Origin: Rhizobium sp. WSM4643
Lineage (GTDB): Bacteria; Pseudomonadota; Alphaproteobacteria; Rhizobiales; Rhizobiaceae
Assembly (NCBI RefSeq): GCF_025152745.1
Contig: NZ_CP104040.1
Coordinates: 2,728,001 to 2,792,000 of the forward strand
Length of the DNA: 64,000 bases
Direction: 5' to 3'
In this document: positions 1 through 64,000 of the stretch, in pieces
Numbering within the stretch: position 1 is the first letter of the stretch
How the letters are laid out: every line of letters begins with the position of its first letter
Program-made: the position numbers and the translations under genes
The notes under the pieces: generated by a model
The model's database searches: none
The model's input: only the letters and a program-made list of their open reading frames with translations
What the model was told of the DNA's origin: nothing

Positions 1-684
1 ATCGTCCAGGAAGGCATTGTCGATTCCGACGTACACTTCTACGCCTTCGGCGAGGCCTGGGGGCCTGAGAACAACAAGCCGGACCAATATTTCGACTTCG
101 AACCGGGCAACGGCATCCACGACATCCACATGAACCAGGGCGATGGCGGCAGCTTCAAGGCCACCAACGGGCCGAACCAGGATGGCGCCCTGCTCGTCCA
201 TTTCAATGATACCGACGAATGGGCGGCGATCTTCCTCTGCTTCCAGTCGCAGAACTGGAACACCGATGCGCTGACCGGTCATCCGCTTTCCGACAGCCGC
301 GGCGGCCAGGGCCGCGGCGAAGGCACACGCCGGCCGCAGCCGATCGTCGCCTCGTCGCTGCGCATCGTCGCCGCGCTGATCAACCCGGTAAACGGCGAAG
401 GCGGCACCGAGGCCGAAACGGTAACGATCATCAACCGCTCCGACATGGAGGCATCGCTCGACGGCTGGAAGCTGGAGGACGAAAACGGCAGGAGCCAGAC
501 GCTGTCGGGATCGCTTAGCGCCGGCGAGTTGCGCACCATAGCGCTCGATGCCGCAGCCGGCGGCCCGCAGCTTGCCAACAGGGGCGGCGACATCATCCTT
601 CGCAATGCTGACGGCGCCGTGGCCGACCGGGTCGGCTACGGCAAGAGCGAGACGGCGAACGAAGGTTGGACGACGATCTTCTGA
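1..684 (+). CDS. DUF2278 family protein with C-terminal lamin-tail domain (5' partial)
   Basis: The reading frame is open from base 1, so the gene starts upstream of the window; 227 codons remain before the TGA. The visible N-terminal part (DVHFYAFGEAWGPE, then GIHDIHMNQG and a DWAAIFLCFQSQ-like stretch) resembles the DUF2278/YukJ family. Residues from about 115 onward (SLRIVAALINPVNGEGG, TVTIINRSD, LDGWKLED, GDIILRNADG) look like a lamin-tail beta-sandwich, a domain that in bacteria often occurs in secreted or nuclease-associated proteins. The biochemical role is unknown. Family assignment is from remembered motifs; the lamin-tail part is the firmer of the two. Confidence 0.75.
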   Translation: MVQEGIVDSDVHFYAFGEAWGPENNKPDQYFDFEPGNGIHDIHMNQGDGGSFKATNGPNQDGALLVHFNDTDEWAAIFLCFQSQNWNTDALTGHPLSDSRGGQGRGEGTRRPQPIVASSLRIVAALINPVNGEGGTEAETVTIINRSDMEASLDGWKLEDENGRSQTLSGSLSAGELRTIALDAAAGGPQLANRGGDIILRNADGAVADRVGYGKSETANEGWTTIF

Positions 685-790
685 TTGGCGCCCTGGCTGC
701 CTGGTTTGCAAAACGGGGAGCCTATGGAGCTGTATGGCTTGTGCCACATGTTGCTCTTCGTATGCGCTCAGTGCATTCGCGGCTCTCTGC

Positions 791-956
791 CGCTCACCCC
801 CTCAACCGGCTGCCGCCACCTCTCCCCGCTGGGAGAAGAGATTCGCGGCAACGCCTCGCCTCCTCGAAAGCGTTCGTTATGTAAGCGAAAGCTTACGGCT
901 TGGTTCCCTCTTCTCCCCAGCGGGGAGAAGGTGGCCCGAAGGGTTGGATGAGGGGG
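791..956. repeat. Dispersed palindromic intergenic repeat (two-arm element)
   Basis: The gap between the DUF2278 gene and the aminotransferase is filled by an imperfect inverted repeat. The left arm holds CACCCCCTCA and CTCCCCGCTGGGAGAAG. The right arm holds CTTCTCCCCAGCGGGGAGAAG followed by GGTGGCCCGAAGGG and GGATGAGGGGG. The same arms recur at 45266-45395/46568-46607 (split by an IS110 element) and partly at 32943-32985. It is a non-coding dispersed repeat of the kind common in Rhizobium chromosomes. Confidence 0.8.
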
Positions 957-989
957 CCGCACGGCACGCCCTCTCCTCAACCTCTCACG

Positions 990-2210
990 TCAGCCGCCGA
1001 TTTCGGCCGAGATCAGCGCGCTCAGGCGACCAATGCCGTCCTCGATCATCTGCTCGTTGGCGCAGGAGAAGCTGACGCGGAAGGTGTTGGCGCCCGAACC
1101 ATCGGCGAAGAACGCCTTGCCGGGCACGAAGGCGACCTTGGCGGTTTCGAGTGATTTCGCCAGCAGCTTGGCGCCGTCCATGCCCTCGGGCAGCGTGATC
1201 CAGATGAACATGCCGCCCTCCGGCTTCGTCCAACTGGTGCCTTCCGGCATGTATTTGTCAAGTGCGGCCAGCATGCAGTCGCGGCGCTTGCTGTAGGCGG
1301 CCTTGATCTTGGCGACCTGCGCATCGAAGCCGCGCTCGGCGACATCTGATATCGCCATCTGGTTGATCGTCGAAGAATGCAGGTCGGCCGCCTGCTTCAT
1401 CAGCACCAGCTTGCGGATGACGGGCGCGTTTGCGACGATGAAGCCGACGCGAAGACCGGGTGCCAGCGTCTTCGAGAAGCTGCCGCAATAGATCGTGCGC
1501 GTATCGTTGATATGGCCCTTCTCGGCGATCTCGAGCGCCAGGATCGGCGGGATCGGATCGCCGTCGTAACGCAGCGACTGGTAGGCCGCATCCTCGATGA
1601 GGGCGATGTCGAGATCTTCTGCCAGTGCCAAGACCTTTTTGCGGCCGTCGAGATCGACGGTCTCGCCGGTCGGGTTGGAGAAGTCGGCGGAAAGATAGGC
1701 GAACTTCACCTTGCCGCCGGCAGCGGAAGCGGCCGCGCGGTAGGACTCGGGCGTCCGATTACCGTTCGGCGTCAGCTGGTCGTAGGCTGGTTCATAGGCG
1801 TTGAAGGCCTGCAGCGCGCCGAGATAGGTCGGCCAAGTCACGAGTGCGGTGTCATCAGGCGACAGGAAGAGCTTGCCGAGATAATCGAGACCCTGCTGCG
1901 AACCGGACACGATGAAGACATTGTCGAGCTCGCAAGGGATGCCGAGAGCCGCCATCTGCCCGACCAGCCATTCGCGCAGCGGCTTGTAGCCCTCGCTGAC
2001 CGAATATTGCAGCGCCGAATTGACGGCTGCGCCGTCGAAGATATCGGCATAGGCCTGCTTGAACTCTCGATCCGGAAACAGCGCCGGATCAGGAATGCCG
2101 CCGGCAAAGGAGATGATGTCGGGCCGGTCGAGAAGCTTCAGGAGCTCGCGGATTTCGGATGCGCGCATGCGCGACGAGCGCGACGCAAACATGGTGTCCC
2201 AGTTCAGCAT
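990..2210 (-). CDS. PLP-dependent aminotransferase, class I/II (LysN / 2-aminoadipate type)
   Basis: A 406-residue fold-type I aminotransferase. The N-terminal segment RPDIISFAGGIPDPALFP is typical of the 2-aminoadipate/aromatic transaminase (LysN/ARO8-like) group. The Schiff-base lysine lies in YCGSFSKTLAPGLRVGF, and the substrate-carboxylate arginine region is FRVSFS near the C-terminus. There is no GntR domain, so it is a free-standing enzyme rather than a MocR regulator. It is divergent from ilvE across a 266-base gap containing a palindrome, so joint regulation is possible. The substrate is not determinable from sequence; a branched-chain or aromatic amino acid is plausible. Confidence 0.85.
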   Translation of the reverse strand: MLNWDTMFASRSSRMRASEIRELLKLLDRPDIISFAGGIPDPALFPDREFKQAYADIFDGAAVNSALQYSVSEGYKPLREWLVGQMAALGIPCELDNVFIVSGSQQGLDYLGKLFLSPDDTALVTWPTYLGALQAFNAYEPAYDQLTPNGNRTPESYRAAASAAGGKVKFAYLSADFSNPTGETVDLDGRKKVLALAEDLDIALIEDAAYQSLRYDGDPIPPILALEIAEKGHINDTRTIYCGSFSKTLAPGLRVGFIVANAPVIRKLVLMKQAADLHSSTINQMAISDVAERGFDAQVAKIKAAYSKRRDCMLAALDKYMPEGTSWTKPEGGMFIWITLPEGMDGAKLLAKSLETAKVAFVPGKAFFADGSGANTFRVSFSCANEQMIEDGIGRLSALISAEIGG

Positions 2211-2284
2211 GAAGTTTCCTCGTATTTTCTATACCGCCGACAAATCATGCCGCGGAAATTATGTCAATAATACTGACCTATTTT

Positions 2285-2301
2285 CTTGTCATAGTGACAA
2301 G
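2285..2301. promoter_or_regulatory. Palindrome in aminotransferase/ilvE divergent promoter region
   Basis: CTTGTCA-TAG-TGACAAG is a perfect 7-base inverted repeat with a 3-base centre, lying between the two divergent genes. Such spacing suits a dimeric helix-turn-helix regulator. A second hairpin with arms GGCGGCG/CGCCGCC lies at 2426-2446, just upstream of the ilvE start. The binding protein is unknown. Confidence 0.45.
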
Positions 2302-2476
2302 TGTAGACTCCGTCCGATATCAAGGCGCTCGATCCAGAATTTGCTGCTCGATGTCAGCCCCATCAAGCGATTATTCCGCTGATCAAAGCCGAACCGGCTG
2401 ATTCAGACCTTTCCAAGACCGGCTCGGCGGCGCTAGTGTCGCCGCCACTATTCAATGTACTATCAAGGTGCCAGCA

Positions 2477-3577
2477 ATGACCGTGACGTCGGCCTCTCCT
2501 GAAATCAAAATCGAACTCCACAAGTCCCCCGTCTCCGACGCCGACCGCTTCCAGGCACTGGCGACGCCCGGCTTCGGCAAGGTCTTCACGGATCATATGG
2601 TCCTGGCACGATGGACTGCCGACAAGGGCTGGCACGATACGAAGGTTACGCCGAGGCGTCCCTTGGAGCTCGACCCTGCGAGCGCCGTGCTGCACTACGC
2701 TCAGGAAATCTTCGAAGGCATGAAAGCCTACAAGGCAGATGATGGCCGGATCCTGCTCTTTCGGCCTGAAGAGAACGCCCGCCGCTTCATGCAGTCGGCA
2801 AACCGCATGGCGATGCCTCCCGTGCCGGAAGAACTCTTCCTGAAGGCGGTCGAAGAACTGGTCCGCGTCGACAAGGCCTGGATTCCGTCCGGCGACGCCA
2901 GCCTGTACATTCGCCCCTTCATGTTCGCCAACGAGGCGTTTCTCGGCGTTCGTCCGGCTCAGGAATATATCTTCTGCATCATCGCCTCTCCGGTCGGCGC
3001 CTACTTCAAGGGCGGCGCGAAGGCCGTCTCCCTTTGGGTCGAGACCGAATACACCCGTGCAGCCAGCGGCGGCACGGGTGCGGCAAAATGCGGCGGAAAC
3101 TACGCAGCCAGCCTCGTGGCGCAAGCCGAAGCGTCGAAGAAGGGTTGCGATCAGGTCGTCTTCCTGGACGCCGCAGAGCACCGCTGGGTCGAAGAACTCG
3201 GCGGCATGAACATCTTCTTCGTGATGAACGATGGATCAGTAGTGACCCCGCCCCTTGGCGGCACGATTCTGCCGGGCATCACCCGGGCCTCCGTGATCGT
3301 ACTCGCCGAAGAAAGGGGCTTGCGCGTCGAGCAGCGCCCCTACTCGTTCGCGGAATGGCAAGACGACGCTGCCAGTGGCAGGCTCGCCGAAGCCTTCGCT
3401 TGCGGCACTGCCGCAGTCCTGGCGGGCATCGGCCTGGTTCGACATGCCGGCGGCGAATTTCCAGTGGGAAACGGACAGACCGGCAAGTTGACCGGCGAAC
3501 TGCGCCAGCAGCTCGTCAGTCTGCAGAAGGGCGTAACGAACGATGAGCACGGCTGGACGCGCCTCATCCCGGCCTGA
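2477..3577 (+). CDS. ilvE: Branched-chain amino acid aminotransferase
   Basis: Transfers the amino group between glutamate and the 2-oxo acids of leucine, isoleucine and valine, the last step of their synthesis. It is a fold-type IV PLP enzyme. Recognisable family segments are LHYAQEIFEGMKAYK, LYIRPFMFA, the PLP-lysine motif GAAKCGGNYAAS, EELGGMNIFFV and LPGITRASVIVLA. The ATG at 2477 is chosen over an in-frame GTG at 2468 because AAGG at 2465-2468 sits at good ribosome-binding distance; this gives 366 residues, normal for the family. ilvC and ilvIH lie elsewhere in the window, so the pathway is split over several loci. Confidence 0.95.
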   Translation: MTVTSASPEIKIELHKSPVSDADRFQALATPGFGKVFTDHMVLARWTADKGWHDTKVTPRRPLELDPASAVLHYAQEIFEGMKAYKADDGRILLFRPEENARRFMQSANRMAMPPVPEELFLKAVEELVRVDKAWIPSGDASLYIRPFMFANEAFLGVRPAQEYIFCIIASPVGAYFKGGAKAVSLWVETEYTRAASGGTGAAKCGGNYAASLVAQAEASKKGCDQVVFLDAAEHRWVEELGGMNIFFVMNDGSVVTPPLGGTILPGITRASVIVLAEERGLRVEQRPYSFAEWQDDAASGRLAEAFACGTAAVLAGIGLVRHAGGEFPVGNGQTGKLTGELRQQLVSLQKGVTNDEHGWTRLIPA

Positions 3578-3910
3578 AATCCGGACGTTCCACACCAACG
3601 GCGGCGTCAGCACCGACATGGTGGACGCCGCTTTCCGCCTCGCCCGGAAAAGCCGTCGGGCTGGCGATCTATTCCGCCCTCGTCGGAGTTCGTTTCGATC
3701 TGCACGATACACTGCGTATGTTCTTCGAGCCGACAGCCATTAAGCAATCCGCGGATCGCTTTCGAAACGGACGCCGCCCGGTTTTTTGGGGCCGAGTCAG
3801 CCGGGAAAAACCATCGTCAACTTCCCATTTGGCGACAGAAATAGTACCGACGCCAAAACGGTTCGCCATTGACCGATGCCAAGTGATTTCTTACTGTTTA
3901 TTAATCGATA
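3578..3910. other. Gap without a convincing gene
   Basis: About 330 bases between ilvE and the antitoxin gene. Short frames exist (for example 3543-3743 on the plus strand) but show no family motif, no ribosome-binding site and unlike codon use. The stretch may contain a decayed gene; nothing more can be supported. Confidence 0.5.
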
Positions 3911-3924
3911 GAGGAAAGGTAAGA

Positions 3925-4134
3925 ATGGCCACCGCAACCCTCTCTACAAAATTCCAGATCTCCATTCCCAAGGAAGTGCGCGAACAACAACACTGGTCGG
4001 CGGGACAGGAATTCGTGTTCATTCCCAAAGGCAAAGGCGTATTGCTGATGCCGGTCCCGACGCTTGCCGATCTTCGCGGCATCGCCGAAGGTGCAGACAA
4101 GACAAACTACCGCGACCGGAACGACCGTTTCTGA
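3925..4134 (+). CDS. AbrB/MazE-type antitoxin of a PIN-toxin module
   Basis: A 69-residue protein beginning MATATLSTKFQISIPKEVRE, the swapped-hairpin AbrB DNA-binding fold (TKFQ.SIPKEVR). The C-terminal residues 45-69 would wrap the toxin. The start is supported by GAGGAAAGG at 3911-3919. The stop overlaps the toxin start as TGATG, indicating translational coupling. By family knowledge it represses its own operon and neutralises the PIN toxin. Confidence 0.88.
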   Translation: MATATLSTKFQISIPKEVREQQHWSAGQEFVFIPKGKGVLLMPVPTLADLRGIAEGADKTNYRDRNDRF

Positions 4135-4511
4135 TGCGCGTGATCGACAGCTCCGCATGGATAGAATGGCTGACGAAAAGTGCTGCTGGAATCCAGCTGC
4201 AGGCCGAAATCCCGGAACGCGATCAATGCATCGTTCCGACGATCGTGCAGCTCGAGCTTTCCAAATGGCTGGCACGCGAAAAGGACGAGGAAGCCGTCGA
4301 CAGCTTCATCGCTTATACCGCAACATGCATGGTTGTTTCTCTCGACACGACGCTTGCTCGCCGTGCTGCCGAAATATCGGCAGCCCATAAACTCGCCACC
4401 GCCGATGCGATCATTTATGCAACCTCCGAGCGCCTCGATGCCGATATCCTGACCTGCGATGCCCATTTCAAGGATCTCGAACGCGTCATCTATATCGATA
4501 AAAAAGACTGA
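4134..4511 (+). CDS. vapC: VapC-type PIN-domain ribonuclease toxin
   Basis: A 125-residue PIN nuclease. The acidic metal-binding residues are visible: D5 in MRVIDSSAWIEW, a glutamate in VQLELSKW, and aspartates in ATADAIIYATS and LTCDAHF. Family members cleave specific RNAs when released from the antitoxin. The start codon overlaps the stop of the AbrB-type antitoxin by one base. The pairing with an AbrB antitoxin is the usual VapBC arrangement. Confidence 0.9.
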   Translation: MRVIDSSAWIEWLTKSAAGIQLQAEIPERDQCIVPTIVQLELSKWLAREKDEEAVDSFIAYTATCMVVSLDTTLARRAAEISAAHKLATADAIIYATSERLDADILTCDAHFKDLERVIYIDKKD

Positions 4512-4629
4512 TCCGCATGTGACCCAAGCCCTCGACGGCTGGGCACAACGCTTCTATCACAAACCGGGAAATGATAATCTGGCATCTGGAATGGCTGAAA
4601 ACCGGCATGTGCAGGCGGCACCGAATCCA

Positions 4630-4881
4630 ATGGCGAAAATGACGATCTCGCTTCCGGATAATCTGGCGGAATACGTCGAAAACCGTGTCGCAAGCGGCAG
4701 ATACAGCAGTGCTGACGCATTCCTGGCAGAGCTCATTCTGAAGGACCAGCTCCATCACAAGCTTGACGACGACGAACTGCGCAACATCCTGAGACAGGCT
4801 GAGGAAAGCGGCCCGAGCGATCGACGCATTCCCGACATCCTGTCGGAAACGAAGGCGAAGCTGCGTGACAATAGCCTATAG
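4630..4881 (+). CDS. ParD-like ribbon-helix-helix antitoxin
   Basis: An 83-residue protein starting MAKMTISLPDNLAEYVENRV; the short beta strand (MTISLP) followed by two helices is the ribbon-helix-helix fold of ParD/CopG antitoxins, with an acidic C-terminal toxin-binding tail. In-frame starts also exist at 4591 and 4639; the family usually begins just before MTISLP. It overlaps the following toxin gene by 17 bases, indicating a coupled pair. Confidence 0.82.
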   Translation: MAKMTISLPDNLAEYVENRVASGRYSSADAFLAELILKDQLHHKLDDDELRNILRQAEESGPSDRRIPDILSETKAKLRDNSL

Positions 4882-5200
4882 GCTGACCCGAAAGGCGGAC
4901 GCGGTGCTATCAGGCATCGACGAATATGCTTGCCTCAACTTCGGCGAGGCGCAGGCAGACGCCTATCTTCTCGACTGGGACAGGATTTTCGTGCTTCTTT
5001 CCCATGCTCCCTCCATGGGAGAAGAGTGCGACGAACTCGGCGTCGGCCTTCGCCGCCTCCTCCACATGCGCCACGTCGCCTTCTACCGGGTGACATCGGC
5101 AGGGATTGTCGTCATTGACATCATCGACGCGGACCGGCTTCCCGAAAGACATCTTCAATCCAACCAACGCCCGCGATCGGCCGAACAGCATGCCTCTTGA
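4865..5200 (+). CDS. ParE/RelE-type toxin
   Basis: A 111-residue protein with the ParE pattern: YRLTRKADAVLSGIDEY, FGEAQADAYLLDWDRIFVLL, GLRRLLHMRHVAFYRV and GIVVIDIIDADR. The start is probably the GTG at 4865, inside the antitoxin gene. ParE toxins usually poison DNA gyrase, RelE types cleave mRNA; the sequence favours ParE. The C-terminal tail after DADRLPERHL is longer than in most family members and runs into the start of the next gene. Confidence 0.82.
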   Translation: MTIAYRLTRKADAVLSGIDEYACLNFGEAQADAYLLDWDRIFVLLSHAPSMGEECDELGVGLRRLLHMRHVAFYRVTSAGIVVIDIIDADRLPERHLQSNQRPRSAEQHAS

Positions 5201-5777
5201 GCGCACCTTTTACTTCTATGAGGAAAATGCCGAGACCTACGCCAACCGGGCGCGCGGCCTGCCAAAGCAGCAGCTCGATGCCTTTCTCGCTGGGCTTGCG
5301 CCGGGTGCGGCCATCCTCGAACTCGGCTGCGGCGGCGGGCAGGACAGCGCCTACATGCTGGCGCACGGTTTCGACGTGACGCCGACGGATGGCTCGGCCG
5401 AGCTTGCAAGAAAGGCCGAAGTGCTGATCGGCAGGTCGATCAGGGTCATGTTGTTCCAAGAGCTCGACGCCGATAGCGCCTTCGACGGAGTCTGGGCACA
5501 GGCAAGCCTTCTCCACGTCCCGAGGCCCGAGCTGCCCGCCGTCTTCGCCCGCATCCGGCGTGCCCTGAGGACGGGCGGCATCATTCACGCGACATTCAAG
5601 GCAGGCGATGCGGAAGGCCATGACGGCTTCGGTCGTTATTACAACTACCCCTCAGCCGAATGGCTGTCGGAGCTTTTGACGAAGGGCGGCTGGCGGAATA
5701 TCGCCATCAGCGAAAGCGACGGCGGCGGCTATGACGGCAAGCCGACCCGCTGGCTCGTGGTGGGCGCGCAACGATAA
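5190..5777 (+). CDS. Class I SAM-dependent methyltransferase
   Basis: A 195-residue protein with a complete small class I methyltransferase core: motif I ILELGCGGGQDSAYM, motif II DVTPTDGS, and a motif-IV-like FDGVWAQASLLHVPRPELP. The ATG at 5190 overlaps the last 11 bases of the toxin gene, so it may be translated with the toxin-antitoxin operon. The substrate is unknown. Residues FYEENAETYANR before motif I are typical for UbiE/TehB-like small-molecule methyltransferases. Confidence 0.82.
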   Translation: MPLERTFYFYEENAETYANRARGLPKQQLDAFLAGLAPGAAILELGCGGGQDSAYMLAHGFDVTPTDGSAELARKAEVLIGRSIRVMLFQELDADSAFDGVWAQASLLHVPRPELPAVFARIRRALRTGGIIHATFKAGDAEGHDGFGRYYNYPSAEWLSELLTKGGWRNIAISESDGGGYDGKPTRWLVVGAQR

Positions 5778-5967
5778 AGGCCAGAGCTTCCGCCCTATGT
5801 TCGGCACGCAGTTCTTGGCGCCGTCGCGATTTCAGGTGAAAACGCCGCTCCCCCTCCGTCAATAGAGAACAAACCCTTCTCCTTGAGTGTGTTGGCTCCC
5901 AGTCGTTTCGTGTCGGCTGAGACATCGAGAAACTCGCGCACGATCGTCGGATTTTTCTTCTTCAGCG

Positions 5968-5992
5968 GGAACCGAAAACCATCAAGGGGGTT
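5968..5992 (+). promoter_or_regulatory. EcfG/RpoE2-type general-stress promoter (GGAAC-N17-GTT)
   Basis: GGAAC at 5968-5972 and GTT at 5990-5992 are separated by exactly 17 bases, matching the consensus for the alphaproteobacterial general stress sigma factor. It lies 35 bases before the ATG of the small HhH protein and would drive it together with the downstream methyltransferase. Two further promoters of identical spacing are at 8919-8943 and 14177-14201. Confidence 0.7.
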
Positions 5993-6027
5993 CGATCACA
6001 ATCTGACGAAGCCGGCTATAGCTGAAC

Positions 6028-6291
6028 ATGCCGCAGGTATCTCAAAAGCGGACGAGGATTGGACGGGGAGATACCAAAGATCTCTTGTTGACCACCTGTC
6101 TCCCAGGATGGATTGCCCGTTCGCTCGCCAGAAGCGGAATTCACCGAATGAGCCAATTGGCAGACATGAAGAACGCCGAACTTCTCAAACTCTCGGGGAT
6201 CGGCCCTCGGTCCGTTGAGCAGATACGGTCGGCTGTTAGAAAATTCAAGCGCAACCGAACACACATCTCGGCGGCGCATTCTAAGGAATGA
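6028..6291 (+). CDS. Small helix-hairpin-helix protein (RpoA-CTD-like)
   Basis: An 87-residue basic protein. Residues 37-70 (SGIHRMSQLADMKNAELLKLSGIGPRSVEQI, read here only as landmarks) follow the helix-hairpin-helix pattern seen in the RNA polymerase alpha C-terminal domain and other DNA-binding HhH modules, with LSGIGPRSV as the hairpin. No ribosome-binding site is obvious. Reality is supported by the stress-type promoter 35 bases upstream and by the 25-base gap to the next gene in the same direction. Role unknown; nucleic-acid binding is inferred. Confidence 0.6.
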   Translation: MPQVSQKRTRIGRGDTKDLLLTTCLPGWIARSLARSGIHRMSQLADMKNAELLKLSGIGPRSVEQIRSAVRKFKRNRTHISAAHSKE

Positions 6292-6316
6292 TCGACGCTG
6301 CGGATTGGAGTAAGGA

Positions 6317-7060
6317 ATGAATGAGAAAGCTCGACTGGAAAGCGACATCGCAGCCCTGAGGCCATGGTTTCACAATCTGCGAATTAACGGCGTTCAAACC
6401 GCGCCGGATCATTTCCTCGGTGACTATCCGTCCTTCAAATGGGCACACTTTCAGCAGGTTGTGCCTGAAGATCTCAACGGATGCAGCGTTCTGGACATCG
6501 GCTGCAACGCCGGGTTCTACTCGCTTGAAATGAAAAGAAGAAATGCCGGGCGGGTCGTCGGAATCGATTCCGACCCGCATTATCTCAGGCAAGCTGAGTT
6601 CGCAGCCAGAGAGACAGGTGAGGATATCGAGTTCAAGCTGATGTCGGTGTACGAGGTGGAAAAACTCAGGGAGAGATTTGACCTGGTCCTTTTCATGGGT
6701 GTCCTTTATCACCTGCGGCATCCGCTACTGGCACTCGACCTTCTGCATGAGCATGTTGTCGGCGGAAAGATGCTGTTTCAATGCATGCAGCGGGGTGAAG
6801 AGGAAGTCGCGGCACTCGAGGAAAATTACGACTTCTCCGACGCGACAATATTTGAGCAGCACGGCTTTCCGAAGCTTTATTTCGTGGAAGAACGTTACGC
6901 CGGCGACCCCACCAATTGGTTCATTCCGAACAAGGCGGCAGTCGAAGCGATGCTGAGAAGCGCTGGGTTTGTCATTCGTGCAAATCCGGAACGGGAAGTT
7001 TATCTGGTGGAACATGGGACGCGCCATCCCATGGCGGAACCGCCTCCGGCACTTTGCTGA
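6317..7060 (+). CDS. SAM-dependent methyltransferase, TIGR04290-like
   Basis: A 247-residue protein with class I motifs: VLDIGCNAGFYSLEM (motif I), GIDSDPHYL (motif II), FDLVLFMGVLYHLRHP (motif IV and following helix). The overall string, including WFHNL near the start and NWFIPN near the end, resembles the family TIGR04290 (Rta_06860 methyltransferases) and more distantly the CmoB-type fold. GGAG at 6307-6310 supports the start. It lies in an operon with the HhH protein and near the inositol-phosphate and glycan genes, so a sugar or lipid headgroup substrate is plausible but unproven. Confidence 0.82.
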   Translation: MNEKARLESDIAALRPWFHNLRINGVQTAPDHFLGDYPSFKWAHFQQVVPEDLNGCSVLDIGCNAGFYSLEMKRRNAGRVVGIDSDPHYLRQAEFAARETGEDIEFKLMSVYEVEKLRERFDLVLFMGVLYHLRHPLLALDLLHEHVVGGKMLFQCMQRGEEEVAALEENYDFSDATIFEQHGFPKLYFVEERYAGDPTNWFIPNKAAVEAMLRSAGFVIRANPEREVYLVEHGTRHPMAEPPPALC

Positions 7061-7089
7061 AGAAATTCAGGTCCAAACCGCTTCTGCAG

Positions 7090-8838
7090 TCAAATATCGA
7101 TCAATTGGGGCAGGCGGTCCAGGTAACGTTTGATGGTGCGTTCAATGCGCGCTGTCTCGGCGCAGTCGACGCTGCCCCTAGCCTGCGACCACAGTCCTAT
7201 CTGAAAACCGAGATAACAAGCCTCAAAAAACCTGAGTACATCGTCGCGCAAGTCGCAATCCGCTTGCCGAGCGACGAGATCGGCAAGACGTTCGCGCTCC
7301 TTGCTCGACAGTTCGAACTCCACGCAAGCACCCACGACGTCCCAGGCGATGTCCTGGCACCCAATCAGATCATGGGCCGCATTGTGGTCGAGCGCATCCG
7401 TTTTTATGATCCGCCCGGTGGTGCTCGTCAGCCATTCCCATGGGTGAAGCCGGTTGTCCGTATCGACCCGTCGCAATCGTCCGGCTAGCCGCTCGGGCAT
7501 GCCTATTGCGCGCCTCAATATTTCTGCTGTGTTCGATCCTGCCGCTTCCGCGATATTGAAAATTGCCATTTCGCAAAGTTTCTGGATCGACGCGCCGCCG
7601 TTTCGTGCCGGGAGGTGACGGGCCCGAAAACCAAGATAACGTCCGAGGTGATCCACCATGTGGCGCCTGCCTACACCGCTATTGTCGAGGGGCGTTCCAT
7701 CTATCCATTCTTCGATGATGAATCCGTAACAGGTGCCCGCAATCCTCGGAATAAAGCCGGCTTCGCTCAGCAAAGAGCCTCTGCGCGCCTTGTCCACGTC
7801 GCTCCCGCAAAGCCCGGCAAACTTGACGTGCCAGGATTCTCCTTCGGCTTCCATCAGGAACTTGCGTTTTTCCATCTGCATGTGGCTCGGCGGCCAATGC
7901 GAAGGATCGCGATACCGAACGCCGCGCCATGCGCCACCGGACAGATCCCGCCACGACGATCTCGCAACGCTGACGACATCGGCCGCCCATGTGTGCAGCC
8001 GATGTTTTGGGTCTTGGGCCTTCAGAGTAAGATCATCGAAGCTGACGACATGGCGTGGTCGGTCTCGCCAACGGGTCAGATGCGTCTTGCTCGCATGCGG
8101 ACCCGGCTCACCGGCGTGACTTGGGAAAAAGTGAAGCCGACCGGACGCCACGCCATTCGCCTGCAACCAGTCCCCGACACAGCCGAACGAACTCCCCGAT
8201 AGCCCCGGCCCCTCATCGACGATAGCAAAATCGGTATCGGGATGGGCAAGGATGCGCTTGGAAAAATCGGGCGTAGCATTTACCTGCCGCTCGAACGGGT
8301 GGCCCGTCGGCCGCAGCGAATAGGCAGGCTCGGCACCCAAGGCTGCGGAAACCATGGCCGCCAGTCCGGTCCCGATGCTCCGTATCCCGATGACGACCGT
8401 CTGAGGCGTTAGTTTCGAGATCGAAGCCGCTTCGATATAGCTCTCGGGATACAAAGCATAAAAGGCGTAGCCCTCTGCCCGCGTCATCCTTACCGGATCG
8501 GTGCTGTCCAAAGATTCGAGTTTGGCTGTCCAATCTTTTGGAAAGGACAAAATCCCGCCAAATCCGTCTCGCCACGACTGCATGACCTCCCGCGCCTGCA
8601 TGAGCAAAAGTTTCGCGCCGGCGTCCTGAAGCTCGGACACATCGTCGGCGCCTTTTTTCCCGAATTCTAGATCGGCCAGTGCCTGGACCAATTCTCCGGT
8701 CAGGATGAACGCCTGGACTAGAGTTTCGTGGCGCTGACGGCTTGGCTGCATTTCGATACACGCCATCATCAATCCTCTGATCGATGCGCGCACTGCTGCT
8801 GCGCTCTCGATGTGCTCGACATCGCCATAGACCAGCAT
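7090..8838 (-). CDS. Phosphoribosyltransferase-like / kinase-like fusion protein
   Basis: A 582-residue protein not recognised as a named family. Residues 148-160 (VVIGIRSIGTGLA) and 204-219 (FAIVDEGPGLSGSSFG) look like the first strand-loop and the PRPP-binding loop of a type I phosphoribosyltransferase. The C-terminal half resembles an aminoglycoside-phosphotransferase-type kinase: a candidate ATP lysine at 339 (WHVKF), a hinge-like IIEEWIDG near 374-381, and TDALDHNAAHD plus CQDIAWDV near 477-498, recalling the catalytic and metal-binding loops. The start is supported by AGAGGAGGA just upstream. It is convergent with the methyltransferase and divergent from the inositol-phosphate synthase. 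Domain calls are inference. Confidence 0.7.
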   Translation of the reverse strand: MLVYGDVEHIESAAAVRASIRGLMMACIEMQPSRQRHETLVQAFILTGELVQALADLEFGKKGADDVSELQDAGAKLLLMQAREVMQSWRDGFGGILSFPKDWTAKLESLDSTDPVRMTRAEGYAFYALYPESYIEAASISKLTPQTVVIGIRSIGTGLAAMVSAALGAEPAYSLRPTGHPFERQVNATPDFSKRILAHPDTDFAIVDEGPGLSGSSFGCVGDWLQANGVASGRLHFFPSHAGEPGPHASKTHLTRWRDRPRHVVSFDDLTLKAQDPKHRLHTWAADVVSVARSSWRDLSGGAWRGVRYRDPSHWPPSHMQMEKRKFLMEAEGESWHVKFAGLCGSDVDKARRGSLLSEAGFIPRIAGTCYGFIIEEWIDGTPLDNSGVGRRHMVDHLGRYLGFRARHLPARNGGASIQKLCEMAIFNIAEAAGSNTAEILRRAIGMPERLAGRLRRVDTDNRLHPWEWLTSTTGRIIKTDALDHNAAHDLIGCQDIAWDVVGACVEFELSSKERERLADLVARQADCDLRDDVLRFFEACYLGFQIGLWSQARGSVDCAETARIERTIKRYLDRLPQLIDI

Positions 8839-8918
8839 CCGGTCCTCCTCTTTGCCACGTTGCCTGCCCGAACTGGCTGGATGATCGTTAGTCGCAATTG
8901 AAAAAATCGGAAGAACCG

Positions 8919-8943
8919 GGAACCGTTGCGGCTCCCGCTTGTT
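8919..8943 (+). promoter_or_regulatory. EcfG/RpoE2-type general-stress promoter upstream of the inositol-phosphate synthase
   Basis: GGAAC at 8919-8923 and GTT at 8941-8943 are spaced by 17 bases. The synthase ATG is 42 bases downstream and has GGAGGG as ribosome-binding site, a good fit for a short leader. No matching site was found for the divergent fusion gene. Confidence 0.75.
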
Positions 8944-8984
8944 AGCTTTGTAGATGCCTCAGAAAGCAGCCCCTGGAGGGAACC

Positions 8985-10088
8985 ATGCGTTCGAAATCCA
9001 TTCGCGTTGGATTGGTGGGAGTTGGCAATTGCGCCTCGTCATTGGTTCAAGGACTTACATACTATGATAACGCCCGGGAAAACGAGCCGGTTCCAGGCCT
9101 CATGCATACTGATCTCGGCGGCTATCACGTGCACGATATTGAGATATCCTGCGCCTTCGATGTTGCCGCTTCAAAGGTAGGGCGGGATGTCGCGGAAGCG
9201 ATCTACGCCGAGCCGAACAACACTCACCGTTTTGCAGATGTCGCTCCGATTGGCGTGGAGGTGAGACGCGGGAGGACGATGGACGGGATAGGGAAGTATC
9301 TTCAGGATCGGATCGAGGAATCGACCGAGCCTTCAGCGAACGTGGCGGAAATCCTCAGGCAAAGCCAGACGGAAGTGCTAATTTCCTATCTTCCCGTTGG
9401 CTCGGAAGAGGCAACGAAGTGGTACGCCGAACAGGCGCTGGCGGCAGGTTGCGCCTTTATCAATTGCATTCCGGTATTCATAGCCTCCAAACCGGAATGG
9501 CAGCAGAAGTTCGCTGCCCGAAAGCTGCCGATCATCGGCGACGATATCAAGAGCCAGGTGGGAGCAACGATCGTCCACAGAATGCTCGTCAATCTCTTCC
9601 GCGAACGGGGCGTCCGTGTGGACCGCACCTATCAGCTCAATTTCGGCGGAAACACCGATTTTCTCAATATGCTGGAGCGCGAGCGGCTGGAATCGAAGAA
9701 GATCTCCAAAACCCAGTCGGTCACCAGCCAATTGGATATTCCGCTTCCAGCAGACGATGTACATGTCGGACCGAGCGACCATGTCCCTTGGCTCACCGAT
9801 CGGAAATGGGCTTATATCAGGCTTGAAGGCACCACTTTCGGCGGCGTGCCGCTCAACGCAGAGCTCAAGCTTGAGGTGTGGGACTCCCCCAATTCCGCTG
9901 GCGTGGTCATCGATGCGATACGCTGCGCGAAATTGGCCCTCGACCGAGGCGTTGGCGGAGCCCTGACAGGGCCGTCGAGCTATTTCATGAAATCGCCGCC
10001 GCAGCAGTTCACTGATTACGAGGCCCGCCGGCGAACGCAGGATTTCATCGATGACCTGGAGGATGTTTTGCGCGGGGCCGCGGAATGA
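8985..10088 (+). CDS. ino1: myo-Inositol-1-phosphate synthase (actinobacterial type)
   Basis: Converts glucose 6-phosphate to inositol 3-phosphate with NAD. The 367-residue protein closely follows the mycobacterial-type enzyme: [16 protein letters not shown] (NAD loop), [36 protein letters not shown]-like [29 protein letters not shown] and [13 protein letters not shown]. Length equals that of the mycobacterial enzyme. The start has GGAGGG at proper distance. The gene overlaps the next by 4 bases (ATGA). Rhizobia normally degrade inositol, so a synthase with stress-type promoter and glycan-type neighbours is unusual and suggests an acquired biosynthetic function. Confidence 0.93.
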
Positions 10089-10684
10089 CGGTAACGTTCT
10101 TCCTGGTCCGCCACGCCGCCCACGACAATGTCGGGAATTTCCTGGCCGGCTGTACGGCCGGGATTTCGCTTGGCGAAGCCGGCCGCTCGCAAGTTCAGCG
10201 TCTCGGGCAGAGGCTGCGCCGCGAGGACATCACTGAGATCTACACCAGCCCGCGCGAACGTACACGGGAGACGGCAGAAGGTATCGCATCGGCCTGTGGT
10301 CTGTCTCTACCGCAAACAGACAATGCTTTGGACGAGGTGAATTTCGGCGACTGGTCCGGAAAGACGTTCGAAGTCCTTAATGACGATCCTCTGTGGCGGC
10401 GCTGGAATACCACACGTAGCCTCACCCGCACGCCAGGAGGCGAGACGATGCTGGACGTTCAAACTCGGATCTTCGGCCTAATGGAGACTTTGGCCAGCGG
10501 CGGTGACAAAAACCGAATAGCTCTGGTCTCTCATGCCGATGTCATCAAGGCGGGTGTGAGTCACGTCCTAGGATTGCCGATCGATGCTTGGCCCAGATTT
10601 GATATTGCGCCCGCCTCCGTCACGACAGTTGTGATCGGTGACTGGGGTGCAAAAGTGATGACGCTCAACGAAGTGACCTTATAA
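10085..10684 (+). CDS. Histidine phosphatase superfamily protein (phosphoglycerate-mutase-like)
   Basis: A 199-residue protein with the histidine phosphatase core: [10 protein letters not shown] near residue 5 (RHA instead of the usual RHG), [29 protein letters not shown], and the second catalytic histidine in [11 protein letters not shown]. It overlaps the inositol-phosphate synthase by 4 bases, so it may act on the same pathway, for instance on inositol phosphate or a sugar phosphate; that is inference from position only. Confidence 0.88.
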
Positions 10685-10716
10685 CCCGTTCGTTAAATCC
10701 TGCCCGGGGAAGTCAA

Positions 10717-11691
10717 ATGATCGAAGCTGCAATGATCTGGAACGAGCCGAACAACAAATCGCACTGGGATCCGGAAATCGATCCTGAATGGAGCCTATTT
10801 GCGCAAATGGCAATCCTCGCCGCCGATGCCATCGGAGCCAAGAATCCGGAACTGACGAAGGTACTCGGCGGGATATCTCCAATCGACCCCCTCTTCATCA
10901 GCCGCATGAAAAATTACGGCGTGCTCGATCACCTCGATGCCGTCGCGCTGCATGGATTCCCGCTCGACTGGAACCTCTGGCAGATCCATGAGTGGCCGGA
11001 GAAGATCAACGAAATTCGCGCTGTCACCGATCTGCCGATCTGGGTCAGCGAAGTGGGTGTCTCGACATTCGGCGCCGAGGAAGTGCAGTTGTGGGGTTTG
11101 CAACGAACTGCCGAGTTGCTCAAGGGTAAAGTCGAGCGCTTACAATGGTACAGCCTCTACGACCTCCCCCGATCATGGGAGGCAACCACCCGTCATCGCG
11201 AAGCCGAAGGCTCCTCCTATTACCGGCACTACTATATGGGCATTCTGCGTGAAGACGGAACGCCCAAACCGGCGCTTGAGGAGTTTGCCAAACACACGCC
11301 GGATTTCGGGCTGGTGCAATGGTTCCACTTCGAAGACCCGCGGCTGGATGAAGCCGCCGCCTGGATGAAGCGCTTGGGAGTAAAATCTGTGCGCACCGGG
11401 CTTTCCTGGGCTGACCGATTCCGGCCCAATGCCCTCGACTGGTTCGACCGGCAGATGCGTGCCCTCGAAGACTTCGACGTAACGGCGACATTCTGCTTCA
11501 CGCCCGAGCATAGAGGTATCGCGCCGCACCATACGAGTCCGCCTCTGGTGCCCGAAGAATTTGCCGGGTTCTGCGAGGAAATGGTTGAGCGCTACGCACC
11601 GCGCCAGGAAAGCGGACATATGTCACGCGTTGCCAAGTCAGCTGCCCGATTGCTGGGCCTCGAATCACGTGCGTCCCTCGGAGCCGGCTAA
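10717..11691 (+). CDS. Glycosidase-like protein with apparently permuted TIM barrel
   Basis: A 324-residue protein. WNEPNN at residues 8-13 and WVSEVGVSTFG around E112 look like the acid/base and nucleophile motifs of clan GH-A glycosidases (beta-xylosidase/GH39-like). In normal members the NEP glutamate follows about 150 residues of barrel. Here those early strands appear to come last: residues 199-295 (QWFHFEDPRLDEAAAWMKRL, VRTGLSWAD, TATFCFTPEH, FCEEMVERYAP) read like barrel strands 1-3. The start is supported by GGGGAAG a few bases upstream. It is the third gene of the synthase operon and has no signal peptide. Substrate unknown. Confidence 0.75.
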   Translation: MIEAAMIWNEPNNKSHWDPEIDPEWSLFAQMAILAADAIGAKNPELTKVLGGISPIDPLFISRMKNYGVLDHLDAVALHGFPLDWNLWQIHEWPEKINEIRAVTDLPIWVSEVGVSTFGAEEVQLWGLQRTAELLKGKVERLQWYSLYDLPRSWEATTRHREAEGSSYYRHYYMGILREDGTPKPALEEFAKHTPDFGLVQWFHFEDPRLDEAAAWMKRLGVKSVRTGLSWADRFRPNALDWFDRQMRALEDFDVTATFCFTPEHRGIAPHHTSPPLVPEEFAGFCEEMVERYAPRQESGHMSRVAKSAARLLGLESRASLGAG

Positions 11692-13095
11692 ACCCAGGCT
11701 CCGGGCTATCCTGCCGATCGGCCCTCGGGAATAAGCCACCCCCTGATAGCATGCCAAGGCCGCACGAGCCCACAGGATGTAAAGTCTGAGGCTGTGCAGG
11801 AAACGGGCGATTGAAAACACCCGGTGACTCCAAAAGCTGATCCAGTAGCGCATGATGTAGACCGCCTTGCGCTGCGAAGACAGACTATGGCTGCCGGCGC
11901 GGACACGTTTGCGCGGGCGCATACCCTTACGTGGCCAGGTCAAACGGAATGAGAGGCCCTCGCGACGCTGACGGAATCCCGCAGCTTGGGTTGCTACAAC
12001 AAAATCGGCGTCGACGTGAGACAGTGCGATCCTCTTGTCATCTATCCCAGCAAGGATCGCATCCAGAAGTGCTTTTGAGCGGACGATAACCACATTCGTC
12101 CCTCGTCCATCCGAGGAATAGGGCTCCTTCCAGGCATCCCCGAAAGCGATATCCGCCGTTTCTGCGACGACGTCGTCGCAGAAATTGCAGGCGGAATTCT
12201 GAAAAAAGCCCGCCCCCCAGTCCCCATCGGCCAGATGCCACCAGTCTTGGGCACGCGTATCTCCGTTTTCGAGTGTCAGTTGCGTCCGATACCAATTCGC
12301 AGGTCGATCCGGGGACTTTATCCTGTAGTCGAGCCGTTTAACCCTTCCGATATCCTCACCCATCTGCCACGCGAAGCTTTCAGCCATGCGCGCGCTTTTC
12401 ATATGGCCGCAAAACAGCCCAAGCGTGAAGGCAATGCGCTCCTTCAATATTGGGTCATCGGCACAGGCTAGTCGCACCGCCTTGATGAAACAGGGAATAC
12501 CAACCACGGCATACCGGCCGGGCGCCTCGCGAATGGACTGAAGCACTCCGGAAAGTTCGACTGGATAATATCGAGATTTGGCGCCGGCCTGAAGTTCCTG
12601 CAGATTGCGTGACAGCGAATAATGAAACAGGCGCCCTTCCAACTGCGGATCATCGCTCTCCTTGACGTGAGCCACACCGTCAACCAGCCCCAGGCGCAAC
12701 AGCTCCGCAGCCACCCAGGTGACCATGCCCCCGGAACTGCCCTTCGAACGGTATTCCCCTTCCTCGACATGGCCGACAAAAGCAGCCTCGAAACGACCCA
12801 GTAGAGGGTCTTGGTTTTCCGCGCGGGGAAAATATTCGGCCGCCAATTCGTCCTCGTCGCGAGCCATTGGCGAAAACGGGCAAATTCGGGCAAACTCTTC
12901 ATCACCGCCCTGCAACCAAGTCCGTGGGGCTGTGGGCTTCATCTGCCCGTATCGGTCGAGTCCCATGCGCACATCAGGCCGCGCTGACTTTGCGACGCAG
13001 GAGCCGCAGCCGATGCAGAGGCCGGAGGCCGCAATATCCCCGGGGCCGATGCCCGCAGTGAGATGATCCTCCTGCTGGGAGCTATTGCAAGGCAT
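11665..13095 (-). CDS. Coenzyme F420 hydrogenase/dehydrogenase beta-subunit family protein
   Basis: A 476-residue Fe-S flavoprotein-like enzyme. CIGCGSCVAKS near residue 28 is the start of a cluster-binding motif; SKGSSGGMVTWVA, YAVVGIPCFIKAVRL, FCGHMKS, CNFCDDVVAETADIAFGDAW are hallmark segments of the FrhB family. In bacteria such proteins often sit in exopolysaccharide clusters beside pyruvyl transferases. The gene overlaps the upstream pyruvyl transferase by 14 bases and is tail-to-tail with the glycosidase gene (27-base overlap). A basic C-terminal tail of about 80 residues follows the core. Confidence 0.88.
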   Translation of the reverse strand: MPCNSSQQEDHLTAGIGPGDIAASGLCIGCGSCVAKSARPDVRMGLDRYGQMKPTAPRTWLQGGDEEFARICPFSPMARDEDELAAEYFPRAENQDPLLGRFEAAFVGHVEEGEYRSKGSSGGMVTWVAAELLRLGLVDGVAHVKESDDPQLEGRLFHYSLSRNLQELQAGAKSRYYPVELSGVLQSIREAPGRYAVVGIPCFIKAVRLACADDPILKERIAFTLGLFCGHMKSARMAESFAWQMGEDIGRVKRLDYRIKSPDRPANWYRTQLTLENGDTRAQDWWHLADGDWGAGFFQNSACNFCDDVVAETADIAFGDAWKEPYSSDGRGTNVVIVRSKALLDAILAGIDDKRIALSHVDADFVVATQAAGFRQRREGLSFRLTWPRKGMRPRKRVRAGSHSLSSQRKAVYIMRYWISFWSHRVFSIARFLHSLRLYILWARAALACYQGVAYSRGPIGRIARSLGLAGSEGRT

Positions 13096-14143
13096 GGCTG
13101 AGATAGGCGGTGGATCTATGACGCAAGGAAGTTATTTGTTGCGAGATAGCCGCGGGAAGTGGGTTATCAAGAATAACATCTAGATGCGATGGAATCGTAT
13201 CCTCGGTGAGGACATGATGCTCGGCGCGGACAAGCTGCATCAGATCGCGAATCTTGTTGGAGCGATAATCGGAGAGGACGCATGCAAACGGCTTTTCGTT
13301 GACAAGCGAAAACACGCACCCATGAAAGAAGTTCGTCACGACAGCCTTAGCGTCGGATATGAACCTGGCGAAGTCCTCCGGCCCGGCATCGATCCATTGC
13401 TCGTCGGCCCAATCGTTCCGATAGCCGATGCTGACGAGCGGATAGCCCCGATCTCCTGCCCACCGGCGCACCGCATTCTGGAACCACGTTGGAAAACTGT
13501 GCCCGTAAACGGCTATATAAGATGCCGCATCCCCGTCATCTCTGCTCGCAGTCTTCATCTGCGGAAATTGCAGACACGGGTCGAGAACGAGTTCTGGCTC
13601 CCGTCCCAGCGTCTCGCGGATGATCCGCTCCGAATGGAGATCCCGGACTGAAATATGAGAAAACTTTCGCAACTTTTCCGCCCAACCCTCCAGCCGCTCC
13701 GACGATGCCAGACTTCCAAATGTCGCGGCATAGGAGATAGTGCGCCCGCATCGCAGGCCCTCACCATAAAACACTGGATACCCGCCATACCAGGGATGGC
13801 GAAGGTTCCACACCTCGTCGCTGCCGACGACGACGAGCGAAAACTCGTCCATTGCGGCCGGATTCTCCAAGGGAAAAGGCGATGAAAGAGGTAAGCTGGC
13901 AAAGGAGTGAAAGAATTTCCGGATCTTCGCTTTATAGAGCGGGTGGTCTTCCTTCGGCGTTGCAACAGGAAGCAGCGGTTGCAGCGCGCATTGCCATTCG
14001 GCGCGGTTCACGCGATCGGACATGTGTTCCAGGAGAACGGCTTCGACTCCCATGGACGCGAGGCCTTCGGCCAGACAGCGTGCCTGCCAATAGGAGCCGT
14101 AGTTTATGCAGCGATGAAAGGTAAGAATCCCGACCTTAAGCAT
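13082..14143 (-). CDS. Polysaccharide pyruvyl transferase family protein
   Basis: A 353-residue protein with the PS_pyruv_trans pattern: VGILTFHRCINYGSYWQ at the N-terminus, VVVGSDEVWNLRHP, ISYAATFGS, SVRDLHSERII, and NFFHGCVFSLVNEKPF near residue 285. Family members add pyruvate ketals from phosphoenolpyruvate to glycans. The start has AGGGA at the right distance. It is first in a two-gene operon with the F420-hydrogenase-like protein and has a stress-type promoter 34 bases upstream. Confidence 0.9.
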   Translation of the reverse strand: MLKVGILTFHRCINYGSYWQARCLAEGLASMGVEAVLLEHMSDRVNRAEWQCALQPLLPVATPKEDHPLYKAKIRKFFHSFASLPLSSPFPLENPAAMDEFSLVVVGSDEVWNLRHPWYGGYPVFYGEGLRCGRTISYAATFGSLASSERLEGWAEKLRKFSHISVRDLHSERIIRETLGREPELVLDPCLQFPQMKTASRDDGDAASYIAVYGHSFPTWFQNAVRRWAGDRGYPLVSIGYRNDWADEQWIDAGPEDFARFISDAKAVVTNFFHGCVFSLVNEKPFACVLSDYRSNKIRDLMQLVRAEHHVLTEDTIPSHLDVILDNPLPAAISQQITSLRHRSTAYLSHALQ

Positions 14144-14176
14144 TTGGTCCCTGAAGCATATCGAATACCCTCCGAT

Positions 14177-14201
14177 AACCGTTCAGTTCCAGTTCCGTTC
14201 C
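14177..14201 (-). promoter_or_regulatory. EcfG/RpoE2-type general-stress promoter upstream of the pyruvyl transferase operon
   Basis: On the minus strand GGAAC (14201-14197) and GTT (14179-14177) are 17 bases apart. The pyruvyl transferase ATG at 14143 follows 33 bases later. The spacing is identical to the two promoters at 5968 and 8919. Confidence 0.75.
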
Positions 14202-14357
14202 CAACAAACCGACGCTCGCCTCTTGGTCCGCGACGAGAAGTTCTCCTGAGAGCGCCAATTCGCATCGAACCGGAACCTGTCGCGGCGTGACGTGACCAGC
14301 CGGTGCGCGATTGCCGCCTGTTCGGGAGCCGTTTCTTCTGCATGTCGCGATGAAGTA

Positions 14358-14386
14358 GATAACCCCCAGCTCAGCCGGGGGTTATC
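14358..14386 (-). terminator. Hairpin downstream of ilvC
   Basis: GATAACCCCC and GGGGGTTATC form a perfect 10-base stem with a 9-base loop, 59 bases beyond the ilvC stop and before the stress promoter of the next operon. No T-run follows on the minus strand, so intrinsic termination is only probable. Confidence 0.55.
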
Positions 14387-14444
14387 AGCAGTCTGGAGGC
14401 CGGAGCTTTCACTCCGACTTTCTCATTTTATGTCACAGGACCGC

Positions 14445-16179
<1,735 letters not shown>

Positions 16180-16183
16180 ATAC

Positions 16184-16197
16184 GTACCGTACGGTAC
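16184..16197. promoter_or_regulatory. Palindromic operator for the TetR regulator
   Basis: GTACCGTACGGTAC is a perfect 14-base palindrome immediately upstream of the TetR start codon; a further ACGGT extends beyond it. This is the size and position expected for a TetR-family autoregulatory site. Confidence 0.7.
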
Positions 16198-16352
16198 GGT
16201 TCGTGAGACTTATGCGATAAACCGATCAGCTCGTCAAGAAGTCCTGATGGTTTTTTTAATAGGGGAAACCGCGATGAAACACCAGAATTGGATAGGCGCG
16301 AATCCTCGGCGATCGCATAATGTCGCGCTATACCATTTGCCCGGAGGCTTCG

Positions 16353-16799
16353 ATGTCACGCCTGTCTGCAGCTCTTCTCCTACTCGGAGCAATTCTCCTT
16401 GGCGGCTCAGGCGCTTTCGCGCAGTCCGACAGCGACGTCTATAACCGCATCGAGGAACTGCACGGCGATGCCGCGGGCTTCGACCGGCCGCTGCGCCAGC
16501 TTGTCAAGGCGATGCGCTCAGGCGACGCCGAGACCATCGCCGGCCTTGCCGAATACCCGCTGACGGTCAAGGCCAACGGCGAGACCTACGATGTCGAGAA
16601 CGCTGAGGATTTCATCGACAATTTCGACGATCTCGTGATGCCGGGAACGCGCCGCGCCGTCGGGCGCCAGCAATACGAGGATCTCTTCGTCAATAGCGAC
16701 GGCGTCATGCTGGCCGGCGGCGCCGTCTGGATGGGCGCGATCTGCGAGGACAACAGCTGCGAGGCGAGCCATTGGGCGATCATCGCGATCAACAATTAA
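16353..16799 (+). CDS. Secreted hypothetical protein
   Basis: A 148-residue protein. Residues 1-23 (MSRLSAALLLLGAILLGG then SGAFA-QSD) form a signal peptide with an AFA cleavage site. The mature part has DAAGFDRPLRQLVKAMRSGD and AGLAEYPLTVKANGETYDVENAEDF, and ends with a two-cysteine loop (CEDNSC). The start is fixed by GGAGG at 16343-16347, five bases ahead. It is followed by a second small secreted protein. Function unknown. Confidence 0.78.
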   Translation: MSRLSAALLLLGAILLGGSGAFAQSDSDVYNRIEELHGDAAGFDRPLRQLVKAMRSGDAETIAGLAEYPLTVKANGETYDVENAEDFIDNFDDLVMPGTRRAVGRQQYEDLFVNSDGVMLAGGAVWMGAICEDNSCEASHWAIIAINN

Positions 16800-16822
16800 A
16801 ATCCGGCGACGAGGAAAAGCCG

Positions 16823-17188
16823 ATGAAATACCAGATAGCCGCCGCGGTCATGATTGCAGCTCTTGTCGTCGCAGCCAATGCGCGGGCCGCCGAGACCCGC
16901 TGCGGCTGGATCGAGAATCCGACGCCCGCCAACTGGTGGCTGGAGGACGCGGAGAACACTTGGACGATCATGACCCAGGGCGACGATGCCGGCGAGGTCG
17001 AAGGCATGGAGCTGATCCCCGACATCTCCGAACATGATTACGTCAGGACCAACGGTACTTACGGCTATGCCTGCGCCTGCGTGAGTGTGGAAACGGATGG
17101 CAAGGACCGCATCACCCGCATCCTCTCCTTCCGCCAGCTAAAGCTCGCCAAATGCCGTGCCGACAGGGCCCTGAAATTCCCCGGCTGA
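16823..17188 (+). CDS. DUF4087-like secreted protein
   Basis: A 121-residue protein with signal peptide MKYQIAAAVMIAALVVAANARA. The mature part TRCGWIENPTPANWWLEDAE, then WTIMTQGD and YGYACACVSV, matches my memory of DUF4087. Four cysteines suggest a periplasmic disulphide-bonded fold. GAGGAAAAG upstream supports the start; it sits 24 bases after the preceding secreted protein and is probably cotranscribed. Confidence 0.8.
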   Translation: MKYQIAAAVMIAALVVAANARAAETRCGWIENPTPANWWLEDAENTWTIMTQGDDAGEVEGMELIPDISEHDYVRTNGTYGYACACVSVETDGKDRITRILSFRQLKLAKCRADRALKFPG

Positions 17189-17271
17189 CCAATCCCATCA
17201 CCCGAAGACCAGATGGCGGCCGCGATCATGCGCCAATCGCCAGAGGCAATCGGTCCCCGAAGAGCCCCGAC

Positions 17272-18954
17272 CTATGAAGCCCCGGCGCAACCGGTGGGAA
17301 TCGAGAGAGGCTCTGCCGGCATCGCCTTGTCGATCGCGTAAAGCTTCGCGAAACCCGCATCCTCGATCAGCGTCAGGCCCGCCGGCATGAAGGTGCCGAC
17401 ATAGCGGTCGGGGAGATCGGCATTGGCAACGAGGATGAAATCGAAACGTCTGCGCCAGTCCGACAGATAGGGCGTGAAGCCTTTATATTCCTGCATCATT
17501 GCCGGGCATGAAAGCACGCCGATCGACAGCAGATTGCCCTCGGGAACCGCAATCTCAGACCATGGTGTCAGAACCGATAGCGGCTGCTTGCCTTTTGCGG
17601 TGAAGAGCGTCGGCACGAAGGCATGCGAGAAGGGCACAGCAAGCGTCGGCAGGTGCCAGAAAGTTTCCTCTCTCATGAAAAAATACCGGCTGGAGTAGGC
17701 AAAGCCGCTCACCGTCTCGGAGTCATGCTCCAGAGGCAGAACGGCTGCACCGGCCGGCAGCTTTTTCAGCACAGTCTCGACGGCAGCGACGTCCTTCTGT
17801 GCCAGCCACCAGTTCCAGCCGATCCAGCCGGTACGGCCGAAGACCGCGAGATTGATGATGAGCGCCAGTAACAGCGCCTGCCGGCGCTCGAGATTGGCGA
17901 AGGGGCACACCATCGCCATGGCGACGAGCGCCGTCATGATCGGAAAGCGCCAACTGATCCACCCGGTGCCGAGCATGTGGCGAGGCGAAACACAGGAGAG
18001 CAGCAGCAGGCCGCCGGCGGCGATGGCAAGCCCCACATGTACGCGAATGTCGCCCGCGCGTGCGGCGCGCGTGCAGATCAGCATCAGCGGCAGAAGCAGC
18101 ACGACATCCACCATCGGGATATAGGTAGTAACGGCGGAGAGCAAATTCATGACGATCAGGACGACGCCGTCGTTCCAGGCAAGGGCAAGGCCATTGCCAC
18201 CGGCGTTGGGCAAGGCTGGCGCACGGAGATAGAGCGCCAGCAGCGGCAGGACGCAGGCGCCAAGCGCCAGTGCCAACCGGCCGGCGAGCCTGAGCAGACC
18301 CGGTTTCGATCGCACTATATCTATGCGCCAGGAAAATTCGAGGCCGCAGACGATCGCCATATAGAAGCCGAGCGAGAAGAGGTGCATCACCGTGAGCAGC
18401 AGTGCGGCGGCGAGCCGCCAGGCAAAGACCAGGGCGGGATTTTTGCCCTGCAGCCGGAGGTCGACGCATGCGAAGGCGAGCGCCATGCCGAGGCCGATCT
18501 GGAAATTGATGAAGCCGCCGATCATGGTGGCGCACCAGCTAAGCGATAGCATGGCGGTCTGCCAGTGGTGCCGTCCGCCGAAAAGCGTGCGGTGCAGACC
18601 GATCGCGCCCAATGGCGGCAGCACGATCGCCAGGAAAAGCAAAGCCCGCGCAAGCCTGTCGGCACCGACAAGCGGCCCCAGCCAAGTGGCCAGAAGATCG
18701 ATCCCGACATTGGTGAAGGTGCGGTTCCAGTCGACCGCATAGATCTCAGGAAACGGCTGCTCGCCGATCCCGCCCGAAAGGAGCCAGATACGGGCGTAAT
18801 GATTGGGGTAATCGAGAATTGGCGGAAAGGGAAAAAGGAGAACCAAAGCCGCGGCAAGTCCGACGAAAGCGACGATCGCAACGGTGGAGTCCTGTCTGGC
18901 AATCAATTTCTCAGGCCCGGCTGCGGCCAAGGCAGGAGCGGCAATCCGGTCCAT
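17272..18954 (-). CDS. Multi-spanning membrane protein, GT-C-like
   Basis: A 560-residue protein with about ten hydrophobic segments between residues 25 and 400, then a soluble C-terminal part of about 150 residues. The layout (short loop after TM1 with FPPILDYPNHYARIW, acidic residue-bearing loop) resembles GT-C glycosyltransferases or the hypothetical partners of polyprenyl-phosphate sugar transferases. Its ATG overlaps the stop of the upstream GT2 gene (TAATG), so the two are translationally coupled. Likely role: transfer of a lipid-linked sugar to an envelope acceptor; inferred. Confidence 0.72.
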   Translation of the reverse strand: MDRIAAPALAAAGPEKLIARQDSTVAIVAFVGLAAALVLLFPFPPILDYPNHYARIWLLSGGIGEQPFPEIYAVDWNRTFTNVGIDLLATWLGPLVGADRLARALLFLAIVLPPLGAIGLHRTLFGGRHHWQTAMLSLSWCATMIGGFINFQIGLGMALAFACVDLRLQGKNPALVFAWRLAAALLLTVMHLFSLGFYMAIVCGLEFSWRIDIVRSKPGLLRLAGRLALALGACVLPLLALYLRAPALPNAGGNGLALAWNDGVVLIVMNLLSAVTTYIPMVDVVLLLPLMLICTRAARAGDIRVHVGLAIAAGGLLLLSCVSPRHMLGTGWISWRFPIMTALVAMAMVCPFANLERRQALLLALIINLAVFGRTGWIGWNWWLAQKDVAAVETVLKKLPAGAAVLPLEHDSETVSGFAYSSRYFFMREETFWHLPTLAVPFSHAFVPTLFTAKGKQPLSVLTPWSEIAVPEGNLLSIGVLSCPAMMQEYKGFTPYLSDWRRRFDFILVANADLPDRYVGTFMPAGLTLIEDAGFAKLYAIDKAMPAEPLSIPTGCAGAS

Positions 18955-20012
18955 TATCCGATCCGGCTGTTCTTTTGCGAGCGCGGCGGCTCTTCGGATG
19001 CAAAGGCCGCATCCAGCGCCGTGCGCCTGTCGCTGGCGCTCATCTCCGAGAAAGCGACCGACAGTTCTGCATGTTCACCGCCGCGCACCATCGTCTCGAC
19101 CATGAACATCGGCCGCTTCTTGCTCTCCTGCACCAGTCGGCCGAGATACTCGCCGATGATGCCGATGCAGATCAGCTGGATAGCGCTGAACGCGCTGACC
19201 GCGGCCATGATCGACGACCAGCCGGTCACCGTTTCGCCCTGCAGCCAGCGAATGAAGGTGTAGACGAGCAACGCGATCGCGACGCCGGCGCTGATCATGC
19301 CAAGCCATGTGCTGATGCGCAGTGGTGTCGTTGAAAAGCTGGTGATCGCATCCAGGGCAAAATTGATCATCTTGCGCAACGGATATTTCGTCGTGCCGGC
19401 AAAGCGGGCGTCACGCTCATAGGGGAGCGCGACCTGCTTGCCGCCGATCCAACTGACCATGCCACGGATAAAGCGATCGCGCTCCGGCATCGCCAGCAGG
19501 ATATCGACGACACGCCGGCGCATCAGCCGGAAATCACCGGTATCGCGTGGGATGGTCACGGAAGCGAGCCTGGAAAGGGCGCGATAGAAAAGCGAAGCGG
19601 AGGCGAGTTTGAACCAGCTTTCGCCCTGGCGGCGCGTACGCTGGCCGTAAACAACGTCGGCGCCGCGCTCCATGATCGGCATCATCATCAAAAGCAGCTC
19701 TGGCGGATCCTGAAGATCGGCATCGATCAAAAGCACGCGCTCGCCCCGCGACACGGCAAGACCCGCCGTCGATGCCAGCTGGTGGCCATGATTGCGCAGA
19801 AGACGAATACCGAGCACCTGCGGCACATCAGCCGCCAGGTCGGAAATGATCTCCCAGGTGCGGTCGGACGAGCCGTCATCGACGAGAATGAGCTCGAAGG
19901 CATCGCCGGCAACGCTATAAGCCGCGGCGGCGGCGCGGCGGCAGAATTCACGCAGGCCCTCTTCCTCGTTATAACAAGGCGCGACGATGGAAAGAAATGG
20001 TACTGGCGTCAT
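18954..20012 (-). CDS. GT2 family polyprenyl-phosphate glycosyltransferase (GtrB/ArnC-like)
   Basis: A 352-residue enzyme. The catalytic GT-A domain shows SIVAPCYNEEEGL, LVDDGSSDRTWE, LLIDADLQDPPEL (DXD-like) and GQRTRRQGESWFK. Two C-terminal membrane segments lie around residues 235-257 and 268-290, typical of GtrB/DPM1-like enzymes that load sugars on undecaprenyl phosphate. It is followed without gap by a GT-C-like membrane protein that could use the lipid-linked sugar. Confidence 0.9.
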   Translation of the reverse strand: MTPVPFLSIVAPCYNEEEGLREFCRRAAAAAYSVAGDAFELILVDDGSSDRTWEIISDLAADVPQVLGIRLLRNHGHQLASTAGLAVSRGERVLLIDADLQDPPELLLMMMPIMERGADVVYGQRTRRQGESWFKLASASLFYRALSRLASVTIPRDTGDFRLMRRRVVDILLAMPERDRFIRGMVSWIGGKQVALPYERDARFAGTTKYPLRKMINFALDAITSFSTTPLRISTWLGMISAGVAIALLVYTFIRWLQGETVTGWSSIMAAVSAFSAIQLICIGIIGEYLGRLVQESKKRPMFMVETMVRGGEHAELSVAFSEMSASDRRTALDAAFASEEPPRSQKNSRIG

Positions 20013-20165
20013 GCGGACATCGGGGCCTGCTGGATGTTTGGCGCCAGACTAGCGTGGAAAGGTCAAACATCTTTTAACGATGGGATGCCAAGTCACAAGG
20101 CCGACCTCCCCGCAGCCAGCGGGCCGTCGGTTCTCCCGACCGGACGCTGTCGGCCGCGCGGCGCG

Positions 20166-21074
20166 CTATTCCGCCGCCATGACCTCGCGGGCGCCGTCGA
20201 CATCGCGGGCCGGCGAGGCGCCGTAGAGGCGGCTGTATTCGCGGCTGAACTGCGACGGGCTTTGATAACCGACGCGGTGGCCGGCCGTGCCCGCATCGAG
20301 GCGCTCCACCAGCATCAGCCGGCGTGCCTCGTGCAGGCGAAGCTGCTTCTGATACTGCACCGGCGTCATCGCCGTGACCGATTTAAAGTGATGATGGAAG
20401 GACGACACGCTCATGCTGACGCGGTCGGCAAGGTCTTCGATGCGCAGTGGCCGCGCGAAATTCTCCTTCAGCCATGCGACGGCGCGCGCGACCCTGTTGC
20501 TGTGGCTGTCTGCAGTGGCAATATTGATCAGCCGCGCGCCATCCGGCCCGGTCAGCACCCGGTAGAGGATTTCCTGCTCGATCAGCGGCGCCATGGCAGG
20601 AATGTCGCCTGGACGATCGAGCAAGCGCAGCAGGCGGACGGCAGCATCCAGGAGCTCCGGCGGAGCGACGTTCACCGCCATCCCGCGCTGTCCGTCAGTA
20701 TCGGCGGCTGGGCGCGGAATATCGATCCGGCTGAGCAACTCCAGCAGCTTTTCCGAGTCGATTGCCAACCCCAGGCAGAGATGCGGAACCTCAGGGCTTG
20801 CCTCCGTGACGCGCCAGGCGACCGGCAGGTCGAGCGAGGTCAGCAGATAGTCCCCAGTCCCGTAGCTGATAAGTTCCGCGCCGAGGCGCAGGCTCTTGGC
20901 CCCCTGCAGGACAAAGGCAAAACAGGGCCGGTAGCTGCTGTGCAGCGGATCGCTGGGCTTGGACCGACGGCTGATGTGAAGATTGCCGATATCAGTCGCA
21001 AACTCGCCGTCACCAGCCGCGAAGCGCATCGCGATATCGACAATTTCCTGATAGGGGCTGAAGGGCAAAGTCAT
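20166..21074 (-). CDS. AraC family transcriptional regulator
   Basis: A 302-residue protein with an N-terminal AraC_N-type sensor domain (residues 20-180, including CFAFVLQGAKSLRLG) and a C-terminal double helix-turn-helix (RIEDLADRVSMSVSSFHHHF, then VGYQSPSQFSREYSRLYG). It is divergent from the alcohol dehydrogenase gene across about 200 bases, the arrangement seen for YqhC/YqhD-type aldehyde responses; that it activates the dehydrogenase is inferred. Confidence 0.92.
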   Translation of the reverse strand: MTLPFSPYQEIVDIAMRFAAGDGEFATDIGNLHISRRSKPSDPLHSSYRPCFAFVLQGAKSLRLGAELISYGTGDYLLTSLDLPVAWRVTEASPEVPHLCLGLAIDSEKLLELLSRIDIPRPAADTDGQRGMAVNVAPPELLDAAVRLLRLLDRPGDIPAMAPLIEQEILYRVLTGPDGARLINIATADSHSNRVARAVAWLKENFARPLRIEDLADRVSMSVSSFHHHFKSVTAMTPVQYQKQLRLHEARRLMLVERLDAGTAGHRVGYQSPSQFSREYSRLYGASPARDVDGAREVMAAE

Positions 21075-21278
21075 GCGGCAATTCTTTCTGTCAATTGTCT
21101 GACGCCGGCGATACCGCTCTTATCTAGAGTGCCTTGGCCATTTCACAAACAGGCCGGCGCCTCACTTTTGCAGGATCGTGCAAAAAGCTGAGAGGATCGC
21201 TCTAACTCTCTGCCGCCGTTCCGGGCAATAGTCCACCATCTCTTTCAACCCCCACCACAATCGAAAAGGATGGTTCCC

Positions 21279-22325
21279 ATGCCTATTGCAAGAGGCTACG
21301 CCGCGACCGACGCTTCCAAGCCGCTGACCCCTTTCACCTTCGAACGCCGCAATCCGAACCCCGATGACGTCGTGATCGACATCAAGTTTGCCGGCATCTG
21401 CCATTCGGACATCCACACTGTCCGCAACGAATGGAAGAACGCCGTCTATCCGATCGTGCCGGGCCATGAGATCGCCGGCATCGTCTCGGCCGTCGGTTCC
21501 GATGTGACCAAATTCAAGGTCGGCGATCGCGTCGGCGTCGGCTGCTTCGTCGATTCCTGCATCGGCTGCGTCGAGCGCGACCTCGATCGGGAACAGTATA
21601 TGCCGGGGCTCGCCGGCACTTACAATGACTTCGAAGCCGACCGGAAGACACGCACCCAGGGCGGCTATTCCGACTCGATCGTCGTCAGGGAAGGCTATGT
21701 CATGTCCATTCCGGACAATCTGCCGCTCGACGCCTCCGCGCCGCTGCTCTGCGCCGGCATCACGCTCTACTCGCCGCTGCGACACTGGAATGCCGGCCCC
21801 GGCAAGAAGGTCGCGATCGTCGGCATGGGCGGTCTCGGCCATATGGGCGTCAAGCTCGGCGCCGCCATGGGCGCCGATATCACCGTTCTTTCCCAGAGCC
21901 TTTCCAAGAAGGAAGATGGGCTGAAGCTCGGCGCCAAGGAATATTACGCCACCAACGACCCGGAAACCTTCACGAAGCTCGCCGGCACTTTCGACCTGAT
22001 CATCTGCACCGTCAGCGCCGAGATCGACTGGAATGCCTATCTCGGCCTGCTGACGGTGGATGGTTCCTTCGTGGTGGTCGGCGCCCCGGAAAACCCAATC
22101 CCCGTGCATGCCTTCGCGATCATCCCGGGCCGCAAGAGCATATCGGGCTCGATGATCGGCTCGATCAAAGAAACCCAGGAAATGCTCGACTTCTGCGGCG
22201 CGCACAACATCGTCTCCGAGATCGAGAAGATCAACATCCAGCAGGTCAACGAAGCCTATGAACGCGTCCTGAAAAGCGACGTCCGCTACCGCTTCGTCAT
22301 CGACATCGCCTCGCTGGCGGCCTGA
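21279..22325 (+). CDS. Zinc-type NAD(P)-dependent alcohol/aldehyde reductase (YahK-like)
   Basis: A 348-residue medium-chain dehydrogenase of the cinnamyl-alcohol dehydrogenase group. Catalytic zinc ligands are in [19 protein letters not shown] and the later LLCAGITLY cysteine; the Rossmann loop is [11 protein letters not shown]. The structural-zinc loop is degenerate: [14 protein letters not shown], then EQYMPG, retains only two of the four cysteines. The ATG at 21279 is preferred over 21270 because AAAAGGA at 21264-21270 is then correctly spaced. Likely detoxifies aldehydes; divergent AraC gene is the probable regulator. Confidence 0.9.
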
Positions 22326-22333
22326 AGAATGGG

Positions 22334-22361
22334 AGGCGGCTCCTTCGGGAGCCGCCTTTTT
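22334..22361 (+). terminator. Rho-independent terminator of the alcohol dehydrogenase gene
   Basis: AGGCGGCTCC and GGAGCCGCCT form a perfect 10-base stem closed by the stable TTCG loop and followed by a run of five Ts, nine bases after the stop codon. Confidence 0.95.
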
Positions 22362-22383
22362 GATAACGGCATCCTCAATCCGT

Positions 22384-22512
22384 CCTCATGCAGAGGCGCC
22401 TAGCCCCTAGGGCGAAGCCTCGAAGCATCACCCGCAAACGCCGCTCCTGCCCGCCGCGTCAGAGCGCCCGCCCCGTGCTTCGAGGCTTCGGCCTCCGCAC
22501 CTCAGCATGAGG
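22384..22512. repeat. Dispersed palindromic repeat reaching into the GTPase 3' end
   Basis: Nested inverted repeats: CCTCATGC (22384) pairs with GCATGAGG (22505), and GCCTCGAAGCA (22417) pairs with TGCTTCGAGGC (22476). The right arm overlaps the last codons and stop of the downstream minus-strand GTPase gene, so the repeat supplies its C-terminal residues. Confidence 0.7.
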
Positions 22513-24457
22513 CTCTCGTGGACTGCAGCCGCAGCAGATATTCGACTGGTTTGAACGGATCGGGGCCTGAACGCTGGCGCGAACGTGGCGGGCCGGCCAT
22601 CGGGGCATAATGGTCGAAAGAGGTTTCCATTATCCCCGCCCCGCTTGTCAGGCCCGGCAATTGCTGCTGGACGCTCTGGATCATCGCGGACGCTATGGTG
22701 CCTTCCAGCCGGACCATGCCGTCGGCAATCACGGAATCCCTCATCATCGCAGCAGATTTCGCAAGCAGGGTCAGCAAGCCGCTCAAGCTCTCCGCGGGCG
22801 CTTCAAGATGAAAGCGGTCGATCGGCTCGCAGAGGACAGTTTGCGCGGCCGACAGTGCATCTGCCAGCACCCAAGGCGTGAGCTGCCGGAAATCGGCGGC
22901 AGTGCTTGCAGGCGAGCTGTGCCGAGCTGCCGTCATCGCCACGTGGCAATCGATAACCTGCCAGCCGAAAATCCCCTGCTTCAGGGTTTCGAACACGGTT
23001 TCCTCGACCGCTCGATAGAAGGCTACAGGCATCTGGCCGACATCCACTTCGAGCGCAAAGCTGTTGCCCGCCCCGGGAGGGCGCGACTCGACGCGCAGGC
23101 CGACGGTTGCCAGGAAGGGATTGGGCTCCTTGAAGAGGATCTGCAGGCCTTCCCCGGTTCCCGCAAGCCTTTCCACTAAGATGACCGTGCTTTCCTCGAA
23201 CACGGCCTCAAGGCCGAAATCCGTCAGCAGGGTCGATTGGACGACCTCCTTCTGCACCTCGCCATAGAGTGACACGAAAACTTCGTCCGCCTCCTCGTTT
23301 CGACGCAGATTGATCAAGGGATCCTGTTCGGCCATCTGGTTCAGCGCCAGCCAGAGGGCCGCCTTGCCGGAAGGCCGCCGGGCAAGGACGCGAGTTTCGA
23401 GGCTGGGCGGGGCAAACTGCGGCCGCCCACCCGCGAGCAGGTCGCCGCCCACCGCATCCCCGATACGGGCGCCGGCAAGGCCGCTGATGCGCGCGATCTG
23501 CCCGGCGCGGAAGCTTGCGGCGCCATGAACCCGGCCGGCCTCGAAAACCTCGATCGCGGTCGCTCTTTCCGGGCCTTTGGGCAAACCCAGATGTTGCCGG
23601 AGCCGGACCGTGCCCGACGTCAGGTACATATAGGCCAGCTTTTCACCGCCCCAACCGCGTTCGATCTTGAAGATTTTTCCGGCAATCGGCCCGTCCGGAT
23701 CGAGGCGCCGGCCGGGCAATATCGTCGCGATGGCCGATGTCAGGGCCGGCACGCCGACGCCCGTCGTTGCCGCACCTGCGAGGACAGGATGCACCAGACC
23801 GCTCGCGACCTGATCGGTCAGGCAGCGCTCAAGCCTATCCGCCGTCAGGCGATCGGGCGTCAAAACGTAATCGTCCAGCAGCGTCTCGTCATTCTCCGCG
23901 AGTGCTTCGCAGAGCGGCGTGAAAAACGGTTCGCATCCGGGGGCCAACGCCTCCACCCTGGCAAGCCTGCTGCCGGCATCGATAACGGAAGACATCGCGA
24001 TGGGGCGAACGAGCAATTGGCTGGCAAGAGCCTTCAGCACGTCCTCATACCTCGCGCCGAGACGATCGACCTTGTTGACGAAAAAGATGAAGGGAACGCC
24101 AAGCCGCCGCAGCGCCCGTACCAGAACTCGCGTCTGGGCCTGTACGCCTTCGACCGCCGAAACGACGACGACTGCGGCATCCAGCAATCCGAGCACCCGC
24201 TCGACCTCGGCGATGAAATCCGGGTGACCGGGCGTGTCGATGAGATTGACGATCCTGTCGCCGACCGTGAACGACACCACCGCGGTCCTGATCGTGATGC
24301 CGCGTTGCCGTTCGAGCTCGAGAGTGTCCGTCTGTGTATTGCCGGTATCGACGCTGCCAAGTTTGTCGATGACGCCGGCGTCAAAAAGCAATCTTTCGGT
24401 AAGGCTAGTCTTGCCTGCATCCACGTGGGCGAGGATGCCCAGATTCAAAGTGCGCAT
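22502..24457 (-). CDS. TetM/OtrA-like ribosomal protection GTPase
   Basis: A 651-residue EF-G-like GTPase. G motifs are clear: AHVDAGKTSLTERLL (G1), RGITIRTA (G2 region), IDTPGHPDF (G3), FVNKVDR (G4). Total length and the domain order match the TetM/TetO/OtrA ribosomal protection group, which release tetracycline from the ribosome, rather than EF-G (about 700 residues). Whether this chromosomal copy confers resistance is not known from sequence. The C-terminal end runs into a dispersed repeat. Confidence 0.88.
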   Translation of the reverse strand: MRTLNLGILAHVDAGKTSLTERLLFDAGVIDKLGSVDTGNTQTDTLELERQRGITIRTAVVSFTVGDRIVNLIDTPGHPDFIAEVERVLGLLDAAVVVVSAVEGVQAQTRVLVRALRRLGVPFIFFVNKVDRLGARYEDVLKALASQLLVRPIAMSSVIDAGSRLARVEALAPGCEPFFTPLCEALAENDETLLDDYVLTPDRLTADRLERCLTDQVASGLVHPVLAGAATTGVGVPALTSAIATILPGRRLDPDGPIAGKIFKIERGWGGEKLAYMYLTSGTVRLRQHLGLPKGPERATAIEVFEAGRVHGAASFRAGQIARISGLAGARIGDAVGGDLLAGGRPQFAPPSLETRVLARRPSGKAALWLALNQMAEQDPLINLRRNEEADEVFVSLYGEVQKEVVQSTLLTDFGLEAVFEESTVILVERLAGTGEGLQILFKEPNPFLATVGLRVESRPPGAGNSFALEVDVGQMPVAFYRAVEETVFETLKQGIFGWQVIDCHVAMTAARHSSPASTAADFRQLTPWVLADALSAAQTVLCEPIDRFHLEAPAESLSGLLTLLAKSAAMMRDSVIADGMVRLEGTIASAMIQSVQQQLPGLTSGAGIMETSFDHYAPMAGPPRSRQRSGPDPFKPVEYLLRLQSTRASC

Positions 24458-24666
24458 GAACCACCAACTTCTCAGAATTTCGAATGTGATTTTCGTGAGA
24501 AGTGAATCGGCGCATTGGAACCTCTACCTGGTGATGGCGACGGCTGGATGCAGAACCCCCGGTGGTGGGGAGACGCGGGCGGAATGCTAAGGGCGTGTGC
24601 GGAGATATGTCAAGCTTGGGCGTATCACGTTCACGCGTGGGCGCGCTCGTGGCTGGTTTCATGGAA

Positions 24667-24853
24667 CGGCGTGCCGTGACCGCCCCCCTCTGCCCCCACA
24701 GGTGGGGAGATTAGCTGGGGTCGCCGGCTTCCCCAAACAACTGACGTCAAAGCTGGGTGAAACGTTAGAGAGACGGGACGGTTTCGCCACTTGTGATCTC
24801 CCCACTTGTGGGGGAGATGCCCGGCAGGGCAGAGGGGGGTGCCCGCGGCATGC
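24667..24853. repeat. Large imperfect inverted repeat between GTPase and NDH-2 genes
   Basis: The 434-base gap 24458-24891 is dominated by this element. CCCCCCTCTGCC (24683) pairs with GGCAGAGGGGGG (24828), and CTCCCCAC/GTGGGGAG blocks lie inside. The flanks GGCGTGCC and GGCATGCC extend the symmetry. It is non-coding and resembles other dispersed rhizobial repeats. Nothing else was seen in the gap. Confidence 0.7.
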
Positions 24854-24891
24854 CTTCTCCTGCTGTCCCGAACATGACCCGAAGAAGGGCT

Positions 24892-26157
24892 TTACCCCTC
24901 CTCCCGCATCGTCTCCCGCTGTGTAATCAGCCGCGCGCTGTGCTGGCCGCTCAGATAGATCCACAGCCAGCTCCAGGCGACGGAGAAGCGCGAGCGAGTG
25001 CCGATCAGGAAGTAAATATGGGCAAGTCCCCAGATCCACCAGGCGATCCAGCCCTTCAGCTTGATCCGGCCGAAATCGATGATCGCGGCACTCTTGCCGA
25101 TCGTCGCCAGGCTGCCCTGATGCCAGTAGCGGAAGGGCGCCGGCGCCGGTTTGCCGGACAGGCGGGCGCGGATCACCTTGGCGACGTATCCGCCCTGCTG
25201 TTTGGCGGCCGGCGCAATGCCCGGCACCGGTTTGCCGTCCTCGCGCATGACCGATGCGGTATCGCCGACGACGAAGACGTCGGGCAGCCCCGGCGCGCTC
25301 AGATCCTTCTCGACCACGACGCGGCCCGCCCGGTCGGCCGCAACGTCGAGCCACCTTGCCGCCGGCGAGGCGGTGACGCCGGCTGCCCAGACGATCGTCC
25401 GGCTGGCAACGAAGGTCTCGCCGATCTTCACGCCGTCGGCGTTGCATTCGGTCACCGGTTTGCCGAGATGGATCTCGACCCCGAGCTTCTCCAGCGCCTT
25501 CTGCGCATAGGCCGAAAGCTCCTCGGCGAAGGTCGGCAGCACCCGCGGGCCAGCTTCGGCGAGCACGACGCGGGTCTTGCGCGTGTCGATGTTGCGGAAC
25601 TCCTTGGGCAACGTGAAATGCGCGAGCTCGGCAATGATGCCGGCCAACTCGACGCCGGTCGGCCCGGCCCCGACGATGGTGAAGGTCAGCAGCGCGTCGC
25701 GTGCAGCGGGATCGCTCTCCATCTCCGCTCGCTCGAAGGCGAGCAGCACGCGCCGGCGGATCGTCGTCGCATCCTCCAGCGTCTTCAGGCCGGGCGCCAC
25801 CGGCTCCCATTCGTCATGGCCGAAATAGGCATGCGTCGCCCCGGTCGCCAGCACCAGCGTATCGTAACCAAGAGTCATGCCGTTGCGTAAGGAAACCGTC
25901 TTCGCACCGCTGTCCACGCTCGTGACCTCTCCGAGCAGCACCGTCACGTCAGGCCGGTCGGCATAGAGGCGGCGGATCGGCCAGGCGATCTCCGAGGTGG
26001 AGAGAATGGTGGTCGCTACCTGATAGAGCAGCGGCTGGAAGAGATGGTGATTGCGCCGGTCGACCAGCGTGATCTTGACGCCGGCACCCTTCAACCCGTT
26101 GACGAGCTGCAACCCGCCGAAACCACCGCCGACAACGACGACATGATGATCGCTCAT
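24892..26157 (-). CDS. ndh: Type II NADH dehydrogenase
   Basis: A 421-residue FAD enzyme that passes electrons from NADH to quinone without pumping protons. The two nucleotide loops are VVVGGGFGGLQLV (FAD, N-terminus) and TIVGAGPTGVELAG (NADH, about residue 165). VFVVGDTAS and AAKQQGGYVA are conserved NDH-2 segments. A C-terminal hydrophobic/amphipathic region (WIAWWIWGLAHIYFL) would anchor it to the inner membrane. No neighbour suggests a special role. Confidence 0.92.
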   Translation of the reverse strand: MSDHHVVVVGGGFGGLQLVNGLKGAGVKITLVDRRNHHLFQPLLYQVATTILSTSEIAWPIRRLYADRPDVTVLLGEVTSVDSGAKTVSLRNGMTLGYDTLVLATGATHAYFGHDEWEPVAPGLKTLEDATTIRRRVLLAFERAEMESDPAARDALLTFTIVGAGPTGVELAGIIAELAHFTLPKEFRNIDTRKTRVVLAEAGPRVLPTFAEELSAYAQKALEKLGVEIHLGKPVTECNADGVKIGETFVASRTIVWAAGVTASPAARWLDVAADRAGRVVVEKDLSAPGLPDVFVVGDTASVMREDGKPVPGIAPAAKQQGGYVAKVIRARLSGKPAPAPFRYWHQGSLATIGKSAAIIDFGRIKLKGWIAWWIWGLAHIYFLIGTRSRFSVAWSWLWIYLSGQHSARLITQRETMREEG

Positions 26158-26271
26158 GACCTACCCCTTTTGCGCCATTTCGCTCAAAGCCAATGTGGCC
26201 CTCGCCGCGATGGTTGCAACTGCCGTTTCGGCATGCCTGCCCTGCGCCGCCGACAGCCGACGGCGCCGGGT

Positions 26272-26817
26272 TTATTGGCTTCGCCTGCAGTCCGACCTCG
26301 CTTTTTGCAGAATGCTGTAAACCTGTTGTGCATTGTCGATCCCCAAAAGCTGAGGCTCATTGGCAAGGGCGGGTGTCCAGCCGCTCATCCGTCGGTTGGA
26401 CCGGACGCCGAACTTGATCGTACCCCTGCCGCGGGTGCCCTCTTCAAGGCTGATCGAGGGCAGAAGTTCATGCCCGCTGGAGTATAAATTCCGAAAGAAC
26501 CCGCTTCTGCGAATGATGACGCGTCTGTCTGTCACCATATATACCGTCCTCGCCCGCGCGGCCGCATCGACGAAAAAACGTCCCGCGATGATGTAGAGGC
26601 CCATCAGCGCAAACAGACTAAGCCACAATTTCTTAGAAACCGGCTCATCCCCAATGACGGCGGCAAATGCGAGAACATTCGCAAAGCCGCCCCAGAGAAG
26701 CGAAAACGGAATGAGGAGGCGATCTCGTGATGTCAGGAAAAATCCCTGTGCGGGACGCCCTGACCAGAGAAGCTTTTCCCCCCGCATGAAATCACGATTG
26801 ATATTGCCATTGCCCAT
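26272..26817 (-). CDS. Membrane protein with bacterial PH-like domain
   Basis: A 181-residue protein. The N-terminus FMRGEKLLWSGRPAQG is typical of bPH-domain proteins; two membrane segments follow (residues 34-56 and 65-82), then YMVTDRRVIIRRSGFFRN begins the PH-like fold. No signal peptide. Function unknown; such proteins are usually of unknown role in the envelope. Confidence 0.78.
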   Translation of the reverse strand: MGNGNINRDFMRGEKLLWSGRPAQGFFLTSRDRLLIPFSLLWGGFANVLAFAAVIGDEPVSKKLWLSLFALMGLYIIAGRFFVDAAARARTVYMVTDRRVIIRRSGFFRNLYSSGHELLPSISLEEGTRGRGTIKFGVRSNRRMSGWTPALANEPQLLGIDNAQQVYSILQKARSDCRRSQ

Positions 26818-26844
26818 ATGATTGCAGCTCTTAAAAACACCGGC

Positions 26845-27309
26845 TCACCGTGCATAACCCACGGGTATCGCCATTCCATGTTTCAATTCTTCCATCGAGA
26901 TCGATGCCGAAACGTCGAAGAGTTCGAGTTTGCGGACGATCTGCTTGTAGATCACGTCGTAATGCTCGACGCGCGGCAGCACGATCTTCAGGATGTAATC
27001 ATGGTTGCCGGTCAGGCGGTGTGCTTCGACGATCTCCGGAATGTCGCCGATGATCCGGCGGAAGGTCTCCGTCCATTCATCGGAATGGTGCGCCGTCTTG
27101 ACCAGTGCGAAGAGCGTCGTCGGCACGCCCATCTTTTCCCGATCGAGCACGACGATGCGCCGGGCGATATGGCCGCTCTCCTCCAGCCGCTGGATGCGCC
27201 GGGAGCAGGCCGAAACCGAAAGCGCCACACGCTCGGCAAGATCGGTCACGGATATGCCTGCATCCTTCTGCAGCATGTCGAGAATGCGCCTATCGCGATC
27301 GTCAAGCAT
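26845..27309 (-). CDS. Lrp/AsnC family transcriptional regulator
   Basis: A 154-residue protein starting MLDDRDRRILDMLQKDAGIS with an N-terminal helix-turn-helix (LAERVALSVSACSRRIQRLE) and a C-terminal RAM domain (HRLTGNHDYILKIVL). An open extension upstream to 27495 lacks family similarity, so 27309 is the chosen start. It is divergent from an amino-acid racemase gene across 157 bases, suggesting amino-acid-responsive control of that gene. Confidence 0.93.
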   Translation of the reverse strand: MLDDRDRRILDMLQKDAGISVTDLAERVALSVSACSRRIQRLEESGHIARRIVVLDREKMGVPTTLFALVKTAHHSDEWTETFRRIIGDIPEIVEAHRLTGNHDYILKIVLPRVEHYDVIYKQIVRKLELFDVSASISMEELKHGMAIPVGYAR

Positions 27310-27466
27310 GTGTCTAAACTGAACCTCTCGCCGAATTTTTGCATAATCTCGTAAATCCACGCAAAATAATATCACATATTTCACAGAGATGACAAACAAC
27401 GCAAACACGTCGCGCCGGAATCGCGGCATCATTCCCGACAGTTGAGAAGCATGGGAGCTTGAAGAA

Positions 27467-28186
27467 ATGGAAATGATCGGACTGATCGGTGGCATGAGTT
27501 TCGAAAGTTCGGCGGTCTATTACCGCCTCGTCAACGAGATGGTGCGCGACCGCAAGGGTGGCCTCGCCTCGGCTGAACTCATCCTGCATTCGGTCAATTT
27601 CGAAGAGATCGTCGCGCTCCAGAAGGCCGGCGACTGGGATATGGCCTCCTCGCGCCTCGGCGACGTGGCGTTGCGCCTGCAGATCGCTGGTGCCCGCTGC
27701 ATCCTCATCTGCACCAACACCATGCACCTGATCGCCGACAAGGTCGCAGACAAGATCTCCGTGCCGCTGATCCACATCATCGACGAGACGGCAAAATCGC
27801 TGCATGCGAGCGGCCGCAAGCGCCCGCTGCTGCTTGCCACCCGCTACACGATGGAGCACGGCTTCTACAGCGATCGCATGAAGAGCCTTGGTGTTGATAT
27901 CATGGTGCCTGATGCCAGCGACCGTACGACCGTGCACGATATTATCTTCAACGAACTCTGCGCCGGCAAGGTGCTCGACAGTTCGCGTCGAAAACTGTTC
28001 GATGTCATCGCTCGCGCCGTTGATAACGGCGCCGACAGCATCATCCTCGGCTGCACCGAGATCTGCCTGATCCTCGACCCCGACCATTTGCCGCTGCCGG
28101 GCTTCGACACCACAGCGATCCATGCGCGGGCGGCTGTCGATTTCGCGCTGGGAATGGACGAGACAACAGAAGAGGAAGCCGCCTGA
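27467..28186 (+). CDS. Aspartate/glutamate racemase family protein
   Basis: A 239-residue enzyme. The two catalytic cysteines are in LICTNTMHLI and ILGCTEICL, and the N-terminal GLIGGMSFESSAVYYR is characteristic of the aspartate racemase (YgeA-like) branch. It inverts amino-acid stereochemistry without a cofactor. Divergent Lrp gene suggests induction by an amino acid. Confidence 0.92.
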   Translation: MEMIGLIGGMSFESSAVYYRLVNEMVRDRKGGLASAELILHSVNFEEIVALQKAGDWDMASSRLGDVALRLQIAGARCILICTNTMHLIADKVADKISVPLIHIIDETAKSLHASGRKRPLLLATRYTMEHGFYSDRMKSLGVDIMVPDASDRTTVHDIIFNELCAGKVLDSSRRKLFDVIARAVDNGADSIILGCTEICLILDPDHLPLPGFDTTAIHARAAVDFALGMDETTEEEAA

Positions 28187-28283
28187 TATCGTCAAATTAG
28201 TTGACTCAGTCCAATAAATGTCAGACAAGATCTTGTCTGGAGATCTTTGCCGGGCCGCTGACAAAGTCGACCAACTGCTCTTT

Positions 28284-28355
28284 CGTCATGCTCGGGCTGG
28301 TCCCGAGCATCTGCAGCCGGTGCAGCAGATCCTCGGCACAAGGCCGAGGATGACG
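28284..28355. repeat. Dispersed multi-hairpin intergenic repeat
   Basis: Three adjacent hairpins: GCTCGGG/CCCGAGC, CTGCA/TGCAG and ATCCTCGG/CCGAGGAT, bounded by CGTCAT and ATGACG. It lies upstream of the MarR-GNAT gene. The reading frame is open across it but the translated product is not part of the protein. Confidence 0.75.
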
Positions 28356-28415
28356 CCGAGTGAGGAGCACACGGTTCGTCAGCAGTCTGACCAGGATCTC
28401 CATTTGGAGATCATC

Positions 28416-29333
28416 ATGTCTAGCCTATCGCTCATCGAAACCGCTCGCGATTTCAACCGGTTCTATACGAACTTCCTCGGCCTCTTGAACAAGGCCTATC
28501 TCGACACCCCCTTCACGCTGACCGATGCCCGCATCCTCTTCGAGGTCGGCTCGCATGATGGCGTCAGCGCCGCCGCACTTGTCCGCGACCTGCAGCTCGA
28601 CCCGGCCTATCTCAGCCGCATTCTCAAGCGTTTCCGCGCCGAGGGGTTGATCGAGACCAGCCCCGATCCGGCCGATCTTCGCAGCCAGGTCATCATTGTC
28701 ACCGACCAGGGACGCGAGACGTTCGAGGAACTCGGCCGGCGCTCCAATGCGCAGATCGCCGCCCGTTTCGACCGCCTGGCGAGCGGCGAGCCGGAGGCGG
28801 CCGTCTCCGCCATGTGCACGATTCGCGCCCTGCTCGACCCGGCGGCAAAACCTGCGCCGGCAATCATCCGCGCTCACCGGTCCGGCGATATCGGCTGGAT
28901 CGTCCAGAGCCAGGGCCGCTTCTATGCCGAGGAATATGGCTGGGATCTGCGCTTCGAGGCGCTGGTCGCCGAGGTCGCCGGCAAATTCCTCGCCAATTTC
29001 GATCCGGTCAAAGAATATTGCTGGATCGCCGAGCGCGGCGGCGTCAATGTCGGTTCGGTCCTCGTCACCAATGGCGGCGACGGCGTCGCCAAGCTCCGCC
29101 TGCTCTACGTCGACAAATCAGCCCGCGGCCTCGGTCTCGGCAAGCTGCTGGTCGACGAATGCATCCGCTTCTCAAAACAGAAGGGCTACCGCGAGCTTTC
29201 GCTCTGGACCAACGATATGCTGGAGACCGCCCGCGCCATCTACGTCAAGGCGGGATTCCGCCTTGTCTCCGAGGAGAGACATCGCATGTTCGGCCCTGAA
29301 GCGAACGGCCAGAACTGGGTGCTCGATCTCTGA
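28416..29333 (+). CDS. MarR-type helix-turn-helix / GNAT acetyltransferase fusion
   Basis: A 305-residue protein. Residues 1-145 form a MarR-like winged helix (LTDARILFEVGSHDGVSAAALVRDL as landmark, then DPAYLSRILKRFRAEGLIE). Residues 155-305 form a GNAT domain with the acetyl-CoA loop in ARGLGLGKLLVDECI. GGAGA at 28406-28410 fixes the start; the upstream open frame is a repeat. This fused architecture is widespread; the acetylated substrate is unknown. Confidence 0.9.
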   Translation: MSSLSLIETARDFNRFYTNFLGLLNKAYLDTPFTLTDARILFEVGSHDGVSAAALVRDLQLDPAYLSRILKRFRAEGLIETSPDPADLRSQVIIVTDQGRETFEELGRRSNAQIAARFDRLASGEPEAAVSAMCTIRALLDPAAKPAPAIIRAHRSGDIGWIVQSQGRFYAEEYGWDLRFEALVAEVAGKFLANFDPVKEYCWIAERGGVNVGSVLVTNGGDGVAKLRLLYVDKSARGLGLGKLLVDECIRFSKQKGYRELSLWTNDMLETARAIYVKAGFRLVSEERHRMFGPEANGQNWVLDL

Positions 29334-29393
29334 ATTTGCTGCGTCGCAGAAATTTCACTTGATTTGGAAATGTTCATTCCCTAATTAGGCGCC

Positions 29394-30017
29394 ATGACCG
29401 TTGCCAATCTCACACCAGAAGCAAAGACCCGCAGCCGTGGCCGTCCGCGCGAGTTCGATATGGACGCAGCACTGGATGCGGCGCTCCGCGTCTTTTCCGA
29501 ACGCGGCTATCACGCCGCCTCCATCAGCGAGTTGACCGAAGCAATGGGCCTTGCTTCGGGGAGCATCTACAAGGCATTCAAGGATAAGCGCGGCATCTTT
29601 CTGGCTGCTTTCGCCCATTATCGAAAACTCGGCCGACGGCGCCTGGAAGCGATGATCGCGTCTGCGAAGACCGGTCGCGAGAAGGTCTTCCAGATGGTGA
29701 TGTACTATGCCGAGGTCTCCTATGGCGAGGCCGGCCGCAAAGGCTGTCTCGTTGTCGGCGGCGCCAACGACTTCGCCCTGCTTGACGAGGAAGCCGCTGC
29801 CCACGTCGTGACTGCCTTTACCGCGGACGAAAAGCTGATGGCCGATCTCATCCGCATCGGCCAGACAGACGGCAGCATTCCGAAGACGGTAGACCCCGAT
29901 GCCGCCGCCCTCGCCTTCCTCTGCTTTACCAAGGGCCTGCGCGTCATCGGCAAAACAGGACGCAGCAGGGAAGAGATGCTGTCCGCGGCCGAGGCCGCGA
30001 TGAAGCTCGTGACCTGA
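29394..30017 (+). CDS. TetR/AcrR family transcriptional regulator
   Basis: A 207-residue protein with basic N-terminal arm (KTRSRGRPREFD), helix-turn-helix ISELTEAMGLASGSIYKAFKDK, and a TetR_C-type domain containing GCLVVGGANDF. It lies 110 bases upstream of an MFS transporter in the same direction and probably controls it. Confidence 0.92.
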   Translation: MTVANLTPEAKTRSRGRPREFDMDAALDAALRVFSERGYHAASISELTEAMGLASGSIYKAFKDKRGIFLAAFAHYRKLGRRRLEAMIASAKTGREKVFQMVMYYAEVSYGEAGRKGCLVVGGANDFALLDEEAAAHVVTAFTADEKLMADLIRIGQTDGSIPKTVDPDAAALAFLCFTKGLRVIGKTGRSREEMLSAAEAAMKLVT

Positions 30018-30127
30018 ACAGTCCACATCGTGGACGAGAGAAATACCGGTATTCGGTCAAGGATCGGGTGGCCGCAGCCAGCATTTTTGCATTCAATCCT
30101 TTCAATCTTTGAATACCGGAGTTTCTG

Positions 30128-31336
30128 ATGAGCATTTCAGCCACCACGCCGGATAGGGCCATTCCCAGGGCGCTATCCCCTTGGCTAACCTTCCTTTTCG
30201 CCGCCGCCTGCGGGCTGGTGGCCGCCAATCTCTATTACGGCCAGCCGCTGGCCGGCCCGATCAGTGCCGATCTCGGCTTCACGCCTGCCGCCACCGGCCT
30301 GATCGTCACGTTAACGCAGATCGGCTACGGCCTCGGCCTGCTGCTGATCGTGCCGCTCGGCGATCTCACCGAAAACCGCCGTCTGGTGTTGATGCTGATC
30401 GCCGTCTCCGCTGTCGCGCTCATCGGCGCGGCGCTGTCGTCGACGCCCGCGGCCTTCCTCGTCGCTTCGCTCTCTATCGGTCTTTCATCTGTCGCAGTTC
30501 AGGTCCTGGTTCCTTTCGCTGCCAACATGGCGCCGGATGCCACGCGCGGCCAGGTCGTCGGCAACGTCATGAGCGGCCTGCTCTGCGGCATCATGCTCGC
30601 CCGCCCCTTCGCAAGCTTCGTCGCCGAGGCCTCCTCCTGGCACATGGTCTACTACTTCACCGCAGCGCTCATGCTCGTGCTCGCCGTCGTCTTGCGCATC
30701 AACCTGCCGGTTCGCATGCCGAAGACGAAGCTGCGTTATGGCGAGTTGCTCGCTTCTATGGGCCATCTGGCGCTCACCTCGCGCGTGCTGCAGCGCCGGG
30801 CGCTCTATCAGGCCGGCATGTTCGGTGCCTTCAGCCTGTTCTGGACGACGACGCCGCTGCTGCTTGCAAGCCCGGCCTTCGGCCTGACGCAGAACGGCAT
30901 TGCCCTCTTCGCCCTCGCAGGTGCTGCCGGCGCCGTCGCCTCGCCGATCGCCGGCAGGCTTGCCGACCGCGGCATGACAAAGATCGCCTCGACGCTCGCC
31001 ATGCTGCTCGGCATGGCCGCCTTCCTGATCAGCCATTTCGCCGGCGATGGCTCGCTTGGCGCTTTGCTGCTGCTGTCGGCAGCAGCGATCCTTCTCGATT
31101 TCGGCGTAACGACCAATCTCGTCTGCGGCCAGCGCGCCATCTATGCGCTGAACCCGGAACACCGCAGCCGGCTCAACGGCTTGTTCATGGCGACCTTCTT
31201 TGCCGGCGGCGCCCTGGGCTCAGCACTCGGCGGCTGGGCCTATGCGACCGGCGGCTGGACGATGACGGCCTGGATCGGCTTCTGCTTCCCGGCGCTGGCC
31301 TTCCTGCTGTTCCTGACGGAAGGACGCGGCGAGTAA
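30128..31336 (+). CDS. MFS transporter
   Basis: A 402-residue protein with twelve predicted membrane segments in two halves of six. After TM2 is GDLTENRRLVLM, the major-facilitator loop 2-3 signature; GRLADRGMTK marks the second half. Closest in feel to YgaY-like drug or sugar exporters. The TetR gene just upstream suggests an inducible efflux pump. Confidence 0.92.
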   Translation: MSISATTPDRAIPRALSPWLTFLFAAACGLVAANLYYGQPLAGPISADLGFTPAATGLIVTLTQIGYGLGLLLIVPLGDLTENRRLVLMLIAVSAVALIGAALSSTPAAFLVASLSIGLSSVAVQVLVPFAANMAPDATRGQVVGNVMSGLLCGIMLARPFASFVAEASSWHMVYYFTAALMLVLAVVLRINLPVRMPKTKLRYGELLASMGHLALTSRVLQRRALYQAGMFGAFSLFWTTTPLLLASPAFGLTQNGIALFALAGAAGAVASPIAGRLADRGMTKIASTLAMLLGMAAFLISHFAGDGSLGALLLLSAAAILLDFGVTTNLVCGQRAIYALNPEHRSRLNGLFMATFFAGGALGSALGGWAYATGGWTMTAWIGFCFPALAFLLFLTEGRGE

Positions 31337-31345
31337 GAAGCCGGC

Positions 31346-31762
31346 CTATTTGTCGACGGAATCGAACTGAGAACGGGCGGCGCGAACGGCATCATGGTTT
31401 GCTTCCGCCCAGTTCAACAGTTGCGCCAGCGTCTGGTACAGCGAGCGGCCGAGTTCGGTCATCGAATATTCCACACTCGGCGGCTTGGTCGGGAAAACCT
31501 CGCGGTGGATGTAACCGTCTCTCTGCAGGTCGCGCAGCGTCTGCGTCAGCATGCGTTGGGAAATATCGGGTATCATCCGCCGCAACTCGCCGAATCGATA
31601 AGGCCGATCCGCCAGCACATCGAGCAGCAGCGTCGACCATTTGCCGCCGATCTGCTGCATCATGTCCCTGACCGGGCAATTGCCGAAATCAAGACCGGCA
31701 AGATCGATCTCGCGCCGCGTCCCCGGCATCCTGTTCTTCAGACTGAGGACTGCGCCACTCAT
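31346..31762 (-). CDS. HxlR family transcriptional regulator
   Basis: A 138-residue winged-helix protein. [43 protein letters not shown] and [11 protein letters not shown] are the hallmark of HxlR/QorR. The single cysteine near residue 29 is the redox sensor in several family members. It is divergent from an NmrA-type quinone oxidoreductase gene. Confidence 0.93.
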
Positions 31763-31778
31763 CTGCTGGTTCCCTTTT

Positions 31779-31843
31779 AGTAACGTACAGCCGAAAAACT
31801 GCCTCCTTTACACCGCGAAGTCAATTCCTATTCTAGCGTTACT
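31779..31843. promoter_or_regulatory. Candidate HxlR operator half-sites
   Basis: AGTAACG (31779-31785) and CGTTACT (31837-31843) form a 7-base inverted repeat 51 bases apart in the divergent HxlR/NmrA promoter region. Two dimers or a loop would be needed; binding is inferred. Confidence 0.4.
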
Positions 31844-31886
31844 CTCTTTTTGAGACCGCCTCTGAAACATAGAAGGAACCCGACGT

Positions 31887-32786
31887 ATGAGCGAAACCAT
31901 CCTGGTCACCGGCGCCGCCGGACAGCTCGGCCAGCGTGTCATCCATCACCTCATCGAGACCTACAAGGTCGCTCCAGGCAACATCGTCGCGGCAACGCGC
32001 CAGCCGGAAAAGCTTTCCGATCTGGAAAACAAGGGCGTCGTTATCCGCAAGGCCGATTTCGACGATGCGGCAAGCCTGGAGACGGCTTTCGCCGGCGTCG
32101 ATCGACTGTTGATTATCAGCACCGATGCGCTCGACACCCCCGGCAAGCGTCTCGCCCAGCACAAGGGTGCCGTCGCGGCAGCAGTCAAATCAGGCGTCAA
32201 GCACATCGCCTATACCTCGATGCCGGCGCCGGACAATTCGCTCGTCACCTTCGCGCCCGATCATCTCGGCAGCGAAAACGCCATCAAGGCAAGCGGTGTC
32301 GCCCATACGATCATCCGCGACGCCTGGTATCACGACAATTACCTGCACGGCATGCCGCACAACCTGCAGGGCGGCAAATGGTACAGCGCCACGGGCGACG
32401 GCAAGATCTCGACCATCTCGCGTGACGACTGCGCCCTGGCGATCGCCGCGGCCCTTGCCTCCGGCACATCCGAGAGCGCCACCTATACGGTGACCGGCAC
32501 GCAGTCGCTGGACAGCCGGCAGATCGCCGCCATCGTTTCCAACGTCGCCGGCAAGCCGCTCGAAGTAGTCGACGTCAATGACGAACAGCTCGGCCAGGGC
32601 ATGCGCGGCGCCGGCCTCCCCGGTTTTGTCGCCGACATGCTGGTTTCTGCCGACGCCAACACCCGCGCCGGCAATTTCGACATCGTCACCGAAGACTTCA
32701 CCAAGCTGACCGGCAAACAGCCGCAACCGCTGAAGGATTTCTTCGTGGAGCACAAGGCGACCCTGACGGCTTCAAGCGCGCATTGA
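31887..32786 (+). CDS. NmrA-type NAD(P)H:quinone oxidoreductase (QOR2-like)
   Basis: A 299-residue Rossmann protein: ILVTGAAGQLGQRVI at the N-terminus, LLIISTDALDTPGKRLAQHKGA and YTSMPAPDNS are typical for YtfG/QOR2, which reduces quinones with NADPH. A divergent HxlR regulator mirrors the ytfG-ytfH arrangement in enterobacteria. A 14-base-stem hairpin follows the stop. Confidence 0.9.
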   Translation: MSETILVTGAAGQLGQRVIHHLIETYKVAPGNIVAATRQPEKLSDLENKGVVIRKADFDDAASLETAFAGVDRLLIISTDALDTPGKRLAQHKGAVAAAVKSGVKHIAYTSMPAPDNSLVTFAPDHLGSENAIKASGVAHTIIRDAWYHDNYLHGMPHNLQGGKWYSATGDGKISTISRDDCALAIAAALASGTSESATYTVTGTQSLDSRQIAAIVSNVAGKPLEVVDVNDEQLGQGMRGAGLPGFVADMLVSADANTRAGNFDIVTEDFTKLTGKQPQPLKDFFVEHKATLTASSAH

Positions 32787-32791
32787 GTCTG

Positions 32792-32822
32792 CTGCGTCCC
32801 TGCGCTTGGCGCAGGGACGCAG
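32792..32822 (+). terminator. Long perfect hairpin after the quinone oxidoreductase gene
   Basis: CTGCGTCCCTGCGC and GCGCAGGGACGCAG pair over 14 bases with loop TTG, five bases beyond the stop codon. There is no T-run, so it may act as transcript stabiliser or weak terminator. Confidence 0.6.
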
Positions 32823-32942
32823 AGCGACCGAACTTTGGACTCGAAAACTTCTTCATTTCAGATGAGTCGTTTAGAGCAGACGCGCCGTGCCACTTGCGTC
32901 AAAGCGGGCAGACTTGAGAGGGGCTATCCTATAGAATGATTG

Positions 32943-32985
32943 AAGTCCTTGCTTGGCTCCCTCTTCTCCCCAGCGGGGAGAAGAG
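32943..32985. repeat. Partial copy of the two-arm dispersed repeat
   Basis: CTTGGCTCCCTCTTCTCC and CAGCGGGGAGAAGAG repeat one half of the element seen at 791-956 and 45266-45395. The rest of the 332-base gap 32787-33118 holds the hairpin above and no gene. Confidence 0.65.
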
Positions 32986-33118
32986 ACGTGTAGCGGCCCT
33001 TGCCATCTCTTGGGTCGGACGCGGAGAGATTGAACCAGGTGAGTGACCGCTTTCTTCTGCACCTGTCATAGGAATCTACCACACCTAAGTTATTGAGCCT
33101 GGAGACTCTTCGCCCCGC

Positions 33119-33871
33119 TCAAACCGCCTGCCCGCAGGCCCGGCAGAAGCGCCGTACCGTTTCCGCCATGCCATATTCCAGCGCATCGGCGGTCAGACCA
33201 TGACCGATCGAGACCTCGGCAAGCTGGGGAATGCGCCTGACCAGCGCCGGCAGGTTTTCGACCGTCAGATCGTGACCAGCATTGACGGCAAGGCCGATTG
33301 TGAGGGCTGCATCCGCCGTCCGTCCAAGCGCTTCCAGGATCGGGGCCGCCCGCTCCGGTGCATCGAAGCAGCCGCCGTAGGGGCCGGTATAGAGTTCGAT
33401 CCGATCGGCGCCGACCGCCTTGGCGATCTCAACCGCCTGTGCGTCCCCGTCACCGTCGGCAAACAACGACACCCGGCATCCCATCGTCTTCAGCCGCGCG
33501 ACGGCATCGGTCAGGAACGCCCGGTGCTTGCGGAAATCCCAGCCGTGATCGGAGGTCGCCTGCGCGGGATCGTCAGGCACCAGCGTCACCTGCTCGGGTG
33601 CCGCGCCTGCGCAGAGTTCGAAAAATTCCTCTGTGGGATAACCCTCGATATTGAACTCGGCCTTGGGGAATTCGTCGTCTATCAGGTTGCGGATGACAGG
33701 CAGGTCGGAGAAGCGGACGTGCCGCTGGTCGGGGCGCGGATGCACCGTCAGGCCGCTGGCGCCGGACGCGAGTGCGATGCGCCCGAGCGCTTCGACGCTC
33801 GGCCAGGGCAGATCGCGCCGGTTGCGCAGCATGGCGACGGCGTTGAGGTTCACGGAGAGCTTGGCGGGCAT
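33119..33871 (-). CDS. pdxJ: Pyridoxine 5'-phosphate synthase
   Basis: Condenses 1-deoxyxylulose 5-phosphate with aminoacetone phosphate to form pyridoxine phosphate. The protein starts [20 protein letters not shown] and contains [40 protein letters not shown] and [12 protein letters not shown], all PdxJ signatures. ATG 33871 (250 residues) is preferred over 33883 because it fits the family N-terminus. Confidence 0.95.
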
Positions 33872-34200
33872 GGCGAGATCCATCGGTCACGGAAATGGGA
33901 GACCTGCTTTTAAGCCAAGTGCTCCGCGATGGCCAACGAGATTCACAAATGGATGCGATGCCGATCGCTGATGGGCATCGAAATTACGCTGAGCATTTGC
34001 CGCACGCTTACCGCAGACAGTAAATCCCGTCACCTTTGAAGAGGATGGCGAGATCCCGCAGTGCAGCACATGTTTTTGTGCAACACATCCAAGAACCCGG
34101 CAAAATATGCCGGTAAAGTTGCTATCCCATTTAAAAGAGATTATTTTTAGCACTTATAAAAGAGATCGTTCACGCATAACGTGGACATCGTATCGCGTAA

Positions 34201-34215
34201 AGTACGCCGCGTACT
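34201..34215. promoter_or_regulatory. Palindrome upstream of the MerR-LuxR hybrid gene
   Basis: AGTACG-CCG-CGTACT is a perfect inverted repeat 106 bases before the regulator start, within an otherwise featureless gap 33884-34321. It could be an operator for the hybrid regulator itself. Confidence 0.4.
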
Positions 34216-34321
34216 GCTTCTTTCCCACTGAGAAGAACGCCTAGAGGAAACCCCACTCGCCGCGCATGGGAAGCAACTGGCAAAGCCGCATGAGGTGCAA
34301 CAACATGCCCCAGGAGGGTTC

Positions 34322-35014
34322 ATGCCAGACGGTTCCAAACGCCTGTTTGCCACCGCCGGTATCGCTTCGGAGGCCCGATCGAAATATCGGTTCCTGCCTT
34401 CGGCCGCGCTACCGCCGGATCTACCGGACGGTCCGGTGCCCATTGCCGACATGGCAAACGCATTCGGCGTCACACACAGGACACTGCATTTCTATGAAGA
34501 GAAAGGGTTGATTTCAGCCAATCGCATCGGCCTGATGCGGGTCTACGGCCAGGACGACGTGATGCGCATGGCCGTCATTACAGTCTGCCGCGAAACCGGC
34601 ATGCCGATCGCCGTCATCCAGGAACTGATGGACGAACTCCGAAACGCCGATTCGCAGGAAACGGCCGAAGCGATGTTCCGCGAGGCCCTGCAGGTGCGCA
34701 AGCGCGAGCTGACGGCCGAGATGTCGACGCTGCACCGCCAGCTCCAGCAGGTCGGTGACCTCCTTGATTTCGACGGCAGCATCGAGGATCCGCCGCTGAA
34801 CGACAACCAGGACAGCGCAAGCCTGACCGCACAGGAGCGGCGTTGCCTGGAACTGATGGCGGAGGGTTATTCCACCCAGCGCATCGCCCGGGCGCTCGAC
34901 CTGAAGCATGACGAAACCCGTGACCTGGAGGCCGGAATCATCCTGAAATTCCGCGCCAACAACCGCTTCCAGGCCATCGCCAAGGCAGTTCTGCTCGGCA
35001 TCGTGCAGGCCTGA
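34322..35014 (+). CDS. MerR / LuxR-type hybrid transcriptional regulator
   Basis: A 230-residue protein. Residues 40-110 form a MerR domain (PIADMANAFGVTHRTLHFYE, then KGLISANRIGLMRVY). A helical linker follows (about 115-165). Residues 170-228 resemble a LuxR/FixJ-type C-terminal helix-turn-helix (SLTAQERRCLELMAEGYSTQ, RIARALDL, FRANNRFQAIAKAV). Two DNA-binding domains on one chain without a sensor domain is unusual. AGGAGGG at 34312-34318 fixes the start at 34322. Confidence 0.82.
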   Translation: MPDGSKRLFATAGIASEARSKYRFLPSAALPPDLPDGPVPIADMANAFGVTHRTLHFYEEKGLISANRIGLMRVYGQDDVMRMAVITVCRETGMPIAVIQELMDELRNADSQETAEAMFREALQVRKRELTAEMSTLHRQLQQVGDLLDFDGSIEDPPLNDNQDSASLTAQERRCLELMAEGYSTQRIARALDLKHDETRDLEAGIILKFRANNRFQAIAKAVLLGIVQA

Positions 35015-35105
35015 ATCACGCCCCCGACGGCCGCCACCGTCTCCTCTTTCTTCTGTCCGATCAGCAGATGCGATCTGGTCGCGCGTGCGCCCGGGATCAC
35101 GAGTG

Positions 35106-35134
35106 TGATCGGGATCATCGATTTGATCGGGATC
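35106..35134. repeat. Short direct repeat
   Basis: TGATCGGGATC occurs twice in tandem with an 18-base period in the gap between the hybrid regulator and the helicase gene. No function can be assigned. Confidence 0.5.
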
Positions 35135-35149
35135 GCCGGAGTGATAGGG

Positions 35150-36277
35150 TCAGCGGACTATCGTCAGCGTCTCCGCCGCGCGCGTGATCGCAGTGTAAAG
35201 CCAGCGTTCCCGTGTATCGCGAAACGCCCAGCTCTCGTCGAAGAGCACGACATCATTCCATTGCGAACCCTGCGCCTTGTGAACGGTCAGCGCGTAGCCG
35301 TAGTCGAACTCGTCATAGCGCTTTCGGGTGTTCCAGGGGATCTCGCCCTCGACGTCCTCGAAGGCCTGTTTCAGCAGCTTGATCTTGGCGGCTCCCCGAT
35401 CCATGTCATCGTCTTCGGGGCGGACCAGCAGATTGATGCCGGGCTTCGTCGTTTCCTTTGATGAGGTCATCACCTGCCAGAGCGAGCCGTTGAGCAGGCC
35501 CTTGGCCGGATCGTTCCGCAGGCAGACGAGCTTGTCGCCGGTCTGGGGATAATCGGCATTGAAGCCTTTCAGTTCGCGCAGGCGCTGATTGTAGCGCCGT
35601 CGTGTCCTGTTGGTGCCGACGAGCACCTGGTCGGCATCGAGGACCAGCTGCTGAGTCACCTCATTTTTCGAAATCACCTTGGCCGTACCGTAATCGCCGT
35701 ACATCACTTCATTGCCTTCGCGCACCTGCATGGCGAGCTTGATGATCGGATTGTCGCGCGCCTGCCGGTGGATATCGGTGAGCAGGTAGTCCGGCTCCTG
35801 ATTGGTAAAGTAGCCGCCGCCTGTGACCGGCGGCAGCTGGCCGGGATCGCCGAGCACCAGGATTGGCGTGCCGAAGCTCATCAGATCCTTGCCGAGCGCC
35901 TCGTCGACCATCGAGCATTCGTCGACGATGATCAGCGCCGCCTTGGCGACCGGGCTTTGCCGGTTGATCGAAAACATCGGCGCAATCGATGTCTTGCCTG
36001 TTTCCTCGTCTTCCACCGCCTCCTCACCGCGCGGCCGGTAGATCAGCGAATGGATCGTCCGGGCGTTGGAGGCGCCCCGCGAGCGCAGCACCTGCGCCGC
36101 CTTGCCGGTGAAGGCGGCAAACAACACGTCGCCATCGACATTTTCGGCGAAATGCTTGGCAAGCGTCGTCTTCCCCGTTCCGGCATAGCCGAACAGGCGA
36201 AAGAGCGGCGAGCGCCCTTCCTTCAGCCATTTCGAAACAGCCTTCAAGGCTTCATCTTGTTGCGGCGCAAATTGCAT
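35150..36277 (-). CDS. RecD-like superfamily 1 DNA helicase
   Basis: A 375-residue helicase. Walker A LFGYAGTGKTTLAKHF, motif II IIVDECSMVDE, motif III LVLGDPGQLPPV, and the UvrD_C_2 segment YALTVHKAQGSQWNDVVLF are intact. It is shorter than RecD2 and resembles phage Dda-like or stand-alone RecD-like 5'-3' helicases; no RecB/RecC or AddAB partner is nearby. Role in repair or recombination is inferred. Confidence 0.9.
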   Translation of the reverse strand: MQFAPQQDEALKAVSKWLKEGRSPLFRLFGYAGTGKTTLAKHFAENVDGDVLFAAFTGKAAQVLRSRGASNARTIHSLIYRPRGEEAVEDEETGKTSIAPMFSINRQSPVAKAALIIVDECSMVDEALGKDLMSFGTPILVLGDPGQLPPVTGGGYFTNQEPDYLLTDIHRQARDNPIIKLAMQVREGNEVMYGDYGTAKVISKNEVTQQLVLDADQVLVGTNRTRRRYNQRLRELKGFNADYPQTGDKLVCLRNDPAKGLLNGSLWQVMTSSKETTKPGINLLVRPEDDDMDRGAAKIKLLKQAFEDVEGEIPWNTRKRYDEFDYGYALTVHKAQGSQWNDVVLFDESWAFRDTRERWLYTAITRAAETLTIVR

Positions 36278-36350
36278 GATCGCAGGACTTGGCAGGATTC
36301 GCGAGCTTTAGGCAAGGCGGAAAACGGCAAATCGCCCGGCCGGACGATCA

Positions 36351-37274
36351 TCAGTTCCACTGCCGGTCCGCGCCACTGGCGCACATCGACGGGTCCTGCC
36401 CCATAGCCTCGGTGAGAAAATTCAGAACCGTCTTGACGCGCAGCGGCATGTTGCGCCGCGAGGGATAGACGACGGTAACCGGCAGCCGGCTCGGCTGGAA
36501 ATCCCCCATTACGGGGACCAGCCGGCCGGCAGCGATATCGGGCATAGCGATGATGTGCGAAAGTACCGCAAGACCCGCTCCAGCAAGGGCTGCCCGGTGA
36601 ATGGCGACGGCATTGCAGGCGGTCAGCCGCGGTGAGATCCGGACCGATATGTCTTCCGAACCGTTCGAGAAGGACCAGCTATTGGCCTCACCTGCCCTGT
36701 TGTAGCACAGGCATTCATGGTCCTTGATCTCCTTCGGTGCGCGGGGAGCCGCCCTGCGCGCGAGATAAGCGGGAGATGCAACGAGGAAGGCGGTCGTCCA
36801 GCCGATCCGCCGGCAGACGAGGCTGCTGTCGGCGACCTGGCCCAATCGCACTTCGAGATCCAGGCGCTCCTCGATCATATCCGAGCCCTGCTCCCTGAAG
36901 ATGAGTTCGAGGGAGAGCTTTGGATGGGCGGCGAGAAGATCGCCGAGCCGCTCGCTGAGATAGAGGCCGAGTGGTGCTGGAACGCTGAGCCTGACCTTTC
37001 CCGAGGCCATGGCGCCGTCCGATCCGGCCGCATCGCCAAGCTCCTCAATCGCTTCGAGAATCCGCAGCGCCATCGGCAACATCCGCTCCCCCTCTGCCGT
37101 CAGTGACAGGCCGCTCGTCGTGCGATGCAGGAGGCGGGTGGCGAAATGGCCTTCGAGGGCTGCGACCTGTCGCGAGACCGCCGGCTGCGTCACGTCGAGA
37201 TCGTGCGCCGCCGCCGAGAACGACCCCGTCTCCACGACGCGCTGAAAGGTCCGCAATGCCGAAACGATATCCAT
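36351..37274 (-). CDS. LysR family transcriptional regulator
   Basis: A 307-residue LTTR: helix-turn-helix FSAAAHDLDVTQPAVSRQVAALE at residues 18-40 and a periplasmic-binding-like effector domain from about 90. It is divergent from the AhpD-like/NmrA/cupin group and a large palindrome lies between them, so it probably controls that group. Confidence 0.93.
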   Translation of the reverse strand: MDIVSALRTFQRVVETGSFSAAAHDLDVTQPAVSRQVAALEGHFATRLLHRTTSGLSLTAEGERMLPMALRILEAIEELGDAAGSDGAMASGKVRLSVPAPLGLYLSERLGDLLAAHPKLSLELIFREQGSDMIEERLDLEVRLGQVADSSLVCRRIGWTTAFLVASPAYLARRAAPRAPKEIKDHECLCYNRAGEANSWSFSNGSEDISVRISPRLTACNAVAIHRAALAGAGLAVLSHIIAMPDIAAGRLVPVMGDFQPSRLPVTVVYPSRRNMPLRVKTVLNFLTEAMGQDPSMCASGADRQWN

Positions 37275-37346
37275 CCCCTGCCCCTCATACTTTTGCGCAT
37301 AGGCTTTATGCAGCCAGACTAAGCGAGAATGGCTTTACAGTCCAGC

Positions 37347-37392
37347 AATTAAGGATATCCTCTATCCATAAGGATATTTAATATCCTTAATT
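37347..37392. promoter_or_regulatory. Large palindromic operator (AAGGATAT half-sites)
   Basis: AATTAAGGATAT (37347-37358) and ATATCCTTAATT (37381-37392) are perfect 12-base arms. Inside, AAGGATAT-TTA-ATATCCTT (37370-37388) makes a second perfect palindrome sharing the right arm, giving three half-sites. It lies 15 bases before the AhpD-like ATG, overlapping the expected promoter, which suggests repression. Confidence 0.65.
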
Positions 37393-37406
37393 AGAGGAGA
37401 AGTTAC

Positions 37407-37886
37407 ATGACCCAGCGACTGAACTACGCCCAGCAGTCCCCCGAGCTTTTCAAGAAATTCATGGAATTCAGCATGGCGCTGAAGGGCAGCGTGATCGACG
37501 AGAAGCTGCAGGCCCTCGTCGAGATCCGCGCTTCGCAGATCAATGGATGCGGCTTTTGCCTCGACATGCATGTGAAGCAGGCCAAGATCCTCGGCGAGAC
37601 CGAACTCAGGCTTTATCACATCGCCATCTGGCGGGAATCGACCCTATTCATCCCCCGCGAGCGCGCAGCCCTTGCCTGGACCGAAGCCCTGACGAAGCTG
37701 CCCGAAGGCGGCGTTCCCGACGAAATTTACGAACGGGTGCGCGGCCAGCTTTCCGAGAAAGAAATCTCGGACCTGACTTTCGCCGTCATGGCGATCAACG
37801 CCTGGAACCGCGTCAATGTCGGCTTCAAGACCGTACCCGGTTCGGCCGACAAGGCTTATGGCCTCGATAAGGCCGGCCTGAACTAA
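37407..37886 (+). CDS. AhpD-like carboxymuconolactone decarboxylase family protein
   Basis: A 159-residue helical protein with the CxxC redox pair and histidine of the AhpD type in NGCGFCLDMHVKQA. Members act as alkylhydroperoxidase partners or peroxidases. It starts a probable operon with an NmrA-like protein and a secreted cupin. GAGGAGAAG upstream supports the start. Confidence 0.9.
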   Translation: MTQRLNYAQQSPELFKKFMEFSMALKGSVIDEKLQALVEIRASQINGCGFCLDMHVKQAKILGETELRLYHIAIWRESTLFIPRERAALAWTEALTKLPEGGVPDEIYERVRGQLSEKEISDLTFAVMAINAWNRVNVGFKTVPGSADKAYGLDKAGLN

Positions 37887-37919
37887 ACCGCGCAATTCAT
37901 TGAGAAGATTCACCTTTGA

Positions 37920-37940
37920 CGCTGCCGCGCCGCGGCAGCG
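37920..37940. repeat. Intergenic GC-rich hairpin between AhpD-like and NmrA genes
   Basis: CGCTGCCGCG and CGCGGCAGCG form a near-perfect palindrome just before the ribosome-binding site of the next gene. It may modulate translation or mRNA stability. Confidence 0.4.
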
Positions 37941-37954
37941 AACGGAGATCTGTT

Positions 37955-38710
37955 ATGAAAATCGTTGTCATCGGCGGAACCGGCCTTATCGGTTCGAAAA
38001 CTGTCGAACGCCTGCGCAAGCGCGGCCACGAAGTGATCGCCGCCTCACCGAACTCCGGCGTCAACACGATCACCGGAGAAGGACTGGCGGAGGCGCTCTC
38101 AGGCGCCGAAGTCGTGCTCGACCTCGCCAATTCGCCGTCCTTCGAGGACAAGGCCGTGCTCGAATTCTTCGAGACCTCGGGCCACAATCTTCTCGCCGCC
38201 GAAAAACTCGCCGGCGTCAAGCATCATATCGCTCTCTCCGTCGTCGGCACCGAGCGTCTGCAGGAAAGCGGCTATTTCCGCGGCAAACTCGCCCAGGAAA
38301 AACTGATCAAGGCATCGGGAATTCCCTACACCATCGTCCATTCGACGCAGTTCATGGAATTCCTTGCCGGCATCGTGCAATCGGGCACGGTCGGCCAGAC
38401 TGTCCGCCTGTCGCCCGCCTACATTCAGCCGATCGTTTCCGACGACGTCGCCGACGTCATGGCGGATGTGGCTCTGGCATCGCCCGCTAATGCGACGATC
38501 GAGATATCAGGTCCGGAACGGGCGCGCCTCAGCGAACTCGTCGCCCGGTATTTGAAGGCCATGAAGGACCCGCGCACCGTCGAGGCCGATGCCGAGGCGA
38601 AATATTTCGGCGCGAGACTCAACGACCAGTCGCTCGTTTCCGACAACGACCCGCGGCTCGGCTCGATCACCTTCGAGCAGTGGTTTGCGAAGTCCGCCCA
38701 GCCGAAGTGA
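37955..38710 (+). CDS. NmrA/atypical SDR family NAD(P)-binding protein
   Basis: A 251-residue protein with the glycine loop VVIGGTGLIGSKTVERL at the N-terminus, HHIALSVVGTERL and YFRGKLAQEKLIKASG; no classical YxxxK catalytic dyad is obvious. GGAG precedes the ATG at 37955. Located between the AhpD-like protein and a cupin, it may act in oxidant response. Substrate unknown. Confidence 0.85.
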   Translation: MKIVVIGGTGLIGSKTVERLRKRGHEVIAASPNSGVNTITGEGLAEALSGAEVVLDLANSPSFEDKAVLEFFETSGHNLLAAEKLAGVKHHIALSVVGTERLQESGYFRGKLAQEKLIKASGIPYTIVHSTQFMEFLAGIVQSGTVGQTVRLSPAYIQPIVSDDVADVMADVALASPANATIEISGPERARLSELVARYLKAMKDPRTVEADAEAKYFGARLNDQSLVSDNDPRLGSITFEQWFAKSAQPK

Positions 38711-38779
38711 TCCGACTTGCCCTGAGGACGCGGCCACGCGGCTGCGCCCGGCTCAACCCTATCAACCGTGGAGATTCCA

Positions 38780-39196
38780 ATGATCAGATCACATTTCCTC
38801 GCCGCCGCTCTTGCTTGCCTGGCGTTCACCGGCGCTGCCGCCGCGGACGGTAACAAGGCTGCCAAGGTCACGCTCGTCTATGAGCACGAACTTCCGAACG
38901 TACCGGGTAAAAGCATCAAGGGTGTCTTGGTCGAATATGGCCCGGGCGGCTTCTCCGAAGGCCACACCCATCCCGATACGGCCTTCATCTACGCCACCGT
39001 GCTCGAAGGCTCGATCCGCAGCCAGGTCAATGATGGGCCGGTCAAGGTCTATCAGGCCGGAGAGAGCTTCTCCGAAATGCCGGGCGACCGCCATGGTGTC
39101 AGCGCCAACGGTAGCAAGACGCAGCCAGCCCGCCTGCTTGCCGTCTTCGTCGTCGACACCAGCCAGAAAGAGCTGACCTACCCGCTGAAGAACTGA
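38780..39196 (+). CDS. Secreted cupin-domain protein
   Basis: A 138-residue protein with signal peptide MIRSHFLAAALACLAFTGAAAA. The cupin barrel shows GPGGFSEGHTHPDTAFIYATVLEG (metal-ligand histidines) and GESFSEMPGDRHGVS. GGAG upstream fixes the start. It is the last gene of the LysR-linked group. Confidence 0.88.
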   Translation: MIRSHFLAAALACLAFTGAAAADGNKAAKVTLVYEHELPNVPGKSIKGVLVEYGPGGFSEGHTHPDTAFIYATVLEGSIRSQVNDGPVKVYQAGESFSEMPGDRHGVSANGSKTQPARLLAVFVVDTSQKELTYPLKN

Positions 39197-39263
39197 CGAT
39201 CCGTCTTGCAGCGCCGCGCCTCTTACCAGACGCGCAAAGAAGGCTGTAACACTTTCAATCCCC

Positions 39264-39303
39264 GCATCGGCCCGAAAATTGATTCCGATTTTCGGGCCGA
39301 TGC
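39264..39303. repeat. Perfect 16-base inverted repeat
   Basis: GCATCGGCCCGAAAAT and ATTTTCGGGCCGATGC pair perfectly around an 8-base loop in the gap between the cupin and channel genes. No T-run follows. It may be a terminator-like or dispersed palindromic element. Confidence 0.7.
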
Positions 39304-39386
39304 GCTGGTCATTCGCGCCGACCGATGCTTGCGCGGGCGGCCGACATACTGAATCATGTGCCGCCCGCCATTCCGGAGACTGAGAG

Positions 39387-40868
39387 ATGATTCACGACGT
39401 GCTCTTCGGCAAGCCTTTGATATCCCTGATAACAGTCGGCTTTGCCGGTATCGTCGTCTGGTACTTCCTTTCCCGCCAACGGCCGACGACCCGGCTGGTG
39501 GTGCAGATCCTCTTCTTTGCGGTGATGACGCTGATCCTCGTCGTCAGCGGCATCGAACCCCACCGGTTTCAAGGATATGAGTCCGAAGATCCGCAGGCTT
39601 TGCTCGTCATTATTGCAAAATCGCTCTGGTGGATCCATCTGGCATGGGCCGTCATCGGTTTCATCAGGCTGTATCTGGTGCTGGAGGGCAATCCGCGGGA
39701 GGCCCGCCTGCTCCAGGATCTCGTCATCGGCGTCGTCTATATCGGCATGGCTCTGTCGGTTCTGGCCTTCGTCTTTGGCGTGCCGATCGGAACCCTCGTT
39801 GCCACCTCGGGCGTGGTCGCCATCATTCTCGGTCTGGCGCTTCAGAATACGCTCGCCGACGTGTTCTCCGGCATCGCCCTGACACTCGGCCGGCCATATG
39901 TCATCGGCGACTGGATCCTTCTCAGCGACGGCACGGAGGGACGCGTCGTCGAAAGCAATTGGCGTGCCACACACATCCTGACCGGCGCCAACAATGTCGT
40001 CGTTCTGCCGAACAGTTTTTTGGCGAAGCTCGGACTAACCAACATCAGCCGGCCAGACGAAACCCATCTGCTGACTCTCACCGTCCGCGTTGCACCGACG
40101 CGCATGCCCGTAGCGATCCAGCGCGTTATGGAAGCGGCGTTGGCAAGCTGCAATTCGATCTTGCGCGAGCCGCCGCCGGTGGTCGCGCTCAAGGGACTTG
40201 ATGCCGCTGCGCTGGAAATCGATCTCTATTTCAGGGTGACGAGCCCGAACCGGCGCGCCATTGCGCGAAGCGAGGTGCTCGATCTCGTTTACCGCCATTG
40301 CAAATCCGCCGGCCTGCTGCTCGCCGCTCCGGCCAGCGCCGCGATCGTGACGACCGGCCTGCCGACGGAAGAGGACGCGCGCCCACCCCGCGTGACACCA
40401 CGCGAACTGATCGAGGCCATTCCGGTCTTTACGACACTGACATCAGATGAAAAGGCAAAACTCGCCGAGACTACGGCTGTCCGACAGTTCCGCAAGGGTG
40501 ACGTCATCGTGCGCGAGGGCGAAATGCTGCCCTCACTGATGATGGTGCGCGCCGGCATCATCGCGGCGAGGAACGCAGGCGAGGAACGCGGACGGCTCGC
40601 GCCGGGCGACTTTTTTGGCGAGACCGGACTGCTCGCCGGCATGCAGGAAGTGTGCACCCTGGAGGCTCTGACCCCCGTTACCGCCTATGAGATCAACCAG
40701 GAGGCCTTCGCGCCGCTACTAAGCGAACGTCCGGCGCTGGCGGAAGAAATCGCCGACCACCTCGCCAGCCGCGCCGAGCGATTCCGCAATAGCGCCTCCT
40801 TGCCCCCGGAACATGCCCGCCAGGCCCATGCCATCCTGAAAGCCATCAGGACTATCTTCAAGGCATAA
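39387..40868 (+). CDS. MscS-type channel with C-terminal cyclic-nucleotide-binding-like domain
   Basis: A 493-residue membrane protein. Four membrane segments occupy residues 10-150; the last (TSGVVAIILGLALQNTLADVFSG) is the MscS pore helix. The MscS beta domain follows (RPYVIGDWILL, VVLPNSFLA). Residues 345-470 form a cNMP-type fold (GDFFGETGLLAG). The phosphate-binding cassette reads AGMQEVCTLEAL, lacking the arginine that contacts the cyclic phosphate, so ligand binding is doubtful. Confidence 0.9.
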   Translation: MIHDVLFGKPLISLITVGFAGIVVWYFLSRQRPTTRLVVQILFFAVMTLILVVSGIEPHRFQGYESEDPQALLVIIAKSLWWIHLAWAVIGFIRLYLVLEGNPREARLLQDLVIGVVYIGMALSVLAFVFGVPIGTLVATSGVVAIILGLALQNTLADVFSGIALTLGRPYVIGDWILLSDGTEGRVVESNWRATHILTGANNVVVLPNSFLAKLGLTNISRPDETHLLTLTVRVAPTRMPVAIQRVMEAALASCNSILREPPPVVALKGLDAAALEIDLYFRVTSPNRRAIARSEVLDLVYRHCKSAGLLLAAPASAAIVTTGLPTEEDARPPRVTPRELIEAIPVFTTLTSDEKAKLAETTAVRQFRKGDVIVREGEMLPSLMMVRAGIIAARNAGEERGRLAPGDFFGETGLLAGMQEVCTLEALTPVTAYEINQEAFAPLLSERPALAEEIADHLASRAERFRNSASLPPEHARQAHAILKAIRTIFKA

Positions 40869-40883
40869 AGACCGGTACCCCGC

Positions 40884-41372
40884 TCAGCCGGCGCGCTTGA
40901 GCACCCATTCGAACGTGCTCCGCCAAATGTCGGCCGGCACTTCCTCGGACAAGGTGCCGACCAGATCGGAAAGCCGCACGCGCCTCAGAGTATCGCGCCA
41001 GGCTTCGTCGGCTTCCCACATGATGCGGGCGACCGCGCAGGGTTTGCTGTCGCAATAATCGGCCGGCCGGCAGGGATTGTTTTCCCGGATGTTCGTGCAG
41101 GTGAAGCTGCGCGCCTTCCCCTCGACCGCCTCAACGATCTCAAGAAAATTGATCTCCGACGGAGCCTGGGCAAGCCGGTAGCCGCCGCTCGGCCCGAGCG
41201 TGGTCTCGACCAGCGACGCCTGCGAAAGGCTCTGCAGCGCCTTGGAGAGATATTCCTTCGGCAGGCCATGAAGCTCGGCGAGCGCCTTGGTGGAAAGATA
41301 CCTGCCCTCTGGCAGGCCCGCGAGAATGGCGCAGCAGTGAAGCGCCCACTCGACCTGGCTTTTCAGGATCAT
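40884..41372 (-). CDS. Rrf2 family transcriptional regulator
   Basis: A 162-residue protein. The winged helix is EGRYLSTKALAELHGLPKEYLSKALQ (landmark) and GPSGGYRLAQ is the wing. Cysteines in SFTCTNIRENNPC, DYCDSKPC could bind a [2Fe-2S] cluster as in IscR/NsrR; there are four in this loop. The regulated genes are unknown. Confidence 0.92.
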   Translation of the reverse strand: MILKSQVEWALHCCAILAGLPEGRYLSTKALAELHGLPKEYLSKALQSLSQASLVETTLGPSGGYRLAQAPSEINFLEIVEAVEGKARSFTCTNIRENNPCRPADYCDSKPCAVARIMWEADEAWRDTLRRVRLSDLVGTLSEEVPADIWRSTFEWVLKRAG

Positions 41373-41750
41373 TCAGCAACTCGTGTGATGGCTGGCTCTG
41401 CCAATGGAATTAAGGACATATCATATCCGAAAACCGGCCCGATGTAAATGACCTGCAAAAGCTGCGTCTTGCTGCTTGAACGATGACACTCGACTAGATC
41501 ATCAGCGCCGAATACATCTCCGTCGGGGTCATCAGGTAAGGCGGTCCGGAACGGCAAGCGTTGCGATCACGTCGAATTCGCCGCGGTCGAGGCCAAAATC
41601 GCAAGTGTCGCCTCGATGCTGAGACGCGCCAGGTTCGACAGCCGGAAGGCCCGCCCAGGATCGCCATCGGCTCCGTGTCGAGCGCCGACCGGACATGCGC
41701 GGGTGAAGCGGGCTTCGGCCCACCTCGCCCGCCATGAAAACTTTTGCTGC
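41373..41750. other. Gap with possible gene remnant
   Basis: About 380 bases between the Rrf2 gene and the secreted-protein promoter. The minus strand keeps coding-like composition around 41530-41770 but frames are short and match no family known to me, so a decayed gene is possible. Confidence 0.4.
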
Positions 41751-41754
41751 GTCT

Positions 41755-41780
41755 GGAATAAAACCACCGCGCCTCGTGTC
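41755..41780 (+). promoter_or_regulatory. Possible ECF-sigma-type promoter
   Basis: GGAATAAAA at 41755-41763 followed about 12 bases later by CGTGTC (41775-41780) resembles an ECF-type -35/-10 pair, ahead of the secreted-protein gene that precedes an ECF sigma gene. It may be the self-regulated promoter of that sigma factor. Confidence 0.3.
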
Positions 41781-41828
41781 TTATCTCAGGTATCGCAAGA
41801 TTGCGTGCCCAATCTGAGGAGAGACATC

Positions 41829-42209
41829 ATGAAATCCGTGAAATTCCTGTCCCTCGTGGCTGCCGCCGCCTTTGCCGCGACCGCTGCTTTCGCCGCCCCT
41901 CCTGTCAAGACCGTCGAATCCGAAAAGGGCAAGGTGCTTGCCGGCGAAAACGGCATGACGCTCTACACCTTCAAGAAGGACGCGAAGGGCGTTTCCAATT
42001 GCAACGGCGATTGCGCCAAGAACTGGCCTCCGCTGATGGCGGCTTCCGATGCCAAGGCCGATGGTGCATATTCGATCATCGAGCGCAAGGATGGCAAGAA
42101 GCAATGGGCCAAGGACGGCATGCCGCTCTATTTCTGGGTCAAGGACAAGAAGATGGGCGACATCACCGGCGATGGCGTCGGCGGCAACTGGGATCTCGCC
42201 AAACCTTGA
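41829..42209 (+). CDS. Secreted COG4315-type repeat protein
   Basis: A 126-residue protein with signal peptide MKSVKFLSLVAAAAFAATAA. The mature part carries the repeated Yx(FWY)xxD-like pattern: GMTLYTFKKDAKGVSNCNGD, then CAKNWPPLMA, and GMPLYFWVKDKKMGD. GAGGAGA precedes the ATG. It lies directly upstream of an ECF sigma/anti-sigma pair, a common partner arrangement in rhizobia. Biochemical role unknown. Confidence 0.88.
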   Translation: MKSVKFLSLVAAAAFAATAAFAAPPVKTVESEKGKVLAGENGMTLYTFKKDAKGVSNCNGDCAKNWPPLMAASDAKADGAYSIIERKDGKKQWAKDGMPLYFWVKDKKMGDITGDGVGGNWDLAKP

Positions 42210-42243
42210 TCGCGAAGGCCCCGATCACAAGCGAGTTGCTGGC

Positions 42244-42759
42244 GTGAAAACACCCGCACCCGAAACCTTTGAGGGCCAGATCCTGGCCCTCCTGCCCTCG
42301 CTCAGGCGCTATTCGCGCAGCCTGACGCGCTCGGATGCCGATGGCGAGGACCTGCTCCAGGATTGCGTCGAGAAGGTTCTCACGCGCCGCGGCCAGTGGC
42401 GCGGCCTCAACCTGCGCGGCTGGGTCCTGACCATCATGACTAATCTCTATCGCAACGGCCGGCGCGGCAAGGCGCGCGACAGCCTCGTCGAACTCGACGC
42501 CGCAGTTGAGTTGGCCGCGCCTGAAGTGTCGACCGATCCGCAGGAGCGCGCGCGGCTGGACGATGCGCTGAACAGCCTTTCGGAGGAACACCGCGCCGTG
42601 CTGATGCTCGTGGTCATTGAGGGATATACCTATGGCGAGGTCGCAGCCGCGCTCGATATCCCCATCGGCACCGTCATGTCCCGCCTGTCGCGCGCCCGCC
42701 AGCGTGTCGCCGAGCGGCTGAAAGCCGACAACATCATTACGCTCCGGAGACCGAGATGA
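42244..42759 (+). CDS. ECF-family RNA polymerase sigma factor
   Basis: A 171-residue protein with region 2 (SRSLTRSDADGEDLLQDCVE, then LNLRGWVLTIMTNLYRN) and region 4 (LMLVVIEGYTYGEVAAALDI, GTVMSRLSRARQRV). A GTG at 42244 is the likely start. Its last 4 bases overlap the anti-sigma gene (ATGA), so the two are translated together. Confidence 0.92.
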   Translation: MKTPAPETFEGQILALLPSLRRYSRSLTRSDADGEDLLQDCVEKVLTRRGQWRGLNLRGWVLTIMTNLYRNGRRGKARDSLVELDAAVELAAPEVSTDPQERARLDDALNSLSEEHRAVLMLVVIEGYTYGEVAAALDIPIGTVMSRLSRARQRVAERLKADNIITLRRPR

Positions 42760-43538
42760 ACGAGACCAACCCGAGCGTTACTGAAGCCGACCTCCACGCC
42801 TATGCCGACGGCCAACTGCCGGAAACGGCACGCCCCCGCATCGAGGCTTTCCTGGCAGACAATCCCGACGAGGCGGCGATGGTCGCCGAATGGCAGGCGC
42901 AGAATACAGGCATCCGATCGCTGTTTGCAGGCTATGAAAAAACAAAGGAAACCGACGCTCTCCTGGTTTCGCCGCCGCGCGGCATCTCTTCCGGGCGGAA
43001 ACGCGCGGCGATCGCCGCAGCCGCCCTCCTCGTCTTCGCGCTCGGCGCCGTCAGCGGTCATTATGGTCCGGCCCTTCTGGAAAAACCGGAGTTGCAGCTT
43101 GCCGCCTCCGAAACCCTGCCGAAACAGGCTGAGACCGCCTTCATGGTCTATGCCGCCGAGGTTCGCCACCCCGTCGAAGTCTTCGCCAACGAGGAGGCCC
43201 ATCTCGCCACTTGGCTCGGCAAACGCCTGGCGATAGAGAATCTCAAGATCCCGAATTTGCAGTCGCTCGGCTTCAAGCTGGTCGGCGGCCGCTTGTTGCC
43301 GGTCGATGGCAGGCCGGGCGCCATGTTCATGTACGAAAACCAGGCCGGCGAGCGACTGACCGTCCTGGTCGGCCGCAACACGGAAAATCGCACGACGAGT
43401 TTCCGCTTCGCCTCATCCGACAATCTCGAGACCTTCTACTGGATCGACGGCGAACTCGGCTACGCCGTCACCGGCGAAATCTCCCGCGAGACGCTGCGGG
43501 AGGTAGCTGAGGAGTGCTACCGACAATTCCCGTCGTGA
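42756..43538 (+). CDS. Membrane-anchored anti-sigma factor
   Basis: A 260-residue protein. The cytoplasmic N-terminus EADLHAYADGQLPE is the usual anti-sigma start; one membrane segment lies near residues 84-102 ([18 protein letters not shown]), followed by a periplasmic domain of about 150 residues. No zinc HxxxCxxC motif is seen. It overlaps the sigma gene by 4 bases and should hold that sigma factor at the membrane. Confidence 0.88.
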   Translation: MNETNPSVTEADLHAYADGQLPETARPRIEAFLADNPDEAAMVAEWQAQNTGIRSLFAGYEKTKETDALLVSPPRGISSGRKRAAIAAAALLVFALGAVSGHYGPALLEKPELQLAASETLPKQAETAFMVYAAEVRHPVEVFANEEAHLATWLGKRLAIENLKIPNLQSLGFKLVGGRLLPVDGRPGAMFMYENQAGERLTVLVGRNTENRTTSFRFASSDNLETFYWIDGELGYAVTGEISRETLREVAEECYRQFPS

Positions 43539-43541
43539 GGA

Positions 43542-43928
43542 TCACCGCGAGGGATCGTTGCTGAGCTCGATCGGCCGGCCGTGCGGCGTCGCTTCTGCCG
43601 CCCGCTGCCAGCTCTGCTGCAGGGCCAGGATCGTTTCCGTATCGGCGATGCCGTTGTCGACGATGAGTTTGGAGAGTGCCGCCACCCAGCAATCAAAATA
43701 GTCGCTGCCATCTTCGGCCCGGCCAGGCTTGTGCAATTGCGCGGAAAGCACCTCAGCCCATTCGCTCCAGCTGAACAGGCCGTTTGCGTGCAGGTGCACG
43801 GTCATGGCAAAAGCTTCGGCAGCCCATGGCTCGGGAAAAACCGGCTCGCCCTCCGGCGACCTCGGCAGCCCGGGTGATTGCGTCAGCGGCGATGTCTCAT
43901 GTCGGCTCAAGATAGCTCTCCCAGGCAT
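43542..43928 (-). CDS. Nitrile hydratase accessory (activator) protein
   Basis: A 128-residue protein. EPVFPEPWAAEAFAMTVHLH and FSWSEWAEVLS are the signature of the beta-subunit-like nitrile hydratase activators that deliver cobalt to the alpha subunit by subunit exchange. It overlaps the beta-subunit gene by 32 bases and is the last gene of the operon. Confidence 0.92.
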   Translation of the reverse strand: MPGRAILSRHETSPLTQSPGLPRSPEGEPVFPEPWAAEAFAMTVHLHANGLFSWSEWAEVLSAQLHKPGRAEDGSDYFDCWVAALSKLIVDNGIADTETILALQQSWQRAAEATPHGRPIELSNDPSR

Positions 43929-44556
43929 CGATCGATACCGTCAGTGATGGATCGGCGCCCTCGCCCCAGACCTCGCCGCCGCTGAAGACCACCGTGTAAA
44001 GCCATTGCGGGTTCTCGCCCTTGCCATGGGCATTATCGTCGGGAAAGACGAAAGAGCCTTGCACCGCCTCGACCATTCCGGTCCTGGCGCGGGCATAAAG
44101 CGGCAGGCGCGTATGTGTGACCGGATTGAAATTCTTGGTCTTCACCGTCTCACCGACCACGAAGAGCGGCGCGGTCCCGACAGGACGATCGCAAGGGCCG
44201 CCTTTCGCCAGAACGCCGGGCACCATATTCGCCTTCAGCAGCCGCTTCGGAACTGCTCCTGGCTGCTGCGCATGGCCGGACAGCAACTCCTCGCGAGTCG
44301 CAAAGCCGTGCCGTTCGAGCAGCTTATCGATGCCGCGGATCCAGATCTCGTAGTAGCTGGCAGCGAGATAATCAGCCGGCGGAATATTCTCGCGCGCATG
44401 CCGGCTTTCATCGATCGTCCATGCGCCGAACGCGCCGCAGGAAAGCGTGATGCCGAGCGCCCGCTTTTCCCATTCGGCATGGAAACAGGGCTCGTCCTGT
44501 TCGGGCGCGACAGGACCAAAGCCCATCTGCCCGCCGAGATCATGCGGTCCGTTCAT
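43897..44556 (-). CDS. nthB: Nitrile hydratase beta subunit
   Basis: A 219-residue protein starting [16 protein letters not shown], the invariant N-terminus of the family, with SYYEIWIRG and a C-terminal SH3-like region ([24 protein letters not shown]). It shapes the active-site entrance together with the alpha subunit. It overlaps the alpha gene by 4 bases. Confidence 0.96.
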
Positions 44557-45188
44557 GTGGCGCTCTCCGGCCTGCTCACAACCGCCGTGCCGATCATCGC
44601 ATCGCGGCTCACCAGATCCGCAAGCGACTCCTCGTCCATTCCGTCGGTCCCTTCAGGCCGTTCGGGAATGACGAGGTAACGCAGCTCCGCCGTCGAATCC
44701 CACACGCGGATCTTCTTGTCCTCCGGCAGCGTCAGCCCAAATTCGGCCAGCACGCCACGCGGATCGATGACGGCGCGCGAGCGATAGGCCGGCGCCTTGT
44801 ACCAGACCGGCGGCAGGCCAAGCACCGACCAGGGATAACAGGAGCAGAGCGTGCAGACGACGAGATTATGGGTCTCGGCCGTGTTGAAGACGGCGCGCAT
44901 ATGCTCGCCCTGTCGGCCGGTATAACCAAGGCTGGCGATGGCCGCCGTCGCATCGCGCCTCAGCCAGTCGGCGAAATCAGGATCGCTCCAGGCTTTCGCC
45001 ACGACATGCGCGCCGTTCCTCGGCCCTACCTTTGTCTCGTAGGTCTCGACGATCGCATCGATCGCCGCAGGATCGATCAATCCCTTCTCCGTCAGCAGCG
45101 TCTCAAGCGCCTTCACGCGCGCCTGCATGTCGGAATAGTGATTGTCATGATTGTGAGTATGGTCGTCGTGGTGGTCATGGTCGTGCAA
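44553..45188 (-). CDS. nthA: Nitrile hydratase alpha subunit, cobalt type
   Basis: Hydrates nitriles to amides. The metal-claw motif VCTLCSC (C112, C115, S116, C117 in the numbering used here) has threonine after the first cysteine, the cobalt-type signature (serine in iron types). A TTG at 45188 with GGGAGGA seven bases ahead is the probable start; it gives a histidine-rich N-terminus ([20 protein letters not shown]) that could hold cobalt. The next in-frame ATG is 20 codons later and lacks a ribosome-binding site. 211 residues, normal for the family. Confidence 0.92.
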
Positions 45189-45265
45189 GGCAATGTCCTC
45201 CCGGTACGGCAGAGAGTCGGCTCTCACCCTCTCTGGCGGGTCTGAAAAGTAAGCGAGGTCCGCGG

Positions 45266-45395
45266 CTTGGTTCCCTCTTCTCCCCAGCGGGGAGAAGGTG
45301 GCCCGAAGGGTCGGATGAGGGGGCTGCACGGCACAACCATCAATATTGCCCTTCGCTTGCGCTTAGCGCATTCACGGCTTCGCCGCTCACCCCCT
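45266..45395. repeat. Left arm of the dispersed two-arm repeat, interrupted by IS110 element
   Basis: CTTGGTTCCCTCTTCTCC, CAGCGGGGAGAAGG, then GGATGAGGGGG and finally CCGCTCACCCCCT reproduce the element at 791-956. The copy stops at 45395 where the insertion sequence begins and resumes at 46568. Confidence 0.85.
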
Positions 45396-45424
45396 TGCAT
45401 GTTCAAACTGCATCCGTTGATGAT

Positions 45425-45590
45425 GGGTGCGACCCCTGGGGGATGGCCATCCCCCAGGGGTCGGACGGGCGGGACCGTAACCCCCTTGGCGTGAACCGGG
45501 GATGAGCCTGGTCCGCCCGTCCTTCGCGTTTGTCCTGAACAGATAGTGGGGAGCAGGTCCCGTATGCAAGGCAAGGTATCGTCCGAACGC
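45425..45590 (+). ncRNA. Candidate IS110 bridge RNA
   Basis: Three stem-loops in order. (1) A 34-base perfect palindrome at 45430-45463. (2) A target loop: stem GGACGGGCGGGACC (45463-45476) with GGTCCGCCCGTCC (45510-45522); its 5' guide ACCCCCT (45480-45486) equals the left flank 45389-45395, and its 3' guide GATGAG (45501-45506) is complementary to the right flank CTCATC at 46566-46571. (3) A donor loop: stem GCGTTTG (45526-45532) with CGAACGC (45584-45590); its 5' guide ACAGAT (45539-45544) equals the element's right end at 46559-46564, and its 3' guide ATGCAAG (45564-45570) is complementary to CTTGCAT at the left end 45394-45400. Ends of the RNA are estimated. Confidence 0.8.
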
Positions 45591-45596
45591 ACCGCG

Positions 45597-46550
45597 ATGG
45601 CGACAGTTTATGTCGGCATCGATGTCTGTAAAGAGTGGCTGGACATTCATCTGCATCCTCTCGGCCGCAGTTTTCGGGTGACCAACGACACGGCCGGCCT
45701 GCGCCGCCTCAAGCGGGAGCTCGATGCGCTTGACCAGATGCCGCGCTCGGCGCTGCGTATCGTCATGGAAGCGACCGGCAAGTGGCATCGCGCCGTCCAG
45801 CGCTCGCTGCATGCCGATGGCTTTTACGTGTCGGTCGTCGACCCGCTGCGCGCCCGGCTGTTTGCCAAAGCCTGCGGCTTTCTCGCCAAGACCGATCGGC
45901 TCGATGCGCGGTTTCTGGCCATCATGGGAGAAGCCCTCAAGCCCGCACAGACCCCACCGCCGGACCAAGCGCTGGAAGCCCTGCAGGAACTGGTCAATGC
46001 CCGATCTGCCGCCAATGGCGAACGCACCGCCCTGTCCAACCGGATGAAGACGGCCGTGACCGCCTTCCTGCGCAAGGAACTGACGCGCCGGCTTGCCGCG
46101 CTCGACACCCATATCGCAAGACTGGACGCCGAGATCGAGCGCAGCATCTGCGCCGATCCCGAGATGCGCCGCCGCCTCGACATCCTCATCTCCATTCCCG
46201 GCATCGGAGCCGTCACCGCCGCAAGCCTGATCGCTGGCCTTTGCGAACTTGGCGCCTGCTCCGGCAAGCAGGCCGCCATGCTGACCGGCCTTGCGCCGAT
46301 TGCCTGCGAAAGTGGCGAGCGGGCCGGACATCGCTCCATCAGGGGCGGACGCCCAGCACCCAGGAACGCCATCTACATGGCCGCCCTGTCCGCCTCCCGT
46401 CACAACCCGGACCTCGCACGCTTCGCCGCAAGGCTGAAGAAAGTCGGAAAACCCAATAAGGTCGTCCTCGTCGCCGTCATGAGAAAGCTCATCGTCCTGG
46501 CAAACACCCTCATCACCAAAAACCGCATCTGGACACCAAATCCACCTTGA
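45597..46550 (+). CDS. IS110-family DEDD transposase/recombinase
   Basis: A 317-residue enzyme. RuvC-like N-terminal acidic residues are in VYVGIDVCKEW, RIVMEATGKWHRA and LAKTDRLDARFLA; the C-terminal Transposase_20 region has ISIPGIGAVTAASLIA and ACESGERAGHRSIRGGR with the expected catalytic serine. Start 45597 places MATVYVGIDVCK at the N-terminus, as usual, and leaves the bridge RNA free; an ATG at 45564 (with AGG ahead) is an alternative that overlaps the donor guide. All catalytic residues appear intact, so the element may be active. Confidence 0.92.
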   Translation: MATVYVGIDVCKEWLDIHLHPLGRSFRVTNDTAGLRRLKRELDALDQMPRSALRIVMEATGKWHRAVQRSLHADGFYVSVVDPLRARLFAKACGFLAKTDRLDARFLAIMGEALKPAQTPPPDQALEALQELVNARSAANGERTALSNRMKTAVTAFLRKELTRRLAALDTHIARLDAEIERSICADPEMRRRLDILISIPGIGAVTAASLIAGLCELGACSGKQAAMLTGLAPIACESGERAGHRSIRGGRPAPRNAIYMAALSASRHNPDLARFAARLKKVGKPNKVVLVAVMRKLIVLANTLITKNRIWTPNPP

Positions 46551-46567
46551 CACCAAACACAGATGCT

Positions 46568-46607
46568 CATCTGCCTGCCGGCATCTTCTCCCCGCTGGGG
46601 AGAAGCG
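46568..46607. repeat. Right arm of the interrupted dispersed repeat
   Basis: CATCTGCCTGCCGGCATC and CTTCTCCCCGCTGGGGAG continue the repeat stopped at 45395. The remaining bases up to 46721 hold no gene. Confidence 0.75.
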
Positions 46608-46721
46608 GAATCGTGGCAGCGTGTCGCATCCCTAAAAACGTCCTCTCTGCTAGTTCTATCACACACCACACGCCCGCCAAGCCCTCCTATGCCACTCACG
46701 CTTTTCCGCTAATCTTCTGCC

Positions 46722-47996
46722 ATGAACATTTTGATTCTCGGCGCAACCGGCTTCATAGGCTCCGTCGTCGCGGCCCGGCTCGTTGCCGACGGCCACGTCG
46801 TAACCGGGCTCGGCCGCAATCCCGTACGTGCCGGCTTTAAACAACCAGCGATCGACTGGCGACGCGCAGATCTCTCGCGCATGACGAAAGCGACGGATTG
46901 GGACGAGATCCTCAAGGACCAGCATGTCGTCGTCAATTGCGCCGGCGCCCTGCAGGACGGCCTGTCGGATGATCTGTCGGGCACGCAGGCAGAGGCGATG
47001 CTGGCGCTCTATTCCGCCGCAAAAGGCTCATCGCGCCCGTTGATCGTGCAGATATCGGCAAAGACGGCGGGAGCCGCGAGCGATCTTCCCTTCCTCGCCA
47101 CCAAGCGGCGAGCCGACGAGGCGCTGGCGGCAAGCGGCCTGCCTCACCTCATCCTGCGCCCTGCCCTCGTTCTCGGCCGCAATGCCCACGGCGGTTCGGC
47201 GCTGCTCAGGGCGCTTGCCGCCTTTCCCCTGGTGCTGCCACTGGTTCATGCCGAAAGTCCGGTCGAAACAGTCTCTGTGGACGATGTGGCGGAAGCCGTG
47301 TCGCGGGCGGTCTCCGGCGGCATCTCCGGCGATGTCGATCTTGCCGCCAACGAAGTTCTGACGCTCGCCGATCTCGTCAGCCTTCACCGCCAGTGGCTCG
47401 GCCTGCCGCCCGCCCGCGTGTTTGCTCTTCCCGGCTGGCTTGCCGGCCCGGTGAAGTGGCTTGCCGATCTATCAGGATTGCTCGGCTGGCGTTCGCCGCT
47501 GCGCTCGACGGCGATGACTGTCATAACCGAAGGCGTGCGGAGCTCGAAAAAAGGGGGCGGCCTTGCCTTGACACCCGCGGCAGCAACGCTCGCGGCCAAT
47601 CCCTCCGGCGTACAGGATCTCTGGTTTGCCAGGCTCTATCTTCTGAAGCCGCTCGTCATATCGGGCCTGTCCGCTTTCTGGCTGCTCTCAGGTTTGATCC
47701 CGCTGCTGGCTTTGGAGAATACGTCCGCGCATTTCCTGCCGTTCATGCCTGAGCCCGCAGCAACGGCGCTGACGCTTGCAACCTGCCTGATCGACATCGC
47801 TCTAGGCGCTGCCGTCCTCCTTCGCCCGCTGGCGAAACGTGCCCTTCTCGGGATGCTGGCCGTGTCGTTCGCCTATCTTGCCGGCGCCAGCCTGCTCGAA
47901 CCCGCCCTCTGGCTCGATCCGCTCGGTCCACTCGTCAAGGTGCTGCCGTCGATGCTGCTGACACTCATCGCACTTGCCACCCTGGATGAACGCTGA
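46722..47996 (+). CDS. SDR/NAD-dependent epimerase-like protein fused to DoxX-like membrane domain
   Basis: A 424-residue protein. The N-terminal 230 residues form an atypical SDR (MNILILGATGFIGSVVAARL glycine loop). Residues 300-420 contain four hydrophobic segments of the DoxX-like type. Its stop overlaps the next start (TGATG), so it is coupled with the DUF2269 membrane protein. A role in quinone or membrane redox chemistry is possible. Confidence 0.85.
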   Translation: MNILILGATGFIGSVVAARLVADGHVVTGLGRNPVRAGFKQPAIDWRRADLSRMTKATDWDEILKDQHVVVNCAGALQDGLSDDLSGTQAEAMLALYSAAKGSSRPLIVQISAKTAGAASDLPFLATKRRADEALAASGLPHLILRPALVLGRNAHGGSALLRALAAFPLVLPLVHAESPVETVSVDDVAEAVSRAVSGGISGDVDLAANEVLTLADLVSLHRQWLGLPPARVFALPGWLAGPVKWLADLSGLLGWRSPLRSTAMTVITEGVRSSKKGGGLALTPAAATLAANPSGVQDLWFARLYLLKPLVISGLSAFWLLSGLIPLLALENTSAHFLPFMPEPAATALTLATCLIDIALGAAVLLRPLAKRALLGMLAVSFAYLAGASLLEPALWLDPLGPLVKVLPSMLLTLIALATLDER

Positions 47997-48472
47997 TGCT
48001 TGAGGAATGGCTGCTGCTTGCCCATGTCGTCGGCGCAACCATGCTCTTCGGCACCGGCGCCGGCATCGCCTTCTTCATGGCGATGGCGCACCGGACACGC
48101 GATCCCAAGCTGATCGCCCATGTTGCGGCAACGGTGGTGGTCGCCGACACCCTCTTCACCGCCACCGCAGCCATTCTCCAGCCGGTGACCGGCTATCTGC
48201 TGGCCCGGTCGATCGGCTGGGAGCTGTCGGAGGGCTGGCTTGCGCTGTCGCTGCTGCTTTATGTGGTGACCGGCCTGTTCTGGCTGCCCGTCGTCTGGAT
48301 CCAGATCCGGCTGCGCGATCTTGCCCGCGCCGCAGCAGCGGCGGGAAAAGCCCTGCCGCCGGCCTATTTCAGCCTCTACCGCATCTGGTTTGCTTTCGGC
48401 TTTCCGGCCTTCTCAGCCATCATCGGCATTCTCTGGCTGATGCTGACAAAGCCGTCGATCGCTCTATTTTAG
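47996..48472 (+). CDS. DUF2269 family membrane protein
   Basis: A 158-residue protein with four membrane segments; LLLAHVVGATMLFGTGAGIAFF at the start and FWLPVVWIQIRLRD are typical of DUF2269. It is translationally coupled to the SDR-DoxX gene and ends convergent with, and 9 bases inside, the LysE gene. Function unknown. Confidence 0.85.
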   Translation: MLEEWLLLAHVVGATMLFGTGAGIAFFMAMAHRTRDPKLIAHVAATVVVADTLFTATAAILQPVTGYLLARSIGWELSEGWLALSLLLYVVTGLFWLPVVWIQIRLRDLARAAAAAGKALPPAYFSLYRIWFAFGFPAFSAIIGILWLMLTKPSIALF

Positions 48473-49057
48473 CATCGGCCAGAGGCTTAGCACCAACAGC
48501 ACTGCCATGCTGATATTGAACCATTTCAGTCGCACGGGATCCGAAAGCCATTCCCTGAGCGCCGAGCCGAAGCCGGCCCAGGTCGACACGCTGGGCACAT
48601 TGACCGCCGCGAAAGCGAGACCGACGATCAGCACGCTCGCGAGGTAGAGTTGCGGATTGATATAGGTCGCCATCGCGGTGACCGCCATCACCCAGGCTTT
48701 CGGATTGACCCACTGGAAGGCCGCCGCCGCGACGAACGACATCGGCTCGACGCCAGTGCTGCCTTCGCTGAGCGAGCGCGAGGTAGCGATCTTCCAGGCG
48801 ATCCAGACGAGATAGGCGCCGCCTGCAAACTTCAGCGCCGTATAGACTACGGGCACCGTGTGTAGCAGCGCGCCGAGCCCGAAGCCGACGCCGATGAGCA
48901 GCGAAAAGAACCCGACGCCGATGCCAAACATATGCGGGATCGTCCTGCGGAAACCGAAATTCACGCCCGATGCGAAGAGCATCATATTGTTCGGCCCCGG
49001 CGTGATCGAGGTCGTGAAGGCGAAGAGAACGAGGGCGAGAAATGTATCCAGCGGCAT
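48464..49057 (-). CDS. LysE/RhtB family amino-acid exporter
   Basis: A 197-residue protein with six membrane segments. TTSITPGPNNMMLFASG near residue 15 is the family signature; GAYLVWIAWKI and FQWVNPKAWVMAVTA are further conserved parts. Probably exports an amino acid or homoserine lactone-like compound. Upstream region 49058-49209 serves the divergent aldo-keto reductase. Confidence 0.92.
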   Translation of the reverse strand: MPLDTFLALVLFAFTTSITPGPNNMMLFASGVNFGFRRTIPHMFGIGVGFFSLLIGVGFGLGALLHTVPVVYTALKFAGGAYLVWIAWKIATSRSLSEGSTGVEPMSFVAAAAFQWVNPKAWVMAVTAMATYINPQLYLASVLIVGLAFAAVNVPSVSTWAGFGSALREWLSDPVRLKWFNISMAVLLVLSLWPMLK

Positions 49058-49209
49058 GCGACCTCCCGAAGCCAGCTTTCCTGCGGCCTGTTTATTTAGG
49101 TCAGCATAACTGTCCTAAACCATCGATGCCATTACATCATTGTCATGGCGACAGGATTACTTGAAAGATGGCGACACGGCCCAATCTCCTGTCAAAGGGA
49201 CAGAAAACC

Positions 49210-50058
49210 ATGCAGGACGACCCGATTCCATCGATCACATTCCCGAACGGCACCGAGGTGCCGGCGCTCGGCCAGGGCACCTGGGCCATGGGCGAGGATG
49301 CCGGCCATGCCAAGGCCGAGATCGAAAGCCTCAAGGCCGGCATCGATCTCGGCATGACGCTGATCGACACCGCCGAAATGTACGGCGACGGTGGCGCCGA
49401 GGAGATCGTCGGCCAGGCGATCAGGGGCCGGCGCGACGAGGTCTTCATCGTCAGCAAGGTCTATCCCTGGAATGCCGGCCTGCATGGTACGATCGAGGCC
49501 TGCGAGCGCAGTCTCGAACGGCTGGGCACCGATCGCATCGATCTCTATCTGCTGCACTGGCGCGGCAATTATCCGCTCACAGAGACCGTCGCGGCCTTCG
49601 AAACGTTGAAGGCATCGGGCAAGATCGGTGCCTGGGGCGTCTCCAATTTCGACACCGACGACATGGAGGAACTGCTTGGAGTGCCCAATGGCGCCAACGT
49701 CGCCGCCAACCAGGTGCTCTATAACCTTTCCCGCCGCGGCATCGAATTCGATTTGCTGCCCTGGTGCCAGAGCCGCGGCATTCCCATCATGGCCTATTCG
49801 CCGATCGACCAGGGAAGCATCCTGCACCATCCCGAGCTGATCCACATCGCCAAGGCCTATCAGGCAACGCCCGCCCAACTGGCCCTCGCCTTCCTGCTGG
49901 AACGCGACGGCGTCATCGTCATTCCGAAGACGGCAAATGCCGAACGCGCAGCGGAAAACCGCGACTGCGTGTCGCTCGACATTACCGACGATGACTGGGA
50001 TGCCCTCGACGCCGCCTTTCCACCGCCCACAAAGAAAAAACCGCTGGAGATGCTCTGA
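49210..50058 (+). CDS. Aldo/keto reductase
   Basis: A 282-residue TIM-barrel NADPH oxidoreductase. Catalytic residues: D and Y in [13 protein letters not shown] in [10 protein letters not shown] in [10 protein letters not shown]; cofactor loop [13 protein letters not shown]. The ATG at 49210 is preferred over 49168 because GGGA lies 9 bases before it and the protein then starts [14 protein letters not shown] as usual. A small stem CCGCTG/CAGCGG surrounds the stop codon. Confidence 0.92.
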
Positions 50059-50096
50059 CCTTCAGCGGCTTTCCCAATTATCAGCATCGAGTTTAG

Positions 50097-50161
50097 ATGC
50101 CCAGGCCGTAATCTTACATGCCCAGGCTGTAATCTCTACATGCCCGGGCTGTAATCTTTAC
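50097..50161. repeat. Three tandem 21-22-base repeats at the ilvH 3' end
   Basis: Three copies of ATGCCCAGGCTGTAATCTNTAC (with small differences) lie directly beyond and into the ilvH stop codon. Read on the minus strand each unit restates the last codon region GGGCATGTA, as if the gene end had been duplicated in tandem. Confidence 0.85.
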
Positions 50162-50730
50162 ATGCCCTGCACGCCGCGGTTCATCGCCGCAATCCCGGTA
50201 CGGCACACCTCGATGAGGCCAAGCGGCTTCATGATCGCCACGAACTGATCGATCTTCGACGATTTGCCGGTGATCTCCAGAATGAAGTGACCGACCGTCG
50301 CATCCACTACCTTGGCATGGAAGGCATCGGCAAGGCGCAGCGTCTCGGCACGCATCTCGCCCTCGCCGATCACCTTGACCAGCGCGACTTCGCGCTCAAT
50401 CGGCCGGTCCTGGCCGAGCTCGCGGGCACGCACCGTCAGGTCGACGACGCGATGCACCGGCACGATGCGCTCGAGCTGCGCCTTGATCTGCTCCAGCACC
50501 TGCGGCGTGCCGCGTGTGACGACGGTGATGCGGGAAAGATGCGCCTGATGCTCGGTCTCGGAGACGGTCAGGCTCTCGATATTATAGCCGCGGCCGGAAA
50601 ACAGGCCGATGACCCGGGCAAGAACGCCCGGCTCGTTGTCGACGAGAACCGAAAGCGTGTGGCTTTCGACGGCCGCCGTTTCCGGCGAGATGAAATAGGC
50701 GGAGCCCGTGGGCTGTAGGTGTGCGTTCAT
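50158..50730 (-). CDS. ilvH: Acetolactate synthase small (regulatory) subunit
   Basis: A 190-residue protein with an N-terminal ACT domain (HTLSVLVDNEPGVLARVIGLFSGRGYNI, given as landmark in two parts: HTLSVLVDNEPGV and RVIGLFSGRGYNI) that binds valine for feedback control, and the C-terminal ALS_ss_C domain (REVALVKVIGEG). It follows ilvI by 21 bases and forms one operon with it. Three tandem repeats abut its stop codon. Confidence 0.97.
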   Translation of the reverse strand: MNAHLQPTGSAYFISPETAAVESHTLSVLVDNEPGVLARVIGLFSGRGYNIESLTVSETEHQAHLSRITVVTRGTPQVLEQIKAQLERIVPVHRVVDLTVRARELGQDRPIEREVALVKVIGEGEMRAETLRLADAFHAKVVDATVGHFILEITGKSSKIDQFVAIMKPLGLIEVCRTGIAAMNRGVQGM

Positions 50731-50751
50731 GGCGATGTTTCCTCTTCCCTT

Positions 50752-52542
50752 TTAGACGAGCGCGCGGCCCTTGGCATCGATCGCATTGGCGACCGCTTCG
50801 TCGGTGGCTTCGTCCGGCAACAGCATTTCGTTATGAGCCTTGCCCGAGGGGATCATCGGGAAGCAGTTGGCGAGATTGGCGACGCGGCAATCGAAAATGA
50901 CCGGCTTCCTGACTTCAATCATCTCCAGAATGGTGTCGTCGAGATTTTCCGGCTTTTCGCAGCGCAGGCCGACGGCGCCATAGGCTTCCGCCAGCTTGAC
51001 GAAATCGGGCATCGCCTCCGTGTAGGAGTTGGAAAGACGATTGCCATGCAGCAGCTGCTGCCACTGGCGCACCATGCCCATATATTGGTTGTTCATGATG
51101 AAGATCTTGATCGGCGCATCGTGCTGGATCGCCGCCGACATTTCCTGGATGCACATCTGGATCGAGGCATCACCGGCAATGTCGATGACGAGGCTGTCGG
51201 GATGGGCGATCTGCACGCCGAGTGCTGCCGGCAGGCCGTAGCCCATCGTGCCGAGGCCGCCCGAAGTCATCCAGCGGTTCGGCTGCTCGAAACCGAAGAA
51301 CTGTGCCGCCCACATCTGGTGCTGGCCGACCTCGGTGGTGATGTAGGTATCGCGGTCCTTGGTGTGGGCGAAGAGCCGCTCCAGCGCATATTGCGGCATG
51401 ATGACATCATTGCTCTTCGTATAGGCGAAGGAGTTGCGTGCCCGCCAGCGGGCGATATCGGTCCACCAGTCGTCCAGGCGACCCTTTTCCGGCTTCTTCG
51501 GCAGCGCCCGCCACAGGCGGACCATGTCTTCGAGGACATGGCCGACATCGCCGCGGATGCCGATATCGACGCGGACGTTCTTGTTGATCGAGGATGGATC
51601 GATATCGATATGGATCTTCTTCGAGGTCGGCGAAAAGGCATTGAGACGGCCGGTGATGCGGTCGTCGAAACGCGCGCCGATGCAGACCATGACGTCGCAA
51701 TCGTGCATCGCCATGTTGGCCTCGTAGGAGCCGTGCATGCCGAGCATCTTCAGCCAGTTCTTGCCCGAAGCGGGATAGGCGCCGAGGCCCATCAGCGTCG
51801 AGGTGATCGGGAAATCGGTGAGTTCGACCAGCTCACGCAGCAGCTTGGAAGCCTCGGGGCCGGAATTGACGACGCCGCCGCCGGAATAGATGACGGGACG
51901 GCGCGCATTCGCCATCAGCTCGATTGCCGCATGGATCTGGTTGAGGTCGCCCTGGATCTTCGGCTGGTAGCTCTTCTGGATCGTGTAGTCGGCGGGAGGC
52001 GTGTAGGTGCCGGTCGCAAACTGCACGTCCTTCGGAATATCGACGACGACAGGGCCCGGACGGCCGGATTGGGCAATGCGGAAGGCCTCGTGAATGACGG
52101 CGGCAAGCTCGTTGACGTCCTTGACCAGCCAGTTGTGCTTGGTGCAGGGGCGGGTAATGCCGACCGTGTCGCATTCCTGGAAGGCGTCGGAGCCGATCAG
52201 CGAGGTCGGAACCTGGCCGGTCAGGCAGACGAGCGGGATCGAATCCATCAGCGCGTCCTGAAGCGGCGTGACCGCATTGGTAGCGCCTGGGCCAGAGGTG
52301 ACCAGCATGACGCCGACTTTGCCGGTGGAGCGGGCGTAGCCTTCGGCTGCATGGCCGGCGCCCTGCTCGTGTCGGACGAGGATGTGCTTGACGTCTTCCT
52401 GTTGGAAGATCTCGTCGTAGATCGGCAGGACCGCGCCGCCGGGATAGCCGAAAATATGTTCGACGCCGTTGTCCTTCAGCGCCTTGAGAACGATCTCCGC
52501 CCCCGTCATCCGATTGCCTGCCGCCTGATTGTCCGTGCTCAT
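50752..52542 (-). CDS. ilvI: Acetolactate synthase large (catalytic) subunit
   Basis: A 596-residue ThDP enzyme: condenses two pyruvates, or pyruvate and 2-oxobutyrate, in the first common step of branched-chain amino acid synthesis. Signatures: FGYPGGAVLPIYDE (ThDP glutamate region HEQGAGHAAEGYAR), GPGATNAVTPLQDA, and the ThDP-Mg motif GDASIQMCIQEMSAAIQHD with NNQYMGM. Upstream lies an attenuator-like leader. Name ilvI or ilvB depends on convention. Confidence 0.97.
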   Translation of the reverse strand: MSTDNQAAGNRMTGAEIVLKALKDNGVEHIFGYPGGAVLPIYDEIFQQEDVKHILVRHEQGAGHAAEGYARSTGKVGVMLVTSGPGATNAVTPLQDALMDSIPLVCLTGQVPTSLIGSDAFQECDTVGITRPCTKHNWLVKDVNELAAVIHEAFRIAQSGRPGPVVVDIPKDVQFATGTYTPPADYTIQKSYQPKIQGDLNQIHAAIELMANARRPVIYSGGGVVNSGPEASKLLRELVELTDFPITSTLMGLGAYPASGKNWLKMLGMHGSYEANMAMHDCDVMVCIGARFDDRITGRLNAFSPTSKKIHIDIDPSSINKNVRVDIGIRGDVGHVLEDMVRLWRALPKKPEKGRLDDWWTDIARWRARNSFAYTKSNDVIMPQYALERLFAHTKDRDTYITTEVGQHQMWAAQFFGFEQPNRWMTSGGLGTMGYGLPAALGVQIAHPDSLVIDIAGDASIQMCIQEMSAAIQHDAPIKIFIMNNQYMGMVRQWQQLLHGNRLSNSYTEAMPDFVKLAEAYGAVGLRCEKPENLDDTILEMIEVRKPVIFDCRVANLANCFPMIPSGKAHNEMLLPDEATDEAVANAIDAKGRALV

Positions 52543-52602
52543 CTATCTGTTCCGTTTGATGCTGGGATTGCGTTTGTGGCCGGAAGCCCGAATTTCGGGC
52601 AT

Positions 52603-52624
52603 AAAAAAAGGCCCCTGAGGAGCC
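52603..52624 (-). terminator. Attenuator terminator in the ilvIH leader
   Basis: On the minus strand GGCTCC and GGGGCC pair around TCA and are followed by seven Ts (52609-52603), 60 bases before ilvI. Its location after a leader peptide and before the first gene is that of a transcription attenuator. Confidence 0.8.
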
Positions 52625-52632
52625 TGTCATCT

Positions 52633-52682
52633 AGCGCATGGGTGGCTATCGCCGGATGGTTACACCATCCTGCCCATGCGCT
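52633..52682 (-). promoter_or_regulatory. Pause/antiterminator hairpin region of the ilvIH leader
   Basis: Perfect 10-base arms AGCGCATGGG and CCCATGCGCT enclose an inner perfect hairpin GGATGGT-TAC-ACCATCC. The 5' arm (minus strand) overlaps the last codons of the leader peptide, so ribosome position would change folding. Confidence 0.65.
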
Positions 52683-52716
52683 TTCCCACCACGATAAGAG
52701 CCGTTGCGATTTTCAT
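52660..52716 (-). CDS. ilvIH leader peptide (branched-chain-rich)
   Basis: An 18-codon frame encoding MKIATALIVVGKRMGRMV: six of 18 residues are Ile, Leu or Val, with Leu-Ile-Val-Val in a row at positions 7-10. It lies between the expected promoter and an intrinsic terminator ahead of ilvI, the layout of amino-acid attenuation leaders. A clear ribosome-binding site is not seen, which lowers confidence. Confidence 0.7.
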   Translation of the reverse strand: MKIATALIVVGKRMGRMV

Positions 52717-52865
52717 GGTCGGAAGTGATAGACAGAAAATTTCGCAGCGTCAACGCATGCCGCAATAAAAAACTGCCCCCCGCCTGCATCCCCGAAAATC
52801 GATAGGATGAAGGATTTGTTAAAGGATCGACTTTATTCTTTTACGCTACCGCAGGGAGTAGCCCT

Positions 52866-54905
52866 TTGCTCAACAACGACTTGCGCATGTCTGGCAAGGC
52901 AGGCGAGCACGATCGCCGCGATGGCCATACGCCGGGAAATCGCTTTCTCGGCCGCGTCGTCGCATGCAGCGGTTCGCGGGCGACGATTGCCGCCGTCGCC
53001 GAACAAGGCGGCACCGATCTGACCGAACTCTGGTCCGTGGGGCGGCTGATTTCGATCAGCGTCGGCCGCAACCGCGTCGTCGCACTCGTCTATCAGATGA
53101 ACACCGGCAGCCATGCCTGGGGCGAAGGCGAAGACAATATTTTCAAGATCGAGACAGAGCTGCTCGGCGAAGTGCGTGTCGACGAGGACGGGCGCGAGGA
53201 ATTCTCGACCGGCATCTCGCGTTATCCCTATCTCGGCGCCATCGCTCACCGCATCCGATCCGCCGACCTGATGCGCATCTACGATGCCGGCGAAGGTACG
53301 ACCGCCGTCATTGGCAAGCTGACGCAGGACGAAAGCATCGATGCGGCGATCCACATCCCCACGATGCTCTCCAAGCATTTCGCCGTCGTCGGCTCCACCG
53401 GCGTCGGCAAGTCGACGGCCGTGTCGCTGCTGCTGCACAAGGCGATCGCGGCGGATCCGAAGCTGCGCGTCCTGATCCTCGATCCGCATAACGAATTCGC
53501 CGCCGCCTTTCCCGAGCACGCCGTCACCATCGATACCGATACGCTCGACCTGCCCTTCTGGCTGATGCGGCTGGAGGAATTTGCCGAGGTCGTGTTTCGC
53601 GGCCGCCCGCCGGTGCCCGAAGAGCTCGACATGCTGCGCGATATCCTGCCGGAGGCGAAGCGCGCCTTCCGCGGCAGCGACAACTCGCTGGTGCGCCGCA
53701 CGACGGAAAAGAGTTCGATCACAGCCGACACGCCGGTTCCCTACCGCATGGCCGATCTGCTGGCGCTGATCGACGAGCGCATCGGCCGTCTGGAAGGCCG
53801 CTCGGAAAAGCCCTTCCTGCGGTCGCTGAAGATGCGTCTCATCGCTGCGATCAACGATCCGCGCTATCACTTCATGTTCTCCAACAACACGATCAGCGAC
53901 ACGATCACCGAAACCATCGCGCAGATCTTCCGCATCCCCGGCGAGAACCGTCCGATCTGCACTTTCCAGCTTGCCGGCATCCCCTCCGAGGTCGTCAATT
54001 CTGTCGCCTCCGTACTCTGCCGCATGGCCTTCGAGGTGGCGCTGTGGAGCGACGGCGCTATCCACATGCTCGTCGTCTGCGAGGAAGCTCACCGCTATAT
54101 CCCCTCCGATCCAAGCCTGGGCTTCGTGCCGACGCGCCAGGCGATCGCCCGCATCGCCAAGGAAGGCCGCAAATACGGCGTCTCGCTCGGCATCATCACC
54201 CAGCGCCCCGGCGAACTTGATCAGACGATCCTGTCGCAGTGTTCGACACTCTTTGCCATGCGCCTTGCCAACGACCGAGACCAGGAAATCATCCGCTCGG
54301 CCATTCCGAATTCGTCGATCTCGACGACCAGCTTCATCTCCTCGATCGGCAATGGCGAAGCGATCGCCTTCGGCGAGGCGATCAGCGTGCCGATGCGCAT
54401 GCGCTTTTCCCGCGTCGACGAAAAGCTCCTGCCGAAGGCGAGCAGCGCCAACAGCAAGAACAGCGAGGAAGATCCGGATACGGTCGATCTGCGCAAGATC
54501 GTCACCCGCATGCGGGCGGTGACCGTCGGACCCGACATTTCGAATTTCCAGCAGAGCTATGCCGCGTCCGCGGCAGACTTCGACGAGGCTGATCCAACCG
54601 ACGAGGATCTCGACGCGAAGCAATACACGCCGCCCGTCTCGTCCGCCGCGCCGCCCGCCCCCGCGCCGCTTGAATCCTACCGCCGCGAACTGCTGCCGCA
54701 AACACCGCGGCTGGACCCCGCCACGTCACCCGCGATCGATCCCAGGCTGGACGCGCTCCGCCGTGAGATGCGCCGCGATGAGCCGGTCTTTGCCCGGCCG
54801 GCACCGCCGGCGGATCAGCCCGCAGTCTCCCGCCGGGAGCCCGGCACATCGCTGCGCGAAAGCATCCTGAAAAAACCGCTGAGCAGTCTCTACAACAAGG
54901 ATTGA
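52866..54905 (+). CDS. HerA-like hexameric ATPase/helicase (DUF87)
   Basis: A 679-residue protein. An N-terminal HAS-barrel region (residues 25-110) precedes the ATPase with Walker A VVGSTGVGKSTAVSLLL, Walker B LVVCEEAHRYIP and QRPGELDQTILSQC. The last 150 residues are proline- and acid-rich and probably disordered. A TTG at 52866 with GGGAG eight bases before is the best start. HerA normally works with NurA or a defence nuclease in DNA end processing; no such partner is nearby. Confidence 0.88.
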   Translation: MLNNDLRMSGKAGEHDRRDGHTPGNRFLGRVVACSGSRATIAAVAEQGGTDLTELWSVGRLISISVGRNRVVALVYQMNTGSHAWGEGEDNIFKIETELLGEVRVDEDGREEFSTGISRYPYLGAIAHRIRSADLMRIYDAGEGTTAVIGKLTQDESIDAAIHIPTMLSKHFAVVGSTGVGKSTAVSLLLHKAIAADPKLRVLILDPHNEFAAAFPEHAVTIDTDTLDLPFWLMRLEEFAEVVFRGRPPVPEELDMLRDILPEAKRAFRGSDNSLVRRTTEKSSITADTPVPYRMADLLALIDERIGRLEGRSEKPFLRSLKMRLIAAINDPRYHFMFSNNTISDTITETIAQIFRIPGENRPICTFQLAGIPSEVVNSVASVLCRMAFEVALWSDGAIHMLVVCEEAHRYIPSDPSLGFVPTRQAIARIAKEGRKYGVSLGIITQRPGELDQTILSQCSTLFAMRLANDRDQEIIRSAIPNSSISTTSFISSIGNGEAIAFGEAISVPMRMRFSRVDEKLLPKASSANSKNSEEDPDTVDLRKIVTRMRAVTVGPDISNFQQSYAASAADFDEADPTDEDLDAKQYTPPVSSAAPPAPAPLESYRRELLPQTPRLDPATSPAIDPRLDALRREMRRDEPVFARPAPPADQPAVSRREPGTSLRESILKKPLSSLYNKD

Positions 54906-55816
54906 GGCTTCAGCTCGCTTTCCAGGGCGATCAGTGGCTCGACGGCCTCGAGCACCCGTTGCCGGTCCATCGGCCCGAGCGGCAACAGAGGGCGTGGGAG
55001 CTCTGCCCCGGCGAGTGAAAGAAGGTCGACCAGCGTGTAGACCACACGAAGGCTTCCGAACGCCTTGAACGTTTGCCAGAGCGGCTCGAGAAGACCATCG
55101 AGCCGACGCGCTTCGCCGCCCTCGCCCGCAATCGCGGCCCTGGTCAGGGCAAGGGCGACGCGCGGAAGCATGCCGCCGATGACGCTGTACCAGGCGTCGG
55201 CACCTGAAAGCAGCGCTTCGGCAGCGCCCCAGTCGCCGCTGTAGCCGATCGCAAGCTTGGTCTTCTCACGCAGTGTCGCCAGTTCGCCTGCAAAATCGCC
55301 GTCAACTGGCAGAGGCATCTTCACCGCCCTGATCGTCTCGATGTCAGACAGGCGCTGCAGAAGGTCCCGGCTGAAGGTGAAGTGGGTCGTCCCGGGATTA
55401 TTGTAGATGCAAAGCGGCAGCTTCGCCACCTCGGTGACCGCAAGGAAATGCTCGTAGGCTTCGTCCTGAGTAAGCGGCGTATAGGACACCGGCGCAAGCA
55501 GAAGCGCATCTGCACCAGCGGCCTCGGCATCCCTCGCAAGGCTCCGGGCGTGGTCTGTCCTCAAAGCACCGACACCGACGACGAGGGGAACACGACCGCG
55601 AACGCACTCGACCGCCGCCTCGACGGCTCGCCGTCGCTCCTCGCATGTGAGAAAGGCGTAGATCCCGGTGCTGCCCAGAAGGCCTATCGAAGCGACACCT
55701 GCATCGCACAGGCGTTCCAGCAGGCGGCAGAGAGCTTCGGTGTCGACCCGGCCATCCTTATCGGCGGGCGTTGGCGGAAAAGCCGAAAGGCCATGAAATG
55801 CAGAGGCGACAGACAT
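54890..55816 (-). CDS. Dihydrodipicolinate synthase/N-acetylneuraminate lyase family protein
   Basis: A 308-residue TIM-barrel aldolase. GLLGSTGIYAFLTCEERRR, PVSYTPLTQDEAYEHF, the tyrosine in LPLCIYNNPGTT and the Schiff-base lysine in TIRAVKMPLP are present. Start 55816 has AGGAT upstream. It is the second gene after a LysE exporter, and both are divergent from a MocR regulator. It overlaps the HerA gene end by 16 bases. It is not necessarily DapA; the substrate is unknown. Confidence 0.88.
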   Translation of the reverse strand: MSVASAFHGLSAFPPTPADKDGRVDTEALCRLLERLCDAGVASIGLLGSTGIYAFLTCEERRRAVEAAVECVRGRVPLVVGVGALRTDHARSLARDAEAAGADALLLAPVSYTPLTQDEAYEHFLAVTEVAKLPLCIYNNPGTTHFTFSRDLLQRLSDIETIRAVKMPLPVDGDFAGELATLREKTKLAIGYSGDWGAAEALLSGADAWYSVIGGMLPRVALALTRAAIAGEGGEARRLDGLLEPLWQTFKAFGSLRVVYTLVDLLSLAGAELPRPLLPLGPMDRQRVLEAVEPLIALESELKPQSLL

Positions 55817-55836
55817 GATGCGATCCTGAAATCCGG

Positions 55837-56451
55837 TCAATGTGAGAACAGCAGGCGCGATCCGGCGCCCGCGAAGAAGACGGCGAGGCTGCCTTCGATC
55901 CACCGCCGCGCACGGGCGTAGCCGCGCACCATCGGCGCCGTCGAGAAGAGCACGGCATAGCCGGCAAATATCGAGATCCCGAGCAGCACGCATCCACCGA
56001 AAGCCGTGACGGCCATCTCCGGCGAAGCGCCGGGCTTCAGGCCGAGCGACATGATCGCCACCCAGCCCAGAACCGCCTTCGGATTGCCGAGATGCATCAG
56101 AACGCCGCGACGATAGAGTGTGCCGAGTTGCGCGGCGGGTCGAACGACCTCGCTTGCCGGTCTATCAGGGACGGCGGCCGAGCGGGCCGCCCTCCAGGCG
56201 AGCCAGAGAAGGTACAACCCGCCTCCGATCTTGAGAAGCAACAGGGCATGAGCATAGCGGACCAGAAGTGTCGAGATGCCGGTGACCGCGACCAGCCCCC
56301 AGCATGTCGACATCGTTATAACCCCGGCGGCAAGGGCGAGCGCGGGTCGACGCCCTTGCCGCATCGCCATATTCATGATGGCCATGTTGCTTGGTCCGGG
56401 ACTGCCCGCAGCGATTGCGTAGGCAATGTAGACGACGAGAAGATCCTGCAT
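55837..56451 (-). CDS. LysE/RhtB family exporter
   Basis: A 204-residue protein with six membrane segments. YAIAAGSPGPSNMAIMNMAM is the family signature, GGGLYLLWLAWRAARS and HLGNPKAVLGWVAIMS follow. The start MQDLLVVY at 56451 is chosen because residues encoded upstream lack similarity. It forms an operon with the DapA-like gene and probably exports the product or a toxic substrate. Confidence 0.88.
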   Translation of the reverse strand: MQDLLVVYIAYAIAAGSPGPSNMAIMNMAMRQGRRPALALAAGVITMSTCWGLVAVTGISTLLVRYAHALLLLKIGGGLYLLWLAWRAARSAAVPDRPASEVVRPAAQLGTLYRRGVLMHLGNPKAVLGWVAIMSLGLKPGASPEMAVTAFGGCVLLGISIFAGYAVLFSTAPMVRGYARARRWIEGSLAVFFAGAGSRLLFSH

Positions 56452-56553
56452 TTGTGTTATTTTCCAGAAGTTTGCGCTCGCGCACGGCACCACGCCGAAG
56501 ACGAAAAATACGCCCTCGGGAAGTCGCCAATCCGCTTCCTTTTCTTTTAAAAT

Positions 56554-56596
56554 TGGTCCACCATGAAGCTCCATTTTGAATAATTTTTATGGACCA
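56554..56596. promoter_or_regulatory. Inverted repeat TGGTCCA/TGGACCA in the MocR divergent region
   Basis: TGGTCCA (56554-56560) and TGGACCA (56590-56596) are a perfect 7-base inverted pair at 36-base spacing, spanning the region between LysE and MocR genes and overlapping the MocR start. This fits MocR-type two-site operators. Confidence 0.5.
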
Positions 56597-58112
56597 TTAT
56601 GAAATGTCCAAACGGCGCAGCACCATCGAAATCCCATCGCTCAACGCGATCGATCGAATGGCCAATGTCAGCCGTCAGCTTGCCCAGGCCTTGCGGAATG
56701 CAATCGCCTGCGGTGAGCTGAGGCCAGGCGAACGCCTTCCTTCGACGCGGAGTCTTGCGGCTTCGCTGAAGATCGCGCGCGGCACTGTCGTCGAGGTGTT
56801 CGATCAGCTGACTGCCGAAGGCTATCTCGAAGCGCGGGTCGGATCCGGAACTCGTATTGCCGCTCATCTGATGGGCGCAACGCCGACGCTCCCGCCCGCG
56901 CCGGCAGCGCCATCAATCGCGGATGCTGTCGACTTGCCTTCCCAGGCTGCCCGACTGATCGCCATCGCCCGTGCGCTCACCCCGCACCCGCCCGTTCCCT
57001 TTGCCATCGCCGTCCCGGCTTGCGGTATTGCGCCCGACGACAACTGGCGCCGTCTCGGCAACCGCGTGCGCGCGTCGCGACAGGCCGCACCCTCGGGTTA
57101 TCACGATCCTATGGGCTTGCTCGAACTCAGGCTTGCCATTGCCGACCACGTCCGGCGCGCGCGGGCCGTTCATTGCGAGCCGGAACAGGTCATCGTCACG
57201 TCAGGCACCCAGCAAGGCCTCTATATGGCGGGCCGGGTCCTTCTCTCGCGCGACGATCCGGTATGGGCCGAGGACCCGGCCTATCCCGGCTTGACGGCAG
57301 TGCTCGACGATCTCGGCGTACGGATGCACCGCCTGCCGGTCGATACACAGGGAATGAACGTGGAACGCGGCCTCGAGCTATGTCCGCAGGCTCGCGCCGC
57401 ATTCGTCACCCCTTCGCACCAATATCCGATCGGGATGCCGCTCAGTATGGCGCGGCGCAATGCCTTGATCGCCTGGGCTGATCAAAATCGCGCCTGGATC
57501 GTCGAGGACGACTACGACAGTGAGCTGCGTTATGCCGGACACCCATTTCCCTCCATGCAGGGATTGCGTCCGTCACGCGTCATCTATCTCGGCACCTTCA
57601 GCAAGGTGCTCTTTCCTTCCCTGCGCCTCGGCTACGTCATCGCCCCTTCTCCGCTCGCAGAAGCCTTTGCCGGCGCCCGCGCCATTCTCGACCGGCATTC
57701 GCCGACCGGCGAACAGCACGTTCTGGCGGCCTATATGCGGGAAGGCTATTTCGAAGCGCATATCCGGCGCATCCGCGGCCTCTATGCCGAACGCCGCGCT
57801 GTTCTGCTCTCGGCGCTCGATCGGGCCTTGCCTGAGGGGTGCCGCGTCCAGGAGAGCGACCAGGGCATGCATATTCTTCTGTGGCTGCCCGAGGAGGTCG
57901 ACGACGTGCAACTCGCAGCCCGCGCTCTCTCGGCCGGCCTCGCCGTGCGTGCGATCTCCCCGATGTATGCCACGCGGCCGGCGCGCCCCGGCCTGATGCT
58001 GGGCTTCGGTGGATTTCTGCCGGAACAGCTGCAGGCGGCGATTGGAGGACTCGTCAATCTGCTGAGCCAGCAGATGTCTCAAGCAGGAGGCCCGCAACAA
58101 ACTGAAACCTAA
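56589..58112 (+). CDS. MocR/PdxR family regulator (GntR helix-turn-helix + aminotransferase fold)
   Basis: A 507-residue protein. Residues 20-95 are a GntR-type winged helix (LRPGERLPSTRSLAASLKIARGT given as landmark); from 130 on it has an aminotransferase fold with VTSGTQQGLYMAGRVLL, IVEDDYDSELRY and PLP-lysine segment YLGTFSKVLFPSLRLGYV. By family it senses a PLP-bound amino acid and controls the divergent LysE and DapA-like genes. Its end overlaps miaA by 4 bases, tail to tail. Confidence 0.93.
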   Translation: MDHYEMSKRRSTIEIPSLNAIDRMANVSRQLAQALRNAIACGELRPGERLPSTRSLAASLKIARGTVVEVFDQLTAEGYLEARVGSGTRIAAHLMGATPTLPPAPAAPSIADAVDLPSQAARLIAIARALTPHPPVPFAIAVPACGIAPDDNWRRLGNRVRASRQAAPSGYHDPMGLLELRLAIADHVRRARAVHCEPEQVIVTSGTQQGLYMAGRVLLSRDDPVWAEDPAYPGLTAVLDDLGVRMHRLPVDTQGMNVERGLELCPQARAAFVTPSHQYPIGMPLSMARRNALIAWADQNRAWIVEDDYDSELRYAGHPFPSMQGLRPSRVIYLGTFSKVLFPSLRLGYVIAPSPLAEAFAGARAILDRHSPTGEQHVLAAYMREGYFEAHIRRIRGLYAERRAVLLSALDRALPEGCRVQESDQGMHILLWLPEEVDDVQLAARALSAGLAVRAISPMYATRPARPGLMLGFGGFLPEQLQAAIGGLVNLLSQQMSQAGGPQQTET

Positions 58113-59005
58113 ACTGTCAGCCGCTCCCAGCTATCGTCCATTTGGTTGCGAAACCATGTCATTTGCCGCTTGGCATATTGCCGCGTCGCCGCAGCCCCCT
58201 TCTCCAGCACCTCCTCGCGCGTCATCTCGCCCCTGACCATCGCCGCAATCTGCGACACGCCGATTGCTTTCATCACAGGCGCCTCGGCCGGCAGGCCGAG
58301 CGCGAGCAGCGCCCTTACCTCATCTTCCGCGCCTTGCTGCAGCATCTTTTCGAAACGCCCGTTGATGCGCTGGTGCAGCACTGCTCTGTCTGGCAGCACG
58401 ACGATCTTGCGGGCCTGGGTGGCGTCGATGACCTCCGCCCCCGACCGGCCCTGGAAATCGGCGATCGACCGTCCCGTCGCCCTCATCACTTCGAGCGCCC
58501 GGACGATGCGCTGCCCGTCCTGTCGGTTGAGGTTTGCCGCCATGGCGGGATCGGCTTCGGCGAGCTCCGCATACAGCCCGTCCGGTCCCTCCTGCAACAG
58601 CCGCGTCCTGAGTTCGTCCCGTAGCGCCTCGGGTATCTCGGGCATATCGGAGAGGCCGCCGGTTAGTGCCTTGAAATAAAGCCCGGTGCCGCCGACGAAG
58701 ACCGGCAGCCGCCCCGTGGTCCTCAGCACCGGCAGCAGTGCTGCGACATCGCGCAGCCAGGCGCCTGTGGAATAGGTCGCACCTGCCGGCACGTGGCCGT
58801 AGAGATGATGCGGCACACCCTGCATCTCCTCCTCCGACGGCCGCGCGGTCAGCACCTGCAGCGTGTCATAGACCTGCATGCTGTCGGCGTTGACAACCGC
58901 GCCGTCATGGCGCCTGGCCAATTCGACAGCGAGCGCGGACTTGCCGCTGGCGGTCGGCCCGGTTATCAGGATCGCATTCACTGTGCTCAGAAGGTTTTCC
59001 ATCAT
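58109..59005 (-). CDS. miaA: tRNA dimethylallyltransferase
   Basis: A 298-residue enzyme that adds a dimethylallyl group to A37 of tRNAs reading UNN codons. P-loop ITGPTASGKSALAVEL, NADSMQVYDTLQVLT, FVGGTGLYFKALTGG and QYAKRQMTWFRNQ are intact. ATG at 59005 (or 59002) has GAGGG nearby. The start codon overlaps that of the divergent serB on the other strand. Confidence 0.96.
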   Translation of the reverse strand: MMENLLSTVNAILITGPTASGKSALAVELARRHDGAVVNADSMQVYDTLQVLTARPSEEEMQGVPHHLYGHVPAGATYSTGAWLRDVAALLPVLRTTGRLPVFVGGTGLYFKALTGGLSDMPEIPEALRDELRTRLLQEGPDGLYAELAEADPAMAANLNRQDGQRIVRALEVMRATGRSIADFQGRSGAEVIDATQARKIVVLPDRAVLHQRINGRFEKMLQQGAEDEVRALLALGLPAEAPVMKAIGVSQIAAMVRGEMTREEVLEKGAAATRQYAKRQMTWFRNQMDDSWERLTV

Positions 59006-59894
59006 GGCCCTCGTTGCCACGCTTGTTGCCAATCCGTCAAATCCCGTGCTGACACCCGAAATCGCCGAGCAGGCGGCCAAGGCCGTGAACGCTTCCGGTC
59101 TCTACTGGCTGGCCGACGGCGTCGCCTGCGATATCGCGCTGCGCGACGGCACGGACGCGCAAGCGGCCGAGGCCAATATCCTTGCCGTCATAGCAAGCGC
59201 GCCCATCGACCTCGTCATCCAGGAGCAGGAGACCCGCCGCAAGAAGCTGCTGATCGCCGACATGGATTCGACGATGATCGGCCAGGAATGCATCGACGAA
59301 CTCGCCGCCGAAGTCGGTCTGAAGGAGAAGGTCGCGATCATTACCGCCCGCGCCATGAACGGCGAGATCGCCTTCGAGCCTGCCCTGCGTGAGCGTGTCG
59401 CTCTGCTGAAGGGCTTGCCGATATCCGTCGTCGACGAGGTGATCGCCAAGCGCATCACGCTCACCCCGGGCGGCCCGGAACTGATCGCCACCATGAAGTC
59501 GAAAGGCCTTTACACCGCGCTTGTCTCAGGCGGTTTCACCGTTTTCACCAGCCGCATCGCCGCCACCCTCGGTTTCGACGAGAACCGCGCCAACACGCTG
59601 CTCGAAGACGGCGGCATTCTCTCCGGCTTCGTCGCCGAACCGATCCTCGGCAAGCAGGCGAAAGTCGATGCGCTGAACGAGATTTCGGCCCGCCTCGGCA
59701 TTTCGCCGGAAGAAGCGATCGCCGTCGGCGACGGCGCCAACGATCTCGGCATGCTGCAACTGGCCGGCGCCGGCGTCGCCCTTCACGCCAAGCCGGCCGT
59801 CGCCGCCGAGGCGCAGATGCGCATCAACCACGGCGACCTGACCGCCCTGCTCTACATCCAGGGCTACCGGAAGACGGATTTCGTGAGGGCTTGA
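59004..59894 (+). CDS. serB: Phosphoserine phosphatase
   Basis: Last step of serine synthesis. The 296-residue protein has an N-terminal ACT-like region and a HAD phosphatase domain: ADMDSTMIGQECIDELA with nucleophile aspartate, VSGGFTVFTS, and GDGANDLGMLQLAG. ATG 59004 with AAGG nine bases before is the start; it overlaps the miaA start on the opposite strand by two bases. Confidence 0.96.
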   Translation: MALVATLVANPSNPVLTPEIAEQAAKAVNASGLYWLADGVACDIALRDGTDAQAAEANILAVIASAPIDLVIQEQETRRKKLLIADMDSTMIGQECIDELAAEVGLKEKVAIITARAMNGEIAFEPALRERVALLKGLPISVVDEVIAKRITLTPGGPELIATMKSKGLYTALVSGGFTVFTSRIAATLGFDENRANTLLEDGGILSGFVAEPILGKQAKVDALNEISARLGISPEEAIAVGDGANDLGMLQLAGAGVALHAKPAVAAEAQMRINHGDLTALLYIQGYRKTDFVRA

Positions 59895-60048
59895 AGGCGA
59901 TACCAGCGACATTCCCGAAATCGGGGCTGATCACTGGCCGCTCGCACGGAAGGGCAACCTCCGTAAACCCGCCAAATAGCCTGTCACCTTCGGACCGCTA
60001 CGCCAAAGATCTCCTTTCGAAAGGCCGCCCGGCACACCCTCTCCTCCC

Positions 60049-60180
60049 TCATTCCTGTGCTCGTCACAGGAATCCAGCCACCGCGCGTCTGCGCGGTGAA
60101 TGACTTACGCCAAGAGAGAAGAGTCTTCTTCGCCCAAGGACTTTGGGCGCACTGGATTCCTGTGACAAGCACAGGAATGA
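60049..60180. repeat. Dispersed inverted-repeat element
   Basis: 29-base arms at 60049-60077 and 60152-60180 are 28/29 complementary; each arm is itself an inverted repeat (ATTCCTGTGC/CACAGGAAT type). Two small hairpins lie between. It fills most of the serB-degP gap; nothing else is seen in 59895-60228. Confidence 0.85.
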
Positions 60181-60228
60181 GGAAGAGTTGGAGACCGCGG
60201 CGGCTAATTCACCACCGCCGTAGCGCGC

Positions 60229-61983
60229 TTATTCCATCGGCACCGCAACGAACCGCAGATCGCCATTCGCCGACGCGATCATCAGTTGGGCGTTGCGGCG
60301 GCCTTCCTGTTTCAGCGCCTGCACCTTGGCGGCGACCGCATCCGGTGACTTCATGAACTCCTGCGCCACCTCGACGATCACATCGCCGGGCTTCAGCCCC
60401 TTCTCGGCGGAAGCGGAGCCGGGCGTCACCTCTGTCACGACGACGCCGTCGACGCTCTCGGCGATGCCGAAGGCCTTGCGCGTCTCGGCGCTCAACAGCG
60501 ACAGCGACAACCCGAGCACGTTCTTCGGCGTTGCCGCATCCGGCGACACCTGGCCCTTATGCTGGTCGGGCGTACCCGGCGCTGGTTGGGCCTGATCGCC
60601 GGTGTCAGGCTGGTCCATGTCGTTGTTCTCGCCGGGATCCGGGGTGATCACGCCATTATCCTGCGAGCCATCGGGCGCCGCATCGTCGGATGTCGCCGCC
60701 TGATCGCTGTCCTCGAGCCGGCCGAGCTTCACCTTGACGGTCTGCTCCTTGCCGTCGCGCAGCACCACCACGTCGACTTCCTTGCCGACCGTGCTTTCCG
60801 CCACGACGCGCGGCAGGTCGCGCATTTCGCTGACGGTCTTGCCGTCGAATTTCAAAATGACGTCACCCGCCTTGATCGAGCCGTCGTCGACGGGGCCACC
60901 CTTGATGACGCCGGCGACCAGCGCGCCCTTTGCGGTGTCGAGCCCCAGGCTGTCGGCGATATCGTCGGTCACCGGCTGGATGCGCACGCCGAGCCAGCCG
61001 CGCCGCGTCTCGCCATATTCGCGCAGCTGGTCGACGACGCCGGAAGCAAGCTCCGACGGCACCGAGAAGCCGATGCCGATCGAGCCGCCGCTCGGCGAAA
61101 TGATCGCCGTATTGATGCCGATCACTTCACCCTTCATATTGAACAGCGGCCCGCCGGAATTGCCCTTGTTGATCGCCGCATCCGTCTGGATGAAATTGTC
61201 GTAGGGACCGGCATTGATGTTGCGACCGCGCCCGGAAATGATGCCGACCGTCACCGAACCGCCGAAGCCGAACGGATTGCCGATCGCCATCACCCAGTCG
61301 CCGATGCGCATCGTGCTGGAATCGCCGAATTTCACCGATTTCAGCGGCGTCTTCGGCTCGACCTTCAGCACCGAAAGATCGGTTTTCGTATCGGTGCCGA
61401 TCAGCTTCGCCTTGAGCTTCGAACCATTGGCGAAATTGATCTCGATATCGTCGGCACCCTCGATCACGTGGTTGTTGGTGACGATATAACCGGCCGGATC
61501 GATAACGAAGCCTGAACCGAGCGAGCTGACATTGTGGTTGCCGCCCTTGTTGCCCTGCTGCTTGTTGAAGAAATCGTTGAAGAATTCCTGGAACGGCGAG
61601 CCGTCGGGCGCGCGCGGCGCCGGGCCTGCACCCTCGTCGTCCTTCACATTCTGCGAGGTCGAGATGTTGACCACGGCATCGAGCAGCCCCTCGGCGAGAT
61701 CGGCGACCGAAGCCGGACCGCTGTTGGGCACGACGGCCTGGGCCGGGGCCGTCTGCTGCGGGGCGGGAGCAGCCGTTTCCGGTGCAGCCGCGGCCGGCGG
61801 TGTGGGTGTCGGAGCAGTCGTTTCCCGAGTAGCCGGAGCAGGTGTCGTAACCCCAGGTGTGGTCGTCTGAGGCGCGGCTTGGGCATACGCGACCCCGTTC
61901 ATGCCGGCATGCGCAAGAATTGCAGCGCTGGCCATAAGCGCGAGCGTTCGTCTGAAGGGCGAGCGAATCGTGGGGGCCATCAA
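60229..61983 (-). CDS. degP: Periplasmic serine protease DegP/HtrA (Do family)
   Basis: A 584-residue protein with signal peptide ending AYA-QAA, then a proline/threonine-rich linker (residues 40-90). The catalytic triad is H in YIVTNNHVIEGAD, D in TKTDLSVLKV, S in NKGNSGGPLFN. Two PDZ domains follow, the second ending at the C-terminus, with an acidic linker between them. Degrades misfolded periplasmic proteins. It follows hflC in the same direction, a common alphaproteobacterial order. Confidence 0.96.
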   Translation of the reverse strand: MMAPTIRSPFRRTLALMASAAILAHAGMNGVAYAQAAPQTTTPGVTTPAPATRETTAPTPTPPAAAAPETAAPAPQQTAPAQAVVPNSGPASVADLAEGLLDAVVNISTSQNVKDDEGAGPAPRAPDGSPFQEFFNDFFNKQQGNKGGNHNVSSLGSGFVIDPAGYIVTNNHVIEGADDIEINFANGSKLKAKLIGTDTKTDLSVLKVEPKTPLKSVKFGDSSTMRIGDWVMAIGNPFGFGGSVTVGIISGRGRNINAGPYDNFIQTDAAINKGNSGGPLFNMKGEVIGINTAIISPSGGSIGIGFSVPSELASGVVDQLREYGETRRGWLGVRIQPVTDDIADSLGLDTAKGALVAGVIKGGPVDDGSIKAGDVILKFDGKTVSEMRDLPRVVAESTVGKEVDVVVLRDGKEQTVKVKLGRLEDSDQAATSDDAAPDGSQDNGVITPDPGENNDMDQPDTGDQAQPAPGTPDQHKGQVSPDAATPKNVLGLSLSLLSAETRKAFGIAESVDGVVVTEVTPGSASAEKGLKPGDVIVEVAQEFMKSPDAVAAKVQALKQEGRRNAQLMIASANGDLRFVAVPME

Positions 61984-62122
61984 GCTTCCTCATAGGGGGG
62001 TACATGCGCACATTGAGCACCAGCATAAGGCGGAATGATGGAGGGCGAAATCACCTTTTCGCGAAATCCCCGTGCAATGTGACGTGGCCTCGCAAAAGCC
62101 AAATTATCTCGACTATTCCACG

Positions 62123-62150
62123 AAAAAAGGGCCGGCACTCGGGCCAGCCC
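62123..62150 (-). terminator. Rho-independent terminator after hflC
   Basis: On the minus strand GGGCTGGC pairs with GCCGGCCC (one wobble) and is followed by six Ts. It lies 39 bases after the hflC stop and separates hflKC from degP. Confidence 0.85.
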
Positions 62151-62188
62151 TTCCATGATTGTCGGGATGCGAATGGCATCCTTTGCCG

Positions 62189-63157
62189 TTAGTTCGCCGG
62201 CTGGGCGGGAGCTGCGGGAGCAGCCGCGCCGGGAACTGCCGCAGCCGGTGCGGCAGGATTTGCCGGTGGCTGCAAGCTGCCGGCGGCATTATCGAAATAG
62301 CGGAAGAATTCCGAATTCGGCGACAACACCAGCGTCGTGTCCTGCGACGAGAGAGCAGAGGAATAGGCCGCCATCGAGCGATAGAACTCGAAGAAGGCTG
62401 GATCCTTGCTGAAGACTTCGGCAAAGACGCGGTTGCGGTCCGCATCGCCCTGGCCTCGAAGGATTTCCGCATCGCGCTGGGCGCCTGCGGTGAGTTCGAC
62501 GACCTGACGGTCGGCGATGGCCCGGCGCCGCTGGCCTTCCTCATTGCCCTCCGCACGGATACGCTCGGCCTCGGCGAGGCGTTCCGAACGCATGGCATTA
62601 TAGGTGTTGGGAGCAACTTCCGGTGAAAGGTCGGTGCGGCGGATGCGAACGTCGTCTATATGCAGGCCGAGGTTTTCGGCATCTGTGCGCAGATCGTCGC
62701 GAATCTCCAGCATCATAGCGACACGCTCTTCCGAGAGCGCAGCATTGTAGTCACGCAGACCGTACACGCGGCGAAGCGATGAATCGAGCTGCGCCCTCAA
62801 CCGCGCTTCCGCGGCTTCGCGATCGCCCGATACTGTTTCGCGGAAACGGCGAACATCCGAGATGTTATAGATCACGAAGGCATCGACATCGAAGGTCTGG
62901 CCGTCCTGGACCTGAACGCGGATATTATCGAGATCGAGCCGCAACGCCTGCTTTTCGACCAGCTGAACCCGGTCGGCATCCATGAAGCCGAAGGGCAGCT
63001 TGAAGTAAATGCCAGGCTCGGTCTTGACCGTCTGGATCTGGCCGAAACGGACGACGATGGCCTGCTCGCGCGCATTCACCACGAAGATGGACGAATAGAG
63101 CCCGACCAGCACGATGGCGAGGATGAGGAAAATGATGGGAAGTCTGTTCGATGTCAT
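62189..63157 (-). CDS. hflC: HflC protease modulator (SPFH/prohibitin family)
   Basis: A 322-residue protein: one N-terminal membrane anchor (PIIFLILAIVLVGLYSSIFVV), then an SPFH domain (REQAIVVRFGQIQTV, PFGFMDADRVQLVE) and a long helical coiled-coil. With HflK it forms a complex controlling the FtsH protease. Unlike the enterobacterial protein it has an alanine/proline-rich tail. It is 3 bases behind hflK. Confidence 0.96.
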   Translation of the reverse strand: MTSNRLPIIFLILAIVLVGLYSSIFVVNAREQAIVVRFGQIQTVKTEPGIYFKLPFGFMDADRVQLVEKQALRLDLDNIRVQVQDGQTFDVDAFVIYNISDVRRFRETVSGDREAAEARLRAQLDSSLRRVYGLRDYNAALSEERVAMMLEIRDDLRTDAENLGLHIDDVRIRRTDLSPEVAPNTYNAMRSERLAEAERIRAEGNEEGQRRRAIADRQVVELTAGAQRDAEILRGQGDADRNRVFAEVFSKDPAFFEFYRSMAAYSSALSSQDTTLVLSPNSEFFRYFDNAAGSLQPPANPAAPAAAVPGAAAPAAPAQPAN

Positions 63158-63160
63158 GAC

Positions 63161-64000
63161 TCAACCTCCCTGCTGCGCCGGCTTGCCGAGCTCATTGAGC
63201 GGCAGATAGGGCAGGACGCCCTGCTTCTCGTCGATGATGACCTTCCTGGAATTCTTCAGCACCTGCTCCATCGTTTCGAGGTACAACCGCTTGCGGGTCA
63301 CATCAGGCGCCTTGGAATATTCGTCGTTGATCGCAGTGAAACGCTGCGCTTCACCTTCCGCCTCCTTCACGACACGGTCCTTGTAGGCGGCGGCATCTTC
63401 ACGGATTCGCGCTGCATCGCCTCGCGCCTGGCCGAGCTTCTGATTCGTGTAGCGATTGGCCTCTTCGATCGTGCTATCGCGGTCACGGCCGGCACGCTGC
63501 ACTTCTTCGAAGGCATCGGCGACTTCGCGCGGCGGCGCCACGTTCTGGATCGTCACTCCGGTCACGGTCACGCCTGCGCCATAGCGGTTCATCGTGTCCT
63601 GCAGGATATTGAGCACATCCACTTCGATCGGCTGGCGATTGCTGCGGAAGGCGTCCTGCGCCGGACGCCGGCCGACGATTTCACGCATGGCACTGTCGGA
63701 AACCTGCTGCAGGGTCTCTGCCGGGTTTTCGACATTGAAGAGATAGGCCTTCGGGTCACTCACCGTGTAAAAGACGGCGAACTGCACGTTGATGACGCTC
63801 TTGTCGCTGGACAGCATCAGGCCATTCGAAGACGATGCGGAAGTCGCCCCGATGTTCAACTGCTGCACGGTCACCTTGACCGTCTCCACGGTTTCCATCG
63901 GCCACAGGTGGAAATGCAGGCCCGGCATCGAAATCTCTTCCTTCGGCTTGCCGAACCGCAGCTCGACGCCGCGTTCGTCCGGCTGCACGACGTAGATGCA
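63161..64000 (-). CDS. hflK: HflK protease modulator (5' partial)
   Basis: The frame stays open to the window edge; about 280 residues are seen and the N-terminal membrane segment and start lie beyond 64000. QPDERGVELRFGKP opens the SPFH domain; DAFRSNRQPIEVDVLNILQ and NRYGAGVTVTGVTIQNVAPP are typical HflK. It overlaps nothing and ends 3 bases before hflC, so the two genes form one operon. Confidence 0.95.
   Translation of the reverse strand, partial: CIYVVQPDERGVELRFGKPKEEISMPGLHFHLWPMETVETVKVTVQQLNIGATSASSSNGLMLSSDKSVINVQFAVFYTVSDPKAYLFNVENPAETLQQVSDSAMREIVGRRPAQDAFRSNRQPIEVDVLNILQDTMNRYGAGVTVTGVTIQNVAPPREVADAFEEVQRAGRDRDSTIEEANRYTNQKLGQARGDAARIREDAAAYKDRVVKEAEGEAQRFTAINDEYSKAPDVTRKRLYLETMEQVLKNSRKVIIDEKQGVLPYLPLNELGKPAQQGG

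Follow-up and report, generated by a model that had tools for sequence, protein, structure and literature searches.

The element and its boundaries

The window, by which we mean the whole stretch of 64,000 nucleotides of Rhizobium sp. WSM4643 that was analysed, contains an insertion sequence in the intergenic region upstream of a nitrile hydratase alpha gene. The nitrile hydratase beta and alpha genes (43897-45329, minus strand) adjoin the insertion, and the Atu_C8 small RNA of Rhizobiales is found at 52593-52714 on the minus strand (121.8 bits). The main features are as follows.

45394..46565, plus strand: IS110-family element, 1172 bp counting one CT core (ten near-identical copies and empty orthologous sites)
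45394..45395, plus strand: left CT core (direct reading and empty orthologous sites)
45597..46550, plus strand: IS110 transposase/recombinase of 317 aa (protein families, similarity to solved recombinases)
46566..46567, plus strand: right (second) CT core (direct reading and empty orthologous sites)

An earlier note made from the sequence had described the locus as an IS110 element with a CT core, and this description is borne out by protein families, similarity to solved recombinases, catalytic residues and empty sites. The protein matches DEDD_Tnp_IS110 (PF01548) with 67.9 bits (cut-off 29), Transposase_20 (PF02371) with 59 bits (cut-off 21.3) and the NCBIfam IS110 transposase model NF033542 with 201 bits (cut-off 140). 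Two recombinases of solved structure are similar to it, that of IS621 (residues 5-303 of 317, E 5.5e-34) and that of ISCro4 (E 7.6e-31). The residues D, E, D and D and a C-terminal serine in an ESG motif align with the catalytic residues of IS621 that are named in the accessible part of PMC11208158. Over 12 lineage representatives, four of these five positions are conserved in 12/12 and the first D in 11/12, the exception being the A' row, in which the stretch was lost through alignment trimming. The start of the coding sequence is uncertain: three related records annotate it at the position corresponding to ATG 45564. This alternative ATG lies inside the right donor guide described below, and guide and coding sequence may therefore overlap.

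The boundaries of the window's copy were examined in 31 genomes (30 relatives and the host itself). In five of these (G002, G017, G020, G055 and G058) both flanks align to DNA that lacks the insertion, where they overlap by exactly 2 bases; the sites of G017 and G058, read as DNA, are the uninterrupted CACCCCCTCATCTGCC. Because the empty sites join with a 2-base overlap at CT, the element boundaries are independently right, and insertion was scarless around the dinucleotide core at these five sites. The element has 201 nt to the left of ATG 45597 and 15 nt to the right of the stop codon. No terminal inverted repeats were detected between the outer 60 nt, where the longest match is 6 nt, a length reached by 226 of 500 shuffles. 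With its long non-coding left end, short right end and lack of terminal inverted repeats, the element belongs to the IS110 rather than the IS1111 group.

Ten copies in a repeated palindrome

The host genome carries ten copies of the element that are 99-100% identical. All are inserted at CCCC-CT-CATC inside a repeated palindrome, with outer flanks that differ between copies. Two features next to the window's copy belong to these palindromes.

45314..45323, minus strand: free copy of the target decamer, in the neighbouring inverted palindrome (site search)
46580..46594, plus strand: GGCATCTTCTCCCCG inside the palindrome of the insertion, target of IS110 lineages C and E in other genomes

Uninterrupted palindromes read GGCATCTTCTCCCCG. 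The host genome contains 92 uninterrupted CCCCCTCATC decamers (46 + 46) versus 3 for the pattern read backwards, and CCCCCTCATCCG is present in 134 of the 148 genomes of the genus. Contig 1 has 85 free sites, among which there are 26 pairs of neighbours in inverted orientation within 250 bp. At nine of the ten insertions an inverted partner decamer is still free, at 36-141 bp from the matched stretch (8 on contig 1 and 1 on contig 4); for the remaining copy (L007) no exact free inverted partner decamer was found.

Ten copies with 99-100% identity at different places argue for recent activity of the element. The same identity, and the location of the copies in related palindromes, could also be expected if a block of palindrome plus IS had been multiplied by duplication or gene conversion, in which case the shared flanks would be no record of guided insertion. 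However, the outer flanks are not the same from copy to copy, and for the window's copy there are orthologous sites that are empty and joined at CT. We therefore consider block duplication very improbable, and repeated insertion at one kind of site the appropriate reading.

Four guides in the left end match the target and the element ends

The left non-coding region contains four words that correspond to the insertion site and to the ends of the element.

45389..45395, plus strand: left target half with core, ACCCCCT (direct reading)
45480..45486, plus strand: left target guide ACCCCCT (effective part about CCCCCT, 45481-45486)
45500..45506, plus strand: right target guide GGATGAG (direct reading, site comparison, chance test)
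45539..45544, plus strand: left donor guide ACAGAT (direct reading, chance test)
45564..45570, plus strand: right donor guide ATGCAAG (direct reading, chance test)
46566..46572, plus strand: right target half with core, CTCATCT (direct reading)

That all four guides match had been claimed in the earlier note, and direct reading confirms each of the pairings: ACCCCCT (45480-45486) equals the left flank (45389-45395), GATGAG (45501-45506) is the reverse complement of CTCATC (46566-46571), ACAGAT (45539-45544) equals the right end (46559-46564), and ATGCAAG (45564-45570) is the reverse complement of CTTGCAT (45394-45400). The remark that the ACAGAT guide halts before the core is likewise correct, the RNA reading ACAGATA where the end reads ACAGATG. 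A left donor word with the core inside it was tried and rejected, since requiring the core lowered the fit to 25, as compared to 26, and moved the word to another position; the core of the left donor guide is therefore probably unpaired. This is not unusual, because the left donor guide of IS621 pairs only as far as the first core base (PMC11208158, accessible part).

The significance of the four matches was assessed with pseudo-ends. The best ordered fit of the four 7-mers to the left non-coding region is 26 of 28, at 45480, 45500, 45539 and 45564. When CT positions from the rest of the window were drawn at random to give 4000 pairs, the mean score was 18.7 (sd 1.1, maximum 23), and none of the 4000 reached 26. 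The four ordered guide matches are thus beyond chance.

Relatives in six lineages carry different guides at different sites

Protein matches at E <= 1e-40 are present in 47 of the 148 genomes of the genus, host included. Sixty stretches were fetched and, together with further loci, both ends were found for 84 of 104 loci, which fall into six lineages, A-F. The 20 loci for which the motif yielded no end pair are absent from the lineage, guide-fit and handshake tables, at least three of them (L050, L051 and L053) only because they are stored on the opposite strand. The proteins of the six lineages are 30-49% identical, and the lineages carry different guides. Their sites read as follows.

Lineage A (the window's element and sisters 65-68% identical to it): mostly CCCC-CT or GCCC-CT, then CATC
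Lineage B: TCATC-CT or TCACC-CT, then GAGG; one CTCAT-CT
Lineage C: GCACC-TT and variants, or TTCCC-CT; right side CT-CTCCC
Lineage D: several sites, for example AACCG-CT-GCGCA and AAACG-CT-CTAGC
Lineage E: ACCTT-CT or ATCTT-CT, then CCCCG
Lineage F: CCCC-CT or GCCC-CT (4/6) or GCTC-CT (2/6), then CATCC

The left ends of all six lineages carry left and right guides corresponding to their own sites. Among the 54 distinct guide/site combinations, which are not independent within a lineage, 51 fit their own site with p-values of at most 0.05, mostly from 0.0003 to 0.04, when 3000 genomic CT sites served as the background; for the other three (L068, L111 and L141) the fit was not above chance. In L143 the best left match lies away from the guide position. 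When 12 representatives were compared in a target matrix, the best score was obtained at the own (or nearly the same) target, alone or shared, for all except D62. The right guide of D62 lies beyond the gap allowed in this matrix, and a wider gap gave a p-value of 0.016. C_G122 ties with the C target, the right half being common to both. Lineages with other guides sit at other, matching targets, as the earlier note's reading requires, and in these comparisons target guide and insertion site change together between relatives.

The target guides seem to discriminate better between lineages than the left donor guide. In lineages B, C, D and F the left donor guide fits its own ends at 7/7 positions, whereas in A, A' and E the own ends fit at 6/7 and ends of other lineages or sisters fit equally well or better.

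Two further sets of loci may be mentioned. The host genome also carries two copies of another IS110 element, of lineage B and 44% identical (L118 at G000:C1:2697428-2700133 and L119 at 2519105-2521810), which have other guides and are inserted at CTCATC-CT-GAGGTGC; four free CTCATCCTGAGG sites are present in the host genome. L105, a member of lineage D, has a GT core at its left junction and guides that are nearly those of its CT neighbours, with one N in the RNA.

Guide positions that fit natural insertion sites

In the A-clade, 28 loci were set aside as re-fetched or as belonging to the same record, which left 37 insertion sites, of which 5 lack a right end. The earlier note had proposed a comparison of the insertion sites of relatives with their own target guides, and over these 37 sites the guides match the flanks with few mismatches near the core. 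Mismatches to the left guide occur at position -5 in 28 sites, at -4 in 8 and at -2 in 1, with none at the core, -1 or -3. Over the 32 right ends there is a single mismatch to the right guide within CTCATC, and there are five at the seventh position, where the site has T. The window's own site is of this type, with G opposite T46572. At position -4, C guides are found at C in 20 cases and at G in 2, and G guides at C in 6 cases and at G in 9 (Fisher p 0.0014, an approximate value because the elements share ancestry).

The extents given to the guides in the earlier note can thus be upheld in part: the core words stand, a seventh nucleotide can be added to the right target guide, and the initial A of ACCCCCT probably falls away. 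This A is matched in the window's copy and in L002, and unmatched in the other eight host copies. It is probably incidental, and since it is mismatched at 28 of the 37 related sites we take the working left target guide to be about CCCCCT.

Handshake bases follow the target and the ends

In IS621, donor position 7 has as its partner the base that follows the right target guide, and target position 7 the one that follows the right donor guide (PMC11208158, accessible part). Both bases have counterparts in the element.

45507..45507, plus strand: target-loop handshake base C, complementary to donor position 7 (G46565)
45571..45571, plus strand: donor-loop handshake base G, complementary to target position 7 (C45393)

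The target-loop handshake base is complementary in 81 of 84 copies, with donor G, T and A accompanied by C, A and T, respectively; it is broken in three A-clade rows (L034, L048 and L101). The donor-loop base is complementary in 82 of the 83 copies in which it was located, with target C, T and G accompanied by G, A and C, and the remaining one is a G.T pair. In L070 the base was not located by the pattern, and the expected G was seen on reading. Complementarity is less frequent at the three positions that follow (11, 13 and 60 of 84 for the target loop; 53, 43 and 48 of 83 for the donor loop). The 84 copies include at least four places that were fetched twice (L035/L103, L059/L104, L066/L110 and L075/L138), and, as copies within a lineage are not independent and some are doubled, the weight of this result rests on three base types per position.

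These data bear on the view that targeting is due to direct recognition of the host palindrome by the recombinase, and that the words resembling guides are coincidence or by-products of conserved ends. Such recognition would agree with the presence of the palindrome's CTTCTCCCC...GGGGAGAAG in the right flank of 10/10 host copies (the arm of L007 being partly seen). It is, however, hard to reconcile with the distribution of targets among lineages: the distant lineage F (36% identical to A) shares nearly A's target and nearly A's guides, whereas the nearer lineage D (46% identical to A) has other targets and other guides. D was grouped with A at 91/91 support, which is below the tool's star, and the placement of F and E is unsure because both are long branches. 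Also against protein recognition are two A-clade elements, L180 (NZ_CP016290.1) and L181 (NZ_CP071635.1), with proteins 95% and 65% identical to that of the window. Each lies on its own Rhizobium plasmid at about 4000-5170, and the two positions correspond, both being downstream of repABC, an NYN-domain gene and a cold-shock gene. The flanks of their site, CGCCC-CT-CATCCC, are unlike the palindrome, yet the guides match at 12/14 and 13/14 positions. Lastly, the handshake bases covary. We therefore regard targeting by the protein itself as highly unlikely.

Structure of the predicted bridge RNA and a candidate junction promoter

An alignment of 18 distinct A-clade left ends, with 35 named pairs, and a motif scan gave the following features.

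45398..45403, plus strand: CATGTT, possible -10 half (weak, 3/6 consensus letters)
45431..45462, plus strand: 5' stem-loop of the predicted bridge RNA (covariation, 8 of 13 pairs changed on both sides)
45463..45522, plus strand: target-binding loop (two helices, one pair changed on both sides)
45525..45596, plus strand: donor-binding loop, closed by CGCG 45525-45528 with CGCG 45593-45596 (RNAalifold consensus)
46547..46552, plus strand: TTGACA, -35 half of the candidate circle promoter (motif scan)

The two internal loops that had been seen in the left non-coding part are supported by the aligned consensus, the donor loop being taken from RNAalifold. For the 35 named pairs, 98.4% of the cells pair and 9 pairs have changed on both sides. 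The covariation score is 0.213 versus 0.079 in shuffled alignments, and none of 500 shuffles reached this score or the both-sides count. Sliding the partner by 1-3 columns reduced pairing to 31-57%. One of the five measures was opposed: 13 further pair types were counted versus 15.1 in the shuffles, 497 of which were at least as high. The covariation of stems among relatives that could be expected from the earlier note is thus present, mainly in the 5' stem-loop. In this test there is hardly any variation in the named donor-loop helices, and RNAalifold found one inner donor-loop pair (columns 141-159) for which 6 of the 18 rows have changes on both sides. When a single sequence was folded (z -3.52), parts of the guides became paired and the donor loop did not appear as in the alignment, and we therefore relied on the alignment for the structure. 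Rfam gave no match over the element at gathering scores, and a permissive scan of 45380-45640 gave five sub-threshold matches, the best with 26.2 bits as compared to a gathering score of 47.

When the element ends are joined in a circle, TTGACA, a perfect -35 box, is separated from CATGTT by 17 nt across the junction. A box resembling TTGAC (TTGATC in the case of D62), followed by a spacer of 17 nt, is present in the representatives of A, C, D and F; no good junction promoter was found in the scan of the B and E representatives. With a start near 45410, as suggested by the promoter, and an end that would lie near 45596, the predicted RNA would be roughly 185 nt long. The RNA of IS621 is numbered to 177 in the accessible part of PMC11208158.

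A folded left end might also serve chiefly as a leader that controls translation of the transposase, rather than as a guide. The donor loop does reach ATG 45597, the start in the three related records mentioned above lies inside the right donor guide, and the ISPpu9 transposase is reported to be regulated by two small RNAs and a 5'-UTR structure (PMC8450116, accessible part). However, a leader leaves the guide-target and handshake fits unexplained, and such a role could be true in addition to that of a guide. As the chief function of the left end we judge it extremely unlikely, and the guide reading is retained.

A proposed mechanism

We are nearly certain that the locus holds a recently active IS110-family element of the IS621 type that uses bridge-RNA-guided recombination. 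The sequences themselves establish the anatomy and boundaries of the element, the fit of its guides to target and ends, the covarying stems, the complementary handshake bases and the repeated use of one kind of site. Circle formation, transcription, RNA binding, cleavage and exchange are proposed here by homology to IS621, and the left end may by the same analogy specify a functional bridge RNA. The element would excise as a circle joined at CT. This join would create the TTGACA-17-CATGTT promoter, from which the left end would be transcribed into the bridge RNA. In the donor loop, ACAGAU and AUGCAAG would pair with the circle junction ACAGATG-CT-TGCAT. The DEDD/serine recombinase would then cut after the core in both DNAs and exchange strands, with one handshake base from each loop helping strand exchange.

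A split core in lineage C and a possible shared landing pad

Seven distinct copies of lineage C (L130, L131, L133, L134, L136, L138 and L139, with L075 being L138 again) carry TT, as in the target, at their left junction, whereas their right junction has CT, as in the donor. Their left target guide, which contains CACCTT or CATCTT, codes for TT, and their right target guide, with GGGAGAG, codes for CT. Lineage C is not uniform in this respect, because other copies (L123-L126, L135 and L137) have CT at the left junction too. In IS621, the top strand is cleaved after the core and TT cores also supported recombination (PMC11208158, accessible part), and the split core of lineage C therefore fits known chemistry.

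We give an even chance to the view that changes in their guides have directed lineages A, C, E and F (32-41% identical in protein) to a single family of host palindromes, which would form a shared landing pad with A and F at its outer base and C and E in its middle. According to this view, the left target guide of the split-core elements codes for the target TT, the right target guide and the donor end code for CT, and after insertion TT remains at the left side of the element and CT at its right side. Two findings were less expected than the others: distant recombinases use nearly the same target, and lineage C has a split TT/CT core.

Comparison with known systems

As far as the accessible parts of the cited papers show, the element is closest in design to IS621 of E. 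coli (PMC11208160, PMC11208158). The two have in common a similar recombinase with DEDD and serine residues, a CT core, a left-end RNA with the order 5' stem-loop, target loop and donor loop, left guides that match the bottom strand and right guides that match the top strand, handshake bases, a junction promoter (here a candidate), and insertion into repeated extragenic palindromes (PMC11208160). They differ in target and host, and in the guides: the left target guide is about CCCC plus core here and 9 nt in IS621, the right target guide about 7 nt as compared to 4, and the right donor guide is a contiguous 7-mer, whereas its pairing in IS621 is discontiguous. The ISCro4 transposase (PDB 9t56) is a similar recombinase with a solved structure, the likeness being by protein alone. 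The IS110-type seekRNA (PMC11187229, accessible part) also derives from a non-coding region upstream of the transposase and has RNA words matching both target strands; that study concerned other elements and targets, and showed co-purification of the RNA and reprogramming, whereas the present case is made from sequence.

Insertion of IS110 elements into repeated palindromes was already known for ISRm19 and others (PMC1525189) and for IS621 (PMC11208160), again judging from the accessible parts of these papers. For ISRm19 of Sinorhizobium meliloti, likewise an IS110 element in repeated palindromes of a rhizobium and likened here by its description, 4/4 copies in such palindromes were published in 2006 (PMC1525189). 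The bridge-RNA mechanism was published in 2024, and the present element adds a well-supported further example of the IS621 type. In the literature from 2024 on, with partial coverage of journals and preprints, we found no report linking bridge RNA and insertion sequences to rhizobia.

The element and its relatives offer a natural series for testing the rules of bridge RNAs. Within a single genome one guide is found at ten sites, sister elements differ in both guide and site, distant recombinases reach nearly the same target, handshake bases track target and ends, and the right target guide is longer than that of IS621. It suggests which guide positions count in nature, namely about CCCC plus the core on the left, and CTCATC plus one position on the right.
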